Source: Cytobacillus gottheilii (GTDB lineage: Bacteria; Bacillota; Bacilli; Bacillales; Cytobacillaceae). From it: 64,000 nucleotides of DNA. The first letter of the stretch is position 1; the number at the start of each line of letters is the position of its first letter. Shown in pieces: positions 1-64,000 of the stretch. The stretch lies in NCBI RefSeq assembly GCF_001636345.1, contig NZ_KV440945.1, positions 181,340-245,339 of the forward strand. The letters are read 5' to 3'. The translations under genes and the position numbers were made by a program. The notes under the pieces were generated by a model. It saw only the letters and a program-made list of their open reading frames with translations, was not told the origin of the DNA and did not search any database.

Positions 1-1431
<1,431 letters not shown>

Positions 1432-1567
1432 AGAGTTGATTAGCTCTTGTGTACATAATGTACATTGTTGATTCCGAAGAATCTTTTTTAAAACGTTGAC
1501 GTTTTATTGTTCGTTCAGTTTTCAAAGAGCAATTTTATTAACTCCGCCGCTCAGAAGCGACTTTATT

Positions 1568-1596
1568 AATATATCATGTATGCATTTCAATGTCAA
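1568..1596 (-). promoter_or_regulatory. rrn promoter P2
   Basis: On the minus strand there is a perfect -35 TTGACA (1591-1596), a 17-bp spacer and a -10 TATATT (1568-1573). It lies about 130 bp before the 16S 5' end, a normal leader length for a Bacillus rrn operon. Confidence 0.7.
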
Positions 1597-1647
1597 CAAG
1601 TTTTTTGAATTCGTTTTTTTAATGCGTCTTTCTTGCTGACTTGAATT

Positions 1648-1676
1648 ATTATATCAGCATAAAACCTATATAGCAA
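1648..1676 (-). promoter_or_regulatory. rrn promoter P1
   Basis: The minus strand reads TTGCTA (1671-1676), a 17-bp spacer and TATAAT (1648-1653). An A/T-tract resembling an UP element lies just upstream at 1681-1702. With P2 this makes the tandem-promoter arrangement usual for Bacillus rRNA operons. Confidence 0.65.
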
Positions 1677-1933
1677 GGGGTTTTTTATATTTTTTTTATA
1701 AAACATTGTTGTGATTATTCTAACCAGCAAAACCTCTAAGTTAAGCCTTTTGGGGCTGATCTTCCCTATTATATTTAATCTTTTTAAGTTTGTTCCATAA
1801 CTGCTGTAAAAGATAAGGGAAAGACCTAGAGGGTTAGTCTAAGAACGGCAGCATCAGAGAAATTAATAGATAGTCAGTCGAATGATTTTATTGGTGAGCT
1901 ATAAACGCAAATCCCAATTGGTGCTATTTCCGT
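1677..1933. other. intergenic region upstream of the rrn promoters
   Basis: Apart from the A/T-rich stretch at 1681-1702 next to P1, I see no gene, RNA or repeat here. A further ATTATA (1768-1773) reads as a minus-strand -10 hexamer but has no convincing -35. Confidence 0.4.
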
Positions 1934-1956
1934 AAAAAAACCGCCTATGGCGGTTT
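1934..1956 (-). terminator. terminator of the HD-GYP-like gene
   Basis: The arms AAACCGCC and GGCGGTTT (1938-1945 and 1949-1956) form a tight hairpin. On the minus strand it is followed by a run of T. The hairpin overlaps the stop codon of the gene. Confidence 0.8.
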
Positions 1957-3049
1957 ATGATAAAACTTCCTCTATATATATCTGACGATGACGCTCCAAG
2001 TGAATAATTTCTCCTGAATCATCCAGCTTAACGAGTGGTCTTGTTGGAGACTTTTCCTCATTAAACAGCACATGAGCTACTTGTCCATCTGATAGCTTAA
2101 CTTTACTGCCAACTGAAAAATTCATCATTCCTGCTGAAACTGCTTGAATAGCCGAAATATCATATTTTCCAAAGCTATCCTCGAGAAGTAACTCTAATAC
2201 TTTAAAAGGAGATTGTTTTCTCCTATATTGCCGTTGCGAGGTCATAGCATGAAATACATCTGCAACTGCAATAATTCTGGCAACTTCATTCACTTTCTGA
2301 TCACGGTCCCCAAGCGGATAGCCGCTGCCATCCAAACGTTCATGATGCTGAATGATTCCAGTCTTGGTTAAATCACTTAAAGAGGAGATATTTTGTATCA
2401 TCTTATAGCTATAAATCGAATGCCTTTTAATCTCATCAAACTCCTCAGCTGTGAGAGATCCCTTTTTATTTAAAATGGAGGGCTTAATCTTCGCCATTCC
2501 GCAATCTGACAAACAGCCACCTAAAGCCAATTGAATGATTTTTCCTTTTTCCATGTTTAGTTTCTTGCCTATATATGCACTAATTGTTCCAACAGCTACT
2601 GCATGCTGATAAATATAATGTTCCTCTGTAGACAAATGGTACAGTGAAAAAACATCTGCTGATGTCGCTTCATCCAACTTTTCTATAAGTGGCAGCATAA
2701 TATTCCTAATTGCTTGAATTTCTACCGGCATACCGGATTGCCAGCTCTTAAATTCCTTCTCATATTGCTGAGCTGCATGAAGAAAAAGAGTAAACAAGTT
2801 CTTATTCTCATCATCTATATGTTCTAACGCTGCAAGCTCATCTCTTATATTTAATGGGGGAGTGAATGGCAGCCCATTTACGAGGGTACTGGCTACATTT
2901 ACCTCTTTAATGAGGAAAGCCTCTAATACATTCATAATTTCCCTTGTAACGACTGAATTTTTACTTATGATTGGCCGATTAGATAGACTAAACACATCTT
3001 CGGTTAAGATACAGCCTTCTTGGAGATCTTCAATCTTAATTTGCACCAC
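1955..3049 (-). CDS. HD-GYP-like domain protein with a degenerate HD motif
   Basis: This 364-residue protein has an unrecognised N-terminal part of about 130 residues and a C-terminal HD-GYP-type domain. The helix normally carrying the metal-binding HD reads CLSDCG (residues 179-184), so the histidine is replaced by serine, while the later HHE...GSGYP block (235-245) is intact. HD-GYP proteins hydrolyse cyclic di-GMP using a metal site that includes the HD pair. Loss of that histidine suggests reduced or altered catalysis, or a binding role. Two successive GTG codons follow a GAGGTG box, so the start may be three bases later (3046). The gene sits between gyrA and the rRNA operon, in the same direction, with its own terminator. 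Confidence 0.75.
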   Translation of the reverse strand: MVQIKIEDLQEGCILTEDVFSLSNRPIISKNSVVTREIMNVLEAFLIKEVNVASTLVNGLPFTPPLNIRDELAALEHIDDENKNLFTLFLHAAQQYEKEFKSWQSGMPVEIQAIRNIMLPLIEKLDEATSADVFSLYHLSTEEHYIYQHAVAVGTISAYIGKKLNMEKGKIIQLALGGCLSDCGMAKIKPSILNKKGSLTAEEFDEIKRHSIYSYKMIQNISSLSDLTKTGIIQHHERLDGSGYPLGDRDQKVNEVARIIAVADVFHAMTSQRQYRRKQSPFKVLELLLEDSFGKYDISAIQAVSAGMMNFSVGSKVKLSDGQVAHVLFNEEKSPTRPLVKLDDSGEIIHLERHRQIYIEEVLS

Positions 3050-3096
3050 TATACACCTCGGTAATTAGTTATAACAATAGTTTACTTTATTTCCAT

Positions 3097-3127
3097 AAAA
3101 AAGAGGAACACATTTTTGTGTTCCTCT
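3097..3127 (-). terminator. gyrA terminator
   Basis: A perfect 11-bp stem (3102-3112 with 3117-3127) has a four-base loop and, on the minus strand, a T-tract. It ends the gyrB-gyrA side and separates it from the HD-GYP-like gene. Confidence 0.9.
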
Positions 3128-3138
3128 CAACATTTAGA

Positions 3139-5694
3139 TTACTCTTCACCATCATCCGTGACATCATCGGTAGGATCTTCAGCAGAATCTACATTAGGAT
3201 CTTCAATATAATCATCACTATTTTCTAATGGTTTTGTCAGTTCATCTTCGGATTTTTCTTCGTCCTTTTCAACTTTAGCTACTGTTGATACAGACTCATC
3301 TACATTTTCATCAAGACGGATCAATCTAACACCTTGAGTGTTACGGCCCATAGTCGAAATATCACCTACAGCCATCCGGATGAGAACTCCGCCAGTTGTA
3401 ATAAGCATAAGATCTTCTTCACCGGTAACTGCCTTCATCGATACGAGGCTTCCGTTTTTCTCCGTAATATTGCATGTCTTAATTCCTTTACCGCCACGGC
3501 CCTGAACACGGTAATCCTCGGCCGGTGTGCGTTTTCCGTAACCCTTTTTCGTAACAATTAGAATCTCTGTATCTTCTTCCAGGACTTCCATTCCAACAAC
3601 GGTGTCATCTTTGCCAAGTGTAATCCCTTTTACCCCCGTCGCAGTTCTGCCCATTGAGCGGACATCCTCTTCAGGGAAGCGAATCAGCATTCCATTGCTT
3701 GTACCAATGATGATTTCTTTTGTGCCATCCGTAAGTTTAACAGAAATAAGCTCATCATCTTCACGCAAATTCAATGCAATTAATCCATTATTTCGGATAT
3801 GGGCAAAAGAAGACAACGGTGATCTTTTTGAAATTCCCTGTTTAGTCGTAAAGAATAAGAACCAATCGTCTACAAAATCCTCCACTGGAATAATGGCATT
3901 AATCCATTCATCCTTTTCAATGCCTAGGAGATTGATAATCGGAATTCCTTTAGCTGTACGGTTATATTCAGGAATCTCATATCCTTTTGAACGATATACT
4001 TTTCCTTTGTTTGTGAAGAATAGAATCGTATCATGTGTAGAGGTTGTAATGAGATGTTCAACAAAGTCATCTTCATTTGTACCCATTCCCTGAATTCCTC
4101 TGCCTCCGCGTTTTTGTGCGCGATAAGTAGAAACAGGAAGACGCTTAATATAGCCTTTATGTGTTAACGTTAAGACAATATTTTCCCGAGGGATTAAGTC
4201 TTCATCCTCAATCATTTCAAGTCCGCCTGATACAATTTCAGTACGGCGTGTATCATTAAAGCGATCTTTAATCTCAAGCAATTCTTCACGGATGATTTCA
4301 AGAACCTTTTCTTCATCAGCTAATATTGCTTTTAATTCAGCGATCAAAGCAAGCAGGTTAGCGTATTCTTCTTCGATTTTCTCACGCTCTAAACCTGTTA
4401 AACGCTGCAGTCGCATATCTAAGATAGCTTGAGCTTGCTTTTCTGAAAGATTGAATTCTCTCATTAAGCCTTCGCGGGCAATATCTGTCGTTTGTGAGCT
4501 GCGAATTAAGCTAATAACTGCATCCAGATTATCAAGAGCAATTCTTAAACCTTCTAAAATATGGGCTCTTGCCTCTGCTTTTCGCAATTCGAATTCTGTT
4601 CTGCGGCGAATGACGACTTGCTGATGATCCAAATAATACTGAAGACACTGCTTAAGGTTCAGCACCTTCGGCTGGCCATCAACAAGTGCAAGCAAGTTGA
4701 TCCCGAAGCTTGTCTGCAGAGCTGTTTGCTTATACAAATTATTCAACAGGACATTTGCATTGGCATCTCTTCTTACTTCAATCACAATCCGCATGCCGTT
4801 ACGGTCAGATTCATCTCGTAAATCAGTAATTCCATCAATCTTTTTATCTCGAACAAGTTCAGCAATTTTTTCGATAAGTTTTGCTTTATTTACTTGATAA
4901 GGAATTTCATTAACAATAATTACTTCTTTGCCGTTTGATTTCTCTTCGATTTCTACCTTTGCACGAAGTGTGATGGATCCGCGGCCAGTTTCATATGCTT
5001 TACGGATTCCGCTTCTTCCTAAAATGAGACCGGCAGTTGGAAAATCCGGACCTGGGATAATTTCCATTAACTCAGGCAGTGAAATCTCAGGATCCTTACT
5101 GATCGCTAAAACGCCATCAATCACTTCTCCAAGCTGATGAGGCGGAATATTTGTTGCCATCCCTACGGCAATTCCTGATGTACCATTTACTAATAGATTA
5201 GGAAAACGGGCAGGAAGCACAACCGGTTCTTTTTCCTCACCATCATAGTTGTCCTGATAATCAATCGTATCTTTATTGATATCGCGCAATAGCTCCATTG
5301 AAATCTTGGACATGCGAGCCTCAGTATAACGCATCGCTGCAGCGGAATCGCCATCAACTGAACCAAAGTTGCCATGTCCATCAACAAGCATATAGCGGTA
5401 GTTAAAGTCCTGCGCCATCCGCACCATTGTCTCATAAACAGCTGAGTCACCATGCGGGTGATATTTACCGATTACATCCCCGACAATACGGGCGGATTTT
5501 TTATAAGGCTTGTCCGAATGCATTCCGAGGTCATGCATAGCATATAATATTCTTCGATGAACAGGTTTAAGCCCGTCTCGGACATCTGGCAATGCACGCG
5601 AAACGATAACACTCATCGCGTAACCAAGGAATGATTCGCGCATTTCCTCGCTAATATTTCTTTCTTTAATTTGGGACCTTGGCGTTTCAGCCAT
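3139..5694 (-). CDS. gyrA: DNA gyrase subunit A
   Basis: GyrA breaks and rejoins DNA through an active-site tyrosine, and with GyrB it introduces negative supercoils. The 851-residue protein is close to full family similarity. The winged-helix region holds [10 protein letters not shown] with Ser84 and Glu88, the wild-type residues at the main quinolone-resistance positions, and the catalytic Tyr123 lies in AAAMRYTEA. The C-terminal half has the six-blade DNA-wrapping repeats, including the GyrA-box RGGRGIQG. An acidic tail of about 40 residues ends the protein. The ATG follows a strong AAAGGGAGG box. It lies 92 bp downstream of gyrB. Confidence 0.98.
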
Positions 5695-5786
5695 TTAAAG
5701 AACCTCCCTTTACTAAGGACCTATGACCCTTAATTGTTTTATATGCCAGCTATGTAAAAGCAGGATAGAATTTCTCTATCCCGTTT

Positions 5787-7724
<1,938 letters not shown>

Positions 7725-7791
7725 CTACACTTTCCATCACTTACTTCATTTTTTAAAATCTATATATTAAGAATGACAAATGCCAATCGAA

Positions 7792-8040
7792 TTAAAATTC
7801 CGCTACAGTCATTTTTCCTGACCGCCTTTTTAACGTACTGGATGACAGCGGAGAAAAGTATACTTTTTCGGTTGTAATCACAACCGATTTAAAACCGCTT
7901 TTCGAAAGATTAACGGCTTCGCTCTCATAACGGCGCAAAAACTCTTCTGCGTACGGAGAAGAGCTCGAGCTTTCTTTATCAATTATGGCTACAATATCCT
8001 TGGCACGAACTAACACATCTTCACCAACATGAATGTACAA
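7792..8040 (-). CDS. remB: extracellular matrix regulator RemB (YaaB, DUF370 family)
   Basis: This 82-residue protein starts MYIHVGEDVLV and ends with the SPLSSSTLKRR block typical of RemB/YaaB. In B. subtilis RemB, with its paralogue RemA, is needed for biofilm matrix gene expression. The start codon is TTG, 5 bp after a GAGGTGA box. It lies 9 bp from recF and upstream of gyrB, the conserved position of yaaB. Its name rests on sequence resemblance and position. Confidence 0.88.
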   Translation of the reverse strand: MYIHVGEDVLVRAKDIVAIIDKESSSSSPYAEEFLRRYESEAVNLSKSGFKSVVITTEKVYFSPLSSSTLKRRSGKMTVAEF

Positions 8041-8049
8041 ACTATCACC

Positions 8050-9168
8050 TCATTGAATGATTTTTATCGTCCCTGCTTCCACATTAAAAGCTGCAGCTTC
8101 CTTCAATGTCTGATGATCGATCCCATCTACACTTGTTGTAGTAACGAAGGTTTGTACCTTCCCCTGTATGGTGTTTAATAAATGTGACTGCCGATAGTCA
8201 TCCAGCTCTGATAAAACATCATCAAGCAGGAGGATCGGATATTCCCCAATTTCAGCATGTATAAGTTCAATTTCAGCGAGTTTGACAGATAAAGCGGTTG
8301 TCCGCTGCTGTCCTTGTGATCCGAATGTTTGAACATCACGATCATTTACAAAAAAAAGCAGGTCATCACGGTGGGGACCAAACATGGTCATGCCACGATC
8401 TATTTCTCGCTTTTTAACTTGGAAGAATTTTTCTTCGTATACCTCTATCATTTTCGACAAGTCTTGCTGTTCTGATACGTCTGCTGATGGTTTGTACTTT
8501 ATTTGCAGTGTTTCAAGTCCTCTCGAAATGCCTTCATGAATAGGAATTGCCCATTTTTCCAGAAGGTGGAGGAATTCATACCGTTTTTTGATGATCTTTA
8601 CAGCTGCAGCAATGAACTGCTCTGTTAAGATTTCTAGCATCGTTTCATCTGTCTGCTTCCGGGTCTGCAGTAATTTCAGATAATGATTCCGCTGCTGCAG
8701 CACCTTTTGATATTGGCTCACTGCATGCAAATAGACTGGTGACACTTGTCCAATTTCCATGTCAATAAAACGACGCCTTACTTGAGGGCTCCCTTTTACT
8801 AAATGGAGATCTTCTGGCGCGAACATAACTACATTCATATTTCCGACATATTGGCTCAATTTCTGCTGTTCCAAATGGTTGCATTTAGCTTTTTTTCCTT
8901 TTTTGGAAATCACCAGCTGCATGGGAAGCGGACCGCTGCTTTTCTGAATCTTACCTTCTATTTTAGCATATTCTTGATCCCAGCGAATAAGATCTTTGTC
9001 ATTTGAGGTTCGGTGTGATTTTGCCATGGCTAAAACATAAATCGACTCCATCACATTGGTTTTCCCCTGTGCATTTTCCCCTAAAATGACATTTACTTTA
9101 TTTTCAAAACTTAATTCCAATTGCTCATAATTCCGATAGTTTTTTAATTGCAGCTGCTCTATATACAT
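8050..9168 (-). CDS. recF: DNA replication and repair protein RecF
   Basis: RecF is an SMC-like ATPase that helps load RecA at single-strand gaps through RecOR. The 372-residue protein has a Walker A motif GENAQGKTN near residue 35, the ABC signature FGSQGQQR about residue 285, and a Walker [12 protein letters not shown] near residue 312. It starts with ATG after AAGGATG. It follows yaaA by 15 bp and precedes remB, the standard Bacillus order. Confidence 0.97.
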
Positions 9169-9183
9169 AGGCTACATCCTTAA

Positions 9184-9396
9184 TTAATCCGTTACAACAA
9201 ACGAACCATGACCAGGTATCTCAATGGCATCTCCGGCTCTAAGCTTTCTGCCGCGGCGCTGATCCTGTTCTCCGTTTATATAAACTTCGTATTCACTTAG
9301 AAACCATTTGGCCATCCCGCCTGTTTGAATGACGTCTGCTGCTTTTAAAAACTGGCCAAGTGTAATATACTCTGTATCAATTTTTATTTCCGTCAT
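9184..9396 (-). CDS. yaaA: S4-domain RNA-binding protein YaaA (RlbA)
   Basis: This 70-residue protein is a stand-alone S4 domain, with the core LGQFLKAADVIQTGGMAKWFL and the loop ending RRGRKLRAGDAIEI. S4 domains bind structured RNA. The B. subtilis homologue YaaA/RlbA has been linked to ribosome assembly. It sits between dnaN and recF as in other bacilli. A terminator after dnaN suggests that yaaA-recF start from their own promoter in 9397-9610, where I found no convincing promoter pair. Confidence 0.88.
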   Translation of the reverse strand: MTEIKIDTEYITLGQFLKAADVIQTGGMAKWFLSEYEVYINGEQDQRRGRKLRAGDAIEIPGHGSFVVTD

Positions 9397-9610
9397 ACTT
9401 TCACTCTTTCTTATGAACTGACTTGAATGGATGATCTGCCCAATATATAAACAAGGATCATATTATGCATCTAATATTTTATTGTACTAAATAATTGCTC
9501 GATACACAAAAAAAGTTAAACAAATAATCCATTCTTCATAGCTGGAAAAGAATTTCCCCCGCTTTTGTATTCGAAAAGCATGTTTTACACTCCTGCATAT
9601 CTCTTCTGAA

Positions 9611-9645
9611 AGAAAAAATAAAACTGCCGGAATGATACCGGCAGT
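9611..9645 (-). terminator. dnaN terminator
   Basis: The arms ACTGCCGG (9623-9630) and CCGGCAGT (9638-9645) form a GC-rich hairpin. On the minus strand TTTTATTTTTT follows. Confidence 0.85.
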
Positions 9646-9669
9646 CCAATCTGCTTAAGGCTTTTTATT

Positions 9670-10806
9670 TTAATATGTTCTTACAGGAAGGATCAGCTGT
9701 AGGATTGAATCATCATTTAACGGTTTTATAATAAACGGCCTCATTGCTCCAGTGAAACTAATATTAATATCCGTACCCTCTAATGTTTTTAAAGCATCCA
9801 TCATGAATTTAGCACTAAAAGATATCTTTAGATCCTCTCCTTCAATGGATGAACTCTGCACTTCTTCTACTACGTTTCCGATCTCAGGCGTATTGGAGGA
9901 AATCTCCACAACATTATTTTCAATGATTGAAAATTTAACAACGTTGTTTCTTCCCTCTCTAGCCAGAAGGGAGGCACGATCAATAGCCTGTAAAAACTCC
10001 TTCGTTTGAACGACTACTTCTGTTTTGCTGTCAGTTGGAATCAGTCTTGAAGTATCAGGGTAGTTTCCTTCAAGCAATCTAGAGAAGAATAGTAGGTTCT
10101 CTGCTTTAAATAATACCTGATTTTCTGTAATGACGATTTCCACCGGTTCATTTTGGTCATCAAGAATTTTACTCAATTCATTTAAACTTTTACCAGGAAT
10201 CACCACATTATAAGAATCATCCGCAATGGTTTCGATTCTTGCTTTTCTTAAAGCGAGCCTGTGACTATCTGTTGCAATACAGATTAATTCCCCATCTTCA
10301 ACCTTCCAGTTTACACCTGTCAAGATAGGGCGTGTTTCTGAGGTGGACACTGCAAAGACTGTTTGTCTGATCATTGCTTTTAAAAGGTCTGTCGGTATTT
10401 TAAATATATTTTCTTCCTCAATTTGTGGAAGATGAGGATATTCTTCTGCATCAAGCCCATTTAAGTTAAATTCGGAATTACCGGAACGAATGACTGTCTG
10501 CAAATGATTTTCAACGCGGATCTCTACTAAATCTGTCGGTAATTTCTTAACAATCTCACTGAAGAACTTTGCTTGAAGAACAATAGCTCCAGGCTGAATA
10601 ATTTCAACGACTTCCTGATCATTCTCCTGAGCTGGAATAAATGATTCAATGGAAATATCAGAATCACTGCCTGTTAATGCTACTCCTTCTTCATTTGCTA
10701 CAAGTTTAATTCCCGTCAAAATGGGGATCGTCGTTCTGCTTGGGACAGCTTTCATTACATCTTGCACACTTTGAACAAGACGATCACGCTGGATGATAAA
10801 TTTCAT
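9670..10806 (-). CDS. dnaN: DNA polymerase III sliding clamp (beta subunit)
   Basis: DnaN forms the ring that tethers DNA polymerase to the template. The 378 residues match the three-domain clamp family in full. They start MKFIIQRDRLVQSVQDVMKAV and end with the conserved MRPFIIKP...ILPVRTY tail. The ATG follows a CGGAGGGA box. It lies downstream of dnaA across the 295-bp gap that holds the origin unwinding region. Confidence 0.97.
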   Translation of the reverse strand: MKFIIQRDRLVQSVQDVMKAVPSRTTIPILTGIKLVANEEGVALTGSDSDISIESFIPAQENDQEVVEIIQPGAIVLQAKFFSEIVKKLPTDLVEIRVENHLQTVIRSGNSEFNLNGLDAEEYPHLPQIEEENIFKIPTDLLKAMIRQTVFAVSTSETRPILTGVNWKVEDGELICIATDSHRLALRKARIETIADDSYNVVIPGKSLNELSKILDDQNEPVEIVITENQVLFKAENLLFFSRLLEGNYPDTSRLIPTDSKTEVVVQTKEFLQAIDRASLLAREGRNNVVKFSIIENNVVEISSNTPEIGNVVEEVQSSSIEGEDLKISFSAKFMMDALKTLEGTDINISFTGAMRPFIIKPLNDDSILQLILPVRTY

Positions 10807-10845
10807 TTGAGATTCCCTCCGTTTTTAAGCATATTTAGCAAGCTA

Positions 10846-10986
10846 ATGCATATATATATTTATTTAAAAGATTTTTTAGAAGTACTAGTAGGGCCTGTTA
10901 GTATGTGGATAACTGCATTTTTGAAAGGAAATACAGCCTATCCACATGTGGACAGACTGTGAGTAATGAATGCAGAGTTATGCACA
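10846..10986 (-). other. oriC part 2: DnaA boxes, DnaA-trio-like repeats and AT-rich unwinding region
   Basis: Read on the minus strand, the dnaA-dnaN gap has a DnaA-box cluster: TGTGCATAA (10978-10986), CTGTCCACA (10947-10955), TGTGGATAG (10938-10946) and a perfect TTATCCACA (10904-10912). A GC patch (10891-10895) follows, then CTA-CTA-GTA-CTT-CTA (10877-10891), whose complement reads 3'-GAT-GAT-CAT-GAA-GAT. Next is an A/T-only stretch (about 10847-10877). This order of DnaA box, GC clamp, DnaA trios and AT-rich DNA is the described bacterial origin unwinding module. Confidence 0.8.
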
Positions 10987-11101
10987 ATTATTGTACTCTT
11001 TCTGGCTTAAAAGAAAGGAAGCAGTCCAGGAAGAGAATCTAATCTGTTCTCAGAATAAACAGCAAGCATTGAAAAAATGGCTGCTTTGGCTGAGAGCCAA
11101 T

Positions 11102-12448
11102 TTATACTTTTAGCATGTCATTTATTTCTTTAAGCTGCTTCTGAAATTGAGCATCTGTCTGCAGCATTTTAGAAATTTTTTCATGAGCATGGATTACGGT
11201 CGTATGATCGCGGCCTCCAAATTCTTCACCAATTTTAGGCAGAGAAAAATCAGTCAGCTCTCTAGAAAGATACATGGCAATCTGGCGTGGAAATGCCACT
11301 GACTTTGTCCGTTTTTTCGCAGCAAAGTCTTCTAATTTCACATTAAAATATTCTCCAACAATTCGCTGGATTTCATGTATAGTTATAACTTTTGGCTTTG
11401 AGCTTGGAATAATATCCTTTAATGCTTCTGCCGCTAAGTCTGCATTAATGTCTTTATTAATAAGTGATGAATAAGCAACAACACGTATAAGTGCACCCTC
11501 AAGTTCACGAATATTGGAGTCAATCTGATTGGCGATATAAAGCATGACTTCGTTAGGAATATCGAGCCCTTCTGCTTTAGCCTTTTTGCGTAAAATAGCA
11601 ATTCTTGTTTCAAGATCAGGAGGTGTAATATCCGTTATAAGACCCCATTCAAATCTTGAACGCAGCCTGTCCTCCAGTGTTGGAATCTCCTTAGGAGGCC
11701 GGTCACTTGAGATGACAATTTGTTTACTTTCTTCATGTAAGGTATTAAAAGTATGGAAAAATTCCTCTTGAGTCGATTCTTTTCCAGCAAGAAACTGAAT
11801 ATCATCTATAAGCAAAACATCTACTTTTCGATATTTATTGCGAAAATCGATGGCTTTATTATCACGAATTGAATTAATAAACTCATTTGTGAATTTTTCA
11901 GAAGATAGATACACGACTTTTGCCTTCGGATTATGATCGAGTACATAATGGCCAATGGCATGCATTAAGTGGGTTTTACCTAACCCAACGCCCCCGTAAA
12001 TAAATAAAGGATTATATGCTTTAGCAGGAGCTTCTGCCACAGCAAGAGATGCCGCATGCGCAAAACGATTTCCTGACCCAATAACAAATGTATCAAATGT
12101 ATTTTTGGTATTTAACATATTAAAAAGCGGTTCTGGCTGTTCGTCTTCGGTAATTCTTTTTTTGGCCGGTACTGGCAGATCATCCTCTTCTTCATTCTGA
12201 TTTTGAGGGATGATGAACTTAACTCCCAGCTCCTCACCAGTCAAATCATATAAAATACCGGATATTAACTGGGAATAGCGCTCTTCCAGCCAATCACGGG
12301 CAAATTCATTAGGAGCTTTTATAACGAGCGTGTCTCCTTGAAGAGAATGTGCTTTCGTAGACTTTAGCCATGTATCAAAGCTTGGCTTGCTGATTTTCTT
12401 TTCAATATTAGACAACGCTTGATTCCAAAGATCCTCAATATTCTCCAA
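11102..12448 (-). CDS. dnaA: chromosomal replication initiator protein DnaA
   Basis: DnaA binds 9-mer boxes at oriC, opens the duplex and loads the helicase. The protein has an N-terminal domain I beginning [11 protein letters not shown] and an AAA+ core with Walker [10 protein letters not shown] and Walker [10 protein letters not shown]. The C-terminal helix-turn-helix carries the DnaA signature [15 protein letters not shown]. The start is the TTG at 12448 (448 residues), seven bases after a perfect AAAGGAGGG box. An upstream in-frame GTG at 12481 would place that box inside the gene and add residues absent from homologues. Confidence 0.97.
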
Positions 12449-12540
12449 TGTTTTCCCTCCTTTGCCGTTCGTTTCGTGCACAAAATGGCAGGCTATTAGT
12501 GCTTCTAACCTATAAATTTATAAATATACGAAACTGTGTA

Positions 12541-12859
12541 TGTGGAAAAATATATAATAAGGAAGTATAGTGGAATTTCGACAGTATCCACTGCCTGTGG
12601 ACAAAGTTTTACAATGGGCTTGGATAACCTGTCCACATGTTATCCACAATCTGTGGATAAAGAAGATATTCACAGTGTGTTATTAAGTGTGAAAACACAA
12701 ATATGATAACAGATAATAATAGACGTTGCAATGTTTTTTAAACTGTTATCCACAAGGTTCAGATCATGTGTACAAACATTGTCCACAGGTAGTGTTTTTG
12801 TGAAAAACCTGTCTATATGTGGTGTGGATAACATAAAAATTGTCGAAAATTCATCCACA
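12541..12859. other. oriC part 1: DnaA-box cluster upstream of dnaA
   Basis: Consensus DnaA boxes (TTATCCACA or its complement) lie at 12640-12648, 12652-12660, 12746-12754 and 12823-12831. One-mismatch boxes lie at 12541-12549, 12596-12604, 12779-12787 and 12851-12859, with a two-mismatch box at 12629-12637. Boxes in both orientations between dnaA and rpmH match the incA/incB part of the bipartite Bacillus origin. They also place DnaA to repress its own gene. Confidence 0.9.
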
Positions 12860-13251
12860 AACAAAAATGAACACTAAATGCATGTTTTTTGTTCAATAGA
12901 CTAATTGTGTAAGGAGCATGTTTCAGTGCAAAGAAATATGTACAAATATCAACATGCGAAAAAAGCGATCCAATGTCTTATCAATATGATCTGTTCTTCT
13001 TTTAATAAAAGGGGGATTTCAACCATCAGCATTAATTCTGAAGTATTAACCGTAATCTTGGCTTGCTAATTGGAGAACAGTCTTAATGGTGTCTAGTAAG
13101 AGGATGTCTTAACTGCTGAATTTTATTCACAAAAAAGCTCAGATCGCGGCTCCAGATGACCAAAAGAAAAAAAAGAAAAAATTTGCAGATGACATTTCGG
13201 GAAAAAAAGGTTAAAATTCTAAGGTATGTATTTTACAAGCTGAATGTGGAG
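12860..13251. other. intergenic region between oriC boxes and the rpmH promoter
   Basis: This stretch is non-coding on both strands as far as I can see. It holds A-rich runs (for example 13160-13180) but no DnaA box, hairpin or repeat that I can support. Confidence 0.4.
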
Positions 13252-13462
<211 letters not shown>

Positions 13463-13489
13463 GCCACTGAAACGTCAGTGGTCTTTTTT
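13463..13489 (+). terminator. rpmH terminator
   Basis: The arms CCACTGA and TCAGTGG enclose AACG and are followed by CTTTTTT. It lies directly after the rpmH stop and may only partly reduce read-through to rnpA. Confidence 0.8.
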
Positions 13490-13707
13490 CTACTATCCTG
13501 AAAATTTCAGGATAAATCAAAATGTAAATATAAATGAAGTTCAAAATATATATCATTAAAGGAATGGCTATACTAGAACCAGTGATCATTGCTGTGATCA
13601 TCAAAATCTGGATCAATATGCTTCGTTATCGTTCTCTGCTTTTATGGAGATAAAGAGAATAGAGGTAGAGAGGTAGCTGAGCTTTGCATGAAGAAGGTGT
13701 AAATGAC

Positions 13708-14079
13708 ATGAAAAAAGAGTTTAGAGTAAAGAAGAATAAAGAATTTCAGAATGCCTTTAAAAAGGGCAAGTCATTTGCAAATCGGCAATTTGTCGTTTAT
13801 TCCCTAAATAAAAGCAGCCAGGAGCATTTTCGCATTGGTTTGTCAGTCAGTAAAAAGCTCGGCAACGCGGTAAAACGAAATCAAATTAAACGTTATATAC
13901 GCCAAGTTTTTCACGAATTAGACGGCGAACTGAAAAATGATATCGATTATATTATCATTGCCAGAAAGCCTGTTGCTGAAATGGATTTCCATGAAGTGAA
14001 AAAAAGTCTAATCCATGTTTTAAAGCTATCGAGAGTTTTGGATCGAAGCTACAATGGTAATAATGCAAAAAAAGAATAG
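13708..14079 (+). CDS. rnpA: ribonuclease P protein component
   Basis: RnpA is the protein cofactor of RNase P, which trims tRNA 5' leaders. The basic signature [17 protein letters not shown] contains the RNR-type motif, and ANRQFVVY lies upstream. Starting at the ATG at 13708, eight bases after GAAGGTG, it has 123 residues, the usual size. An in-frame upstream start at 13684 lacks a ribosome binding site. Confidence 0.95.
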
Positions 14080-14317
14080 TTCAGGATTTCTCTTTTAATA
14101 TAGTAAGACTTATATTGTAAAAGATGTTAAAATACAATACATATGGCCAGTTGTTCAAAGATAAGAAAGTGTAAATGAGGAAGTTAAATTTTATCTAAGA
14201 TAGAATTAGGGTCAGAATTTACGCATATTCTTGTGGAAGGCGAACTTTTTGCCCTGGTTGGACAGGCTTGAGATAGAAAAAATAACTATGTACTTGGCAT
14301 TAAGGAGGAAAAAACGC

Positions 14318-15106
14318 TTGAAGAAAAGAATACCGTTAATAATTGGTTTAATTCTTGTAACAGTACTATTATCAGGCTGTACAGAATTTAATGAACCGAT
14401 TACATCTGATAGTGAAGGATTCTGGAATGAATACATTGTTTATCCGCTTTCTCTTTTTATTGTAAAAGTTGCTGAATTCGCTGGAGGAAGCTATGGATTG
14501 TCTATTATTATTGTTACAATCCTCATCCGTTTATTGATTTTGCCATTAATGATTAAGCAAACAAGAAGCTCTAAAGCGATGCAGGCTCTACAGCCGGAAA
14601 TGCAGAAGCTGCGTGAAAAATATAGTTCAAAAGATCAAAAAACACAGCAAAAGCTTCAGCAGGAAACAATGGCTTTATTCCAGACTCATGGTGTAAACCC
14701 ATTAGCTGGATGTATGCCGCTCTTTATTCAGATGCCGATTTTAATAGGCTTCTACCATGCAATTTCCCGAACAAGAGAAATTGCAAACCATAATTTCTTA
14801 TGGTTTGACCTAGGTGCACCAGATCCTATTTATCTCCTGCCGTTAATTGCAGGCTGTACAACATTCATTCAGCAAAAGATGATGATGGCTGGTACACAGC
14901 ATACACCGCAAATGGCTGTTCAAATGAATATGATGCTTTGGCTAATGCCAATCATGATTGTTATTTTTGCGATTAACTTCCCAGCAGCACTTTCATTATA
15001 CTGGGTAGTCGGAAATATCTTCATGATTATCCAAACATATTTCATTAAAGGTCCGGATTTGAAGAAAGCAGCAGTATCCGGAAATGCAGGAGGAGCGAAA
15101 AAGTGA
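14318..15106 (+). CDS. spoIIIJ: membrane protein insertase YidC (SpoIIIJ-type lipoprotein)
   Basis: YidC/Oxa1 proteins insert membrane proteins. In Bacillus SpoIIIJ is also needed for engulfed-forespore gene expression. I choose the TTG at 14318, seven bases after AAGGAGG, giving 262 residues that begin [11 protein letters not shown] with a lipobox LLSGC. That is a signal peptide with a lipidated cysteine near residue 20. The conserved core [20 protein letters not shown] holds the groove arginine, and five membrane segments are visible. A longer reading from 14231 would hide the lipoprotein signal. It overlaps jag by four bases. Confidence 0.95.
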
Positions 15107-15729
15107 ACGAAATAACTGCTACAGGACAATCCGTCACGGAAGCAGTAAACTCAGCACTAGCTCAACTAAACACAACGAAAGACCGCATAGATATTACGAT
15201 CATTGATGAAGGCAAGAAGGGGATATTTGGAATTTTCGGTTCCCGGCCAGCAGTTGTGAAAGCTGTTAAGAAGCCAGATCCAATAGAAGAGGCAAAAAAG
15301 TTCTTATTGGATATAGGTGAAAAAATGGGCGCGCTGATCGAAGTAGAAGTGAAACAAGACGGAAAAAATGTCCAATTTATATTATCTGGAGATAAAATTG
15401 CCATCTTGATCGGTAAAAGAGGACAAACCATTAATTCACTGCAATATCTGACACAATTAGTGATCAATCGATATTCTAATCAGTATTTTAATGTCTTGCT
15501 TGATGCAGAGGATTACCGCAAGCGTCGAAATGATACATTGATACAGCTGGCTGAAAGACTTGCTTCTAAAGCTGTTCATACTGGTCAAAAAATTGCACTG
15601 GAGCCAATGCCTTCTTATGAACGCAAGGTGATACATTCGGCACTGGCGGGCAATAGAAAGATTAAAACCTACTCAGATGGCAATGATCCGCATCGTCATA
15701 TTGTCATTGAACCATTTAAAACGAGATAA
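15103..15729 (+). CDS. jag: RNA-binding protein Jag/KhpB (SpoIIIJ-associated)
   Basis: The 208-residue protein has the three parts of Jag. They are a Jag-N domain with the [15 protein letters not shown] block (about residues 38-54), a KH domain with the GXXG-type loop [12 protein letters not shown] (about 105-115), and a C-terminal R3H domain including RKVIHSAL. The GTG start overlaps the spoIIIJ stop, which indicates translational coupling. The family binds RNA and affects cell wall and division in Firmicutes. A strong terminator follows. Confidence 0.94.
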
Positions 15730-15736
15730 AAAGCAG

Positions 15737-15766
15737 ACCTCAATCTTTATGGATTGAGGTTTTTTT
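15737..15766 (+). terminator. terminator of the rnpA-spoIIIJ-jag unit
   Basis: The arms ACCTCAATC (15737-15745) and GATTGAGGT (15752-15760) pair perfectly and are followed by seven T. Confidence 0.92.
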
Positions 15767-15833
15767 GCGTGAAAATAAAGCTTTAGTTCTTTCACTTGAT
15801 AACGAGCGTTCTATTTTTTCGTGCAACCATTTC

Positions 15834-15965
15834 TGTGGATGATTGGAATTGTTAATTCTATTTCCGTTTTATTGTTATTCACATGTGGATAAGTTAAAAT
15901 AGAGCATATCAAAAAGACGATTTGTGGATAAAATGACGGTGTATAAGCTGTAGCTCTGTGGACAA
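15834..15965. promoter_or_regulatory. DnaA-box cluster upstream of mnmE
   Basis: Five boxes lie within 132 bp. TGTGGATAA at 15884-15892 and 15923-15931 are perfect. The sites at 15834-15842, 15875-15883 and 15957-15965 have one mismatch. The cluster fills most of the jag-mnmE gap (15730-16075), which holds no gene. Such oriC-proximal clusters are known in B. subtilis to titrate DnaA or regulate genes. Confidence 0.75.
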
Positions 15966-16075
15966 TTGAATTTGTTTGCTTTTCTAATAGATATGGATAT
16001 GATATGCTGAACTTTTGGGAAATAAAATTTCATTTGATCTTATAGATAGTTTAGGAATAAAGAGAGGTGAACAAA

Positions 16076-17464
16076 ATGATGGAATTCGATACAATTGCAG
16101 CTATTTCGACGCCAATGGGGGAAGGCGCCATCGCGATTGTCAGATTGAGCGGTCCGCAGGCCTTTGAAATTGCAGATGTACTATTTAAGGGTGTATCCGG
16201 GAAAAAGGTTAAGGAAGTTCCCACGCACACGATCCATTATGGCAATATCATCGATCCCGGCACAGGACAAGTTGCCGAAGAAGTGATGGTCTCTGTTATG
16301 AAGGGGCCAAAGACATTTACAAAAGAGGACGTAGTTGAGATTAATTGCCACGGCGGACTTGTATCTGTCAACCGTGTTCTTCAGCTGCTTCTTAACCATG
16401 GTGCCCGTTTAGCGGAGCCTGGGGAATTTACCAAAAGAGCTTTCTTAAATGGGCGGATTGACTTGTCGCAAGCTGAAGCAGTTATGGATCTTATCCGCGC
16501 AAAAACGGATAGAGCGATGAATGTTGCCTTAGGACAAATGGAAGGCAGATTATCGAAGCTGATTAGAGGGTTAAGACAAGAAATCTTAGAAATTCTGGCC
16601 CATGTCGAAGTCAATATTGATTACCCGGAATACGATGATGTCGAAGAAATGACCCATCAAATGCTGCTTGAAAAATCCGCGATTGTTAAAAAGGAAATTG
16701 AAAAACTGCTGAGAACTTCACAGCAGGGCAAAATTCTTAGAGAAGGCCTATCAACAGTGATCGTTGGCCGTCCGAATGTCGGTAAATCCTCCCTGCTAAA
16801 TAGTCTCGTACACGAAAACAAGGCGATTGTTACAGATATTCCTGGTACTACCCGTGATGTCATTGAGGAATATGTTAATGTGCGGGGAGTTCCATTGAGG
16901 CTGCTCGATACAGCAGGCATTAGAGAAACTGAGGATATTGTAGAACGAATCGGAGTAGAAAAATCGAGACAGGTTTTAAAGGAAGCTGATTTACTTCTGC
17001 TTGTCTTGAATTACTCAGATGAACTCAGTGTGGAAGATGAGAATCTTTTCAAAGCTGTCGAAGGCATGGATGTGATTGTGATTGTTAATAAAACGGACTT
17101 GCCAGCAAAAGTTGATATGGACAAGGTTCGAACATTAGCAGGAAATCATAAACTTGTGACGACTTCTTTATTGGCAGAGCAGGGCGTGGATGAATTAGAA
17201 GAAGCGATTGCCAGTTTATTTTTCAGCGGCTCGATTGAAGCAGGCGATATGACGTATGTTTCAAATACACGCCATATTGCATTATTAAATCAGGCACTCA
17301 ACACCATTAATGAGGCCATACAAGGTGTTGAAATGGGTACACCAATTGATATTGTTCAAATTGACCTGACAAGAACATGGGAGCTGCTTGGGGAAATCAT
17401 TGGAGACAGCGTTCATGAAAGCTTGATCGATCAGCTCTTCTCTCAATTCTGCTTAGGAAAATAG
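16076..17464 (+). CDS. mnmE: tRNA modification GTPase MnmE (TrmE)
   Basis: MnmE acts with MnmG to add the carboxymethylaminomethyl group to U34 of certain tRNAs. The N-terminal folate-binding part includes [22 protein letters not shown]. The inserted G domain has [12 protein letters not shown] (G1), DIPGTTRD (G2), DTAGIRE (G3) and NKTD (G4). The C-terminal FCLGK supplies the conserved cysteine. The ATG at 16076 is preferred (462 residues), because a GTG at 16067 lies inside the GAGAGGTG box. mnmG follows. Confidence 0.96.
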
Positions 17465-17495
17465 GAAACATAATAAAGATAAGAATTAAGAACTT

Positions 17496-17560
17496 TGTCT
17501 AGCAGCAGCACCTAGCCAGTGATCCATTGTCGGGGCTGAGCAAGGCGCTTGCGCTTTTCT
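17496..17560 (+). repeat. partial copy of the GTCTAGC...GGCGCTTGCGCTTTTC intergenic repeat
   Basis: The segment starts TGTCTAGCAGC and ends CAAGGCGCTTGCGCTTTTCT. It matches the outer ends of the repeats at 29501-29748, but most of the central hairpin is missing. It occupies the mnmE-mnmG gap. Confidence 0.8.
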
Positions 17561-17577
17561 AAATAGGAGGTAAGAAC

Positions 17578-19467
17578 ATGCCGTATGAGGCAGGGAATTA
17601 TGATGTAATTGTCATTGGTGCTGGGCATGCAGGTGTTGAAGCTGGGTTGGCTTCAGCACGTTTAGGTGCTAAAACGCTGATGGTTACAATCAATTTAGAT
17701 ATGGTTGCCTTTATGCCGTGTAATCCATCGGTTGGTGGACCCGCTAAAGGAATCGTTGTTAGAGAGATTGATGCATTAGGTGGAGAGATGGGAAGAAATA
17801 TCGACAAAACCCATATCCAGATGCGGATGTTAAATACAGGTAAAGGTCCGGCCGTTCGGGCATTAAGAGCACAGGCAGATAAATTTACCTATCAGCATGA
17901 AATGAAAAAAACGATGGAAAACGAAGAGAACCTGACGCTAATTCAAGGAATGGTTGAGCGTTTAATCGTTGAGGATGGCGTATGTAAAGGTGTCATCACA
18001 CAAACGGGTGCTATTTATCAGGCAAAATCAGTTGTTATTACGACAGGAACCTTCCTGCGCGGCGAGATTATTTTAGGAGAACTGAAATATTCAAGCGGAC
18101 CGAACAATCAGCAGCCATCCATTAAACTTTCAGAGCACTTGCAGGAACTTGGCTTCGATCTTGTTCGTTTTAAGACGGGGACACCGCCTCGGGTAAACAG
18201 CAACTCGATTGATTACAGCAAAACTGAAATACAGCCAGGTGATGACGTACCTCGTGCTTTTTCTTTTGAAACAACAAAATATATTACAGATCAGCTTCCA
18301 TGCTGGCTGACTTATACAAATGAACAGACACATATGATCATTGATGACAATCTGCATCGTTCACCGATGTATTCAGGCATGATTAAAGGAACGGGCCCGC
18401 GCTATTGTCCTTCAATTGAAGACAAGGTAGTCCGATTTAACGACAAGCCGCGCCATCAAATCTTCCTAGAGCCTGAGGGCAGAAACACTCAAGAGGTTTA
18501 TGTGCAGGGATTATCAACAAGCTTGCCTGAGGATGTTCAGCATAAAATCCTTAAGACCATCCCAGGTCTTGAAAATGTACAGATGATGCGTCCCGGCTAT
18601 GCAATTGAATATGATTCCATTGTACCGACACAGCTATGGCCGACACTTGAAACGAAGAAGATTAAAAACTTATATACGGCCGGTCAAATTAACGGTACAT
18701 CGGGTTATGAAGAAGCGGCTGGCCAAGGGTTAATGGCAGGAATGAACGCCGGTTTAAATGCAATTGGCAAAGAAGAAGTGATATTAAGCCGTTCTGATGC
18801 TTATATTGGTGTACTAATTGATGATCTTGTGACAAAAGGGACAAATGAACCTTACCGTCTATTGACTTCACGTGCAGAATATCGTCTGCTGCTGCGCCAT
18901 GATAATGCGGATCTGCGCTTAACTGAACTAGGTCATAAGGTTGGATTAATTAAAGAAGATCGTTTTGCTCGTTTCACAGCGAAAAAGCAAGCAGTAGAAA
19001 CAGAAAAAGAACGTCTTAAAACAGTGATGATCAGACCAACAGCACAAGTTCAGGAGCTGATTCAATCACTTGGCGGCAGTGAGCTTAAGGATGGTATCCG
19101 CGGGGCTGACCTGCTAAAGCGTCCTGAAATGAACTACAGCCATATCAATCAGCTTGTGCCTGCAGATGTACAGCTTGATGCAGATGTGACCGAGCAGGTA
19201 GAAATCCAAATTAAATATGAAGGTTATATTGAAAAATCTCTTCAGCAAGTAGATCGGCTGAAAAAGATGGAAAATAAGAAAATCCCTGAGAACATTGATT
19301 ATGAAGCCATTCATGGTTTAGCTTCTGAGGCGAGACAGAAATTAAAAGAAGTTCGGCCGCTTTCGATTGCACAGGCATCAAGAATTTCCGGCGTCAATCC
19401 GGCGGATATCTCCATCTTACTTGTTTATTTGGAGCAAGGCAGAATTGCAAAAATAGCAAACGACTAA
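17578..19467 (+). CDS. mnmG: tRNA uridine 5-carboxymethylaminomethyl modification enzyme MnmG (GidA)
   Basis: MnmG is the FAD-dependent partner of MnmE. The N-terminal dinucleotide-binding motif GAGHAGVEA follows the first beta strand. The family blocks [12 protein letters not shown] and [19 protein letters not shown] are complete, and the C-terminal helical domain is present. At 629 residues it is full length. The ATG follows TAGGAGGT. Confidence 0.97.
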
Positions 19468-19495
19468 TCTGCTAGTAGCGAGAAAGGATTGACCG

Positions 19496-20212
19496 ATGAA
19501 CACGACCGAATTTACTGAAATGCTTGCGGCGAAAGGGATCTCCCTTTCGTCTGAGCAAATCAGACAATATGAAATTTATTATTCTACTCTGGTTGAGTGG
19601 AATGAGAAAATGAATTTAACAGCAATTACGGATAAGGAAGAGGTTTATTTAAAACATTTCTACGATTCCATTTCCGCAGCCTTTTATTATGATTTTAACG
19701 AACCGCTGCATCTTTGTGATGTAGGGGCAGGTGCTGGTTTTCCAAGCATTCCTATAAAAATTGCTTTCCCGCATTTACATATAACAATTGTAGATTCACT
19801 CAACAAAAGAATTGGATTTCTAGAGCATTTAGCCAAGGAGCTTAACCTGACAAATGTCCGCTTTATTCATGATCGGGCGGAAACCTTTGGACAAAACCCA
19901 AACCATAGACAGTCATATGATGTTGTTACTGCACGCGCTGTAGCACGGTTATCTGTGCTAAGTGAACTATGTCTGCCGCTTGTAAAACAGGGCGGGACTT
20001 TTGTTGCAATGAAGGGTGCTAGTGCAAAGGAAGAGATCGATGCTGGAAAGAAGGCAATCGCAACTCTTGGCGGCCGCTTAAAAGAATGCCATACCTTTAC
20101 ATTGCCTCAAGAGGAAAGTGAACGAAATATTTTAATCATTGAAAAAGAAAAACAAACACCGAAAAAATACCCAAGAAAGCCTGGTACACCAAATAAAACA
20201 CCAATTGAATAA
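19496..20212 (+). CDS. rsmG: 16S rRNA (guanine-N7) methyltransferase RsmG (GidB)
   Basis: RsmG methylates a guanine in the 530 loop region of 16S rRNA, and its loss gives low-level streptomycin resistance. The SAM-binding segment reads [18 protein letters not shown] (about residues 73-90), followed by [13 protein letters not shown] and [11 protein letters not shown]. The length of 238 residues is normal. It follows mnmG by 28 bp, with GAAAGGA before the ATG. Confidence 0.96.
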
Positions 20213-20343
20213 CAATAGAATATTGGCGTATTTTTCAGAATGAAAGACATCTAATGTACAAAACATGTTATATTTATCATGCAGGATTTGTCATATCACT
20301 AGAGAATATGTAATAGGGAGTTTCGTAAAGGTGGTGCAGGGTG

Positions 20344-21213
20344 ATGAAAAATTCTTTCTCACGCTTTTTTGGCCTAGGCGAAAAGGGAGAAGAAGTGGAA
20401 ACAGAAAATAAGCTTGAAATAGATGTAGTTTCTGACCACGATGAAGTGAAAAAAATACCGATAGATAAAATTGTGCCTAACCGTTTTCAGCCAAGAACGG
20501 TATTTGACGATGAAAAAATAGAAGAGCTTGCGCGTACCATTCATATCCATGGCATCATTCAGCCTATTGTTATTCGTGAGTATGCGGATGATCAGTTCGA
20601 GATCATTGCTGGGGAACGCAGATGGCGTGCCATGAAAAAATTAGAGTGGACCGAAGTGCCTGCCATCGTAAGAAACTTAAGCGATACAGAAACAGCTTCA
20701 GTTGCACTTATAGAAAATTTACAGCGCGAGGAGCTTTCTCCGATTGAAGAAGCGGTTGCTTACGGGAAGCTATTAGAGCTGCATAATTTGACACAAGAAG
20801 CACTTGCACAGCGTTTAGGAAAAGGACAATCAACTGTAGCAAATAAACTGCGTTTATTAAAGCTGCCTGAGCAAGTTCAGGAAGCTGTCTTAAATAAAGA
20901 AATAACGGAGCGGCATGCCCGTTCACTGATTCCTTTAAAAGATCCGGAAAAGCAGGTTCTCCTTCTTCAGGAGATTATTGATAAAAATTTTAATGTTAAG
21001 CAGACAGAAGACCGAGTTGTCAAAATGCTTGAGCAGAAACAGGTAAAGCCAAAGCCAAAAAGAAAAGCATTCAGCAAAGATATGCGAATCGCAGTTAATA
21101 CGATCCGTCAATCGCTGTCAATGGTAGAGGATAGCGGAATCAATTTAAACTCAGAAGAAGAAGAATTTGACGAGTTTTATCAAATTACCATTAAAATTCC
21201 GAAAAAGAAATGA
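20344..21213 (+). CDS. noc: nucleoid occlusion protein Noc
   Basis: Noc is a ParB-like CTPase that binds its own DNA sites and stops division over the chromosome. The N-terminus [14 protein letters not shown] is the amphipathic, membrane-binding helix. The ParB-type CTP-binding blocks [11 protein letters not shown] and GERRWRAMK follow, then the helix-turn-helix [19 protein letters not shown]. The start is ATG at 20344 (289 residues), one codon after a GTG. It is distinguished from Spo0J by this helix and by its position next to rsmG. Confidence 0.95.
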
Positions 21214-21260
21214 TCTTATTTAAGAATCTTACCTATTCAAACTTATTATAGATAATCTCG

Positions 21261-21288
21261 AGACCAATGAAATTTGGTCTTTTTTTTA
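21261..21288 (+). terminator. noc terminator
   Basis: The arms AGACCAA (21261-21267) and TTGGTCT (21274-21280) are followed by TTTTTTT. Confidence 0.85.
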
Positions 21289-21422
21289 TGTGTATTTTTA
21301 AAAAAAGATGTTTTTTTGGTTTATTTTTCAATAAAAACAACATAATAAATAATAAATATTTATTGAAAAACGATAAATTGCATGGTAAATTGAAAAAGTA
21401 ATAATAAAAGTGAGGTGTATTT

Positions 21423-21905
21423 ATGAAACAAGTATCAACGCTTTTCTTGAAAATCGCTGTGATTTTTATTGGGATACCAATTCTTGCACTATGCATTTTC
21501 TTAGTGCCCCAGTTAGGAAAGGTTGCAGCAGAATTGCTTCCTGATTTTCCTGCGATCCGATATATGGTTTATATGATTTTTTGGGGTTCAGCCATCCCTT
21601 TTTATTTTGCCTTATATCAGGCATTTAACTTATTGCGCTTTATCGACAGCAACAAAGCTTTCTCACAAATTTCTGTAGAGGCATTAAAGAAGATCAAATA
21701 TTGTGCCATCATCATCAGCAGCTTGCATATTCTCGCACTTCCGCTATTTTATCTGTTTGCGGAAATGGATGATGCTCCAGGTGTCATCTTTGTCGGATTG
21801 CTCGTGCCTTTTGCATCAATGGTCATTGCTGTCTTTGCGGCAGTACTGCAAAAATTGCTTCAAGAAGCAATCGATATAAAATCAGAAAATGATTTAACGG
21901 TCTGA
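21423..21905 (+). CDS. DUF2975 family membrane protein
   Basis: The 160-residue protein has four predicted hydrophobic segments (about residues 8-28, 45-67, 90-112 and 122-143), with FALYQAFNLLRFIDSNKAFS between the second and third, typical of DUF2975. Proteins of this family are usually encoded next to a small Cro/C1-type regulator, as here. Their function is unknown. It is part of a three-gene insertion between noc and soj. Confidence 0.8.
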   Translation: MKQVSTLFLKIAVIFIGIPILALCIFLVPQLGKVAAELLPDFPAIRYMVYMIFWGSAIPFYFALYQAFNLLRFIDSNKAFSQISVEALKKIKYCAIIISSLHILALPLFYLFAEMDDAPGVIFVGLLVPFASMVIAVFAAVLQKLLQEAIDIKSENDLTV

Positions 21906-21915
21906 GGTGAACATA

Positions 21916-22143
21916 ATGGCAATTATAATTAATATTGATGTCATGCTGGCAAAGAGAAAAATGAGCGTAACGGAACTTTCGGAGCGTGTTGGAATAACGA
22001 TGGCAAACCTTTCAATTTTAAAAAATGGAAAGGCAAAGGCGATTCGCTTTTCAACATTAGAAGCTATATGCCAGGCTTTAGAATGCCAGCCTGGAGATAT
22101 TTTAGAATATAAAAGAGATGAAAAAGATCAAAATGAAAATTAG
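21916..22143 (+). CDS. small Cro/C1-type helix-turn-helix regulator (YozG-like)
   Basis: The 75-residue protein is essentially one XRE-type DNA-binding domain, VTELSERVGITMANLSILKNGK, followed by FSTLEAICQALECQPGDILEY. The ATG at 21916 follows TGAGGTGA. The in-frame GTG at 21907 lies in the ribosome binding site. It is ten bases after the DUF2975 gene, so the two are probably co-transcribed, and the regulator probably controls this pair. Confidence 0.88.
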   Translation: MAIIINIDVMLAKRKMSVTELSERVGITMANLSILKNGKAKAIRFSTLEAICQALECQPGDILEYKRDEKDQNEN

Positions 22144-22180
22144 AGCATGTATGAAGCTATAAAAATGGAGGTGTAAATCT

Positions 22181-23005
22181 ATGAGGGCACTAAAACAGCT
22201 GACGAATTTTGGCTGGGAACAGGCATTATCTTGTCTTTTTCCTGTTGTGATTTTTGCCTCATTAGCATTGACACAGTTTGTTCAGCTTCCTTTTTTGTAT
22301 CGATATGACTGGCTGCTGCTCATCTGCCTTTTCATGCAATGGTGGATGGTGCGCTCCAGACTTGAAACGCGTGATGAGCTGAAGGTAATCACCTTATTTC
22401 ATATTATTGGGCTGGCTTTGGAACTCTTTAAAGTGCATATGGGGTCTTGGTCCTATCCAGAAGAAGGATTTTTTAAAATATTGGGAGTACCATTATACAG
22501 CGGATTTATGTATGCCAGTGTAGCCAGTTATCTTTGTCAGGCATGGAGAAGACTGAATGTTAACCTAGTGAAGTGGCCGCCATTTTTAGCTGTTGTACCT
22601 CTTGCTTCTGCCATTTACTTGAACTTTTTTACACATCATTTTTGGGTTGATATCCGCTGGTGGCTATCTGCTCTCGTTATCATCGTCTTTTGGAAATCTT
22701 CGGTTACATACGAAGTGAATGGATCTCTTTATCGTATGCCGCTTGTCTTTTCATTTATTTTAATCGGATTTTTTATATGGATTGCAGAAAATATTGCTAC
22801 CTTCTTTGGAGCCTGGCAATACCCAAACCAGACAGAGGCCTGGAGTCTTGTACACCTAGGAAAGGTCAGCTCATGGCTTCTGCTCGTCATAGTCAGCTTC
22901 CTCATCGTCGCAACCTTAAAACAAGTAAAACGAAACCAGCCATTTGACTCCAAAACGTATGACAAACAAACAAGCACTGTAAAAATAACTGAGCAGAAGC
23001 TATAA
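22181..23005 (+). CDS. DUF817 family integral membrane protein (YoaT-like)
   Basis: The 274-residue protein has about eight hydrophobic segments. It contains LELFKVHMGSWSYPEEG and IWIAENIATFFGAWQYPNQ, the repeated G.W.YP blocks of DUF817. The function of the family is not known. The ATG follows GGAGGTG. It closes the accessory cluster after noc. Confidence 0.82.
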   Translation: MRALKQLTNFGWEQALSCLFPVVIFASLALTQFVQLPFLYRYDWLLLICLFMQWWMVRSRLETRDELKVITLFHIIGLALELFKVHMGSWSYPEEGFFKILGVPLYSGFMYASVASYLCQAWRRLNVNLVKWPPFLAVVPLASAIYLNFFTHHFWVDIRWWLSALVIIVFWKSSVTYEVNGSLYRMPLVFSFILIGFFIWIAENIATFFGAWQYPNQTEAWSLVHLGKVSSWLLLVIVSFLIVATLKQVKRNQPFDSKTYDKQTSTVKITEQKL

Positions 23006-23068
23006 ATAAATGCCGCCTTTAATAATACTTTCTATAAACAGGCTGGGACATATTATTTAATCCAAAGA

Positions 23069-23113
23069 GACCGAGTGATTAGGGGGAAACATGTCTAATC
23101 ATTTGGTTTTTTG
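23069..23113 (+). terminator. terminator-like hairpin after the DUF817 gene
   Basis: The segments ACCGAGTGATTAG and CTAATCATTTGGT pair with G-T wobbles and are followed by TTTTTTG. The hairpin belongs to a CTGGGACA-type intergenic repeat that is common in bacilli. Confidence 0.6.
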
Positions 23114-23240
23114 TTACTCTGATATATTTTTTGAATATGAGTGAAATGGAGCGGAGGACACTCGACTCCTGCGGGAAGTAGAGGAAAGGGTGAGACCCCG
23201 CAGGCTTGTGCACTGGACCCATAAAGTTGGACACTTATAT

Positions 23241-24056
23241 TTAAGCAGCTACTTCTTCGGTACTAACCCGATAAGCTACTGGACTTTTCCGATTCAATCT
23301 TGATTTTATTCTCAAGTGGTTGTAGTAATAGATGTATTTTTCTAACTCGTCTTTAAAATGCTCGATACTTTCAAACTCTTGTAAATAAAGAAATTCTGAT
23401 TTTAAGATCCCAAAAAAGTTTTCCATGACAGAATTATCAAGACAGTTTCCTTTTCTCGACATGCTTTGTGTAATCTTATGTTCTTTCAGCGTCCTTCGGT
23501 ATTTGGCCATTCGATAGTGCCATCCCTGATCGGAATGTAGTAAGAGATCATCGCCTTCATTTACATGTTTTAGTCCTTGGGCCAACATCGTATCGACCAA
23601 ATCAAACGTCGGTCTTGATTGGAGTGTATAGGTGATGACCTCGCTATTAAATAGATCTAAAATGGGAGAAAGATAAAGCTTCTCTCCAAACACTTTAAAT
23701 TCTGTAATGTCCGTCACCCACTTTTGGTTCGGTTTCTGGGCACGGAAGTCACGGTTAAGGATGTTTGGAGCTGCTTCTCCAACTTCCCCTTTATACGATC
23801 TATACTTTTTCATACGCACCATGCATTTAAGTCCTAGGTCTCTCATAATTCGAAGTACTTTCTTTTTGTTGATCTGATATCCTTTTTCCTGAAGAACGTC
23901 CGTAATACGGCGATATCCAAACCGACCTGAGTGTTTGCGGTAAATGAATGTAATTCTTCTTTTCCATTTGCGATCAGGATCTGGTTGATTCCACTTTTTT
24001 AGGAAGCTGTAGTATGTGCTTCTAGGCATCTTGGCTATGTTGATCATTTTAATCAC
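23241..24056 (-). CDS. IS3-family transposase OrfB (DDE integrase domain)
   Basis: The 271-residue reading has the HTH_21 segment RRITFIYRKHSGRFGYRRI and an rve integrase core. The DDE triad is TDITEF (D), HSDQGWHY (D) and ENFFG (E). The real product is probably an OrfAB fusion, because this frame stays open upstream to the A6G slippery site inside orfA. It lies on the lagging strand, opposite to its neighbours. Confidence 0.92.
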   Translation of the reverse strand: MIKMINIAKMPRSTYYSFLKKWNQPDPDRKWKRRITFIYRKHSGRFGYRRITDVLQEKGYQINKKKVLRIMRDLGLKCMVRMKKYRSYKGEVGEAAPNILNRDFRAQKPNQKWVTDITEFKVFGEKLYLSPILDLFNSEVITYTLQSRPTFDLVDTMLAQGLKHVNEGDDLLLHSDQGWHYRMAKYRRTLKEHKITQSMSRKGNCLDNSVMENFFGILKSEFLYLQEFESIEHFKDELEKYIYYYNHLRIKSRLNRKSPVAYRVSTEEVAA

Positions 24057-24082
24057 CGGGAAGGCGTTCCTTAGTTCATATA

Positions 24083-24601
24083 TTACTTTCGCTTTAATTT
24101 GGCTGGTGATTGTTCCTCTTGAACTAAGGCTTTCAGCTTTTTTAAATACGCGTTCTCCATACGAAGGTATTCCAATTCTTCTATCAGCTCTTCTACCGAT
24201 GGATTCTGAGCGTTACTCTTGTCCTTATTTTTCCTCTGATTAGATGTCATAATAGAAAGCCCCTTTTCTTTTGGTTCAAGGGCATCTACTCCAGCTGTCT
24301 CCCACGTTTTCTTCCACTTGCGAAGCATAGATGGATCAGGGAGATGGAAAATCGCGGATGCCTCTCGAATGGAGTAATTCTTTTCCGTGATAAATTGAAT
24401 TACCCTCATTTTAAAGGCAGAAGGATAGTTTGTATAGGGAAAGGAAAAAGCCTGATCCCCATGGTAACGAACGAGCAGCACCCAGTAACGGAGAGTGGAA
24501 TGATCTACGCCCACCTGATTCGCTAGTTCACGATAACTAATCATTTCGTTTAAATAACGTTTAGCAATTTGAAGTTTCTTTTCCTTGATAAGATGAGTCA
24601 T
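24083..24601 (-). CDS. IS3-family transposase OrfA (helix-turn-helix)
   Basis: The 172 residues hold two helix-turn-helix units, YRELANQVGVDHSTLRYWV and IREASAIFHLPDPSMLRKWKK. A leucine-zipper-like coiled coil around ELEYLRMENAYLKKL follows. Near its end the codons TTA AAA AAG form the heptamer A-AAA-AAG (plus-strand 24137-24143), the usual -1 frameshift signal of IS3 elements. OrfB is in the -1 frame with no stop after the slip. Confidence 0.9.
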   Translation of the reverse strand: MTHLIKEKKLQIAKRYLNEMISYRELANQVGVDHSTLRYWVLLVRYHGDQAFSFPYTNYPSAFKMRVIQFITEKNYSIREASAIFHLPDPSMLRKWKKTWETAGVDALEPKEKGLSIMTSNQRKNKDKSNAQNPSVEELIEELEYLRMENAYLKKLKALVQEEQSPAKLKRK

Positions 24602-24880
24602 TTATGAGGTCGCCTCCTATTGTTGGGGTGTCCAACAATAGGGGGGCAGTGCAGCTTGCCGAGGAGGCTCAGCTTCCTCCCCGCGGAAAGCGAGTGTCCG
24701 CAGCGCAATGGAACGGACTCGATTAATAGCAACTATCTGCGAAATCACACTAACTTACAAAACTACCGAATAAAAAATGATTCTCCTAATCAATTCATGA
24801 TAAAATAGAATACGTGATTTCTATTTTTACCAATAGACCATTTATTAATAGAAACTTTTGATATGAAGGTAGGTGACATC

Positions 24881-25642
24881 GTGGGCAAAGTAATATCCAT
24901 TGCGAACCAAAAAGGCGGAGTAGGGAAAACCACCACCTCTGTCAACTTAGGTGCATGCCTTGCTCATATGGGGTATAAGGTGCTGCTCGTTGATATTGAT
25001 CCGCAAGGGAATGCCACCAGCGGTGTTGGTATTGAAAAAGCCGATGTTGATCAGTGCATTTATGATGTTTTAGTAGATGATGTAGAATCTTCCAAGGTGA
25101 TTAAGCCAACCTCTGTGGAGAATTTATTTGCTATTCCTGCAACAATCTCTTTAGCAGGAGCGGAAATAGAACTTGTTCCGACGATTTCAAGGGAAGTACG
25201 TTTAAAACGGGCTCTAGATGAAATTAACAATGAGTATGATTATATTCTTATAGATTGCCCGCCATCACTAGGCTTGCTGACCATTAACTCTCTTACAGCT
25301 TCAGATGCGGTCATTATTCCTGTTCAATGTGAATATTACGCATTAGAAGGGTTAAGTCAGCTATTAAATACAGTTCGCCTCGTGCAAAAGCATCTGAACC
25401 AAGACCTTAAAATAGAAGGTGTCTTGCTGACTATGCTGGATGCTAGAACGAACCTGGGCATTCAGGTAATTGAAGAAGTGAAGAAATATTTCCAAGATAA
25501 AGTATATAACACGATCATTCCAAGAAATGTACGTCTAAGTGAAGCTCCAAGTCATGGTCAGCCGATTATTTCGTATGATGCAAAGTCAAGAGGAGCAGAA
25601 GTTTATTTAGATTTGGCAAAGGAAGTGGTTGCGAATGGCTAA
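24881..25642 (+). CDS. soj: chromosome partitioning ATPase Soj (ParA)
   Basis: Soj is a ParA ATPase that cooperates with Spo0J and regulates DnaA. The deviant Walker A KGGVGKTT (about residues 10-17) is preceded by the N-terminus MGKVISIANQ. The DIDPQGNAT and DCPPSLGLL blocks are present. The GTG at 24881 gives 253 residues and matches the B. subtilis start. An ATG 18 bp upstream lies before the GGTAGGTGA box. It overlaps spo0J by eight bases. Confidence 0.96.
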   Translation: MGKVISIANQKGGVGKTTTSVNLGACLAHMGYKVLLVDIDPQGNATSGVGIEKADVDQCIYDVLVDDVESSKVIKPTSVENLFAIPATISLAGAEIELVPTISREVRLKRALDEINNEYDYILIDCPPSLGLLTINSLTASDAVIIPVQCEYYALEGLSQLLNTVRLVQKHLNQDLKIEGVLLTMLDARTNLGIQVIEEVKKYFQDKVYNTIIPRNVRLSEAPSHGQPIISYDAKSRGAEVYLDLAKEVVANG

Positions 25643-26495
25643 AGGGTTAGGAAAAGGACTCAATGCTTTCTTTGGAAATATGGACGAAAATCAAGAGGAA
25701 ATGGTTCAAGAAGTCAATTTAAAAGAGCTTCGCCCCAATCCGTATCAGCCGCGGAAGGTCTTTGACAAAGACTCAATTGAAGAGATGAAGCTTTCTATTC
25801 TTGAACATGGGATCCTGCAGCCGATTATTGTTCGAAAAAGCATTAAAGGCTATGAAATTGTTGTCGGAGAAAGACGCTATCGTGCAGCAAAGGAAGCGAA
25901 GCTTGATAAAGTACCGGTTATCATCCGTGATTTATCAGAACCGCAAATGATGGAACTTGCTGTTCTTGAAAACTTACAGCGAGAAGATTTAACACCAATT
26001 GAAGAAGCTTCTGCTTATCAGCTCCTTTTGGACAAGCTTAAACTGACACAGGAAGAGCTTGCTAAAAGACTTGGCAAAAGCCGGCCGCATATTGCGAATC
26101 ATATTCGACTGCTATCACTTCCGCCTGCAATTCAAGCCTTTATTACTGACAAGAAAATTTCCATGGGACATGGAAGAGCATTGCTCGGACTTCGCAATAA
26201 AGACAAACTGAATGCGGTTGTGCAAAAAACGATCAAAGAAGGCTGGAATGTAAGACAGCTCGAGAGCTTCATTCAGCAAATCAATGAAAATGTTTCACGT
26301 GAAACAAAAAAGCCAGAGAAAAAAGATGTCTTTATTCGTGAGAAGGAAACATCGCTGCGTGAGCGTTTTGGAACAAATGTCATTATTAAACAAAACAAGA
26401 ACAAGAAAAAAGGGAAAATCGAAATTGAATTTTTCTCTAAAGATGATTTAGAGCGCATTATCGAGTTACTGGGCTCTGAAGAATCAGATATGTGA
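25635..26495 (+). CDS. spo0J: chromosome partitioning protein Spo0J (ParB)
   Basis: Spo0J is the CTP-dependent ParB clamp that loads at parS and recruits SMC. It starts MAKGLGKGLNAFF, with the short N-terminal Soj-activating segment. The CTP-binding blocks LRPNPYQPRKVF and VGERRYRAAK follow, then the helix-turn-helix LAKRLGKSRPHIANHIRLL. The ATG at 25635 is preferred over a TTG two codons earlier (286 residues). A perfect parS site is embedded in its coding sequence. Confidence 0.96.
   Translation: MAKGLGKGLNAFFGNMDENQEEMVQEVNLKELRPNPYQPRKVFDKDSIEEMKLSILEHGILQPIIVRKSIKGYEIVVGERRYRAAKEAKLDKVPVIIRDLSEPQMMELAVLENLQREDLTPIEEASAYQLLLDKLKLTQEELAKRLGKSRPHIANHIRLLSLPPAIQAFITDKKISMGHGRALLGLRNKDKLNAVVQKTIKEGWNVRQLESFIQQINENVSRETKKPEKKDVFIREKETSLRERFGTNVIIKQNKNKKKGKIEIEFFSKDDLERIIELLGSEESDM
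26291..26306. other. parS site inside spo0J
   Basis: TGTTTCACGTGAAACA is a perfect 16-bp palindrome and the consensus Spo0J-binding site. B. subtilis also carries a parS inside spo0J. Confidence 0.97.
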
Positions 26496-26523
26496 CCATC
26501 ACAACCATGATGGTTATTTTTTT
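26495..26523 (+). terminator. soj-spo0J terminator
   Basis: The arms ACCATCA (26495-26501) and TGATGGT (26508-26514) are followed by a T-rich run. Confidence 0.8.
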
Positions 26524-26563
26524 CATTCCAAAAGATCTTTTATAAGAGGAATAGGAGATTTAC

Positions 26564-27268
26564 ATGTTTTTATTAGGTGCAGCGGTAAACGGCATATGCA
26601 TTATTATTGGTACTTTTTTAGGCAGATTATTTCACCGCATTCCAGAGAATATGAAAACAACGGTCATGTATGCCATTGGCCTATGTGTTATGGTTCTTGG
26701 TCTGCAGATGGGTTTGAAAAGTGAGAATTTTCTAATTGTCATTTTAAGTCTTGTTTTTGGAGCTGTAATAGGGGAGTTTTTAGGATTAGAAGATCAGCTC
26801 AATAAGCTAGGAAATTGGCTGGAGAAGAAAATTGGAACAAGTGGGCAAGGCAGCATTTCGCAAGGTTTTGTGACAGCGACACTGATCTTTGTGATTGGTG
26901 CAATGGCTATTATAGGCGGATTAGATAGCGGTATTAGGGGAGATCATTCGGTTTTGTATACCAAATCGATTATTGATGGATTTACCGCCCTAATTTTAGC
27001 AACTACATTGGGAATCGGCGTCATCTTTTCTGCTATTCCTGTGGTCTTATATGAAGGACTGATCGCTTTATTTGCAAAAGGAATAAATAATGTCATTCCT
27101 GAGGCTCTATTAAATAGTTTTATAACTGAAATGACAGCAGCAGGCGGCATTATGATTTTTGCGATTGGACTTAATTTAACAGGATTAACAAAGGTTAGAG
27201 TGGCCAATCTGCTGCCGGGTATTATCGTGACAGCCATTATTGTGACCATATTATATATGTGGGGATAA
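26564..27268 (+). CDS. DUF554 family membrane protein
   Basis: The 234-residue protein is strongly hydrophobic, with about seven membrane segments and glycine-rich stretches. It matches the DUF554 pattern: the N-terminal LLGAAVNGICIIIGTFLGRLF, the central FVIGAMAIIGGLDSGIRGD and the C-terminal LTKVRVANLLPG. Family members are uncharacterised transport-like proteins. The ATG follows AGGAGAT. It shares a bidirectional hairpin with convergent yyaC. Confidence 0.82.
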   Translation: MFLLGAAVNGICIIIGTFLGRLFHRIPENMKTTVMYAIGLCVMVLGLQMGLKSENFLIVILSLVFGAVIGEFLGLEDQLNKLGNWLEKKIGTSGQGSISQGFVTATLIFVIGAMAIIGGLDSGIRGDHSVLYTKSIIDGFTALILATTLGIGVIFSAIPVVLYEGLIALFAKGINNVIPEALLNSFITEMTAAGGIMIFAIGLNLTGLTKVRVANLLPGIIVTAIIVTILYMWG

Positions 27269-27271
27269 AAG

Positions 27272-27309
27272 AAAATGAGGCGGTGAAAAGAAATCACTGC
27301 CTCATTTTT
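27272..27309. terminator. bidirectional terminator between the DUF554 gene and yyaC
   Basis: The arms at 27272-27286 and 27294-27308 pair over 15 bases with one mismatch. They are flanked by AAAA on the left and TTTTT on the right, so the hairpin can end transcription from both convergent genes. Confidence 0.85.
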
Positions 27310-27376
27310 CGTTATTCTTTCAGAAAGTAAAAGTTTTATAGCCCTGTATCCGTATTAAGCCTCGATGCTCTTCTTA

Positions 27377-28006
27377 TTACTGTGTTTGTTCTGTTTCAAC
27401 TGGCCACTTAATTGCAGACCAAGTTGGATGCCGGGGAAATTCCAGACTCGCTTCATAAATACCGCCCGCAATCATTTGGGCCATTTTCATAACCAAATGC
27501 AATCTGGTATTTTGTAAAACAAAAAATTCCATAAAGCCGCTCACATTAACGATGCCCGTTATATACATATCTCCCACTTCAGGCAAATCTTTATTAACGC
27601 CTGCCCCAGGTTTAACAGGACCGTCACCAACTTGGATAATGCCGACAGATTTAACCCTTCCTAAACAGGCATCAATGCCAATGATGAAAGGATTAAAGTG
27701 CTTTTTGCGGATCTCAGCTAATTTATCTTGAAGATTGACCGCATGAATGGGATCTTCTAAAGTACCGTACACATAAAAGGATTCCATCTTTTTTTCCTCA
27801 AGCAGTGTCCCAACAAGTGGTCCTAAAGAGTCGCCGGTTGAACGATCAGTACCGATGCAAACAAAAACAACAGGACGGATGCCTAATCTTGCAGGCAGTT
27901 TAGCCTTTAATTCAATTGCCAACTTTTCTTCTGCACTTTGCTCATCATGCTCGATCCGTTTTGTTCCGCCAGTTTTTTTATCAAAAAGGTTTGTTTTAAA
28001 ATTCAT
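27377..28006 (-). CDS. yyaC: sporulation protein YyaC (germination-protease-like fold)
   Basis: The 209-residue protein has the GPR-related core VFVCIGTDRSTGDSLGPLVG, then YGTLEDPIHAVNL and IGIDACLG. Its B. subtilis homologue is made during sporulation and resembles the spore germination protease, but its activity is not established. The ATG follows AAGGAGAG by six bases. It is one of the few genes on the lagging strand here. It is good evidence that the host forms endospores. Confidence 0.92.
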   Translation of the reverse strand: MNFKTNLFDKKTGGTKRIEHDEQSAEEKLAIELKAKLPARLGIRPVVFVCIGTDRSTGDSLGPLVGTLLEEKKMESFYVYGTLEDPIHAVNLQDKLAEIRKKHFNPFIIGIDACLGRVKSVGIIQVGDGPVKPGAGVNKDLPEVGDMYITGIVNVSGFMEFFVLQNTRLHLVMKMAQMIAGGIYEASLEFPRHPTWSAIKWPVETEQTQ

Positions 28007-28347
28007 CGGCTTCTCTCCTTCAAAATTTCTGCTGTATCGCTGTTTTTCTGCATAATTTGGCTTGTTAAATCATTTTGTGCCTCTTGCAGACACCCTGTAT
28101 TTTTCTGAGTAGTAACAGTATACGGAATTTTTTAAAAATCTATACGTATGTCTTGCGAAGAACTGCTAAAAAATGAACTTATTATGGTAAAGGATTTGTA
28201 TATCTGAACAATGTTCCATCAATGTTCATGTGCCAGTTTTTTTTGAAGAGATAAAGTGTAGTGCTCTCTGCTACAATGTAGAGAGAAAAGTTGCTAATAT
28301 AGATCGTATACAATGTATAATTAACAAAATTAAAGCAGGTGAAACCC
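28007..28347. other. divergent intergenic region between yyaC and the MscS gene
   Basis: The 340-bp gap must hold promoters for both directions. For the MscS gene TATAAT (28316-28321) is clear. The nearest -35-like TTGCTA (28291-28296) is 19 bp away, so the assignment is weak. I found no gene or RNA. Confidence 0.4.
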
Positions 28348-29241
28348 ATGAACGGTCTGGATAGCCTTATATTAGAGATAAAAGAGCATTTATTTAATGA
28401 AGCCTTATGGTGGAAAATTGGCGAAGGTGCCTTAAGAATTTTACTTATTATCATAATCACTCGATTTATCATTAAGTCAGGCAAAATCTTAATTCACAAA
28501 TTGTTTACGGTGCGAACACGGTCGGCAATTAGAATTACAGAGAGACGCGAAGCCACATTAATGAAGCTTCTGGAAAATGTCCTGACGTATGTCACATCCT
28601 TTATTGCTTTAATGATGATCCTTCAGGCTTTAACGATTAATGTAGGAGCTTTGCTTGCAGGAGCAGGAATTGTTGGCTTGGCAGTTGGATTTGGCGCTCA
28701 AAACCTAGTAAAGGATATTATCACCGGTTTTTTTATAATCTTTGAAGATCAGTTTTCCGTTGGCGATTACGTTCGAATTGATCAGTTTGAGGGCACCGTA
28801 GAGGAGATTGGTCTTCGGACGACGAAAATTAAAAACTGGACAGGAGAGCTTCATATTCTGCCGAACGGAAGCATTATTCAAGTGACGAACTTTTCGTTGA
28901 ATAATAGTGTTGCCTTTGTGGATGTCAGTCTTACTTACGATGCAGATTTCACAAAAGCAGAAGAAGTGCTGCAGGAGCTTTTTCTCACGCTGCCTGAAAA
29001 GTATAGTGATATGGTAAAACCGCCTGAGATATTAGGAATTCAAACGATGGCGGGAGCAGATGTTGCCATTCGGGTTACGTCCGAAACATTGCCAATGCGT
29101 CACTTTTATATTGCCCGCATATTAAGAAAAGAAATTAAATTTTGTTTAGAGCAAAATGGCTTTGATGTTCCATTTCCAAGAATGGTTACGTACAGCAGAG
29201 AACCTGAAATAAATAGAGGCAAAATGAATATGGGAGGATAA
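28348..29241 (+). CDS. small-conductance mechanosensitive channel (MscS family)
   Basis: The 297-residue protein has an N-terminal hydrophobic helix, two more membrane segments and the pore helix region VGALLAGAGIVGLAVGFGAQNLVKD, rich in glycine and alanine. The cytoplasmic beta domain follows: FSVGDYVRIDQFEGTVEEIGLRTT and LPNGSIIQVTNFS. MscS channels release solutes on osmotic downshock. The ATG at 28348 is preferred, because the upstream GTG lies in the CAGGTGA box. yyzM follows by two bases. Confidence 0.92.
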   Translation: MNGLDSLILEIKEHLFNEALWWKIGEGALRILLIIIITRFIIKSGKILIHKLFTVRTRSAIRITERREATLMKLLENVLTYVTSFIALMMILQALTINVGALLAGAGIVGLAVGFGAQNLVKDIITGFFIIFEDQFSVGDYVRIDQFEGTVEEIGLRTTKIKNWTGELHILPNGSIIQVTNFSLNNSVAFVDVSLTYDADFTKAEEVLQELFLTLPEKYSDMVKPPEILGIQTMAGADVAIRVTSETLPMRHFYIARILRKEIKFCLEQNGFDVPFPRMVTYSREPEINRGKMNMGG

Positions 29242-29243
29242 GT

Positions 29244-29429
29244 ATGGAAAAGGAATTTGAATTAAACGATATAGTAGAAATGAAAAAACAGCATCCATGT
29301 GGAACAAATCGCTGGAAAATCATTCGCATGGGCGCTGATATCCGCATTAAATGTGAAGGCTGCGGTCATAGTGTCATGATCCCAAGAAGAGAATTTGCCC
29401 GTAAACTGAAGAAAATCCTATCAGAATAA
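29244..29429 (+). CDS. yyzM: DUF951 family small zinc-ribbon-like protein YyzM
   Basis: This 61-residue protein contains MKKQHPCGTNRWKIIRMG, then a CEGCGH pair of cysteines and MIPRREFARKLKKIL. That is the DUF951/YyzM pattern. With Cys in HPCG and CxxC it may bind metal, though its function is unknown. It is directly downstream of the MscS gene and probably co-transcribed. Confidence 0.88.
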   Translation: MEKEFELNDIVEMKKQHPCGTNRWKIIRMGADIRIKCEGCGHSVMIPRREFARKLKKILSE

Positions 29430-29465
29430 TACAAACGAGCTAGAGGATGTGTTTTTCTAAGATTC

Positions 29466-29495
29466 CAGCTTCAGCGCTAGCCCCTTGCGCTTTTC
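29466..29495 (+). repeat. short remnant of the palindromic intergenic repeat
   Basis: AGCTTCAGCGCTAGCCCC joined to TTGCGCTTTTC contains the two outer ends of the following repeats with the middle deleted. Confidence 0.75.
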
Positions 29496-29500
29496 GGAGA

Positions 29501-29620
29501 TGTCTAGCTTCAGCGCCTAGCCCCTCGAGGTCATAAGCCAATCTGTCCAGAAGGTAAAGATCAACCTTCTAGCCATCTTGTCTTATGCTTGTCGGGGCTG
29601 ACCAAGGCGCTTGCGCTTTT
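29501..29620 (+). repeat. palindromic intergenic repeat, copy A
   Basis: This 120-bp unit starts TGTCTAGCTTCAG and ends GCGCTTGCGCTTTT. Nested stems are visible: AGCGCCT (29512-29518) with AGGCGCT (29605-29611), AGCCCC (29519-29524) with GGGGCT (29594-29599), CATAAG (29532-29537) with CTTATG (29582-29587), and AGAAGGT (29549-29555) with ACCTTCT (29564-29570). It lies in the yyzM-ychF gap. Confidence 0.88.
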
Positions 29621-29626
29621 CGGAGA

Positions 29627-29748
29627 TGTCTAGCTTCAGGGGCTAGGGACTCGAGGTCATAAGTCAATCCAGTCAAAAGGTCAAAGAACGACCTTTCACC
29701 TGGCTCGTCTTATGCTTGTCGTCCCTGGGCGAGCCCCTTGCGCTTTTC
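29627..29748 (+). repeat. palindromic intergenic repeat, copy B with compensatory changes
   Basis: The outline matches copy A but the stem sequences differ while pairing is kept: AGGGGCT (29638-29644) with AGCCCCT (29732-29738), AGGGAC (29645-29650) with GTCCCT (29721-29726), CATAAG (29658-29663) with CTTATG (29709-29714), and AAAGGTC (29676-29682) with GACCTTT (29690-29696). Confidence 0.88.
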
Positions 29749-29840
29749 TGTTTACCTCTCTATAATTGTGGGAGGTTAATTGATTAGGAATGGAATTGTT
29801 TTTGAGTATAGATTATGAAGATTAGAGGAGTGACCTTTGA

Positions 29841-30941
29841 ATGGCTTTAACAGCTGGGATTGTCGGTTTGCCGAATGTCGGTAAATCTACTTTATTTAAT
29901 GCAATTACACAGGCAGGAGCAGAGTCTGCCAACTACCCGTTTTGTACGATTGATCCGAATGTCGGTATTGTTGAAGTGCCTGACCACCGTTTAACGAAGC
30001 TAACGGAACTTGTTCAGCCGAAAAAGACTGTGCCAACTGCTTTTGAATTTACGGATATTGCTGGAATTGTAAAAGGTGCGAGCAAAGGGGAAGGCTTAGG
30101 AAATAAGTTCTTGTCTCATATTCGTGAAGTAGATGCAATTTGCCAGGTTGTCAGATGTTTCGCTGATGACAATATTACGCACGTTGCAGGGAAAGTTGAT
30201 CCGATTGATGATATTGAAACGATTAACTTAGAACTAATCTTAGCAGACCTTGAATCAGTTGAAAAGCGAATTGGCCGTGTCGGCAAATTAGCAAAACAGA
30301 AGGATAAGGAAGCTGTTTTTGAATTAGAAGTGCTAGAAATGCTTAAAGAAGCATTTGAGTCGGACATGCCTGCACGTACAGTTGAATTTACAGAAGAACA
30401 AATGAAAATTGCTAAAGGCATGCATTTGCTGACAATTAAGCCAGTCCTTTATGTAGCAAATGTATCTGAAGATGATGTTGCAGATCCTTCTAGCAACGAG
30501 TATGTTCAGCAAGTAAGAGAATTTGCAGCAAAAGATAACGCAGAAGTGATTGTGATCTGTGCAAAAATTGAATCTGAGATTGCAGAGCTTGAGGGTGAGG
30601 AAAAAGAAATGTTCCTTCAAGAGCTTGGAATCGAAGAATCTGGTCTTGATCAGCTGATTCGTGCTGCCTACCATTTATTAGGTCTAGCTACTTATTTTAC
30701 AGCTGGTGTTCAAGAAGTAAGAGCATGGACGTTCCGCAAAGGCATGAAAGCTCCACAATGTGCTGGTGTTATTCACAGTGATTTTGAAAAAGGATTTATT
30801 CGTGCAGAAACTGTTGCATATGAGGACCTGTTAGATGCAGGAACAATGACAGCAGCGAAAGAAGCGGGCAAGGTTCGTTTAGAAGGAAAAGAATATATCG
30901 TAAAAGATGGAGATGTCATGCATTTCCGTTTCAATGTATAA
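29841..30941 (+). CDS. ychF: redox-regulated ATPase YchF
   Basis: YchF/OLA1 is an Obg-family P-loop NTPase that prefers ATP and associates with ribosomes. The 366-residue protein has GLPNVGKSTLFNAIT (P-loop), the switch regions around DIAGIVKGASKGEGLGN, and NVSEDD in place of the GTPase NKxD motif. The C-terminal TGS domain follows (TAGVQEVRAWTFRKGMKAPQCAG). It is full length. It lies upstream of rpsF in most bacilli; here a permease pair intervenes. Confidence 0.97.
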   Translation: MALTAGIVGLPNVGKSTLFNAITQAGAESANYPFCTIDPNVGIVEVPDHRLTKLTELVQPKKTVPTAFEFTDIAGIVKGASKGEGLGNKFLSHIREVDAICQVVRCFADDNITHVAGKVDPIDDIETINLELILADLESVEKRIGRVGKLAKQKDKEAVFELEVLEMLKEAFESDMPARTVEFTEEQMKIAKGMHLLTIKPVLYVANVSEDDVADPSSNEYVQQVREFAAKDNAEVIVICAKIESEIAELEGEEKEMFLQELGIEESGLDQLIRAAYHLLGLATYFTAGVQEVRAWTFRKGMKAPQCAGVIHSDFEKGFIRAETVAYEDLLDAGTMTAAKEAGKVRLEGKEYIVKDGDVMHFRFNV

Positions 30942-30948
30942 GAAGCAG

Positions 30949-30980
30949 GCTGCCAGTCATTTGGCAGTCTTTCTTTTTTA
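30949..30980 (+). terminator. ychF terminator
   Basis: GCTGCCA and TGGCAGT pair around TCATT and are followed by CTTTCTTTTTT. Confidence 0.8.
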
Positions 30981-31095
30981 TCCATTTTCAAGCTGAGCTG
31001 CCGGCAATAAAAATTTTATGAAAATACTAAATTTATAGAAAATAATTCCTGCCTTTGATATGATTAGATAAAAAAAGAAATTCGGGGGAGGAGTT

Positions 31096-32016
31096 ATGGA
31101 GATTACTAGAGCTTTTCTAAAACAGGTGCTGCTCTATTTTCTTATTATTTGTGCGCTTGTTTTAATTGTTTTGTTTCCGCGGAATTTAACAGTGGCAACC
31201 GTTAGCGGAACCGCTGAAATGATGCTGGAATACCAATTTTCATGGTCTGAATACAAAAATAATCTAACTCACTATTTTGAAACGGTTTGGAATGATAAAA
31301 GTTTAGGTGATACAAGACATGAAAGGGTAACAGTTGAAGATGAATTGCTGAGATATGTGCCCGCAAGCCTGAAGATTATTTTTCCCGCTTTTTTTCTCAG
31401 TGTCTTTCTAGGGATATTTAAAGGGATTTTTGATTACCGCCGCAAGGGAACAAAGCTCAGTGTGTTTGGAAATGGATTAACCTGGATGCTGCAGTCGATT
31501 CCAGATTTTTTTATTGCCGTTTGTATGATCTGGGGAGTCACCATGTTTGTTCCTGACCTAAAGCTTCTAAGTCAAAATACTTCTTATAGTTTTCTGCTGC
31601 CGACGATTTTAGTAGCCATCTATCCAATGATGTACATTGCTAGAATTACTTCAACCTCGCTTTTAAATGAAGACGGTCAATATTACATACAGGTGGCTCG
31701 CTCTAAAGGATTTACGCAAAAAAAGGTTGTATATCGGCATATTCTTCCAAACGCTTTAAAGCCAGTGTTAGCACATATGACCTCCATCATGGTTCATTTG
31801 ATGACCAGCCTTCTAATAGTGGAGTATTTACTGGGGTATGAAGGCATGTCTTACCGGTTGTTTACTGCTCTCGGATATACCAATACAAATGAGGGACTTA
31901 GTATTGGGTTATTTGAACATGCAGTGATTATTGGCATTGGACTCATTATTATGCTGCTTGTAATGCTGGCACAGCTGACCAGTTTTATCATTAAAAGAAG
32001 TATGCGGATTGTATAG
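31096..32016 (+). CDS. ABC transporter permease, DppB/OppB type
   Basis: The 306-residue protein has one N-terminal membrane helix, an extracytoplasmic stretch of about 80 residues and a five-helix permease domain. The EAA loop reads YYIQVARSKGFTQKKVVYRHILPNALKP, typical of peptide/nickel transporters. No ATPase or solute-binding protein is encoded nearby, so the substrate cannot be inferred. The ATG follows GGGGGAGGAG. It forms a pair with the next gene, 13 bp downstream. Confidence 0.88.
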   Translation: MEITRAFLKQVLLYFLIICALVLIVLFPRNLTVATVSGTAEMMLEYQFSWSEYKNNLTHYFETVWNDKSLGDTRHERVTVEDELLRYVPASLKIIFPAFFLSVFLGIFKGIFDYRRKGTKLSVFGNGLTWMLQSIPDFFIAVCMIWGVTMFVPDLKLLSQNTSYSFLLPTILVAIYPMMYIARITSTSLLNEDGQYYIQVARSKGFTQKKVVYRHILPNALKPVLAHMTSIMVHLMTSLLIVEYLLGYEGMSYRLFTALGYTNTNEGLSIGLFEHAVIIGIGLIIMLLVMLAQLTSFIIKRSMRIV

Positions 32017-32029
32017 GAGGCTGATCAAA

Positions 32030-32926
32030 ATGAAGCAAAACTATTATCTAATCATCGGATTCCTTATGGCTGCTGTTCTTGCACTTATTACATTTGCTGG
32101 TCCGCATCTTCCTTTTATTGATAAGGATTTGGGAGGAGAAAGGATTTTATTTCCTTCCTCAGGTGAGATTAAGGTTGCTCCCTTTCCGCCATCTGATGAG
32201 TTTATTTTAGGATCTGATCGTGAAGGAAGAGATATGCTGAGCTTGCTGGTAGTAGGAGCGAAGGATACCTTTTTGCTTATATTCCTCATTGTCATTCTTC
32301 GTTATGCAATCGCTCTTCCGCTCGGTTTAATGGGGGCGAAGGATAAAGGTTTTTTTTCATGGTTTGTCCGCGGCTGGAGTCAGCTTTTTTCAAGTCTGCC
32401 GGTCGTTATAACAGTAGCACTTATACTATGCCTGCCTCCGCTCTTGTTTCACGAATCGCGCTTTTTCATTGCCATAGCAGTTATTGCTCTTGTTGATGTT
32501 GGCCGTGTGGCTTTTATTATTCAAAAGCAGGCACATGAGCTTTCAAAGAAACCATTTGTTGAGGCAGGAGTTACGATTGGAAATAACCCTGTAAAAATGC
32601 TTTATCATTATTATTTCCCGAACCTTTTGCCGGAAGTGATTGTGAATTTCTTTAGTGAAGCGGCTCGTGTGGCAATGCTCATTGGGCAATTAGCTGTTTT
32701 AAGTGTTTTTATAAGCCAAGGTTTTGTGCAAACAGGCTATGGCAGTTTTTCTGTTGAAAATTTAAGTCATGATTGGGCGACGCTTATTAAGGATGCAAGA
32801 GCCGATTTTGTGACGGCCATATGGATTCCCTTCTACCCGATGCTGGCGATTGTTGTCGCTGCCTTAACATTTAATATACTTGGTGAAGGATTCCGAAAGC
32901 ATTTTAACAGGCATATGCCGTCATAG
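32030..32926 (+). CDS. ABC transporter permease, DppC/OppC type
   Basis: The 298-residue protein has an N-terminal membrane helix, the FILGSDREGRDMLSLLVVGAK segment typical of DppC-type subunits, and an EAA loop AGVTIGNNPVKMLYHYYFPNLLPE. The ATG at 32030 follows TAGGAGGCTGA. An in-frame TTG at 32009 lies before that box. With the preceding gene it makes a heterodimeric membrane channel that needs an ATPase from elsewhere. Confidence 0.88.
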   Translation: MKQNYYLIIGFLMAAVLALITFAGPHLPFIDKDLGGERILFPSSGEIKVAPFPPSDEFILGSDREGRDMLSLLVVGAKDTFLLIFLIVILRYAIALPLGLMGAKDKGFFSWFVRGWSQLFSSLPVVITVALILCLPPLLFHESRFFIAIAVIALVDVGRVAFIIQKQAHELSKKPFVEAGVTIGNNPVKMLYHYYFPNLLPEVIVNFFSEAARVAMLIGQLAVLSVFISQGFVQTGYGSFSVENLSHDWATLIKDARADFVTAIWIPFYPMLAIVVAALTFNILGEGFRKHFNRHMPS

Positions 32927-32956
32927 GTTGGATATTTGCAGTTATGAATAAGCTCG

Positions 32957-32985
32957 TTGCATTAAGAAGCTGAATGTGGTATACT
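32957..32985 (+). promoter_or_regulatory. rpsF operon promoter
   Basis: TTGCAT (32957-32962), a 17-bp spacer and TATACT (32980-32985), with a TGG extended -10 just before it, lie about 75 bp before rpsF. Confidence 0.75.
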
Positions 32986-33004
32986 TTCAACTTGTGAGTA
33001 ATGA

Positions 33005-33050
33005 ATAATTGCTCCTTGCCCTATATGGGCCGCTTAGACCAAAAGGAGGT
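33005..33050 (+). promoter_or_regulatory. putative S6:S18 autoregulatory leader
   Basis: The mRNA leader has a short hairpin GCCC-TATAT-GGGC followed by CGCTTAGACC and then the AAAGGAGGTG ribosome binding site. This resembles the S6:S18 leader that the S6-S18 complex binds to repress rpsF operon translation, known for its conserved CCG in a bulge. Confidence 0.65.
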
Positions 33051-33059
33051 GCAAATGTG

Positions 33060-33347
33060 ATGAGAAAGTACGAAATCATGTACATCATCCGCCCAAACAT
33101 TGAAGATGAGGCTAAGAAAGCGCTTGTTGAGCGTTTCGACTCAATCTTAACTGACAATGGTGCGGAAGTAATCGAATCAAAAGATTGGGGTAAACGCCGT
33201 CTTGCATACGAAATCAATGATTTCCGCGATGGATACTACCAATTATTGACTGTTAATGCTGAAACACCAGCAGTTGATGAGTTCACTCGTCTTGCTAAAA
33301 TCAGCGAAGACATCATTCGTCAAATCGTTGTTAGAGATGAAAAGTAA
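33060..33347 (+). CDS. rpsF: 30S ribosomal protein S6
   Basis: The 95-residue protein starts [20 protein letters not shown] and contains [20 protein letters not shown], the S6 core. I place the start at the ATG at 33060, ten bases after AAGGAGGTG, matching B. subtilis S6. An upstream ATG at 33055 runs straight into a stop, and longer in-frame readings lack homology. First gene of rpsF-ssbA-rpsR. Confidence 0.97.
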
Positions 33348-33384
33348 TAGATAAATTATATTTTGCTGAAGGGAGTTGATTCTG

Positions 33385-33912
33385 ATGATGAACCGAGTTG
33401 TTCTTGTCGGACGGTTGACAAAGGATCCGGACTTACGCTATACGCCGAATGGTGTTCCAGTTGCCACGTTTACTCTTGCAGTGAATCGTGCTTTTACGAA
33501 TCAGCAAGGTGAGCGGGAAGCAGACTTTATCAATTGTGTTGTCTGGAGAAAGCCAGCTGAAAATGTAGCGAATTTCCTTAAAAAAGGAAGTTTAGCTGGA
33601 GTAGATGGGCGTATTCAGACGCGTAACTTTGAAGGCCAGGATGGAAAACGTGTTTATATCACAGAAGTTCAGGCAGAAAGTGTGCAGTTTCTTGAGCCCA
33701 AAAATAGCTCAGGCGGCGGTGGCGGCAGATCCGAGCAATATGGCGGCGGATATGGCAACAGCCCAAGGGAACAGCAGGATTTCCCATTTGGAAATCAGAA
33801 TCAACGTCAGCAGGATAATCGAAATAATAACCAAGGTTATACTCGTGTGGATCAGGATCCATTCGCAAATGACGGTCAAATCGACATTTCGGATGATGAT
33901 CTTCCATTCTAA
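33385..33912 (+). CDS. ssbA: single-stranded DNA-binding protein SsbA
   Basis: SsbA coats single-stranded DNA during replication and repair. The 175-residue protein has the OB-fold core [22 protein letters not shown] through [14 protein letters not shown] glycine/glutamine/asparagine-rich linker follows, then the acidic tip ISDDDLPF that docks partner proteins. The ATG at 33385 is chosen by comparison with B. subtilis (MLNRVVL). It lies between rpsF and rpsR as usual. Confidence 0.97.
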
Positions 33913-34200
<288 letters not shown>

Positions 34201-34211
34201 TTGAACTTCAA

Positions 34212-34248
34212 AGCAGTATGGAGACCTGGTCTCTATGCTGCTTTTTTA
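34212..34248 (+). terminator. rpsF-ssbA-rpsR terminator
   Basis: AGCAGTATGGAGACC pairs with GGTCTCTATGCTGCT with one mismatch and is followed by TTTTTTA. Confidence 0.92.
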
Positions 34249-34416
34249 TTTTTTAAAGTCAGTTTCACATTAGGTGCCTCGATATGTATGAATCGTTTGT
34301 GTGATAACCCCTCTTAGTAGTATTCATAAAAATTATAATTTTCAAAATAATTTATAGTAGAATTTTGTCGAATGTGGTACTATTGTCATAAAAATGATTG
34401 AGTTAGGGGCGATCGC

Positions 34417-36420
34417 ATGCTGAAGTCTATTAAAGTGAAATTAGTCATCTTGTTTGTTTTCCTCCTCTTTGCAATATTGGCAGCTGTTGGTTTCGCTGTA
34501 AATGAACAGACTAAAAATAAAATTGAAGAGGATGTTGTCATTCAGACTGAAGGAATCGTCTCGCAGATGAACAATACGCTGCAGCTTTTTATGGAAAGAT
34601 ACGCAACAAGCTTACAGCACATTGCATCTTCTCAAGAAGTTCTGAATTATATTCAAGCCTCAAACGCTGAAGAAGAATACAATACAGCTGGGCTTGAAAA
34701 GATTTTGGCTGACTATAATGAGATTAATAGTGAAGTAACTTCTATTTATGCTGCAGCCGCAGAAAGCAAAAACCTTAATATTATGCCAATAGTGGAACTT
34801 CCTGCTGATTTTGATCCAACGACTCGTGAATGGTATCAAAAGGCAGTGGCTTCATCTGATGAAGTTGTTTGGAGTGAGCCTTATGAAGATGTTGCGACAA
34901 ATGAGATTGTGGTCACAGCAGCTTATGCTATTAAGGAAAATGCCAGTACAGTAGGAGTGATGGGGCTTGATTTTAAATTAACTCAGCTGACAGAAATGAT
35001 TAACAACATTGAAATTAGTCATGAAGGATATCCATTCATCCTCTCTGAGGCGGGTACGCCAATTGTATATCCTAAAAGTGATCAAGAAAATATAGAAAAT
35101 CTTTCTTTTATCCAAGAGATGTATAATCGTGAAGGAGAACAAGGCACTATTCATTATGTTTATCAAAATGAGAATCGTAGGCTCATGTTTGATACTGTGC
35201 CAGGGACAAAATGGAAGATTGGTACTTCTTATTCTGAAGATGATTTGATGGCTAGCGCTAAATCCATTCAATTTAACATTATTTTAGTATCCGCAATTGC
35301 TCTTATCTTTGCCCTAATGATCATTTATTTTGTGGCTGACCGGATGACAAAGCCGATCCTCCACTTGAAAAAAGCCGTAAGTGAAGTGGCAAATGGAGAT
35401 TTGCGAGTAAAAGCAGCTATTGTTTCAAAAGATGAAATTGGAATGTTAGCGGGTCAATTTAATGACATGGTGGACAATATGCGGTCATTACTTACGGTGG
35501 TAGAAAGTTCTGTTAATGATGTGAAGCTGTCGGCTGAAAATTTAAGCGCCGTTTCAGAGGAAACAAATGCATCCAGTGAACAAGTGGCGGCTGCCATTAA
35601 TGAAATTGCTAATGGAGCTGCACAGGCTGCAGAGGATGGCGAGAACGCCAATCGAATGTCTTCAAAATTAAGTACTCAAATCAATGATATTACATCACAG
35701 ACCATGGAGATGACGAAGCTGGCAGAGCAGGCAGATACAGTGAATTCTGCAGGAATTAACCAGATGACCGAATTGAAAAATTCCTTTGTGACATCAAAAG
35801 AGTTTATGGGAGCTACAGAGAATGTTATTCATGAACTCGAGAGCAAAATAAAGATGATTGAAAATGTAATGACGACCATTACAGATATAAGCTCAAAAAC
35901 AAACTTACTCGCACTGAATGCAAGTATAGAGGCAGCTCGGGCAGGGGAACATGGAAAAGGCTTTGCTGTTGTTGCTGATGAAGTCAGAAAGCTTGCTGAG
36001 CAGTCTGTAAAAGCAACAGATGAAGTGAAGCAAACGATCATGGACATTCAGCAGGGATCACTCCTAGCTGTTGATTCCATGAATAGAACAAAAGATAACT
36101 TTTATCAGCAGTCGAACGCTGTGCAAGAAACAGAAGGTAGCTTCCGGGAGATTTCTGAACTTGTTAATAAAATGAAGGAATCGATTTTTTATATTTATCG
36201 CGAAGTGGAGCAAGTTTCCAGTAGTAAGGAAGATGTTTTGAATAGTATTCATAATATGGCGGCAATGGCACAGCAATCAGCAGCTTCCTGTGAACAGGTA
36301 AGTGCTTCTACTGATGAACAAGTGCTTGCACTCCAATCTGTTTCAAAATCGGCTGAACAATTGACAGAACTCAGTAATGATCTGCAAATTGCTGTGAATA
36401 AGTTTGAACTGCATGATTAA
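34417..36420 (+). CDS. methyl-accepting chemotaxis protein with an amino-acid-type dCache domain
   Basis: This 667-residue transmembrane chemoreceptor has a membrane helix (about 7-28), an extracellular dCache domain (about 35-285), a second helix (about 288-310), a HAMP domain and a long signalling domain. The receptor tip carries [36 protein letters not shown], abbreviated here as NLLALNAS...[11 protein letters not shown]. Residues Y111, R137, W139, Y140, D158 and D185 match the conserved pattern of amino-acid-binding dCache domains, so the likely ligand is an amino acid. It is a single-gene unit with its own terminator. Confidence 0.9.
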
Positions 36421-36432
36421 TAAAGATGATGC

Positions 36433-36469
36433 AAAAGGAACACCTTAGATCATAAGGTGTTCCTTTTGT
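36433..36469 (+). terminator. terminator of the chemoreceptor gene
   Basis: A perfect 15-bp stem, AAAAGGAACACCTTA with TAAGGTGTTCCTTTT, encloses GATCA. Confidence 0.93.
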
Positions 36470-36593
36470 TCAGCTAAACAATATAGCCTGTTCACCCTTG
36501 GACAAATCATGGATTAGGTCGGTATGGTTGAATGCGAGCATAAATGTAGCTACAATAGTCCTTATGGAATAGCTGTCTAATGAGGTGAAATAA

Positions 36594-37535
36594 TTGAAAA
36601 ATGTACATAAGCTAACAGAGGGTGCCGTATTTTTGGCGATCTTCGCCGTTTTATTAATGATTACCATATATGTGCCGGTAATTGGAGCCGTTGTCAATTT
36701 TGTGCTGCCGGTGCCGTTTATGATGATTGCCGCAAAGCATGCCAGAAAGGACGCTCTTTTGTTCTTCGTAGCTGCAGTCCTAATCTCCTTTATAACAGGG
36801 ACCATATTTGCTGTGCCTGTCACGCTTTTATTTGGTTTAACAGGACTTGTGATCGGGGATTTTCTTAGAGAGAAGAAAGGCCGTTTAGAAACCTATATTG
36901 CTGGTTCATTGGCCTTCCTGCTTGCTACGCTGGGGGTATATGCGGTTTCCGTTCTCGTAATGGATATCAATTTTGTGGAAGAAAGTATATTGGTCATGAA
37001 AGAATCGATTGCGATGGCAAAAGATATGATGGCGGCAATGGGGCAAGGAGGAGACGAGCTGTTCGAACAGCTTGATGCAGGAGTTGAAATGATTCAGACA
37101 TTGATCCCGACGCTTTTAATTATGTCTTCTTTTCTAACTGTATTTTTCCTGCAGCTTATTGCATTTCCGATTATTAAAAGATTCGGTGTGGAAGTCAGCA
37201 AATCGAAGCCATTTAGAGAGCTGTCATTTCCTAAAAGCATCCTGTGGTACTATTTGCTTGCTATCATTGCTTCATTGCTCCTTCAGCCTGAAGAAGGAAG
37301 CTATTGGTTTCTTGCACTAGTAAACTTAACCTATATTCTTCAGATCTTTATGGTCATTCAAGGATTCTCACTCATTTTTTATTTTAGTTATAAGAAGGGG
37401 CTCCCAAAAGCTTTCCCGATAATAGCGCTCGTACTTTCGTTATTATTGCCGATTCTCCTTTATATTGTGAGATTATTAGGTATAATTGACTTAGGGTTTG
37501 GATTAAGACAAAGAGTAGAAAGCAGAGATGTTTAG
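36594..37535 (+). CDS. yybS: DUF2232 family membrane protein YybS
   Basis: The 313-residue protein has about eight membrane segments. It starts at a TTG, five bases after GAGGTGAAA, with KNVHKLTEGAVFLAIFAVLL. It is a YybS-like DUF2232 protein, similar in outline to energy-coupling-factor S components. Its position directly upstream of gdpP and rplI is conserved in bacilli, so it may serve the same cell-envelope or c-di-AMP process, but its function is unknown. Confidence 0.88.
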   Translation: MKNVHKLTEGAVFLAIFAVLLMITIYVPVIGAVVNFVLPVPFMMIAAKHARKDALLFFVAAVLISFITGTIFAVPVTLLFGLTGLVIGDFLREKKGRLETYIAGSLAFLLATLGVYAVSVLVMDINFVEESILVMKESIAMAKDMMAAMGQGGDELFEQLDAGVEMIQTLIPTLLIMSSFLTVFFLQLIAFPIIKRFGVEVSKSKPFRELSFPKSILWYYLLAIIASLLLQPEEGSYWFLALVNLTYILQIFMVIQGFSLIFYFSYKKGLPKAFPIIALVLSLLLPILLYIVRLLGIIDLGFGLRQRVESRDV

Positions 37536-37546
37536 GAGCTGAAAGA

Positions 37547-39520
37547 ATGCCTTCATATTTAGAAAAGCGGTCCATCCGCTATCCGATTTTCGGATTAATG
37601 GGCGTAACAGCGGTGCTTCTTGGGGTATTAGCATATTACAATTGGATCATCGGTCTTATAGCATTACTTATTGCTGTTCTTCCTTTTTACTTTCTGTTCA
37701 AGCTAAATAATGAACAGATCAAAGAAACAGAAGAATATATTTCAACTCTGTCTTACCGGGTGAAAAAGGTTGGGGAAGAAGCATTGATGGAAATGCCTAT
37801 TGGCATTATGCTCATTAATGATGAATATTTTGTTGAGTGGACCAATCCATTCCTTGCTACTTGTTTTGATGAAGATACGCTTGTGGGCAGGTCGCTTTAT
37901 GATGTAGCGGATTCACTTGTTTCTATTGTGAAGCAAGAAGTAGAGAGCGAAGTGATTACACTTCATGACCGGAAGTTCCGTGTCATTCATAAGCCAGAGG
38001 AACGGCTGCTGTATTTTTTTGATGTAACGGAACAGACAGAAATTGAGAAGATGTATGAGGCGGAAAGAACGGTAATAGCCATCATCTTTTTAGATAATTA
38101 TGATGACCTTACTCAAGCAATGGATGATCCGACAAGAAGCAGTATAAATAATCTTGTTACGTCCATTTTGAATCATTGGGCAACGGAAAATGGAGTCTTT
38201 TTAAAGCGTGTTTCCTCAGAGCGTTTCATTGCTGTTTTTAATGAAAACATCCTGCGCCTTTTAGAAAAAGGGAAATTTACGATTTTAGACGAGGTCAGGG
38301 AAACGACAGCAAAACAGAATGTGCCGCTTACGCTTAGTATAGGAGTTGGTACAGGCGTCTCAAGCTTGCCTGAACTGGGCACACTGGCACAGTCCAGCTT
38401 GGATCTTGCTTTAGGAAGAGGCGGCGATCAGGCAGCAATTAAGCAGCCGAATGGGAAAGTAAAATTCTTCGGAGGGAAAACCAATCCGATTGAAAAAAGA
38501 ACAAGGGTGCGTGCGAGAGTCATCTCACATGCGCTAAAAGAGCTGATTGCTGAAAGTGATAAGGTAATCATAATGGGGCATAAACGGCCTGATATGGATG
38601 CAATCGGCGCGGCTATAGGCATTCAGAAGGTAGCACAAATGAACCAGCGTGAAGGCTATATCGTTATGAATGCTCAAGAAATCGACATGAGTGTGCGCAG
38701 GCTGATGGGTGAAATTGAAAAAAATGAAGCTTTGTTTTCTAAATTCATTACACCTGAGCAAGCGATGGAAATGGCTACAGATGACACATTATTGGTTGTA
38801 GTTGACACGCATAAGCCTTCTTTAGTCATTGAAGAAAAGCTGCTGGCGAAAATCGACCATGTTGTTGTCATTGACCATCACCGCCGAGGAGAAGAGTTCA
38901 TAGCCAACCCGCTTCTTGTATATATGGAGCCATATGCCTCTTCAACGGCTGAACTCGTTACAGAACTGCTTGAATATCAGCCCAAAAACAGCAAAATTGA
39001 AATGCTTGAAGCGACCGCTTTATTGGCTGGCATCATTGTGGATACGAAAAGCTTTTCATTGCGTACAGGTTCTCGTACCTTTGATGCTGCCTCCTATTTG
39101 CGGGCCTTGGGAGCAGATACCGTTCTCGTTCAAAAGTTTTTAAAAGAAGATGTCGATACGTATATTAAGCGGGCTAAATTAATTGAGACCGTTTCGTTTT
39201 ACCGGGATGGCCTTGCCATTGCAAAGGGGGATCCAAACCAGGAATTTGATCAGGTGCTCATTGCCCAGGCAGCAGACACCCTGCTGACAATGGATGGAGT
39301 TATTGCTTCCTTCGTCATCTCGTATCGTTCGGATCATATTATTGGGGTCAGCGCTCGTTCGCTCGGTGACGTGAATGTACAAGTTATTATGGAGAACCTA
39401 GAGGGCGGTGGCCATCTGACAAACGCAGCTACACAACTTCAGGATATCTCCATTGATGATGTTGAAATCAAACTAAAAGAAGCAATTGATGATTACTTTG
39501 AAGGGAGAAAGAACGAATGA
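37547..39520 (+). CDS. gdpP: cyclic-di-AMP phosphodiesterase GdpP (YybT)
   Basis: GdpP hydrolyses c-di-AMP and so sets potassium, osmotic and cell-wall homeostasis. The 657-residue protein has two N-terminal membrane helices, a PAS-like domain and a GGDEF-like domain whose signature is degenerate (SSERFIAVF region). A DHH/DHHA1 domain follows. Catalytic motifs are [22 protein letters not shown] and IDHHRRG, and DHHA1 carries [13 protein letters not shown]. It overlaps rplI by four bases (ATGA), indicating coupled translation. Confidence 0.96.
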
Positions 39521-39966
39521 AAGTTATATTCTTAAAAGACGTAAAAGGCAAAGGCAAAAAAGGCGAAGTGAAAAATGTTGCAGATGGTTATGCGCATAAC
39601 TTCTTAATTAAAAATGGTCTTGCAGTTGAAGCAAACCAATCAGCTGTCAGCACACTAAATGCTCAGAAGAAAAAAGAAGAAAAGGTTGCTGCTGAAGAAT
39701 TAGAAAGTGCAAAAGAGCTAAAAGAAACGATTGAAAAACTGACTGTTGAATTTTCAACAAAAGCTGGTGAAGGCGGCCGCTTATTCGGTTCAATCACAAG
39801 CAAGCAAATTGCAGAAGAACTGCAGAAAAAACATAAAATCAAAATTGATAAGCGTAAAATTGAGCTTAATGACGCTATTCGTTCATTAGGGTATACAAAG
39901 GTTCCTGTTAAGCTTCATACAGAAGTAACAGCAACTCTAAATGTTCATGTAAAAGAAGCAAACTAA
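39517..39966 (+). CDS. rplI: 50S ribosomal protein L9
   Basis: The 149-residue protein starts [21 protein letters not shown] and has the L9 signature [13 protein letters not shown]. The long central helix and the C-terminal domain ([14 protein letters not shown]) are complete. The start overlaps the gdpP stop. Confidence 0.97.
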
Positions 39967-40007
39967 TATTGGAAATACAGAAATGAGATAAACATGTTAC
40001 AATAGAT

Positions 40008-40057
40008 AAGTCCTATTAAATGTGATCGGTTCCGGCTGGTCACATTTTTTAGGACTT
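40008..40057 (+). terminator. extended hairpin after rplI
   Basis: The outer arms AAGTCCTA (40008-40015) and TAGGACTT (40050-40057) enclose an inner stem AAATGTGA (40018-40025) with TCACATTT (40040-40047) followed by T-rich sequence. The inner hairpin with its T-run is probably the terminator. Confidence 0.8.
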
Positions 40058-40092
40058 AAAATAGTTATTTATGTCCTTTATATATATATTTA

Positions 40093-40148
40093 TCTAGTTT
40101 TAGCGCTTCGTTCGCCATGCAGGGCTGAGCAAGGCGCTTCCGCATTTC
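40093..40148 (+). repeat. degenerate copy of the GTCTAGC...GGCGCTT intergenic repeat
   Basis: TCTAGTTTTAGCGCTTCG and AGGGCTGAGCAAGGCGCTTC match the ends of the repeats at 29501-29748, with a shortened centre. It precedes the replicative helicase gene. Confidence 0.65.
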
Positions 40149-40166
40149 AAATTAGGGGGTTTTATT

Positions 40167-41531
40167 ATGAATGAAGCATATGCTGATCGTCTCCCTCCGC
40201 AGAATATGGAGGCCGAACAAGCTGTATTAGGAGCCATATTTTTGGAGCCTTCCTCCCTTACTTTAGCATCTGAAATACTAATTCCAGAAGATTTTTACCG
40301 GGCATCACATCAGAAAATATTCAATGTCATGCTGAAGCTGAACGATGCAGGTAAAGCAGTTGACCTCGTCACCGTTACAGAGGAATTGAACGCAGCCAAG
40401 CTGCTTGAGGATACAGGCGGTGTCAGTTATTTAAGTGAGCTTGCCGGCTCTGTTCCAACAGCGGCAAACATGGAGTATTATGCAAAAATTGTTGAAGAAA
40501 AATCGCTGCTGCGAAGACTGATTCGTACAGCTACTACGATTGCACAAGACGGCTATTCCCGTGAGGATGAAGTTGAATCTTTATTAGGTGAAGCAGAAAA
40601 AAGCATTCTGGAAGTGGCACAGCGCAAAAATGCTGGCGCCTTTCATAATATTAAAGATGTGCTTGTCCGCACTTACGATAATATTGAAGTCATGCATAAC
40701 CGAAAGGGCGATATTACCGGGATCGCCACCGGCTTCGCAGAGCTGGATAAAATGACGGCTGGGTTCCAGCGTAATGACTTAATCATTGTGGGGGCACGTC
40801 CTTCCGTTGGTAAAACAGCCTTTGCCCTGAATATCGCTCAGAACGTCGCAGTGAAGACCCAGGAAAATGTAGCGATTTTCAGCCTTGAGATGGGTGCTGA
40901 GCAGCTTGTCATGCGTATGCTATGTGCCGAAGGGAATATTGACGCACAGCGCTTAAGAACAGGATCACTTACTGATGATGACTGGGGCAAGCTGACGATG
41001 GCAATGGGGAGTTTATCAAATGCAGGTATTTTTATTGATGATACTCCTGGTGTGCGTATTACGGAAATCCGTTCAAAATGCCGCCGCTTAAAGCAGGAAC
41101 ACGGTCTTGGCATGATTCTAATTGATTACCTTCAGCTCATTTTAGGCAGCGGACGCTCAGGCGAAAACCGCCAGCAGGAAGTTTCTGAAATCTCCCGTTC
41201 CCTAAAGGCTCTAGCGCGTGAGCTGCAAGTGCCTGTTATTGCCTTATCACAGCTCTCCCGTGGTGTGGAGCAGCGTCAGGATAAACGGCCAATGATGTCC
41301 GATATCCGTGAATCGGGAAGTATTGAGCAGGATGCCGACATTGTCGCCTTCCTATATCGTGATGACTATTATGATAAAGAGTCCGAAGACAAAAATATTA
41401 TTGAAATCATTATTGCTAAACAGCGTAACGGTCCAGTCGGAACTGTGCAGCTCGCATTCGTGAAAGAGTATAATAAATTCGTAAACTTAGAGAAACGCTA
41501 TGATGATGCGTACGCGCCGCCTGGTGCATAA
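40167..41531 (+). CDS. dnaC: replicative DNA helicase (DnaB-type, called DnaC in Bacillus)
   Basis: This hexameric helicase unwinds DNA at the fork. The 454-residue protein has the N-terminal primase-interacting domain starting RLPPQNMEAEQAVLGAIFLEP. The RecA-like domain has Walker A GARPSVGKTAFALN, Walker B MILIDYLQLI and the late motif KQRNGPVGTVQLAF. The ATG follows TAGGGGGT. It follows rplI as in other bacilli. Confidence 0.97.
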   Translation: MNEAYADRLPPQNMEAEQAVLGAIFLEPSSLTLASEILIPEDFYRASHQKIFNVMLKLNDAGKAVDLVTVTEELNAAKLLEDTGGVSYLSELAGSVPTAANMEYYAKIVEEKSLLRRLIRTATTIAQDGYSREDEVESLLGEAEKSILEVAQRKNAGAFHNIKDVLVRTYDNIEVMHNRKGDITGIATGFAELDKMTAGFQRNDLIIVGARPSVGKTAFALNIAQNVAVKTQENVAIFSLEMGAEQLVMRMLCAEGNIDAQRLRTGSLTDDDWGKLTMAMGSLSNAGIFIDDTPGVRITEIRSKCRRLKQEHGLGMILIDYLQLILGSGRSGENRQQEVSEISRSLKALARELQVPVIALSQLSRGVEQRQDKRPMMSDIRESGSIEQDADIVAFLYRDDYYDKESEDKNIIEIIIAKQRNGPVGTVQLAFVKEYNKFVNLEKRYDDAYAPPGA

Positions 41532-41561
41532 GGGGATCAGTTCAAAACTGATCCCTTTTTT
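41532..41561 (+). terminator. terminator of the replicative helicase gene
   Basis: GGGATCAG and CTGATCCC pair around TTCAAAA and are followed by TTTTTT. Confidence 0.9.
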
Positions 41562-41579
41562 CTTTGCTATTTTCATATA

Positions 41580-41620
41580 TTACGAACATATTTTAATAAT
41601 TTTATAAGAAATGTTCGTGT
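41580..41620. promoter_or_regulatory. pair of PurR boxes upstream of purA
   Basis: An ACGAACAT element (41582-41589) and an inverted ATGTTCGT element (41611-41618) are separated by about 21 bp of A/T-rich DNA. They match the paired CGAA-core PurBoxes through which PurR represses purine genes in Bacillus, and purA is a known member of that regulon. Confidence 0.75.
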
Positions 41621-41624
41621 TTTG

Positions 41625-41654
41625 TTGACTTTTATCCTTCATTATTGATAAAAT
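41625..41654 (+). promoter_or_regulatory. purA promoter
   Basis: TTGACT (41625-41630) and TAAAAT (41649-41654) are 18 bp apart, just downstream of the PurR boxes. Confidence 0.6.
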
Positions 41655-41702
41655 TAGTTTGTTTGAAAAGGGATTTAAGTTAACCTCGGAGGTGCATGTT
41701 AA

Positions 41703-42995
<1,293 letters not shown>

Positions 42996-43011
42996 TAACA
43001 GATATGTTCGT

Positions 43012-43047
43012 TAAGGCCAGAGGGGTTTTCTCTCTGGTCTTTTTTTG
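43012..43047 (+). terminator. purA terminator
   Basis: GGCCAGAG and CTCTGGTC pair around GGGTTTTCT and are followed by TTTTTTT. Confidence 0.85.
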
Positions 43048-43099
43048 TGAGGTATTTGGAGACTGCTGCGGCATTGGACGTCACTCTGGTTGGAGGTTT

Positions 43100-43190
43100 G
43101 GCGGATAAAAGGTTGTTTTTGGCGGATAAAAAATTTTCACGGCGGAAATATTGTGTTTTATGGCGGATAAATTTCCTGGACGGCGGATAT
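43100..43190 (+). repeat. five GGCGGATAAA direct repeats at 20-21 bp spacing
   Basis: GGCGGATAAA starts at 43100, 43121 and 43162, with variants GGCGGAAATA at 43141 and GGCGGATAT at 43182. The steps are 21, 20, 21 and 20 bp, about two helical turns. No gene is present here; the rest of 43191-43429 shows nothing else I can support. Confidence 0.8.
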
Positions 43191-43429
43191 ACAGATTTAT
43201 TTCAGCGCCAGCAGTTTAAAATCCGGTTAAATTAGGGTAATAGGGATTAAAATGCGAGAGAATGAGTTCAAAACAATGCAGAACTGAAGTGGTATCCGTT
43301 ATTTTTACGAAATATCTTTAAAAAAGTATTTTATCTGTAAAAATAGTACGCTCTTATGATGTAAATACTCTATCTTTTTCCGTAAACAACATAAACTGTG
43401 TGGTTAACAAAAAAGTTTTTAAAAAACTA

Positions 43430-43458
43430 TTGTACAATGTGCAATGCTATGATATTAT
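43430..43458 (+). promoter_or_regulatory. promoter of the tRNA cluster
   Basis: TTGTAC (43430-43435), a 17-bp spacer and TATTAT (43453-43458) lie 29 bp before tRNA-Lys. Confidence 0.6.
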
Positions 43459-43487
43459 AAAAAGCGTCGCCAATGAGCAATATTCAT

Positions 43488-43563
43488 GAGCCATTAGCTC
43501 AGTCGGTAGAGCATCTGACTTTTAATCAGAGGGTCGAAGGTTCGAGTCCTTCATGGCTCACCA
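43488..43563 (+). tRNA. tRNA-Lys (anticodon UUU)
   Basis: The 76-nt cloverleaf has acceptor GAGCCAT/ATGGCTC, D arm, anticodon loop CTTTTAA, T arm GGTTCGAGTCC and an encoded CCA. Confidence 0.97.
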
Positions 43564-43579
43564 TCTTCACTAATAAAAT

Positions 43580-43651
43580 GGCCCCTTGGTCAAGCGGTTA
43601 AGACACCGCCCTTTCACGGCGGTAACACGGGTTCGAATCCCGTAGGGGTCA
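43580..43651 (+). tRNA. tRNA-Glu (anticodon UUC)
   Basis: The 72-nt cloverleaf has acceptor GGCCCCT/AGGGGTC, anticodon loop CTTTCAC and T arm GGTTCGAATCC. CCA is not encoded. Confidence 0.96.
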
Positions 43652-43720
43652 TCGGCATTTGGCAGCTGAGAGCAGATCGACAAGAGCGGTCAGTCTCTCA
43701 GACGCCATATATAATTAAAT

Positions 43721-43797
43721 GGTCCGGTAGTTCAGTTGGTTAGAATGCCTGCCTGTCACGCAGGAGGTCGCGGGTTCGAGTCCCGTCCGGACCGCCA
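43721..43797 (+). tRNA. tRNA-Asp (anticodon GUC)
   Basis: The 77-nt cloverleaf has acceptor GGTCCGG/CCGGACC, anticodon loop CTGTCAC, T arm GGTTCGAGTCC and an encoded CCA. Confidence 0.97.
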
Positions 43798-43814
43798 TTT
43801 ACATAATAAATTGA

Positions 43815-43947
43815 ATGGCTCAGTAGCTCAGTCGGTAGAGCAGATTGCTAACACCCTGGAAATACTTCAGCGGCAATCTGTGAAAAAAATCGAAGGTTTT
43901 TTTCACAAAGGACTAGCAGATTTACGATTTAGGAATGAAAACTAATT
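43815..43947 (+). other. duplicated 5' half of tRNA-Phe followed by two hairpins
   Basis: A 28-bp direct repeat beginning ATGGCTCAGTAGCTCAG occurs at 43815-43842 and again at 43948-43975, where it is the 5' half of tRNA-Phe. The first copy lacks an anticodon arm and T arm. It runs into a hairpin CAGATTGC/GCAATCTG (43841-43848 with 43873-43880) and then a perfect 11-bp hairpin TGTGAAAAAAA/TTTTTTTCACA (43879-43889 with 43897-43907). It cannot make a functional tRNA. Confidence 0.85.
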
Positions 43948-43949
43948 AT

Positions 43950-44022
43950 GGCTCAGTAGCTCAGTCGGTAGAGCAAAGGACTGAAAATCCTTGTGTCGGC
44001 GGTTCGATTCCGTCCTGAGCCA
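43950..44022 (+). tRNA. tRNA-Phe (anticodon GAA)
   Basis: The 73-nt cloverleaf has acceptor GGCTCAG/CTGAGCC, anticodon loop CTGAAAA and T arm GGTTCGATTCC. CCA is not encoded. Confidence 0.96.
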
Positions 44023-44027
44023 TCTCA

Positions 44028-44070
44028 AAAAGCTGTCTTGAAAATAATCAAGGCAGCTTTTTTCTTTTTA
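44028..44070 (+). terminator. tRNA cluster terminator
   Basis: AAAGCTGTCTTGA pairs with TCAAGGCAGCTTT with one mismatch and is followed by T-rich sequence. The rest of the gap to 44341 must hold the promoter of the next gene, but I see no clear hexamer pair. Confidence 0.88.
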
Positions 44071-44341
44071 CAAAGTTCAACTAATGTATTTATTGCAGCC
44101 CAGCTGAATAATGCATAAAATCTTCAAATTTATCACGAAATACTATCTAAACCGTCTTTTCGACAAGCCTTTCCGCTTGTTAAAAGTAATAAAATGTCAG
44201 TTATTATACAATTTTGTTACATTATCACTTCTATTCTTTATTAAGAAGAATCATATGGTAAAGTATAGGGGTGTGAAATTTTAGTAGATAAATAGAACTA
44301 TATGTTTGGAGATTTGTTACAGTAGTCTAGGAGGAGTCACA

Positions 44342-45814
44342 ATGTTTAATTGGAAGGAATCCATAACTACATATACAGTACAAACAACAGAGAGAATGAT
44401 AAAACAGCTAAAACGGGTTTGTATGACTGCTTTAGCCGCAGGAGCAATTACATTGGCTGCGGGTTCTGCTGCATATGCAGATGGAAGTGAGTTAACAACC
44501 GTTTATTACGTATACATGGATGATGAATATATTGGAACCGTTTCTGATAAAAACTTAATAGAAGAAAAAGTGAAAAAGCAGCTGGAAAGCTTAGAAAATG
44601 AGTATAGAAATTTAGATGCAATTCTGAAGTCACAAGTCTCTTTTGTTCCAGAACAAGTATTTGCTGCTAATGCCAATACCTATGATGAAGAAACAGCAGA
44701 CAAGATCAAATCGTCTTTAGCGATTAAGGCTGAGGCATCGGCCATTGTGATTGATGGGAAACAAATTGCTTATTTAGCAGATGAGAAGCAAGCGGAAGAA
44801 GTACTTAAGCAAATAAAGCTCAGTTATGTATCAGATGCGCTTTTACGAGCAGTAGAAGTAAACAAAGCGTCTAGTGAGCCTTTACCCGCTTTAGAAGTCA
44901 ATCAAACACGAGTTGTGGATGTTTCTTTTACAGAAAATGTTTCTGTCTCAGCAGAATCCATTACTCCGGATGAATTAATGACCGTAAAAGAAGCGGTCAC
45001 TTTGCTGAAAAAAGGAACATTAGAAGATAAAAAGTACACAGTAAAGGAAGGGGATGTGCTTGGCGGCATTGCTGGAGCATATGACCTGACGACTAAAAAG
45101 CTTCTCGAATTAAACCCAGTACTAAAAGAGGATTCGATTTTAGATATTGGTCAGCAATTAAATGTAACGGTGTTAAAGCCTTATGTTGATGTTGTGGTAG
45201 AGAAAGAAGCCTTGCGCAAAGAGAAGATTGACTATGAAAAAGAAGTCATTGAGGATTCTTCCATGTTCAAAGGCGACACAAAGGTGAAGCAAGAAGGAAA
45301 AGAAGGCTCCAGAAATGTTACATATGCTATAACAGAGCAAAATGGCAAACAAACAGCAAAAGAAGAAGTAAGTGAAGAGATTATTACAAAGCCTGTTAAA
45401 CATATTGTAGTAAAAGGAACCAAGGTCATCCCATCACGCGGTGACGGCAGCTTTGTATGGCCTGCATCAGGCGGCTATGTATCAAGCAAGCTTGGCTACA
45501 GATGGGGTAAGCTGCATAAAGGAATCGACATTGCCAGACCAAGCAATCGCACGATTAAAGCCGCAGACAATGGCATTGTCGTATCAGCTGGCTGGGACGG
45601 CGGCTATGGCAATAAAATTATCATTGACCATCAAAATGGCTACCGTACAGTTTATGCACACTTAGATTCAATGAGCGTAAGTTCTGGGCAAACAGTCCAA
45701 AAGGGATCCGGCATTGGTGTAATGGGCTCTACAGGACATTCAACAGGTATCCATCTGCACTTTGAGCTATACAAAAACGGCAGTCTTCAAGACCCGCTAA
45801 ATTACGTTCGCTAA
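44342..45814 (+). CDS. secreted M23 peptidase with LysM and G5 domains
   Basis: The 490-residue protein has an N-terminal hydrophobic signal ending near SAAYAD and an unrecognised region to about residue 220. A LysM domain (YTVKEGDVLGGIAGAYDLTTKKLLELNP), a G5 domain and a C-terminal M23 domain follow. The zinc site is HKGIDIA and HLHFEL, as in lysostaphin-type endopeptidases that cut peptidoglycan cross-bridges. The start is the ATG at 44342, after TAGGAGGAG. It lies just upstream of walRK, the system that controls cell-wall hydrolases. Confidence 0.9.
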   Translation: MFNWKESITTYTVQTTERMIKQLKRVCMTALAAGAITLAAGSAAYADGSELTTVYYVYMDDEYIGTVSDKNLIEEKVKKQLESLENEYRNLDAILKSQVSFVPEQVFAANANTYDEETADKIKSSLAIKAEASAIVIDGKQIAYLADEKQAEEVLKQIKLSYVSDALLRAVEVNKASSEPLPALEVNQTRVVDVSFTENVSVSAESITPDELMTVKEAVTLLKKGTLEDKKYTVKEGDVLGGIAGAYDLTTKKLLELNPVLKEDSILDIGQQLNVTVLKPYVDVVVEKEALRKEKIDYEKEVIEDSSMFKGDTKVKQEGKEGSRNVTYAITEQNGKQTAKEEVSEEIITKPVKHIVVKGTKVIPSRGDGSFVWPASGGYVSSKLGYRWGKLHKGIDIARPSNRTIKAADNGIVVSAGWDGGYGNKIIIDHQNGYRTVYAHLDSMSVSSGQTVQKGSGIGVMGSTGHSTGIHLHFELYKNGSLQDPLNYVR

Positions 45815-45823
45815 GTTTAACTG

Positions 45824-45860
45824 AAAAAGTCTCTAGTCATTGGCTGCTAGAGACTTTTTC
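45824..45860 (+). terminator. terminator of the M23 peptidase gene
   Basis: AAAAGTCTCTAG pairs with CTAGAGACTTTTT around TCATTGGCTG. Confidence 0.9.
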
Positions 45861-46155
45861 TATTAAACAGACCAATCCGGTGCACTGAAAATGTGGTAAA
45901 TTAAGTATGAAAGCGGCTAAAAGATGAATTCAAGCCTCTAAAATGATAAAATTTTATATAGGAAAGCGGAAGAACTAAAGCTCCTAGCGCCTGCAGCTGG
46001 TCAAAGAAAAGCGGATGATGCAAGAATGGAGCCAAGTAATCGCTTCTCAAATTTGCACCTGAAAACATTAAATGTAAAAATGATATAAACCACAGAAATT
46101 GTGCAGAACATACAAATAGAAACTCTCATCATTTTTTCAAGAGAAGGGGACATAT
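45861..46155. other. intergenic region upstream of walR
   Basis: The gap must carry the walRKHIJ promoter, but I could not choose a hexamer pair. A piece with GCTCCTAGCGCCTGCAGCTGG (here only CTCCTAGCGCCTG) at about 45982-46000 faintly resembles the start of the intergenic repeat family. Nothing else is visible. Confidence 0.35.
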
Positions 46156-46866
46156 ATGGATAAGAAAATTCTAGTAGTAGACGATGAAAAACCAATTGCA
46201 GATATATTACAATTTAACCTGAAAAAAGAAGGTTTTGATGTACACTGTGCTTATGATGGCAACTCTGCGATTGAAATGGTAGAGGAAATTAAGCCGGATA
46301 TGATTCTTTTAGATATTATGCTTCCGCAAAGAGACGGTATTGAAGTTTGCCGTGAGGTACGCAAAAAATATGATATGCCGATTATCATGCTGACAGCAAA
46401 AGATTCGGAAATCGATAAAGTACTAGGCTTGGAGCTTGGTGCGGATGATTACGTAACAAAACCTTTCAGTACGAGAGAGCTTATCGCACGTGTGAAAGCA
46501 AACTTAAGAAGACATCAGCAGATCTCGGATCGTGCGGTTGAAGAAGAGGAAACCAATGAAATTGAAGTTGGTGCATTAACCATTCACCCGGATGCTTATA
46601 TTGTATCTAAACGCGGGGAGCAAATTGAATTAACACACCGCGAATTTGAACTGCTTCATTACCTGGCAAGACATATTGGACAAGTCATGACGAGAGAGCA
46701 CCTGCTGCAGACCGTTTGGGGCTATGATTATTATGGGGATGTCAGAACGGTCGATGTAACCGTAAGAAGACTTCGTGAAAAGATCGAGGACAATCCAAGT
46801 CATCCAACATGGATCGTTACACGACGAGGAGTGGGGTACTATCTGCGTAATCCCGAACAGGAGTAA
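46156..46866 (+). CDS. walR: essential response regulator WalR (YycF)
   Basis: WalR is the OmpR/PhoB-type regulator of cell-wall metabolism, phosphorylated by WalK. The receiver domain starts [20 protein letters not shown] and carries the phospho-acceptor aspartate in [13 protein letters not shown] and the conserved lysine in VTKPFS. The winged-helix domain includes [13 protein letters not shown] and [12 protein letters not shown]. At 236 residues it is full length. First gene of walRKHIJ-htrC. Confidence 0.97.
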
Positions 46867-46875
46867 AGAAAATTG

Positions 46876-48708
46876 ATGAACAAGGTTGGGTTCTTTCGCT
46901 CGATTCATTTAAAGTTCGTAATCATCTATGTATTGCTGATTTTTATTGCCATTCAAACCATTGGGGTCTATTTTGTCCGTCAGCTGGAAACAACCTTGAA
47001 GGATAACTTTAAAGCAACGATTGAAGATCGTGTAGACTTGCTAGCTTATTATTTAGAGGAACAGCTGTCTAAGGATCGGAATGTAGAGGATGAAAGCACT
47101 CCGACACTGCAGGCTGACATTTATCGCTTATTGCGTGATTACTATTCTGATGATGTGACAGAGGTACGGGTTATTGATGACAATAAGCGAATTCTTGGTT
47201 CATCTGATCCTGATAATCAGTATTTAGTGGGACAGACGGCCATTGACACGATCATTAATAAAACACTGGCAACGAGCCAGCCAGCAAATGAAGAACGCAT
47301 TGATCGGTCAACAGGCAACCGAATCTGGCGACTTGTGACGCCAATTGAAACAAATGGAGAGATCGTTGGAGTAATTTACTTAGAAGGCAAAATTGAAAAT
47401 GTGTATGAACAAATGAAGCAGATAAATAAAATCTTTGCTTCAGGTACAGCGATCGCATTGGTCATCACCGCTATTCTAGGTGTTTTGCTTTCCCAAACGA
47501 TTACCAAGCCTATTTCTGATATGCGTAAACAGGCTTTGGCGATGGCGAAGGGGAACTTCTCCCGTAAGGTTAAAATTTATGGTCAAGACGAAATTGGGCA
47601 GCTTGCGATGACATTTAACAATTTAACGAAGAAGCTGCAGGAAGCCCATGCGACGACAGAGGGAGAACGCAGAAAACTGTCTTCCGTTCTTTCCTATATG
47701 ACTGACGGAGTAATCGCAACAGATCGAAAGGGACGAGTTATTTTAATCAATGATCCTGCCGCAAAAATGCTGAATGTTTCACGTGAAACAGTGTTGTCAT
47801 CCTCTATTGTTTCTCTGCTTGAATTAGAAGATGAATATACATTTGAAGCCCTTCTAGACGAACAGGATTCGGTCATTTTAGACTATAGTGATCAGCCTAA
47901 TCCATTAATTTTACGTGCTAACTTTTCAGTCATTCAAAAGGAAACTGGCTTTGTAAACGGCTTGATTACGGTACTGCACGATATTACCGAGCAGGAAAAA
48001 ATTGATATGGAGCGCAGAGAATTTGTGGCCAACGTTTCTCATGAATTGAGAACGCCATTGACGACGATGAGAAGTTATTTAGAAGCACTGGCAGAAGGAG
48101 CATGGGAAGACCAAGAAATTGCGCCGCATTTCTTAAATGTCACCCAAACTGAAACAGAGCGAATGATTCGCCTGGTGAATGATCTTCTCCAGCTTTCTAA
48201 AATGGACAGTAAGGATTATCGTTTAACGAAGGAATGGATTGATTTTATTCCGTTTTACAACCGAATTATTGATCGCTTTGACTTTACAAAAAGCCAAAAT
48301 GTGATCTTCGAACGAAACCTGCCAGATCATTCGATATTTGTGGAGATTGATGAAGATAAACTGACACAGGTGCTGGATAATATTATTTCAAATGCCTTAA
48401 AGTATTCCCCAGAAGGCGGGAAAGTAGCATTCCAGATTGAAGATCAGGAAGGCTTTATTGTAATCAGTATCTCTGACCAGGGAGTTGGAATTCCGAAAGA
48501 AAATCTCAGCAAGATTTTTGAGCGATTCTATAGAGTTGATAAAGCTAGAACAAGAAAGCTTGGCGGCACTGGATTAGGACTTGCCATCGCGAAGGAAATG
48601 GTCGAAGCGCATGGAGGGAAAATTTGGGCCGATAGTGTAGAAGGCAAAGGGACGACCGTTTCATTCAGTCTGCCTTATGACCGGACAGAAGAGGATGAGT
48701 GGGAATGA
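46876..48708 (+). CDS. walK: sensor histidine kinase WalK (YycG)
   Basis: WalK has two membrane helices flanking an extracytoplasmic domain (about residues 35-180), then HAMP, PAS, a dimerisation region with the phosphorylated histidine in FVANVSHELRTPLTTMRSYLE, and an ATPase domain (N box NIISNALKYSPEGG, G boxes DQGVGIP and GGTGLGLAI). The ATG at 46876 matches the B. subtilis start MNKVGFF. A TTG one codon earlier is also possible. The PAS region codes for NVSRET, which contains a parS site. Confidence 0.96.
   Translation: MNKVGFFRSIHLKFVIIYVLLIFIAIQTIGVYFVRQLETTLKDNFKATIEDRVDLLAYYLEEQLSKDRNVEDESTPTLQADIYRLLRDYYSDDVTEVRVIDDNKRILGSSDPDNQYLVGQTAIDTIINKTLATSQPANEERIDRSTGNRIWRLVTPIETNGEIVGVIYLEGKIENVYEQMKQINKIFASGTAIALVITAILGVLLSQTITKPISDMRKQALAMAKGNFSRKVKIYGQDEIGQLAMTFNNLTKKLQEAHATTEGERRKLSSVLSYMTDGVIATDRKGRVILINDPAAKMLNVSRETVLSSSIVSLLELEDEYTFEALLDEQDSVILDYSDQPNPLILRANFSVIQKETGFVNGLITVLHDITEQEKIDMERREFVANVSHELRTPLTTMRSYLEALAEGAWEDQEIAPHFLNVTQTETERMIRLVNDLLQLSKMDSKDYRLTKEWIDFIPFYNRIIDRFDFTKSQNVIFERNLPDHSIFVEIDEDKLTQVLDNIISNALKYSPEGGKVAFQIEDQEGFIVISISDQGVGIPKENLSKIFERFYRVDKARTRKLGGTGLGLAIAKEMVEAHGGKIWADSVEGKGTTVSFSLPYDRTEEDEWE
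47775..47790. other. parS site inside walK
   Basis: TGTTTCACGTGAAACA is a perfect 16-bp Spo0J-binding site. The same NVSRET codons occur in B. subtilis WalK, so the site seems conserved. Confidence 0.96.
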
Positions 48709-50036
48709 CATATGAAAATATTAAAAATATCATATTAGTCATTTTAGTTGTCCTTAGTGGAGTTTTAACTTGGACTCTATGGACATATCAGCCTAACTTG
48801 GAACTGCTTGAAAATCTAAAAACGCTGAAGGAAGAGCCAATAGGTCCTACTAACGAGTTCAGCAAGCTTGTCTTGCCTGAGAAGGTAGTCTACCATTATC
48901 CGAATAATGAACATTACGGAACGGTTGACATCGGGGAAATCAACAAAACAATTAATGAAATAAAAGAATGGAATTTAACCGATTTCGAGGATCGGAGCAG
49001 TGAAGCAGATGTATTAATCTCTTCCATGTATGAACCAGGAAATACGGTTATCACTTATCCAGATAATGTACCGATTGAGCAATATCAAAATGTCATTGCC
49101 ATTGATGAAGAGATTGCGCTCACATTCGATTTTGATCATATTGTCATTAACTCAAATAATCTGGACAGGGAAGATGGGATTGTCTATTTTATTTCGAAAA
49201 AGTCCAATACCGTTTATCAGAGTCATGTAAGAGCTTCACTTGTTCAATCATTTAAAGATAAGTATTTTGAGAACTCAATATTCAATGAGAATTTTTCCAA
49301 GTATTTTCGCTACCAGCCATCTGCTGGAACGACCATTTTTATTCCTTCAGGTGAAAGGCAGCTTGTTAAATATCAATATTTATCAGAGGAATTCGAATCA
49401 GATCGATTTAAGAACCTTCTTTTTAGTGAACCAACGATTGTGCAGAAAAATGTTCAGTCTACAATGGAAGAATTCACGGACAGCTCAAGTCTGCTGAGAG
49501 TTATGCATGATTCAAATACGATTTCCTATATTAATTTTGATACAAGTACGGAATGGTCTCCGGTAGACAGCAGTTTATTATCCGAAAGCATTGATTATGT
49601 CAATAGTCATGGCGGATGGACAGATAATTACCGCTATGATTCATTTGATCAAGCCAGTAATCGAGTTGTCTTCCGACAGTATGAATTAAACGGATATCCC
49701 ATTTTTAGTGATAGCTCTAGTAAGTCAACCGTTCAGGTAAGCTGGAGTCAAGGTAAATTCCGCGAATATCGAAGAAGCAATTTTTCTTTCGATGCACCTC
49801 TTTCAGATCATATAAAGGTTGATCTTCCATCTGGAGAATCAGTCGTTAATCATTTAGAGAGTCTGGAAGGATTAGAATTAGATCAGCTTGAGGATATTGC
49901 AATTGGCTATAAAATGACCAAGGATCCACAAACCAAATTAATTTATCTTGACCCTTCCTGGTACTACTTATATGGCGGGAATTGGATTATGTTTTCCATG
50001 GAGGAGACAGGAGGGATCAACCGTGGATTGGAGTAA
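48705..50036 (+). CDS. walH: WalK-regulatory protein WalH (YycH)
   Basis: The 443-residue protein has one N-terminal membrane helix (about residues 7-27) and a large extracytoplasmic part. In B. subtilis WalH and WalI form a membrane complex that restrains WalK. The ATG overlaps the walK stop (ATGA), so translation is coupled. Recognition rests mainly on position and the single-helix topology, with the start TYENIKNIILVILVVLSG. Confidence 0.92.
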   Translation: MTYENIKNIILVILVVLSGVLTWTLWTYQPNLELLENLKTLKEEPIGPTNEFSKLVLPEKVVYHYPNNEHYGTVDIGEINKTINEIKEWNLTDFEDRSSEADVLISSMYEPGNTVITYPDNVPIEQYQNVIAIDEEIALTFDFDHIVINSNNLDREDGIVYFISKKSNTVYQSHVRASLVQSFKDKYFENSIFNENFSKYFRYQPSAGTTIFIPSGERQLVKYQYLSEEFESDRFKNLLFSEPTIVQKNVQSTMEEFTDSSSLLRVMHDSNTISYINFDTSTEWSPVDSSLLSESIDYVNSHGGWTDNYRYDSFDQASNRVVFRQYELNGYPIFSDSSSKSTVQVSWSQGKFREYRRSNFSFDAPLSDHIKVDLPSGESVVNHLESLEGLELDQLEDIAIGYKMTKDPQTKLIYLDPSWYYLYGGNWIMFSMEETGGINRGLE

Positions 50037-50811
50037 AATTAAAACGATTTTTATTATCGCGTTTCTCGTACTGGATGTGTATCTCATCTATGAATTCTCA
50101 AAGCTGAGGGATGCAAGCCAATTAGCGCTTGAATCGGAAGCTTCTGTAGAAAACAGATTAAGAGCTGATGGCATCGAGTTTCCAGAACTGAAAAATGATA
50201 ATAATGAAGTGAATTTAATTAATGCTGAACGGGCGGAATTCACAGAGGAAGATCTTGAAGATGCAAAGTTTGATGAACAATCCGCCGAAATTAATAGAGG
50301 AAAAGAATTAGTCGTCAGTTTAGATGAACCATATGCAATAGATGAAGATGCTGATCTTGAAGAATTAAACACCTTTTTAGATGCTTATATCATTTATGCG
50401 GATCAATATGCATTCTGGGAAAAAGGAGAAACAACAATTACGTTCTATCAGACATTCGAAGGAAAAATGTTTTACAAAAACAATAATGGCCGATTGACGC
50501 TGTTTCTGAATCCAGAAGGTGAAATTGTTTCATATACACAAACACTGCTCACCAGCATTGAAGATCGTGTAGAAGTTGAAGATCCGGTTCCTCCGCTAAG
50601 TGCAATGGAGACGTTGTATCAAAACGGAAAGCTGCTTCCAAACTCCGTTATTACGGATGTGGAAATCGGTTATTATACGTTCTTAAGTGAAAATACGACT
50701 ACCTATACACTCACTCCGGTATGGCGTTTTGTAGTAAAAGACCAGGGAAGTTTATATGTAAATGTGAAGTATGGCGATATCATCGATTTAAGTAATATAG
50801 AGAATAATTAA
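50023..50811 (+). CDS. walI: WalK-regulatory protein WalI (YycI)
   Basis: The protein starts at GTG (50023), after CAGGAGGGA, with [25 protein letters not shown], abbreviated here as [15 protein letters not shown]. It has one membrane helix and a 230-residue external domain (262 residues in all). It overlaps walH by 14 bases. A longer reading from 49948 runs inside walH and has no ribosome binding site. It works with WalH on WalK. Confidence 0.93.
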
Positions 50812-50824
50812 TGGGGGAGAAATT

Positions 50825-51619
50825 ATGTCCATGCAATTCAGCGTTCTGGCAAGCGGCAGTACGGGGAACGCCATTTATGTGGAAAACGGGGAGCATTCTT
50901 TTTTGGTTGACGCAGGACTAAGCGGCAAGCAAATGGAAACCTTATTTCAGCAGATTGACCGAGATATGGGGAAGCTGTCCGGCATCCTCGTGACACATGA
51001 ACATAGTGATCATATAAAAGGCGTCGGCATTATTGCCCGCAAGTATAAGCTGCCTATTTATGCAAATGAAAAAACATGGCTGGCAATGGACAACTTAATC
51101 GGCCAGATTCCAGTGGAGCAAAAATTCACCTTTGGAATGGAAACAGTGAAATCATTCGGAAGCCTGGATATTGAGTCATTTGGCGTTTCACATGATGCGG
51201 CAGATCCGATGTTTTATGTATTCCATAGCGGTGAAAAAAAGCTTGTCTTAATTACCGACACAGGCTATGTCAGTGACCGGATGAAAGGGTTAATCTCCAA
51301 TGCAGATGCCTATGTGTTTGAAAGCAACCATGATGTACAGATGCTGAGAATGGGACGTTATCCTTGGAGCATTAAGCGCCGCATTTTAAGCGACGTTGGC
51401 CATGTCTCTAATGAGGATGCAGCGATTGCGATGGGTGAAGTAGCAGGTGATCGCACGAAAAGCATCTACCTTGCTCACTTAAGCCAAGATAACAACATTA
51501 AAGATTTAGCACGCATGTCTGTCGCTCAAACACTTGAAACACAGGGTATTATGGTTGGAGAACAGTTTACCCTTTATGACACCGATCCGAAAACACCGAC
51601 GATTTTAACGGCAGTTTAA
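50825..51619 (+). CDS. walJ: metallo-beta-lactamase-fold hydrolase WalJ (YycJ)
   Basis: The 264-residue protein carries the metal-binding [10 protein letters not shown] motif (about residues 57-66) and downstream histidines and aspartates (TDTGYVSD and HLSQDNN). The N-terminus [15 protein letters not shown] is typical of YycJ-type nucleases. In B. subtilis it is thought to couple DNA replication or repair with cell-wall control. The ATG follows GGGGGAGA. Confidence 0.94.
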
Positions 51620-51628
51620 AGAATAGAA

Positions 51629-51669
51629 AGCAGCAGAGGAGCTACTGAATCCTTTGCTGCTTTTTTTAT
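51629..51669 (+). terminator. walRKHIJ terminator
   Basis: AGCAGCAGAGGA pairs with TCCTTTGCTGCT with one mismatch and is followed by TTTTTTT. Confidence 0.88.
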
Positions 51670-51859
51670 AAAGATGTTCGGTATTTTAATAAAAGGCAAA
51701 CAAATTATGAACAAACTCGTAAGATTAACAGAAGATAAGTGTTTTTTTTAGAATTTTATTTTAGGCTGAGTATAATAATGGGTATAGAGGTAAAATAAAT
51801 GATAGCCATCATCTTATACAAAGAAACCTATAATTTAAAAAGGGAAAGGGTGTATGCAT

Positions 51860-53074
51860 ATGGGCTATTATGATCAGGATTATGAAAATCGCTCAAGCCG
51901 CCAAAAAGGCAAAAAGAGCGGTTATTTTTTAGCGAGCCTGGTGGGGCTTATTCTTGGTGCACTGCTTGTTGTCATAGCACTGCCAAAATTAATTGATTAT
52001 AATGTTCTTCCATACTCTGCGGAAGAAACGGAACAGCGCACAAATAATAACTCATCAAATGTTGAGACGCAAAATCTCTCCCTTGATGTGGTCACAGATG
52101 TAACACAGGCAGTTGATAAAGCCGGTGATGCGGTTGTCAGTATTACAAACCTGCAATCGACCAGCTTCTGGGGAGAGGAAACTGGAAGTGCTCCAGCTGG
52201 AACAGGATCTGGCGTTATTTATAAAAAAGACGGCAATAAAGCATTTATTGTCACAAATCACCATGTAGTGGACGGAGCACAGCAGCTTGAAGTGAGCCTG
52301 GCGAATGGAACAAAAATTCCTGCCACTCTAGTTGGCAGTGATGTGTGGACGGATTTAGCTGTAATTGAAGTAGAAGGTAACGAAATCGATACGGTTGTTG
52401 AGTTTGGTGATTCAGATACCCTAAAAACAGGGGAACCTGTCATTGCAATCGGAAATCCGCTCGGTACATTTGAAGGATCTGTCACACAAGGAATCATTTC
52501 GGGTTTAGAGCGGACTGTGCCGGTTGATATTGATCAGAATGGAACAGTGGATTGGCAGGCAGAAGTACTGCAGACAGATGCAGCCATTAATCCGGGAAAT
52601 AGTGGTGGAGCCCTTGTAAACATTGGCGGCCAGCTAATCGGAATCAACTCCATGAAAATTGCTGAGTCAGCGGTAGAGGGAATTGGATTGGCGATACCAA
52701 TTAACTATGCAAGGCCGATTATTGACGATCTTGAGCAATTTGGCGAAGTAAAACGTCCGTATTTAGGCGTTGGGTTACAGTCCGTTACAGAAATCCCAGG
52801 CTATCATCAGCAGCAAACATTACAGCTGCCGCGGGATATTACAACAGGAGTAGCGATTACTCAAGTAGAACCAAATTCACCAGCCGCACAAGCTGGATTG
52901 CAGGAATTTGACGTGATCGTTGAAATGGATGGGGAAGTAATAGATGATGTTATTGGCTTGCGAAAGCATTTATATAACCAGAAAAAAGTCGGTGACCAAA
53001 TGCAAGTCGTCATTTATCGGAACGGTGAGAAGCAAGAAGTAACGGTAAAGCTGAGTGACGCCTCTACTTTTTAG
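51860..53074 (+). CDS. htrC: HtrA-like serine protease HtrC (YyxA)
   Basis: This membrane-anchored quality-control protease has a cytoplasmic start, one membrane helix (about residues 22-42), a trypsin-like domain and one PDZ domain. The catalytic triad is His135 in TNHHVVDG, Asp165 in TDLAVIEV and Ser248 in NPGNSGGALVN. The ATG at 51860 (404 residues) is spaced better from AAAGGG than the ATG at 51854. It follows walJ as in B. subtilis, with its own terminator. Confidence 0.95.
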   Translation: MGYYDQDYENRSSRQKGKKSGYFLASLVGLILGALLVVIALPKLIDYNVLPYSAEETEQRTNNNSSNVETQNLSLDVVTDVTQAVDKAGDAVVSITNLQSTSFWGEETGSAPAGTGSGVIYKKDGNKAFIVTNHHVVDGAQQLEVSLANGTKIPATLVGSDVWTDLAVIEVEGNEIDTVVEFGDSDTLKTGEPVIAIGNPLGTFEGSVTQGIISGLERTVPVDIDQNGTVDWQAEVLQTDAAINPGNSGGALVNIGGQLIGINSMKIAESAVEGIGLAIPINYARPIIDDLEQFGEVKRPYLGVGLQSVTEIPGYHQQQTLQLPRDITTGVAITQVEPNSPAAQAGLQEFDVIVEMDGEVIDDVIGLRKHLYNQKKVGDQMQVVIYRNGEKQEVTVKLSDASTF

Positions 53075-53137
53075 GCAAGGCATTCAGCAATCAAGCAATC
53101 TCCATTTGTCTAAAATATGTGGAAGCTAGAAATACTA

Positions 53138-53169
53138 AACAGGAGAGCATAACGCACTCCTGTTTTTTT
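53138..53169 (+). terminator. htrC terminator
   Basis: AACAGGAG (53138-53145) and CTCCTGTT (53157-53164) pair and are followed by TTTTTTT. Confidence 0.88.
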
Positions 53170-53218
53170 ATGTGCAAAAATCAAAACACATAAAAGGTGT
53201 CAGTATGTTAAGATGTAG

Positions 53219-53521
53219 TGTGGATAACTGAAGATGCAAGGTTTTACAGAGTTTATCCACATTGTTAATAAATTGATGTAAAAAAGAGGAGCGTTTTAAA
53301 AGTGAAAATTTACTGCTGTGAGGAACATGTAGAGCTAGCCATTGATATAATTGTGGATGAGCTGGAAACTTTCCCGCAATTAACACAAATGGAAGACGAA
53401 CAAAATTTATCAACAGCCTGTGAATATTGTCGAAATACCGCAATATATGTTGTGGCGAACAAGTGATTCCATACCATATGTGGATAGAAAATGTGGACAT
53501 GTGGATAACTACTGTGGATAT
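53219..53521. promoter_or_regulatory. DnaA-box cluster between htrC and the PBP gene
   Basis: Perfect boxes are TGTGGATAA at 53219-53227, TTATCCACA at 53253-53261 and TGTGGATAA at 53500-53508. One-mismatch boxes lie at 53352-53360, 53479-53487 and 53513-53521, and a two-mismatch site at 53492-53500. The group is about 40 kb from oriC and surrounds a small gene. Confidence 0.75.
53302..53466 (+). CDS. CxxH/CxxC small protein (TIGR04129 type)
   Basis: The 54-residue product has an N-terminal YCCEEHVELAID segment, giving CxxH, and a later CEYC, giving CxxC. It ends AIYVVANK. This is the pattern of the CxxH/CxxC family found next to htrC and rlmH in bacilli. The GTG follows AAGAGGAG. Four ligands suggest a small zinc-binding protein. 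Its role is unknown. Boxes for DnaA lie on both sides and one lies inside it. Confidence 0.82.
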   Translation: MKIYCCEEHVELAIDIIVDELETFPQLTQMEDEQNLSTACEYCRNTAIYVVANK

Positions 53522-53671
53522 CTTGTTTGTACCTGAGGATTGCCTGTGAATATCTAGCTATTTTTAAAAATTAATGGTAGGCCATCTGAATGAATTTACT
53601 GAAATCCTATATTCTTTTTCTGGAATTTTTCGATATACTATTATAAATTTCCATAAAGGATGTGAGCTGTG

Positions 53672-55204
53672 ATGATTCAAAGGTTTTACAGATCGAGAGC
53701 TTTTCTTGCTGTTTTAGCTTTAATGCTGATCCTGCCATTTACAGTTGGAGAGCATGCTGGAGCAACAAATGATGTGCAAAAAAACTCGACAGCAGCAGAA
53801 TCGACAGAAACGACATCCACAGAGCAGACATCATTGACAGAAGAATTAAATGCCATTCTTCAAGATGAACGACTTGCCGGTGCATTAACAGGTGTTAGCG
53901 TAAGAAATGCTGATAACGGAGAAATAGTGTACTCCCATAACGAGGATATACGACTTCATCCGGCCTCCAACCAAAAAATTCTCACAGGAGCAGCAGCATT
54001 AGCAACACTTGGCGGTGACTATCAATTTTCAACGGAGATTTTAACAGATGGAGTAGTAAGAGGGAAAGTACTTCAAGGAAACTTATACATAAAAGGCAAA
54101 GGTGATCCAACCCTTTTAAAAAAGGATCTAGATGCATTTGCTAAAGAACTGAAAGCAAAAGGCATTGAAAAAATCAATGGAGATATCATCGGAGACGACA
54201 GCTGGTATGATGATGTGCGCCTATCGACTGACTTGAACTGGGATGACGAATCGAACTACACAGGTGCACAGGTCTCAGCTCTTACCTTATCTCCTAATGA
54301 AGATTATGATATGGGAACAGTCATCGTAGAAGTGACAGCAGGGAAAAAGGCCGGCGATCAGGCACAGGTCTCCGTTACTCCAGCAACGGACTATGTGAAC
54401 ATCGTAACCGAGGCAGCTACTGTTGCAAAAGGCGAATCAAAAAGCATCTCGATCAGCAGAGAACACGGCACCAATGATATTATCATTAAAGGAAAAATCC
54501 CGCTAGAAGGTTCAGCATCGAGATCATGGGTGTCTGTATGGGAACCAACAGGTTATGTGCTGGATGTGTTTGCGAAGTCACTGCAAGAACAAGGAATTAA
54601 GCAGATTGGCAAAAACGAAGTAAAACGTGGTGTAACAGCTAAGGATGCAGTACTGCTGGCCACCAAACAATCCATGCCATTAAAAGAATTGTTCCTGCCA
54701 TTTATGAAGCTCAGCAACAATGGCCATGCGGAAATGATCGTTAAAGCTATGGGCAAAGAGATTCATGGGGAAGGCAGCTGGGAGAAAGGACTCGATGTCG
54801 TTGAAAGCCAGCTCACCTCATTTGGACTGGACATGGAATCCATCCTGCTCCGTGACGGATCAGGCATGTCTCATAAAAATCTTATTCCAGCAGAGCAGCT
54901 AACAAAGCTGCTTTATGAAATACAAGATGAACCATGGTATCCGCAATTTGAACATTCCCTGCCTGTTGCAGGAATTTCAGACCGGCTAGTAGGAGGCACA
55001 TTGCGCAACCGACTTAAGGGTGAGAACACACAAGGGAACATCAAAGCGAAAACCGGCTCCCTTACTGGTGCCAACACCCTCTCCGGCTACGTCACAGCAA
55101 AAAATGGCGAGAAGTTCATCTTCTCGATTATGATGAACAACTATATCAGCGGATCGATGACGGAAATCCAGGACAGGATTGTGGAGACACTGGCGAAGCA
55201 GTGA
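53672..55204 (+). CDS. D-alanyl-D-alanine carboxypeptidase/endopeptidase (S13, class C PBP, DacB-like)
   Basis: The 510-residue exported protein has a signal peptide ending near EHAGA and a serine/threonine-rich linker. The S13 catalytic motifs are SNQK (Ser99-Lys102), SNN in KLSNNGHAEM, and KTG in IKAKTGSLTGANTLSGY. Between the first two motifs lies the large insert usual in PBP4-type enzymes. It trims or cuts peptidoglycan peptides. ATG 53672 follows AAAGGATGTGA; a GTG one codon earlier is possible. Confidence 0.92.
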   Translation: MIQRFYRSRAFLAVLALMLILPFTVGEHAGATNDVQKNSTAAESTETTSTEQTSLTEELNAILQDERLAGALTGVSVRNADNGEIVYSHNEDIRLHPASNQKILTGAAALATLGGDYQFSTEILTDGVVRGKVLQGNLYIKGKGDPTLLKKDLDAFAKELKAKGIEKINGDIIGDDSWYDDVRLSTDLNWDDESNYTGAQVSALTLSPNEDYDMGTVIVEVTAGKKAGDQAQVSVTPATDYVNIVTEAATVAKGESKSISISREHGTNDIIIKGKIPLEGSASRSWVSVWEPTGYVLDVFAKSLQEQGIKQIGKNEVKRGVTAKDAVLLATKQSMPLKELFLPFMKLSNNGHAEMIVKAMGKEIHGEGSWEKGLDVVESQLTSFGLDMESILLRDGSGMSHKNLIPAEQLTKLLYEIQDEPWYPQFEHSLPVAGISDRLVGGTLRNRLKGENTQGNIKAKTGSLTGANTLSGYVTAKNGEKFIFSIMMNNYISGSMTEIQDRIVETLAKQ

Positions 55205-55251
55205 ACTAGCAGAAACCGTCAGTCCATGATCAGATAAATAAATGAACATAG

Positions 55252-55285
55252 AATCCTGGCGATTGTGTCGCCGGGATTTTTTTGC
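55252..55285 (+). terminator. terminator of the S13 PBP gene
   Basis: AATCCTGGCGA and TCGCCGGGATT pair around TTGTG and are followed by TTTTTTT. Confidence 0.9.
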
Positions 55286-55380
55286 CTTCAGATGTAAATT
55301 TCATTATTTACTCAAAAACAATATTAATAGTTATTGTTATAATAGGATAGATAAATTGAATGAGCGGAGGAACTATAATA

Positions 55381-55722
55381 ATGAGCCAATACCCGAATTG
55401 CCCAAAATGCCAATCTGCATATACTTACGATGATGGGACTTTTCTCGTTTGTCCGGAATGCGGATACGAGTGGAGTGCGAATGAGGAAACAGAAGCTGCT
55501 GGAGATACGAAGATCGTCAAAGATGCTAACGGAAATATTTTAAATGACGGCGATACTGTGAGTGTGATAAAAGACCTGAAAGTCAAAGGCAGTTCATCTG
55601 TACTGAAGCAAGGTACGAAAGTGAAAGGAATCCGCTTAGTGGACGGAGATCATGATATTGATTGCAAAATCACTGGATTTGGTGCTATGAAATTAAAATC
55701 CGAATTTGTGAAGAAAATTTAA
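55381..55722 (+). CDS. PhnA/YjdM-like zinc-ribbon protein
   Basis: The 113-residue protein has an N-terminal zinc ribbon with CPKC and CPECG (about residues 7-27) and a C-terminal SH3-like domain with the conserved [17 protein letters not shown] and LKSEFVKK. It matches the PhnA/YjdM family. The family was named for its place in a phosphonate operon of E. coli, but no phosphonate function is shown and no such genes are nearby. The ATG at 55381 follows GCGGAGGA. Confidence 0.92.
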
Positions 55723-55746
55723 GAAAATAAACAAGCAGGAGCCACC

Positions 55747-57078
55747 ATGAAAAGACTACTTTTGATTATTGCTGCAGCCGCAGCCATGATCTTTTTCTTA
55801 CTGAACATGAACGAAACCAAAGAACAAAAACAGGATTTATATGTAGCGACAGATGGAAATGATGAAAATGATGGATCCATAACAAAGCCCTTTCGCACAC
55901 TGACGAAAGCCGCTTCTGAAGCGGAAGCCGGGACAACTGTACATATCCATGAAGGAATTTACGAAGAGCAGCTGGTCATCCAGCATAGCGGCACAAAATC
56001 AAATGGAGTTATTTTTCAGCCCTATCATGATGAAGATGTGATTCTGAGTGGTGAAAACATACCAAGTGAGGAAGGCGATACTGCCCTCATTACGATCGAC
56101 AGCAAAGACTATGTGACAATTAAGGGCCTCATGATTCAGGATTTAACGACGGAATTAACGGATGAAACCGTCATGGGCATTTTTGTGACAGGCTCCAGCA
56201 GCCATATTACATTGGACAGCAACCATATCCAGCGTATTGAAACACATGCAGACGATGGAAATGGCCATGGCATTGCATTTTATGGAACGGAGCCTATGAA
56301 GGACATAACGGTGACCAAAAATACTGTACAAGACCTCAAGCTGGGCGCAAGCGAAGCACTTGTCCTCAATGGCAATATTGATGGTTTTAATATTGAAGAT
56401 AACACAGTAAGCCGCAATGACAATATCGGCATTGATCTGATCGGCTATGAAGGAGTGGCTGCAGATCAAGACGCAGACTATGTGCGCAATGGGTTGGTAG
56501 CTCGTAACACAGTTCATGACATCTCTACTTACGGCAATCCAACATATGGCGAGGAATATAACGCTGCCGGGATCTACGTTGATGGCGGAAAAGAGATCAC
56601 AATCGAAGAAAATACCATCTATGGCAGTGATATCGGCATCGAAGCCACTTCCGAACATGCTGATCAATACGCGGAAAACATTGAAATCATCAATAATAAT
56701 ATATATGAAAACTTTTACACAGGCATCTCCATTGGCGGATACGACGAAGACCGCGGCGGTACAATCAATTCCTATATTGGACACAACATCCTTTTCCGAA
56801 ATGATACCCTTGATCTCGCCGGCGGACAGCTAATGATCCAGCATGACGTAAAAGACAATACGATTGAAAAGAATACCCTAACAGCAGGTCCATCCAGCAT
56901 CTATATCGCAAACTTCTTCACGACCAACGAAAATACAACACTAAGCGATAATGTATTTCAAAAAGAAGATGGAGAAGACGGCATTTGGATTTGGAAGGAT
57001 CAAGAGTATACGTCCTTCGAAGAATTTAAAGCAGCATACCAGGGGGACGGTTCTGTTGGGGGGCTTAAAGTAAAATAG
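55747..57078 (+). CDS. secreted right-handed beta-helix repeat protein
   Basis: The 443-residue protein has an N-terminal membrane anchor or signal (MKRLLLIIAAAAAMIFFLL). DUF1565-like DLYVATDGNDENDGSITKPF follows, then many parallel beta-helix repeats with N-T-V/I and G-I-x-V patterns (for example SSHITLDSNHIQRI and KDITVTKNTVQDL). The fold is that of pectate-lyase-like carbohydrate enzymes, but I cannot identify a catalytic site. It is 24 bp after the PhnA-like gene and 68 bp before rlmH. Confidence 0.85.
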   Translation: MKRLLLIIAAAAAMIFFLLNMNETKEQKQDLYVATDGNDENDGSITKPFRTLTKAASEAEAGTTVHIHEGIYEEQLVIQHSGTKSNGVIFQPYHDEDVILSGENIPSEEGDTALITIDSKDYVTIKGLMIQDLTTELTDETVMGIFVTGSSSHITLDSNHIQRIETHADDGNGHGIAFYGTEPMKDITVTKNTVQDLKLGASEALVLNGNIDGFNIEDNTVSRNDNIGIDLIGYEGVAADQDADYVRNGLVARNTVHDISTYGNPTYGEEYNAAGIYVDGGKEITIEENTIYGSDIGIEATSEHADQYAENIEIINNNIYENFYTGISIGGYDEDRGGTINSYIGHNILFRNDTLDLAGGQLMIQHDVKDNTIEKNTLTAGPSSIYIANFFTTNENTTLSDNVFQKEDGEDGIWIWKDQEYTSFEEFKAAYQGDGSVGGLKVK

Positions 57079-57146
57079 TTTTCTTAAAAGCTCTCCACCC
57101 ATTTGATACAGTATAAAAAAACGTAAAGAAAAGGAAGCAGCAAACT

Positions 57147-57632
57147 ATGAAAATTACCATCATATCCGTCGGAAAACTAAAAGAAAAATACCTAAAACAA
57201 GGCATAGACGAATACCTAAAACGCCTCACAGCCTACGCCAACGTCAATATCATCGAAGTCCCTGACGAAAAAGCACCAGAAAACATGAGCCCAGCCGAAG
57301 AAGAAGAAGTCAAAAACAAAGAAGGCAAAAAGATCCTTGCCCACATCAGCCAGGACACCTACGTTATTACCCTGGAAATAGGCGGGAAAATGCTAACCTC
57401 CGAACAACTTGCTGAAAAACTTGATAGCCTTGCTACATATGGGAACAGCAAAATTGCCTTTATTATTGGCGGGTCGCTTGGGCTTAGTGATGAAGTAAAG
57501 GCTGCCAGCAAGTTTGCATTGTCTTTTTCAAAGATGACGTTTCCTCATCAGCTAATGCGGCTGGTATTGGTGGAGCAGGTTTATCGGAGTTTTCGGATTA
57601 ATCGGGGGGATGCTTACCACACCAAACCCTAA
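57147..57632 (+). CDS. rlmH: 23S rRNA (pseudouridine1915-N3) methyltransferase RlmH with an altered C-terminus
   Basis: RlmH is a small SPOUT methyltransferase acting on helix 69 of 23S rRNA. It starts [22 protein letters not shown] and has the SAM-binding [14 protein letters not shown] and the tail [18 protein letters not shown]. The family normally ends YHK or YHR. Here the end is YHTKP, two residues longer (161 residues). That change lies exactly where SCC-type islands insert in staphylococci. Codon usage also shifts within the gene, from C-ending codons before about 57400 to G/T-ending codons after. Low-GC accessory DNA follows. Confidence 0.95.
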
Positions 57633-57720
57633 AACAAGTTTTATCGATATTAATGAGTCAGTGGAATTTGTGTTGTATATGACAGATGGCGTAATAACTC
57701 AAATGAAAAGGGCAACATAA
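57610..57720 (+). other. short open frame across the rlmH end, possible remnant
   Basis: An ATG at 57610, inside the last codons of rlmH in another frame, opens 36 codons ending TDGVITQMKRAT at 57720. I do not recognise it. It may be the truncated end of a gene brought by the island, or chance. Confidence 0.25.
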
Positions 57721-57724
57721 AGGG

Positions 57725-57755
57725 AAAAGGTGACTTTAACAGGTCACCTTTTATT
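57725..57755. terminator. bidirectional terminator between rlmH and its paralogue
   Basis: AAAAGGTGAC (57725-57734) and GTCACCTTTT (57743-57752) pair perfectly around TTTAACAG, so the hairpin can serve both convergent genes. The right arm reaches into the paralogue's stop codon. Confidence 0.85.
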
Positions 57756-58152
57756 TGTGGTATGGCTCATTATTGAGAATGCGATATGAACGGTAAATCT
57801 GCTCAAACATTATGAGTGTTTTAATTCCTAAGTCCATTTCCATTGGACTAATGGCTAATACTTCATCATGGGGTAAATTATCAGCACCAATAATAATAGT
57901 TACATCTGATTTGCCTGTTATCCCTAATTGATTTATTTTTTCAGCGAGTTCCTCTGATGTTACCGTTGTTCCCATAACAGAAATCAATATCTTATAGGTC
58001 TTATCTGAAATTTTTTTTAAGAGCTGTTCTTTGTTCTTAAAGTGTTGTAATTTTATTTTACAGTATCTGCTCAAACGCTTCTCATATTCCTTTATACCTT
58101 CGAGAAATGTCTTTTCAATTTTATCTCCAACAATGTAAATTTTAATATTCAT
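57751..58152 (-). CDS. short RlmH paralogue (SPOUT methyltransferase), tail-to-tail with rlmH
   Basis: The 133-residue protein has the RlmH outline: MNIKIYIVGDKIEKTFLEGIKEYEKRL, shown here as IKIYIVGDK...GIKEYEKRL, then EELAEKINQL, IIIGADNLPHDEV and the tail FEQIYRSYRILNNEPYHK. It is about 28 residues shorter than the chromosomal RlmH, mainly in the middle. The GG of the SAM loop is G-A here. It keeps the canonical YHK end that the chromosomal copy has lost. It lies on the opposite strand, on the lagging side, at the island's edge. Confidence 0.88.
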   Translation of the reverse strand: MNIKIYIVGDKIEKTFLEGIKEYEKRLSRYCKIKLQHFKNKEQLLKKISDKTYKILISVMGTTVTSEELAEKINQLGITGKSDVTIIIGADNLPHDEVLAISPMEMDLGIKTLIMFEQIYRSYRILNNEPYHK

Positions 58153-58349
58153 CGTAAAACCTCAGTTACATTATTTTATTTCTACTAATTCATACTACTT
58201 TATTTCTAAGATGAAACACAAGCAACGCTAAATTATGAATGAAAACAGTGAAAAAAAGCATGTTTATTTACTTTAACTCATCTTCCTTCCGAGTTATATT
58301 ACAACAAAGAAAAAATTCATATCTAATTTGGAGAGGGACGGAATGAATA

Positions 58350-58667
58350 ATGCAAATATCACAAGAAGTTATTTTTAATCGTTTTCCTTGGGCAAGACCA
58401 GTCGATTTAGAGATTGATGATTCTGTGGAGGGGTGGTATTTCAGTGATGTTATGCCTTGGACCTTCAATCAGGCTCAAATGAAGTTGATACACACAATAC
58501 TTGAAGAGGTAGAACATTGGTATTTGTTAAGACACAAGCCGATTGAGGTTGTAATAGTCGAATTTAAAGAGGTTCAGGGTCACGTTTTTGTTGAGAAGAT
58601 TTGTGGGTTTCCTGAGGTGGATGACATATTCGAAAAATATCGAGCTATATATCTTGGAGAGCAATAA
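58350..58667 (+). CDS. hypothetical protein, paralogue of the next gene
   Basis: This 105-residue acidic protein is not one I recognise. It shares with the next gene an N-terminal FNRFPWAR block, then WTFNQAQMKL and ILEEVEHWYL. It has no signal peptide or membrane helix. The ATG at 58350 follows GGAGAGGGA. The next gene begins three bases after its stop, so the two form a pair. A small acidic tandem pair in an island could be immunity-like, but that is only a guess. Confidence 0.7.
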   Translation: MQISQEVIFNRFPWARPVDLEIDDSVEGWYFSDVMPWTFNQAQMKLIHTILEEVEHWYLLRHKPIEVVIVEFKEVQGHVFVEKICGFPEVDDIFEKYRAIYLGEQ

Positions 58668-58670
58668 TAT

Positions 58671-59030
58671 ATGCTCAATCTGTCTAGAAAGAGCATTTTA
58701 GAGAGGTTCCCTTGGGCAAAGGAAAAATCTTTATTCGACAAAATTGATACTGAACAAGATTTTGATGATTCAATTGAATGGAACTTAAACGAAGCACAAC
58801 TTCAGCTTGTTGTAATGCTATTCGAAGAACTAGAGGAATGGTTTAAAAGCCGAAATAGAAATATTGACATCAATATTTATTTTGTAGGGGAATCATTGGA
58901 TGCACTCCATATTGATTTTTCTAGCAATACACGTGAAGTCTTTTTAATCATAGATAAGTATAAACAGTTCTCATTGGATTTATTGGATGAAGTCGATGAT
59001 GAAGAAGATGATTATGAGGATATATTCTAA
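58671..59030 (+). CDS. hypothetical protein, paralogue of the previous gene
   Basis: The 119-residue acidic protein shares I..RFPWA, W.(F/L)N.AQ(M/L).L and EE(L/V)E.W with its neighbour. It ends in a run of aspartate and glutamate (DEVDDEEDDYEDIF). I do not recognise a domain. It has no clear ribosome binding site, which fits translation coupled to the previous gene. A hairpin terminator follows its stop. Confidence 0.7.
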   Translation: MLNLSRKSILERFPWAKEKSLFDKIDTEQDFDDSIEWNLNEAQLQLVVMLFEELEEWFKSRNRNIDINIYFVGESLDALHIDFSSNTREVFLIIDKYKQFSLDLLDEVDDEEDDYEDIF

Positions 59031-59060
59031 GGTGTCATAAAATTGGCACCTTATTTTTAT
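59029..59060 (+). terminator. terminator after the paralogous pair
   Basis: AAGGTGTC and GGCACCTT pair (one G-T) around ATAAAATT and are followed by ATTTTTATT. Confidence 0.8.
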
Positions 59061-59264
59061 TCTTTGAGTATTTAATGCTCTCGAAAACAATAATTCTAAG
59101 TTTTTATTTTTTAAAATGGGAACATACGTTTCGTATCGTATCGGTGTTCAAATAAATAAACGGTGATTTTCGAAAATATGTCTAGGAGAATAAATTCATT
59201 CATGAGTGATTGATTGAGCTAATACATAGTAGATAGAGAGAGTCTGAATAGAACAGTAAAAACT

Positions 59265-59390
59265 GAGTACACAAATAATATTTCACCCACACCAAACGAA
59301 CTCAAACAACTCAGAATTTGTAACCCTTCTTGAGTCCACTAAATCCATCTCAACCTGCATCCTTCTTCTCCATCCGAGCACCCGAGCACC
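59265..59390 (+). repeat. diverged direct repeat, copy 1
   Basis: GAGTACACA...ATATTTCACCCACA...CAAACAACTCAGAATTT aligns along its length with copy 2. Inside, ACTCAA and TTGAGT could form a hairpin about 24 bases apart. Confidence 0.65.
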
Positions 59391-59515
59391 CAACAATAAA
59401 TGAATCTAAACTCAACCAAGTCAAATAAGACTTCAGAGAAAAAATGAATTAACAGTTATTTGGTCAGTAGAAATATAAAACTAGACTTAGACTGAGCAAT
59501 AACATATACAAACCA

Positions 59516-59625
59516 GAGCACACACAAAAATATCCCCCACATCACACAAACTCAAGCAACTTAGATTTCATTAGCCACTTTGAGTTCTTCTAATGTTTCA
59601 GCCTTTTCACAGAGTGTCCGAGCAT
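59516..59625 (+). repeat. diverged direct repeat, copy 2
   Basis: GAGCACACA...ATATCCCCCACA...CAAGCAACTTAGATTTC aligns with copy 1, about 251 bp away. The ACTCAA/TTGAGT pair is kept at equal spacing, and both copies run on to CCGAGCA. Confidence 0.65.
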
Positions 59626-59867
59626 GCATAAATTTCGTTCTACTATTTCATTAAATGATTCTACACATAGAGTTTCTATTCGGAGATATGGTTCCATTTT
59701 ATGGAACATAGATATTCATATATGGAGTATGTAAAAATTATTCAACATATTTTAAACCAATCTACAAACATAGACCAAATTGGCAACATTTTTCAAGAGG
59801 CTCCCAATATATTTACTAACTTGCTAGGTCGGGTTAGCAAATTAACTATCTATGGGGGCAAGATTTT

Positions 59868-60770
59868 ATGTTAAACAATTTATTTAAACTACCACAAGGT
59901 CTGCAAGCAATGGACGAAAGTAACTCAATGAAACCAACAAAATTAAAGGTTGTTGAAGCAACCAATCTTTCCACTCTAACAATTGAAGAAAGAGCAAAAA
60001 GAGAGGAAAGATTAAATGAGCTAATAGAAAGCAAACTTGGTAAAAAGGTTTTAGAAGAATGGCAGATTGAGGTTCTCTATGGAAGGTCGAGTTCATTGAA
60101 TAGACAATCTCATGCAATTAAGTTAACTAATAATATTACAGGAGAAAGTATCGCTTTCCTAAAAAATGAGATTCAAAATATGAAAAATGCAGACCAAATT
60201 GTAGATACCTTAAATATCATCGGTGAAGTTGAAAGGAATTACATTAGATTTTTTGGAAACTACATTAATGCAGCGAGAGTACTTCCTGATAGAGTAACGG
60301 TCGTTAAGGATTTATCACTTGTAGTGTCCGAACGGAACTTAGCAGTGGGATTTACTGTCCTTGAATATTATCAGTTTTTTGCTCAAGATTATTTCCATAA
60401 TCAAGGTTTGTATCCTACAAAAAGTAGCAATCAATTTAAAAAGGGTGTAAGTCATGGAATTATTCATGATTCAGAGAGTCAGGGGTATTTTAAAAATGAA
60501 TATGGTTATTATCCTGTGGCAATTAGGTCAGGTAACCTTGAAAAGTTATTTCCTTATATGAGTGACCAGGAGTTTGGACAAGTTATTAGTAAACTCAATC
60601 ATCTAGGGGTATTGCATGAATCTACATCAAGAAGGATAGAGAGAAATACAAAACCTAAACGGAGAATAAAAATGGTAGATATGCAATTAGAGAAAAAAGG
60701 CGACCCGGACTATCATGAAGATGTATATATTTTCAATATTATTCCACATCTATTAGAAGGGAGCAACTAG
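59868..60770 (+). CDS. hypothetical protein coupled to an adenine methyltransferase
   Basis: I do not recognise this 300-residue soluble protein. It has a charged, probably coiled-coil segment at about residues 38-60 (TIEERAKREERLNELIESK) and a central part with aromatic clusters. The C-terminal stretch, YMSDQEFGQVISKLNHLGVLHES followed by a basic RRIERNTKPKRR, could be a winged helix. The ATG follows GGGGGCA. It ends one base before the methyltransferase gene, so the two are translated together, and its product may recruit, guide or be paired with the methyltransferase. Confidence 0.7.
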   Translation: MLNNLFKLPQGLQAMDESNSMKPTKLKVVEATNLSTLTIEERAKREERLNELIESKLGKKVLEEWQIEVLYGRSSSLNRQSHAIKLTNNITGESIAFLKNEIQNMKNADQIVDTLNIIGEVERNYIRFFGNYINAARVLPDRVTVVKDLSLVVSERNLAVGFTVLEYYQFFAQDYFHNQGLYPTKSSNQFKKGVSHGIIHDSESQGYFKNEYGYYPVAIRSGNLEKLFPYMSDQEFGQVISKLNHLGVLHESTSRRIERNTKPKRRIKMVDMQLEKKGDPDYHEDVYIFNIIPHLLEGSN

Positions 60771-60771
60771 T

Positions 60772-61698
60772 ATGGCAAAACCACTAAGAAAATCAGACCC
60801 AATGGATTCATTGGGTTCAAAAAGACAGGTTATTCAACAATTGTGTGAGGTGGCAGAGTATGCCATCTCCACTTATAACATTGCAGGGGTTCAAGAGCTA
60901 TTTGGAGGTGGATTTCGCTTCAGCCTATATCTTGACCACGATGGTAATTTAGAGTTTAGAACTGCAAATGAAATTGATTACGGGGTAGTGAGCCTTTTCC
61001 AATGTATGCAAGACCTTAACAAAACTGACCAGTTAATCGAGCAGATTTGGTTACTAGCTGATGAATATAGTACAAAGGGTAAGTTTGAAGAAGCAATGGA
61101 AGAGCGAATAGACCCAGAAACTCCACTAATTCGTGCAGCCGCCTTAACTTACATCGTAGTGGAATATTCTCGTTCTGCTGATAGACAAACCTTTTCACAA
61201 CATGATGCAGATGATGGTATCTCACCTAAGTCATTAAAGAAGTTATACGATGTAGACCTTGACATTGGTGATGTCCAAATCTTCTGTGGCGATTACAGGG
61301 AGCAGTTTAACAAATATAAAAACCGTTCAGATGTTTTGATATACCTAGACCCTCCGTACTTAGTCACTGAAAAACCGAAGCAGTTTAAGAAGGTTAGAAA
61401 AAAGAAGGACAGTGATGAAAGTAATACTAAGGAAACAACAGGCTATGTGCATCCATTTACCATAGAAGACCACAAGGAACTTGTAAAAAACTTATTAACT
61501 ACAAACAATAAATATATCTTGTCAGGTTACGAGAATGATGTATACAAGCCCTTAGAGGATAAAAAAAATGGTTTCTACAAATATTTTCTGGGACTTGTAA
61601 AAATATCTTCAGGGAAGAAAAAGAAAGAGTTTATATGGACAAATTTCCAACTCCCTGAAGGTTTACTACCAGAAGAGCCCTCAGATGAGGATTTATAG
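60772..61698 (+). CDS. Dam-like N6-adenine DNA methyltransferase
   Basis: The 308-residue protein has the D12-class pattern: an early GSKRQVIQQL, the SAM-binding QELFGGGFRFSLYL (residues 41-54, the Dam F.GGG motif), ANEIDYGVVSLF, and the catalytic DPPY at 193-196 within LIYLDPPYLVT. The spacing between the motifs, and a lysine-rich stretch after DPPY (KKFKKVRKKKDSDES region), are unusual. No restriction endonuclease is visible next to it. It may be an orphan methyltransferase or half of a module with the preceding gene. Confidence 0.85.
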   Translation: MAKPLRKSDPMDSLGSKRQVIQQLCEVAEYAISTYNIAGVQELFGGGFRFSLYLDHDGNLEFRTANEIDYGVVSLFQCMQDLNKTDQLIEQIWLLADEYSTKGKFEEAMEERIDPETPLIRAAALTYIVVEYSRSADRQTFSQHDADDGISPKSLKKLYDVDLDIGDVQIFCGDYREQFNKYKNRSDVLIYLDPPYLVTEKPKQFKKVRKKKDSDESNTKETTGYVHPFTIEDHKELVKNLLTTNNKYILSGYENDVYKPLEDKKNGFYKYFLGLVKISSGKKKKEFIWTNFQLPEGLLPEEPSDEDL

Positions 61699-62139
61699 GA
61701 GGGGTATCTAGTAACTTATTACCTCTAGGGTATTTATTTGTCTTTTCAAATTCGCTCACAAATTGTTTCTAGGGTCGGTAGGCTATTCATCCCTTACTTT
61801 TGTTTACACTCGTCAATTTCGGTGCTTAAAATCGCTTACAGGGGTATTGCTTATTTATTTGTATATAAAATTACTGTTTCGATTAAAGGGATTTATAAAA
61901 ATCTCTTTTTTTGTGCCTTTAAATCAAACTGTTTTTTTCCATAGGTTTTGACTGACATTTTGCAATAGAACATGGAAAGTTTATACGAAAGGTGAGTTGA
62001 GTGTGCATATAAAAATTAATTACTATACCAGCTAATCTACCATATCATCAATAGCCGAGACAATTTTATAAATATCAGGACATCGAACGTTATCTATTAA
62101 CGGTATAGAAGCTGAGTAAATGTAAAGAGGGTGAGAATA
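61699..62139. other. intergenic region with a terminator-like hairpin
   Basis: A hairpin AAAGGGATTT with AAATCTCTTT (about 61885-61908) is followed by a T-run and probably ends the methyltransferase operon. Short open frames here lack ribosome binding sites and show no protein-like character. Confidence 0.5.
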
Positions 62140-62685
62140 ATGGGTAAAACAATCGGATACCTTTGCACGAAAAAGCATAGCGAAGCTCAACTGTACAAAA
62201 GCGTAGTTAAAGCTGATAAGTTTTACATCGACTTAGCAACCGATCGAGGCTGTTCTAGTTATGCAGAGTTTAATAACTTAATAGAAGAAGTAGAGGAAAA
62301 TGATAAAGTCATCCTGCCAAGTCTAGTTATGATAAGTGAAGATTTAGACGAGGTCTATAATCTCCTATGCATTTTTCGTAATAAGGGGGTAAAGCTGAAT
62401 CTCTTAAATCCAACAAGAGGAGAGGAAATCTTCTTAACCGATGGTGGATTTAAAACATTGGAAGCAATATTCAGTCTCCGCAGGGATGTAACCAAAATTA
62501 GAGGTGCAATTGAAATTAAAGCTGAGAACCAAATCAAGCATCGAGAAAATCAAGAAGTATTTCCAGATGGTTTTTATCAGGTATTTATTGATTATAAGAA
62601 TAATGGTCTAAAGGCGGAAATGGCAGCCAAGAAACTAAAAGTAGATGTTCATAAGTTCTACAGGCTAGTACGGGAATTCAGTTAA
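62140..62685 (+). CDS. resolvase-like protein lacking catalytic residues
   Basis: The 181-residue protein follows the outline of small serine recombinases. It starts GKTIGYLCTKKHSEAQLYKS, has YAEFNNLIEEVEENDKVILPSL and LDEVYNLLCIFRNKGVKLNLL in the positions of the resolvase core, and ends with the helix-turn-helix LKAEMAAKKLKVDVHKFYRL. The catalytic serine with its arginine (usually Y.RVS) is replaced by YLCTK, and the DRL.R arginines are replaced by MISED. It is probably a DNA-binding regulator or decoy, not a recombinase. The ATG follows AGAGGGTGA. Confidence 0.7.
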   Translation: MGKTIGYLCTKKHSEAQLYKSVVKADKFYIDLATDRGCSSYAEFNNLIEEVEENDKVILPSLVMISEDLDEVYNLLCIFRNKGVKLNLLNPTRGEEIFLTDGGFKTLEAIFSLRRDVTKIRGAIEIKAENQIKHRENQEVFPDGFYQVFIDYKNNGLKAEMAAKKLKVDVHKFYRLVREFS

Positions 62686-62744
62686 CTAATAAGGACTTTC
62701 ATAAAAAATATTTCAAAGAGCTAATTCTAAGGAGGAAAAATAAA

Positions 62745-63377
62745 ATGTACAAAGATATTCATAGTAAATTACAGGAATTTAACCGTTTGCAACGAGAAGG
62801 GGTTGACCAGACAGACAATTACATCTTACTTTTCGGTGATAATACTAGAGTAGTCGAGATGGCAAAAATTAATGCTATGAAAGTAAAGGTGCAGAAAGGG
62901 AAATTCTACGTAAGCCGAAAGAAAAGTAAAACGACTGATGAATATTTGGTAATAGACATGGTTAATGGACAAGTATATAAAATAAAAAGTAAACTTTACA
63001 CGGTTAAAGTTGTAGATGATAACATCCTAGTTATTGATAACAATACTGGTGAGAAGCATTTCCTTATTGAAGGTGGTAAATTGGATTTCAGGAATGTAAA
63101 GCATCTCGGAATGAACAACTATACGTATTTTTCAGGTGATTCAAGTAGTGACTACAAAGGTGTTCCAGCTGTACGTTTTGAGAACAACTTTGCAGATTCT
63201 ATACGAGTTCACTGGATAATTGCATTAATGAAATGGGGTATTATAATCCTTAATTTTTGTGTAGGTGATTCACCTACTCATAAACTTCGTCATATTGTTG
63301 CCTATGAAAAATCGGAAAACAACTCAGTTCGCAACCTTCAAATACTCAAGGGAACCGATGATAAAAATATTAAATAA
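62745..63377 (+). CDS. HNH-endonuclease-like protein
   Basis: The 210-residue protein has a beta-rich first half and, near the C-terminus, VHWIIALMKWGII followed by KLRHIVAYEKSENNSVRNLQIL. This resembles the H...H-I-x-x-x-x-x-N-N-x-x-x-N-L layout of phage-type HNH endonucleases. The first conserved region is incomplete, and the protein ends soon after the motif, so activity is uncertain. The ATG follows AAGGAGGAA. A terminator follows. Confidence 0.6.
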   Translation: MYKDIHSKLQEFNRLQREGVDQTDNYILLFGDNTRVVEMAKINAMKVKVQKGKFYVSRKKSKTTDEYLVIDMVNGQVYKIKSKLYTVKVVDDNILVIDNNTGEKHFLIEGGKLDFRNVKHLGMNNYTYFSGDSSSDYKGVPAVRFENNFADSIRVHWIIALMKWGIIILNFCVGDSPTHKLRHIVAYEKSENNSVRNLQILKGTDDKNIK

Positions 63378-63413
63378 AATCAAACTAGCATTTTGTGTTT
63401 GATTGTAAAAAAC

Positions 63414-63453
63414 AGCAAGGGTGGTCTACCTATTCCATCCTTGCTATTTTTTA
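63414..63453 (+). terminator. terminator of the HNH-like gene
   Basis: AGCAAGGGTGG (63414-63424) pairs with CCATCCTTGCT (63435-63445), with one G-T, and is followed by ATTTTTTA. Confidence 0.85.
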
Positions 63454-63609
63454 TTTGCATTTTTATAATGACCAATCAAGTTAAAAAATCAGAGTTACCA
63501 TTCAGTAGCTGTATATTTTATAGCTTATTCCCAATATTTCCGTAAAAATTCTAGCAAATATTTGAATACAGAGTTATCATAGCAACATTTCTAAAGGAGG
63601 GGTAGTCCA

Positions 63610-63888
63610 ATGTCTTTTAAATCTTTAAGGTTCTATCAAACACCAGGTGTTCAGGCTCTACAAATCGTTCATTTAGATGTTGCAGCATCATTAATTGTAA
63701 ATCATTTTGCTGAAAAGGAAGATTTCATAGTCTTTAAATATTTTGAAGGAAGAACAATAATCACTGATGGTAATGATTCTATCCTTGCTACCATTGACCA
63801 ACGATTATTCAGCCATGATGTCTGGGCGGTTTATAGTGAGGAAGTAGAATTTAGTTATTACACATTTATGACCCCAAGTGAGTATTAA
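63610..63888 (+). CDS. hypothetical protein
   Basis: This 92-residue protein has no motif I recognise. It is predicted soluble, without signal peptide or membrane helix, and rich in aromatic residues (FKYFEGRTIITDG, SYYTFMTPSEY). The ATG follows a strong AAAGGAGGGG box by eight bases, which supports expression. Confidence 0.65.
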   Translation: MSFKSLRFYQTPGVQALQIVHLDVAASLIVNHFAEKEDFIVFKYFEGRTIITDGNDSILATIDQRLFSHDVWAVYSEEVEFSYYTFMTPSEY

Positions 63889-63973
63889 AAATAGAAAACA
63901 GGGCAATTTTGCTTGCTAACTCTGATTTAGTGAACAAATAACGCAAAGGTGGTCATTATAGGGGGGAATTGAT

Positions 63974-64000
63974 TTGAATTGTGAGTATTGTTTTGGAACA
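63974..64000 (+). CDS. start of a gene cut by the right window edge
   Basis: A TTG codon follows AGGGGGG by seven bases and opens a frame reading NCEYCFGT, with a CxxC pair, up to the window end. Too little is visible to name it. Confidence 0.35.

Follow-up and report, generated by a model that had tools for sequence, protein, structure and literature searches.

Islands inserted in rlmH carry a short RlmH proposed to donate its catalytic tail to the altered host enzyme

A mobile island at the 3′ end of rlmH in Cytobacillus gottheilii has altered the C-terminal tail of the host enzyme and carries a shortened RlmH gene that converges on it. The same arrangement recurs in four other genomes, and all five short proteins keep the residues that one RlmH subunit lends to its partner while having lost most of those that form the SAM pocket. 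We propose that the short RlmH is a dedicated tail donor that restores RlmH as a heterodimer, a reading based on sequence comparison to which we assign a probability of about 0.6. More broadly, we lean towards a picture in which such islands encode a SAM-less pseudo-RlmH that donates its tail in trans to the host RlmH they truncated, forming an obligate heterodimer, and in which a second branch of the same kind of recombinase used a captured full-length rlmH.

A convergent RlmH pair at an island boundary

The window analysed comprises 64,000 nucleotides (C1:181340-245339) of genome G000. As the initial annotation had recognized, a second RlmH ending NNEPYHK lies on the opposite strand, tail-to-tail with rlmH:

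57147-57632, + strand: rlmH, 161 aa; SAM-binding side intact, C-terminal tail GDAYHTKP (GEPYHK in relatives)
57725-57752, either strand: hairpin between the convergent genes, terminator-like on both strands
57751-58152, − strand: short RlmH, 133 aa, the proposed tail-donor subunit

The rlmH product passes the NCBIfam RlmH cut-off (252.7 bits against 172). Its closest relative in the genus set, G010, has an RlmH that is 97% identical and ends GEPYHK; directly after this intact rlmH, G010 carries an apparently different insert (L050:4006-8908). GDAYHTKP retains the tyrosine and histidine of the tail, with the lysine shifted one place on, so the window rlmH may keep activity. The short RlmH matches Pfam PF02590 (SPOUT_MTase; 8.1e-26, 91.3 bits, cut-off 27) and falls below the NCBIfam RlmH equivalog cut-off (best 87.7 bits against 172). 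Its predicted fold, modelled from a shallow alignment of five sequences with RlmHs among them, is RlmH-like (mean pLDDT 79.9; TM 0.86 to 1to0_B of B. subtilis). A promoter scan gave matches no better than chance level.

The two genes had also been described as tipped by an inverted repeat, TACCACA. The heptamer is indeed present at 57615-57621 and, as its reverse complement, at 57756-57762, with 134 bp between, but it is nothing special: the two strands of the window hold eight copies against 7.8 expected under uniform base composition, and we rejected it as a functional inverted repeat on that count. The heptamer partly spells the conserved Y-H-K codons, was found in 3 of the 63 intact tails tallied and, in the window rlmH, lies past the crossover, among the island bases. 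Chance does not account for the arrangement itself, since other genomes too have the GDAYHTKP tail and a short gene convergent with it.

Attachment sites and island anatomy

The insertion at the rlmH 3′ end is delimited by att sites (attL at 57609, attR at C1:262187) and measures 23,239 bp from GA to GA, with rlmH at its left end. The islands of G234 and G509 are laid out alike. The features that the argument needs are:

57609-57610, + strand: putative GA crossover step of attL, placed by comparing attL and attR, intact relatives and the G234 and G509 islands
57610-57720, + strand: 36-codon open frame and stop, interpreted as the cut-off 3′ portion of the recombinase gene
58350-58667, + strand: backbone gene, 105 aa, NRFPWA motif; relatives in the G234 (53%) and G833 (30%) islands
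58671-59030, + strand: backbone gene, 119 aa, ERFPWA motif; relatives in G234 (58%) and G833 (27%)
59868-60770, + strand: island gene, 300 aa; relative in the G509 island (28%)
60772-61698, + strand: D12-class DNA adenine methyltransferase (PF02086, 1.9e-14); relatives in G234, G509 and G833 (113 residues)
62131-62685, + strand: backbone protein, 184 aa; relatives in G234 (35%) and G833 (24%)
C1:260619-262223: large serine recombinase, 534 aa, with Resolvase, Recombinase and zinc-ribbon domains (PF00239, PF07508, PF13408)

Crossover probably falls at the GA step inside the glutamate codon of G-E-P-Y-H-K, the bases 3′ of the step belonging to the island. The displaced rlmH tail, GAACCGTACCACAAATAG, marks attR at C1:262187, within the 3′ end of the recombinase gene. 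The best NCBIfam match of this recombinase is CcrB, with all three scores under the curated cut-offs (CcrB 282.6 against 900, CcrC 189.3 against 900, CcrA 170.6 against 700). In G234 the layout is the same, with a recombinase 81% identical, attR at the recombinase 3′ end and an island of about 36.7 kb; the G509 recombinase is 47-51% identical and fits a crossover at the same GA. No G000-like recombinase was found in the stretches around the G098 or G833 island; both stretches contain masked letters, so the recombinase is placed in only three of the five islands of the short type.

At the left end, the 111 bases that follow the crossover form an open frame that is in phase with the recombinase gene (L004:2619-4223) through the att core. 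Comparable frames occupy the same place in G098, G234 and G833, and a weaker one is seen in G509. Between G000 and G098 the frame differs at 2, 3 and 7 sites at codon positions 1, 2 and 3, with other pairs nearer even, which is modest evidence of coding constraint. attP appears to lie within the recombinase gene, so that integration would exchange the recombinase C-terminus, with the last 36 codons stranded at the opposite island end.

Three rlmH-tail copies stand in tandem (C1:262187, 266490 and 269892; L004:4187, 8490 and 11892), the second and third of which suggest tandem accretion. The flank shared with G010 starts again near C1:279426, preceded by shorter matches from about C1:272893. 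G234, G509 and G833 have genes in common with the G000 island, not each in all, among them the short RlmH, the RFPWA proteins, the D12 methyltransferase and the 184-aa protein, which looks resolvase-like by eye only and has no Pfam or NCBIfam match. G098 has none of the G000 island genes except the short RlmH. Cargo of the G000 island beyond the window includes two N6/N4 DNA methylases.

Short RlmHs form a mobile family

A profile of four short RlmHs, searched against 397 genomes of the order, returned only G000, G234 and G509 below an E value of 1e-69; the next match (2.6e-24) was a canonical-length gene. Among 398 genomes of the class, one further short RlmH was found (G833, 2.7e-66). Together with that of G098 (Bacillus mediterraneensis), this gives five short RlmHs, hosted by five genomes from four families and two orders of Bacilli, G833 representing another order. 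They group as a single clade (100/100) with a long stem. Each of the five is convergent to an rlmH with a changed tail, 0.1-3.7 kb away: GDAYHTKP in G000, G098, G234 and G833, and a stop directly after GEA in G509. In B. mediterraneensis, rlmH and the short RlmH are separated by an ABC-3C-type defence operon (HNH with CTD11, DUF2326 protein; L089:615-3212).

An old, vertically inherited paralogue, which the initial annotation had named as the counter-case, was looked for in relatives without an island. The short gene is missing from 35 of the 36 genomes of the genus, and the G000 and B. mediterraneensis copies are 98% identical whereas the host RlmHs of the two are 71% identical; on these grounds we rejected vertical descent. 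Judged by its distribution and identity, the short RlmH belongs to a mobile family. Outside chromosomes, no short RlmH was confirmed on viral contigs, where one partial canonical-type RlmH was seen, and plasmids (23 records) and phages (22 records) gave only matches below 60% identity; those listed (20 and 10) reach at most 38% and nearly all span the canonical length.

Comparison of the G000 and G833 short genes (dN 0.145, dS 1.70) indicates strong purifying selection between the more distant members; several other pairs are saturated and gave no synonymous estimate. The G000 and G098 short genes differ at three bases, all amino-acid changing and none synonymous, and this pair does not show purifying selection.

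Altered rlmH tails are accompanied by a second RlmH

The initial annotation had proposed a survey of whether second copies go with insertions, and the association held. Among 469 genomes checked, a second RlmH was found in 11 of 11 with a damaged rlmH tail and in 1 of 458 with an intact one, where 'intact' mostly denotes an alignment reaching the last query residue rather than a sequence read individually, and where second copies were sought with differing queries and thresholds across parts of the sample. The sample covered all 36 genomes of the genus, 153 of 157 from the rest of the family (135 + 18; four without a match) and 280 of 381 from the rest of the order (136 + 2 + 62 + 80; 98 outside the count and three without a usable match). 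The association gives a Fisher p of 2e-21 (1.7e-5 in the genus alone) if shared descent is ignored; related elements are not independent, so the honest count is two element lineages.

The damaged tails are those of G000, G004, G011, G012, G098, G234, G264, G349, G374, G509 and G564, and in all 11 an intact second RlmH lies within 5 kb of rlmH. G833, which came from the class search, is a twelfth case outside the census. The single exception with an intact tail, G086, has its intact second RlmH on a different contig, where rlmH-tail copies occur as well. Among the other genomes with intact tails, G015, G032, G046, G118, G437, G463, G549 and G560 have only fragments of a second RlmH, and G049 gave a second weak match with one query that was absent with another. 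The G549 fragment (L137, C1:3432000-3445000) is 90 aa long, ends GEPYHK and lies with recombinase-like stretches away from rlmH.

Seven of the damaged genomes carry islands of another recombinase lineage, 64-97% identical within itself and about 31% identical to the G000 type. In G004, G011 and G012 (same genus) and in G264, G349, G374 and G564, rlmH ends PYIF, PYIFQG or PYLV, and a full-length RlmH ending EPYHK sits 3.3-4.3 kb further in. In the phylogeny these island RlmHs fall with native rlmH from a different family of the order, and they retain both the SAM side and the donor side; the row set used for this comparison (8 rows) includes the native rlmH of G266 (L138), and the G086 gene is absent from it. 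The one that was scored reached 245.6 bits, above the equivalog cut-off of 172. In one of the seven genomes, G264 (L131), the host rlmH contains an internal stop, apparently through decay after replacement; in all five host rlmHs beside a short RlmH, the frame stays open as far as the changed tail. The recombinase frame of the second lineage likewise runs through the att site into rlmH antisense. Three of these islands were read further and contain BREX genes (BrxC in G004, G011 and G012; BrxA and BrxB in G011 and G012; BrxF in G004).

Tail-sparing insertions seem to exist too. In G027, G032, G017 and G006 (L022, L028, L030 and L034), TGGTAAA... comes after YHK-stop, together with a frame similar to the tail of another recombinase. 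Three of these four genomes have one RlmH copy, and G032 has broken pieces of a second.

Donor-side and SAM-side residues are partitioned

In the E. coli RlmH dimer, the SAM site comes from one monomer and the C-terminal tail from its partner (PMC5430550). The variants E138A/Q, Y152F, H153F and R154A are inactive, yet dimeric and SAM-binding; R154A also binds ribosomes poorly, and R154 is missing from some orthologues (PMC5430550). Because the active site of the dimer is composite, a subunit acting as tail donor is possible.

We aligned the short RlmHs with 64 canonical RlmHs and considered 25 positions that are at least 98% identical, taken from PMC5430550 except P128, which we added. All seven donor-side positions (25, 26, 138, 142, 152, 153 and 154) are kept in all five short RlmHs, against 2 of the 18 SAM-side positions (103 and 125; Fisher 7.5e-5, or 1.0e-4 without P128). 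The glycine-rich SAM motif is broken in every short protein, IGGSLG becoming IGADN, MGTEN or IGSSN with the first glycine kept and the second and Gly107 lost; all five also lack H129 and stretches of 19 and 7 residues, while the catalytic E-R-Y triad and the Y-H-K tail are present throughout. The 11 damaged host RlmHs aligned (13 rows minus two duplicates, G833 included and G264 left out for its broken frame, one row without its start) keep the SAM side, with position 108 changed in one and 127 in two; 154 is lost in all 11, and 153 is lost in seven and kept in the four ending GDAYHTKP. The short RlmH and the damaged host RlmH look like complementary halves of one active site.

Several features temper this partition. 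The tail-donor case is built on only five short sequences; among the 16 SAM-side positions that are lost, some carry conservative substitutions (for example, L72 to I or V); and position 11 is lysine in the short proteins, as in E. coli, where the Bacilli consensus is leucine. The short family has also lost residues without a stated SAM role: over all 83 invariant columns, 23 are kept and 39 lost in all five. Its dimer face is changed as well (I74 to V, T or S, a conserved Asp at P128 and a Lys at 132), so pairing of the short RlmH with the host RlmH is not assured. The Asp and Lys (E. coli numbering 128 and 132) are family-specific, present in all five, and take the place of Pro and Met close to the dimer face, where they might tip pairing towards heterodimers and away from homodimers.

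In the model that we favour, the final codons of rlmH are the target of a mobile island akin to staphylococcal SCC elements, whose large serine recombinase crosses over at the GA of the Glu codon. As this point lies upstream of the catalytic tail, integration replaces the tail, by GDAYHTKP in G000 and by a stop right after GEA in G509. The island brings a shortened RlmH with its donor residues kept and its SAM pocket shed, which would pair with the SAM-intact host RlmH to give one complete composite site per heterodimer. Such a heterodimer would keep pseudouridine 1915 of 23S rRNA methylated, presumably to the benefit of the island.

Alternative explanations

The short RlmH could instead regulate or block, as an RlmH inhibitor, a ribosome-binding decoy or a defence or island-maintenance factor. 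Pseudoenzyme paralogues are often regulatory, the island has defence-like cargo, and a ribosome-binding tail without a SAM pocket could compete with RlmH. A role of this kind is nevertheless unlikely: it leaves unexplained both the association with changed tails in five of five cases and the invariance of the donor-side catalytic triad and tail, and an inhibitor would have little purpose against an enzyme that the insertion has already damaged.

That the GDAYHTKP RlmH is still active and the short gene a passenger of a common island backbone appears rather improbable. Y152 and H153 are kept in four of the five short-type hosts, the short gene belongs to a backbone that the islands share in part, and the three G000-G098 differences all change amino acids. 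G509, however, lacks PYHK altogether and still has the short gene, selection between distant members is strong, and R154A abolished the activity of E. coli RlmH (PMC5430550).

The initial annotation had suggested a spare RlmH that replaces the damaged one. The association with damaged tails supports this idea, with a correction: the short protein has lost the SAM pocket, so it is more likely half of a replacement than a spare that works alone. We regard it as highly improbable that the short RlmH methylates the ribosome alone as a homodimer: its genetic association is that of the full-length island RlmHs and it keeps the tail and fold, but the broken motif, the loss of H129 and the missing 19 and 7 residues are common to all five, and its 87.7 bits lie below both the cut-off and the score of the full-length island copy. 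We dismiss the further suggestion that the paralogue's tail is a second attachment site, for although seven bases are shared and rlmH-tail copies do accumulate here as tandem att remnants, none of the five short genes is interrupted, and the 18 bases upstream of the crossover codon carry 10-13 mismatches to the attB consensus, over which the canonical genus genes compared have 0-4.

Relation to known systems

If the tail-donor reading holds, mobile elements have disseminated a natural form of intersubunit complementation in which one gene supplies the SAM half and another the tail half, a counterpart in nature of the mutant test for composite active sites. It would account for islands that recombine within the catalytic codons of a conserved enzyme of ribosome modification, and it predicts a rule, namely that tail-sparing islands lack an RlmH and tail-cutting islands have one. 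Insertion of the short type would turn the host homodimer into a two-gene enzyme dependent on the island.

SCC insertion is described as leaving the RlmH tail working, whereas in these islands the tail is not kept intact. The islands resemble SCC in that their recombinases are closest to CcrB among NCBIfam families and in their tandem composite structure, and differ in having recombinases well under the curated Ccr cut-offs (282.6 and 402.3 bits against 900), a crossover upstream of the catalytic tail codons that alters RlmH, and an RlmH of their own. SCC elements are likewise inserted near the rlmH end by large serine recombinases, and composite rlmH islands of other Bacillota lie downstream of rlmH, some with several rlmH-end copies, and use large serine recombinases; the accessible part of that account mentions neither an RlmH paralogue nor tail loss (PMC10061031). 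Among the open-licence papers listed by our searches, none described an RlmH paralogue on an rlmH island or a tail-donor RlmH, which is weak evidence of absence.

Some elements, among them those that target tRNA genes, icd and prfC, rebuild the 3′ end of the gene in cis. These also integrate inside a gene whose function is kept; here a separate protein would act in trans. RlmH itself, the 23S rRNA pseudouridine-1915 N3-methyltransferase, has its fold and tail in common with the short RlmH and is a homodimer, with no heterodimer or tail-only subunit mentioned in the accessible part of its description (PMC5430550). A parallel to the proposed pairing is AdoMet decarboxylase and its prozyme, a catalytically dead paralogue that its partner needs; both of those are trypanosome proteins (PMC5201418), whereas here the dead partner would ride on the element that breaks the live one.
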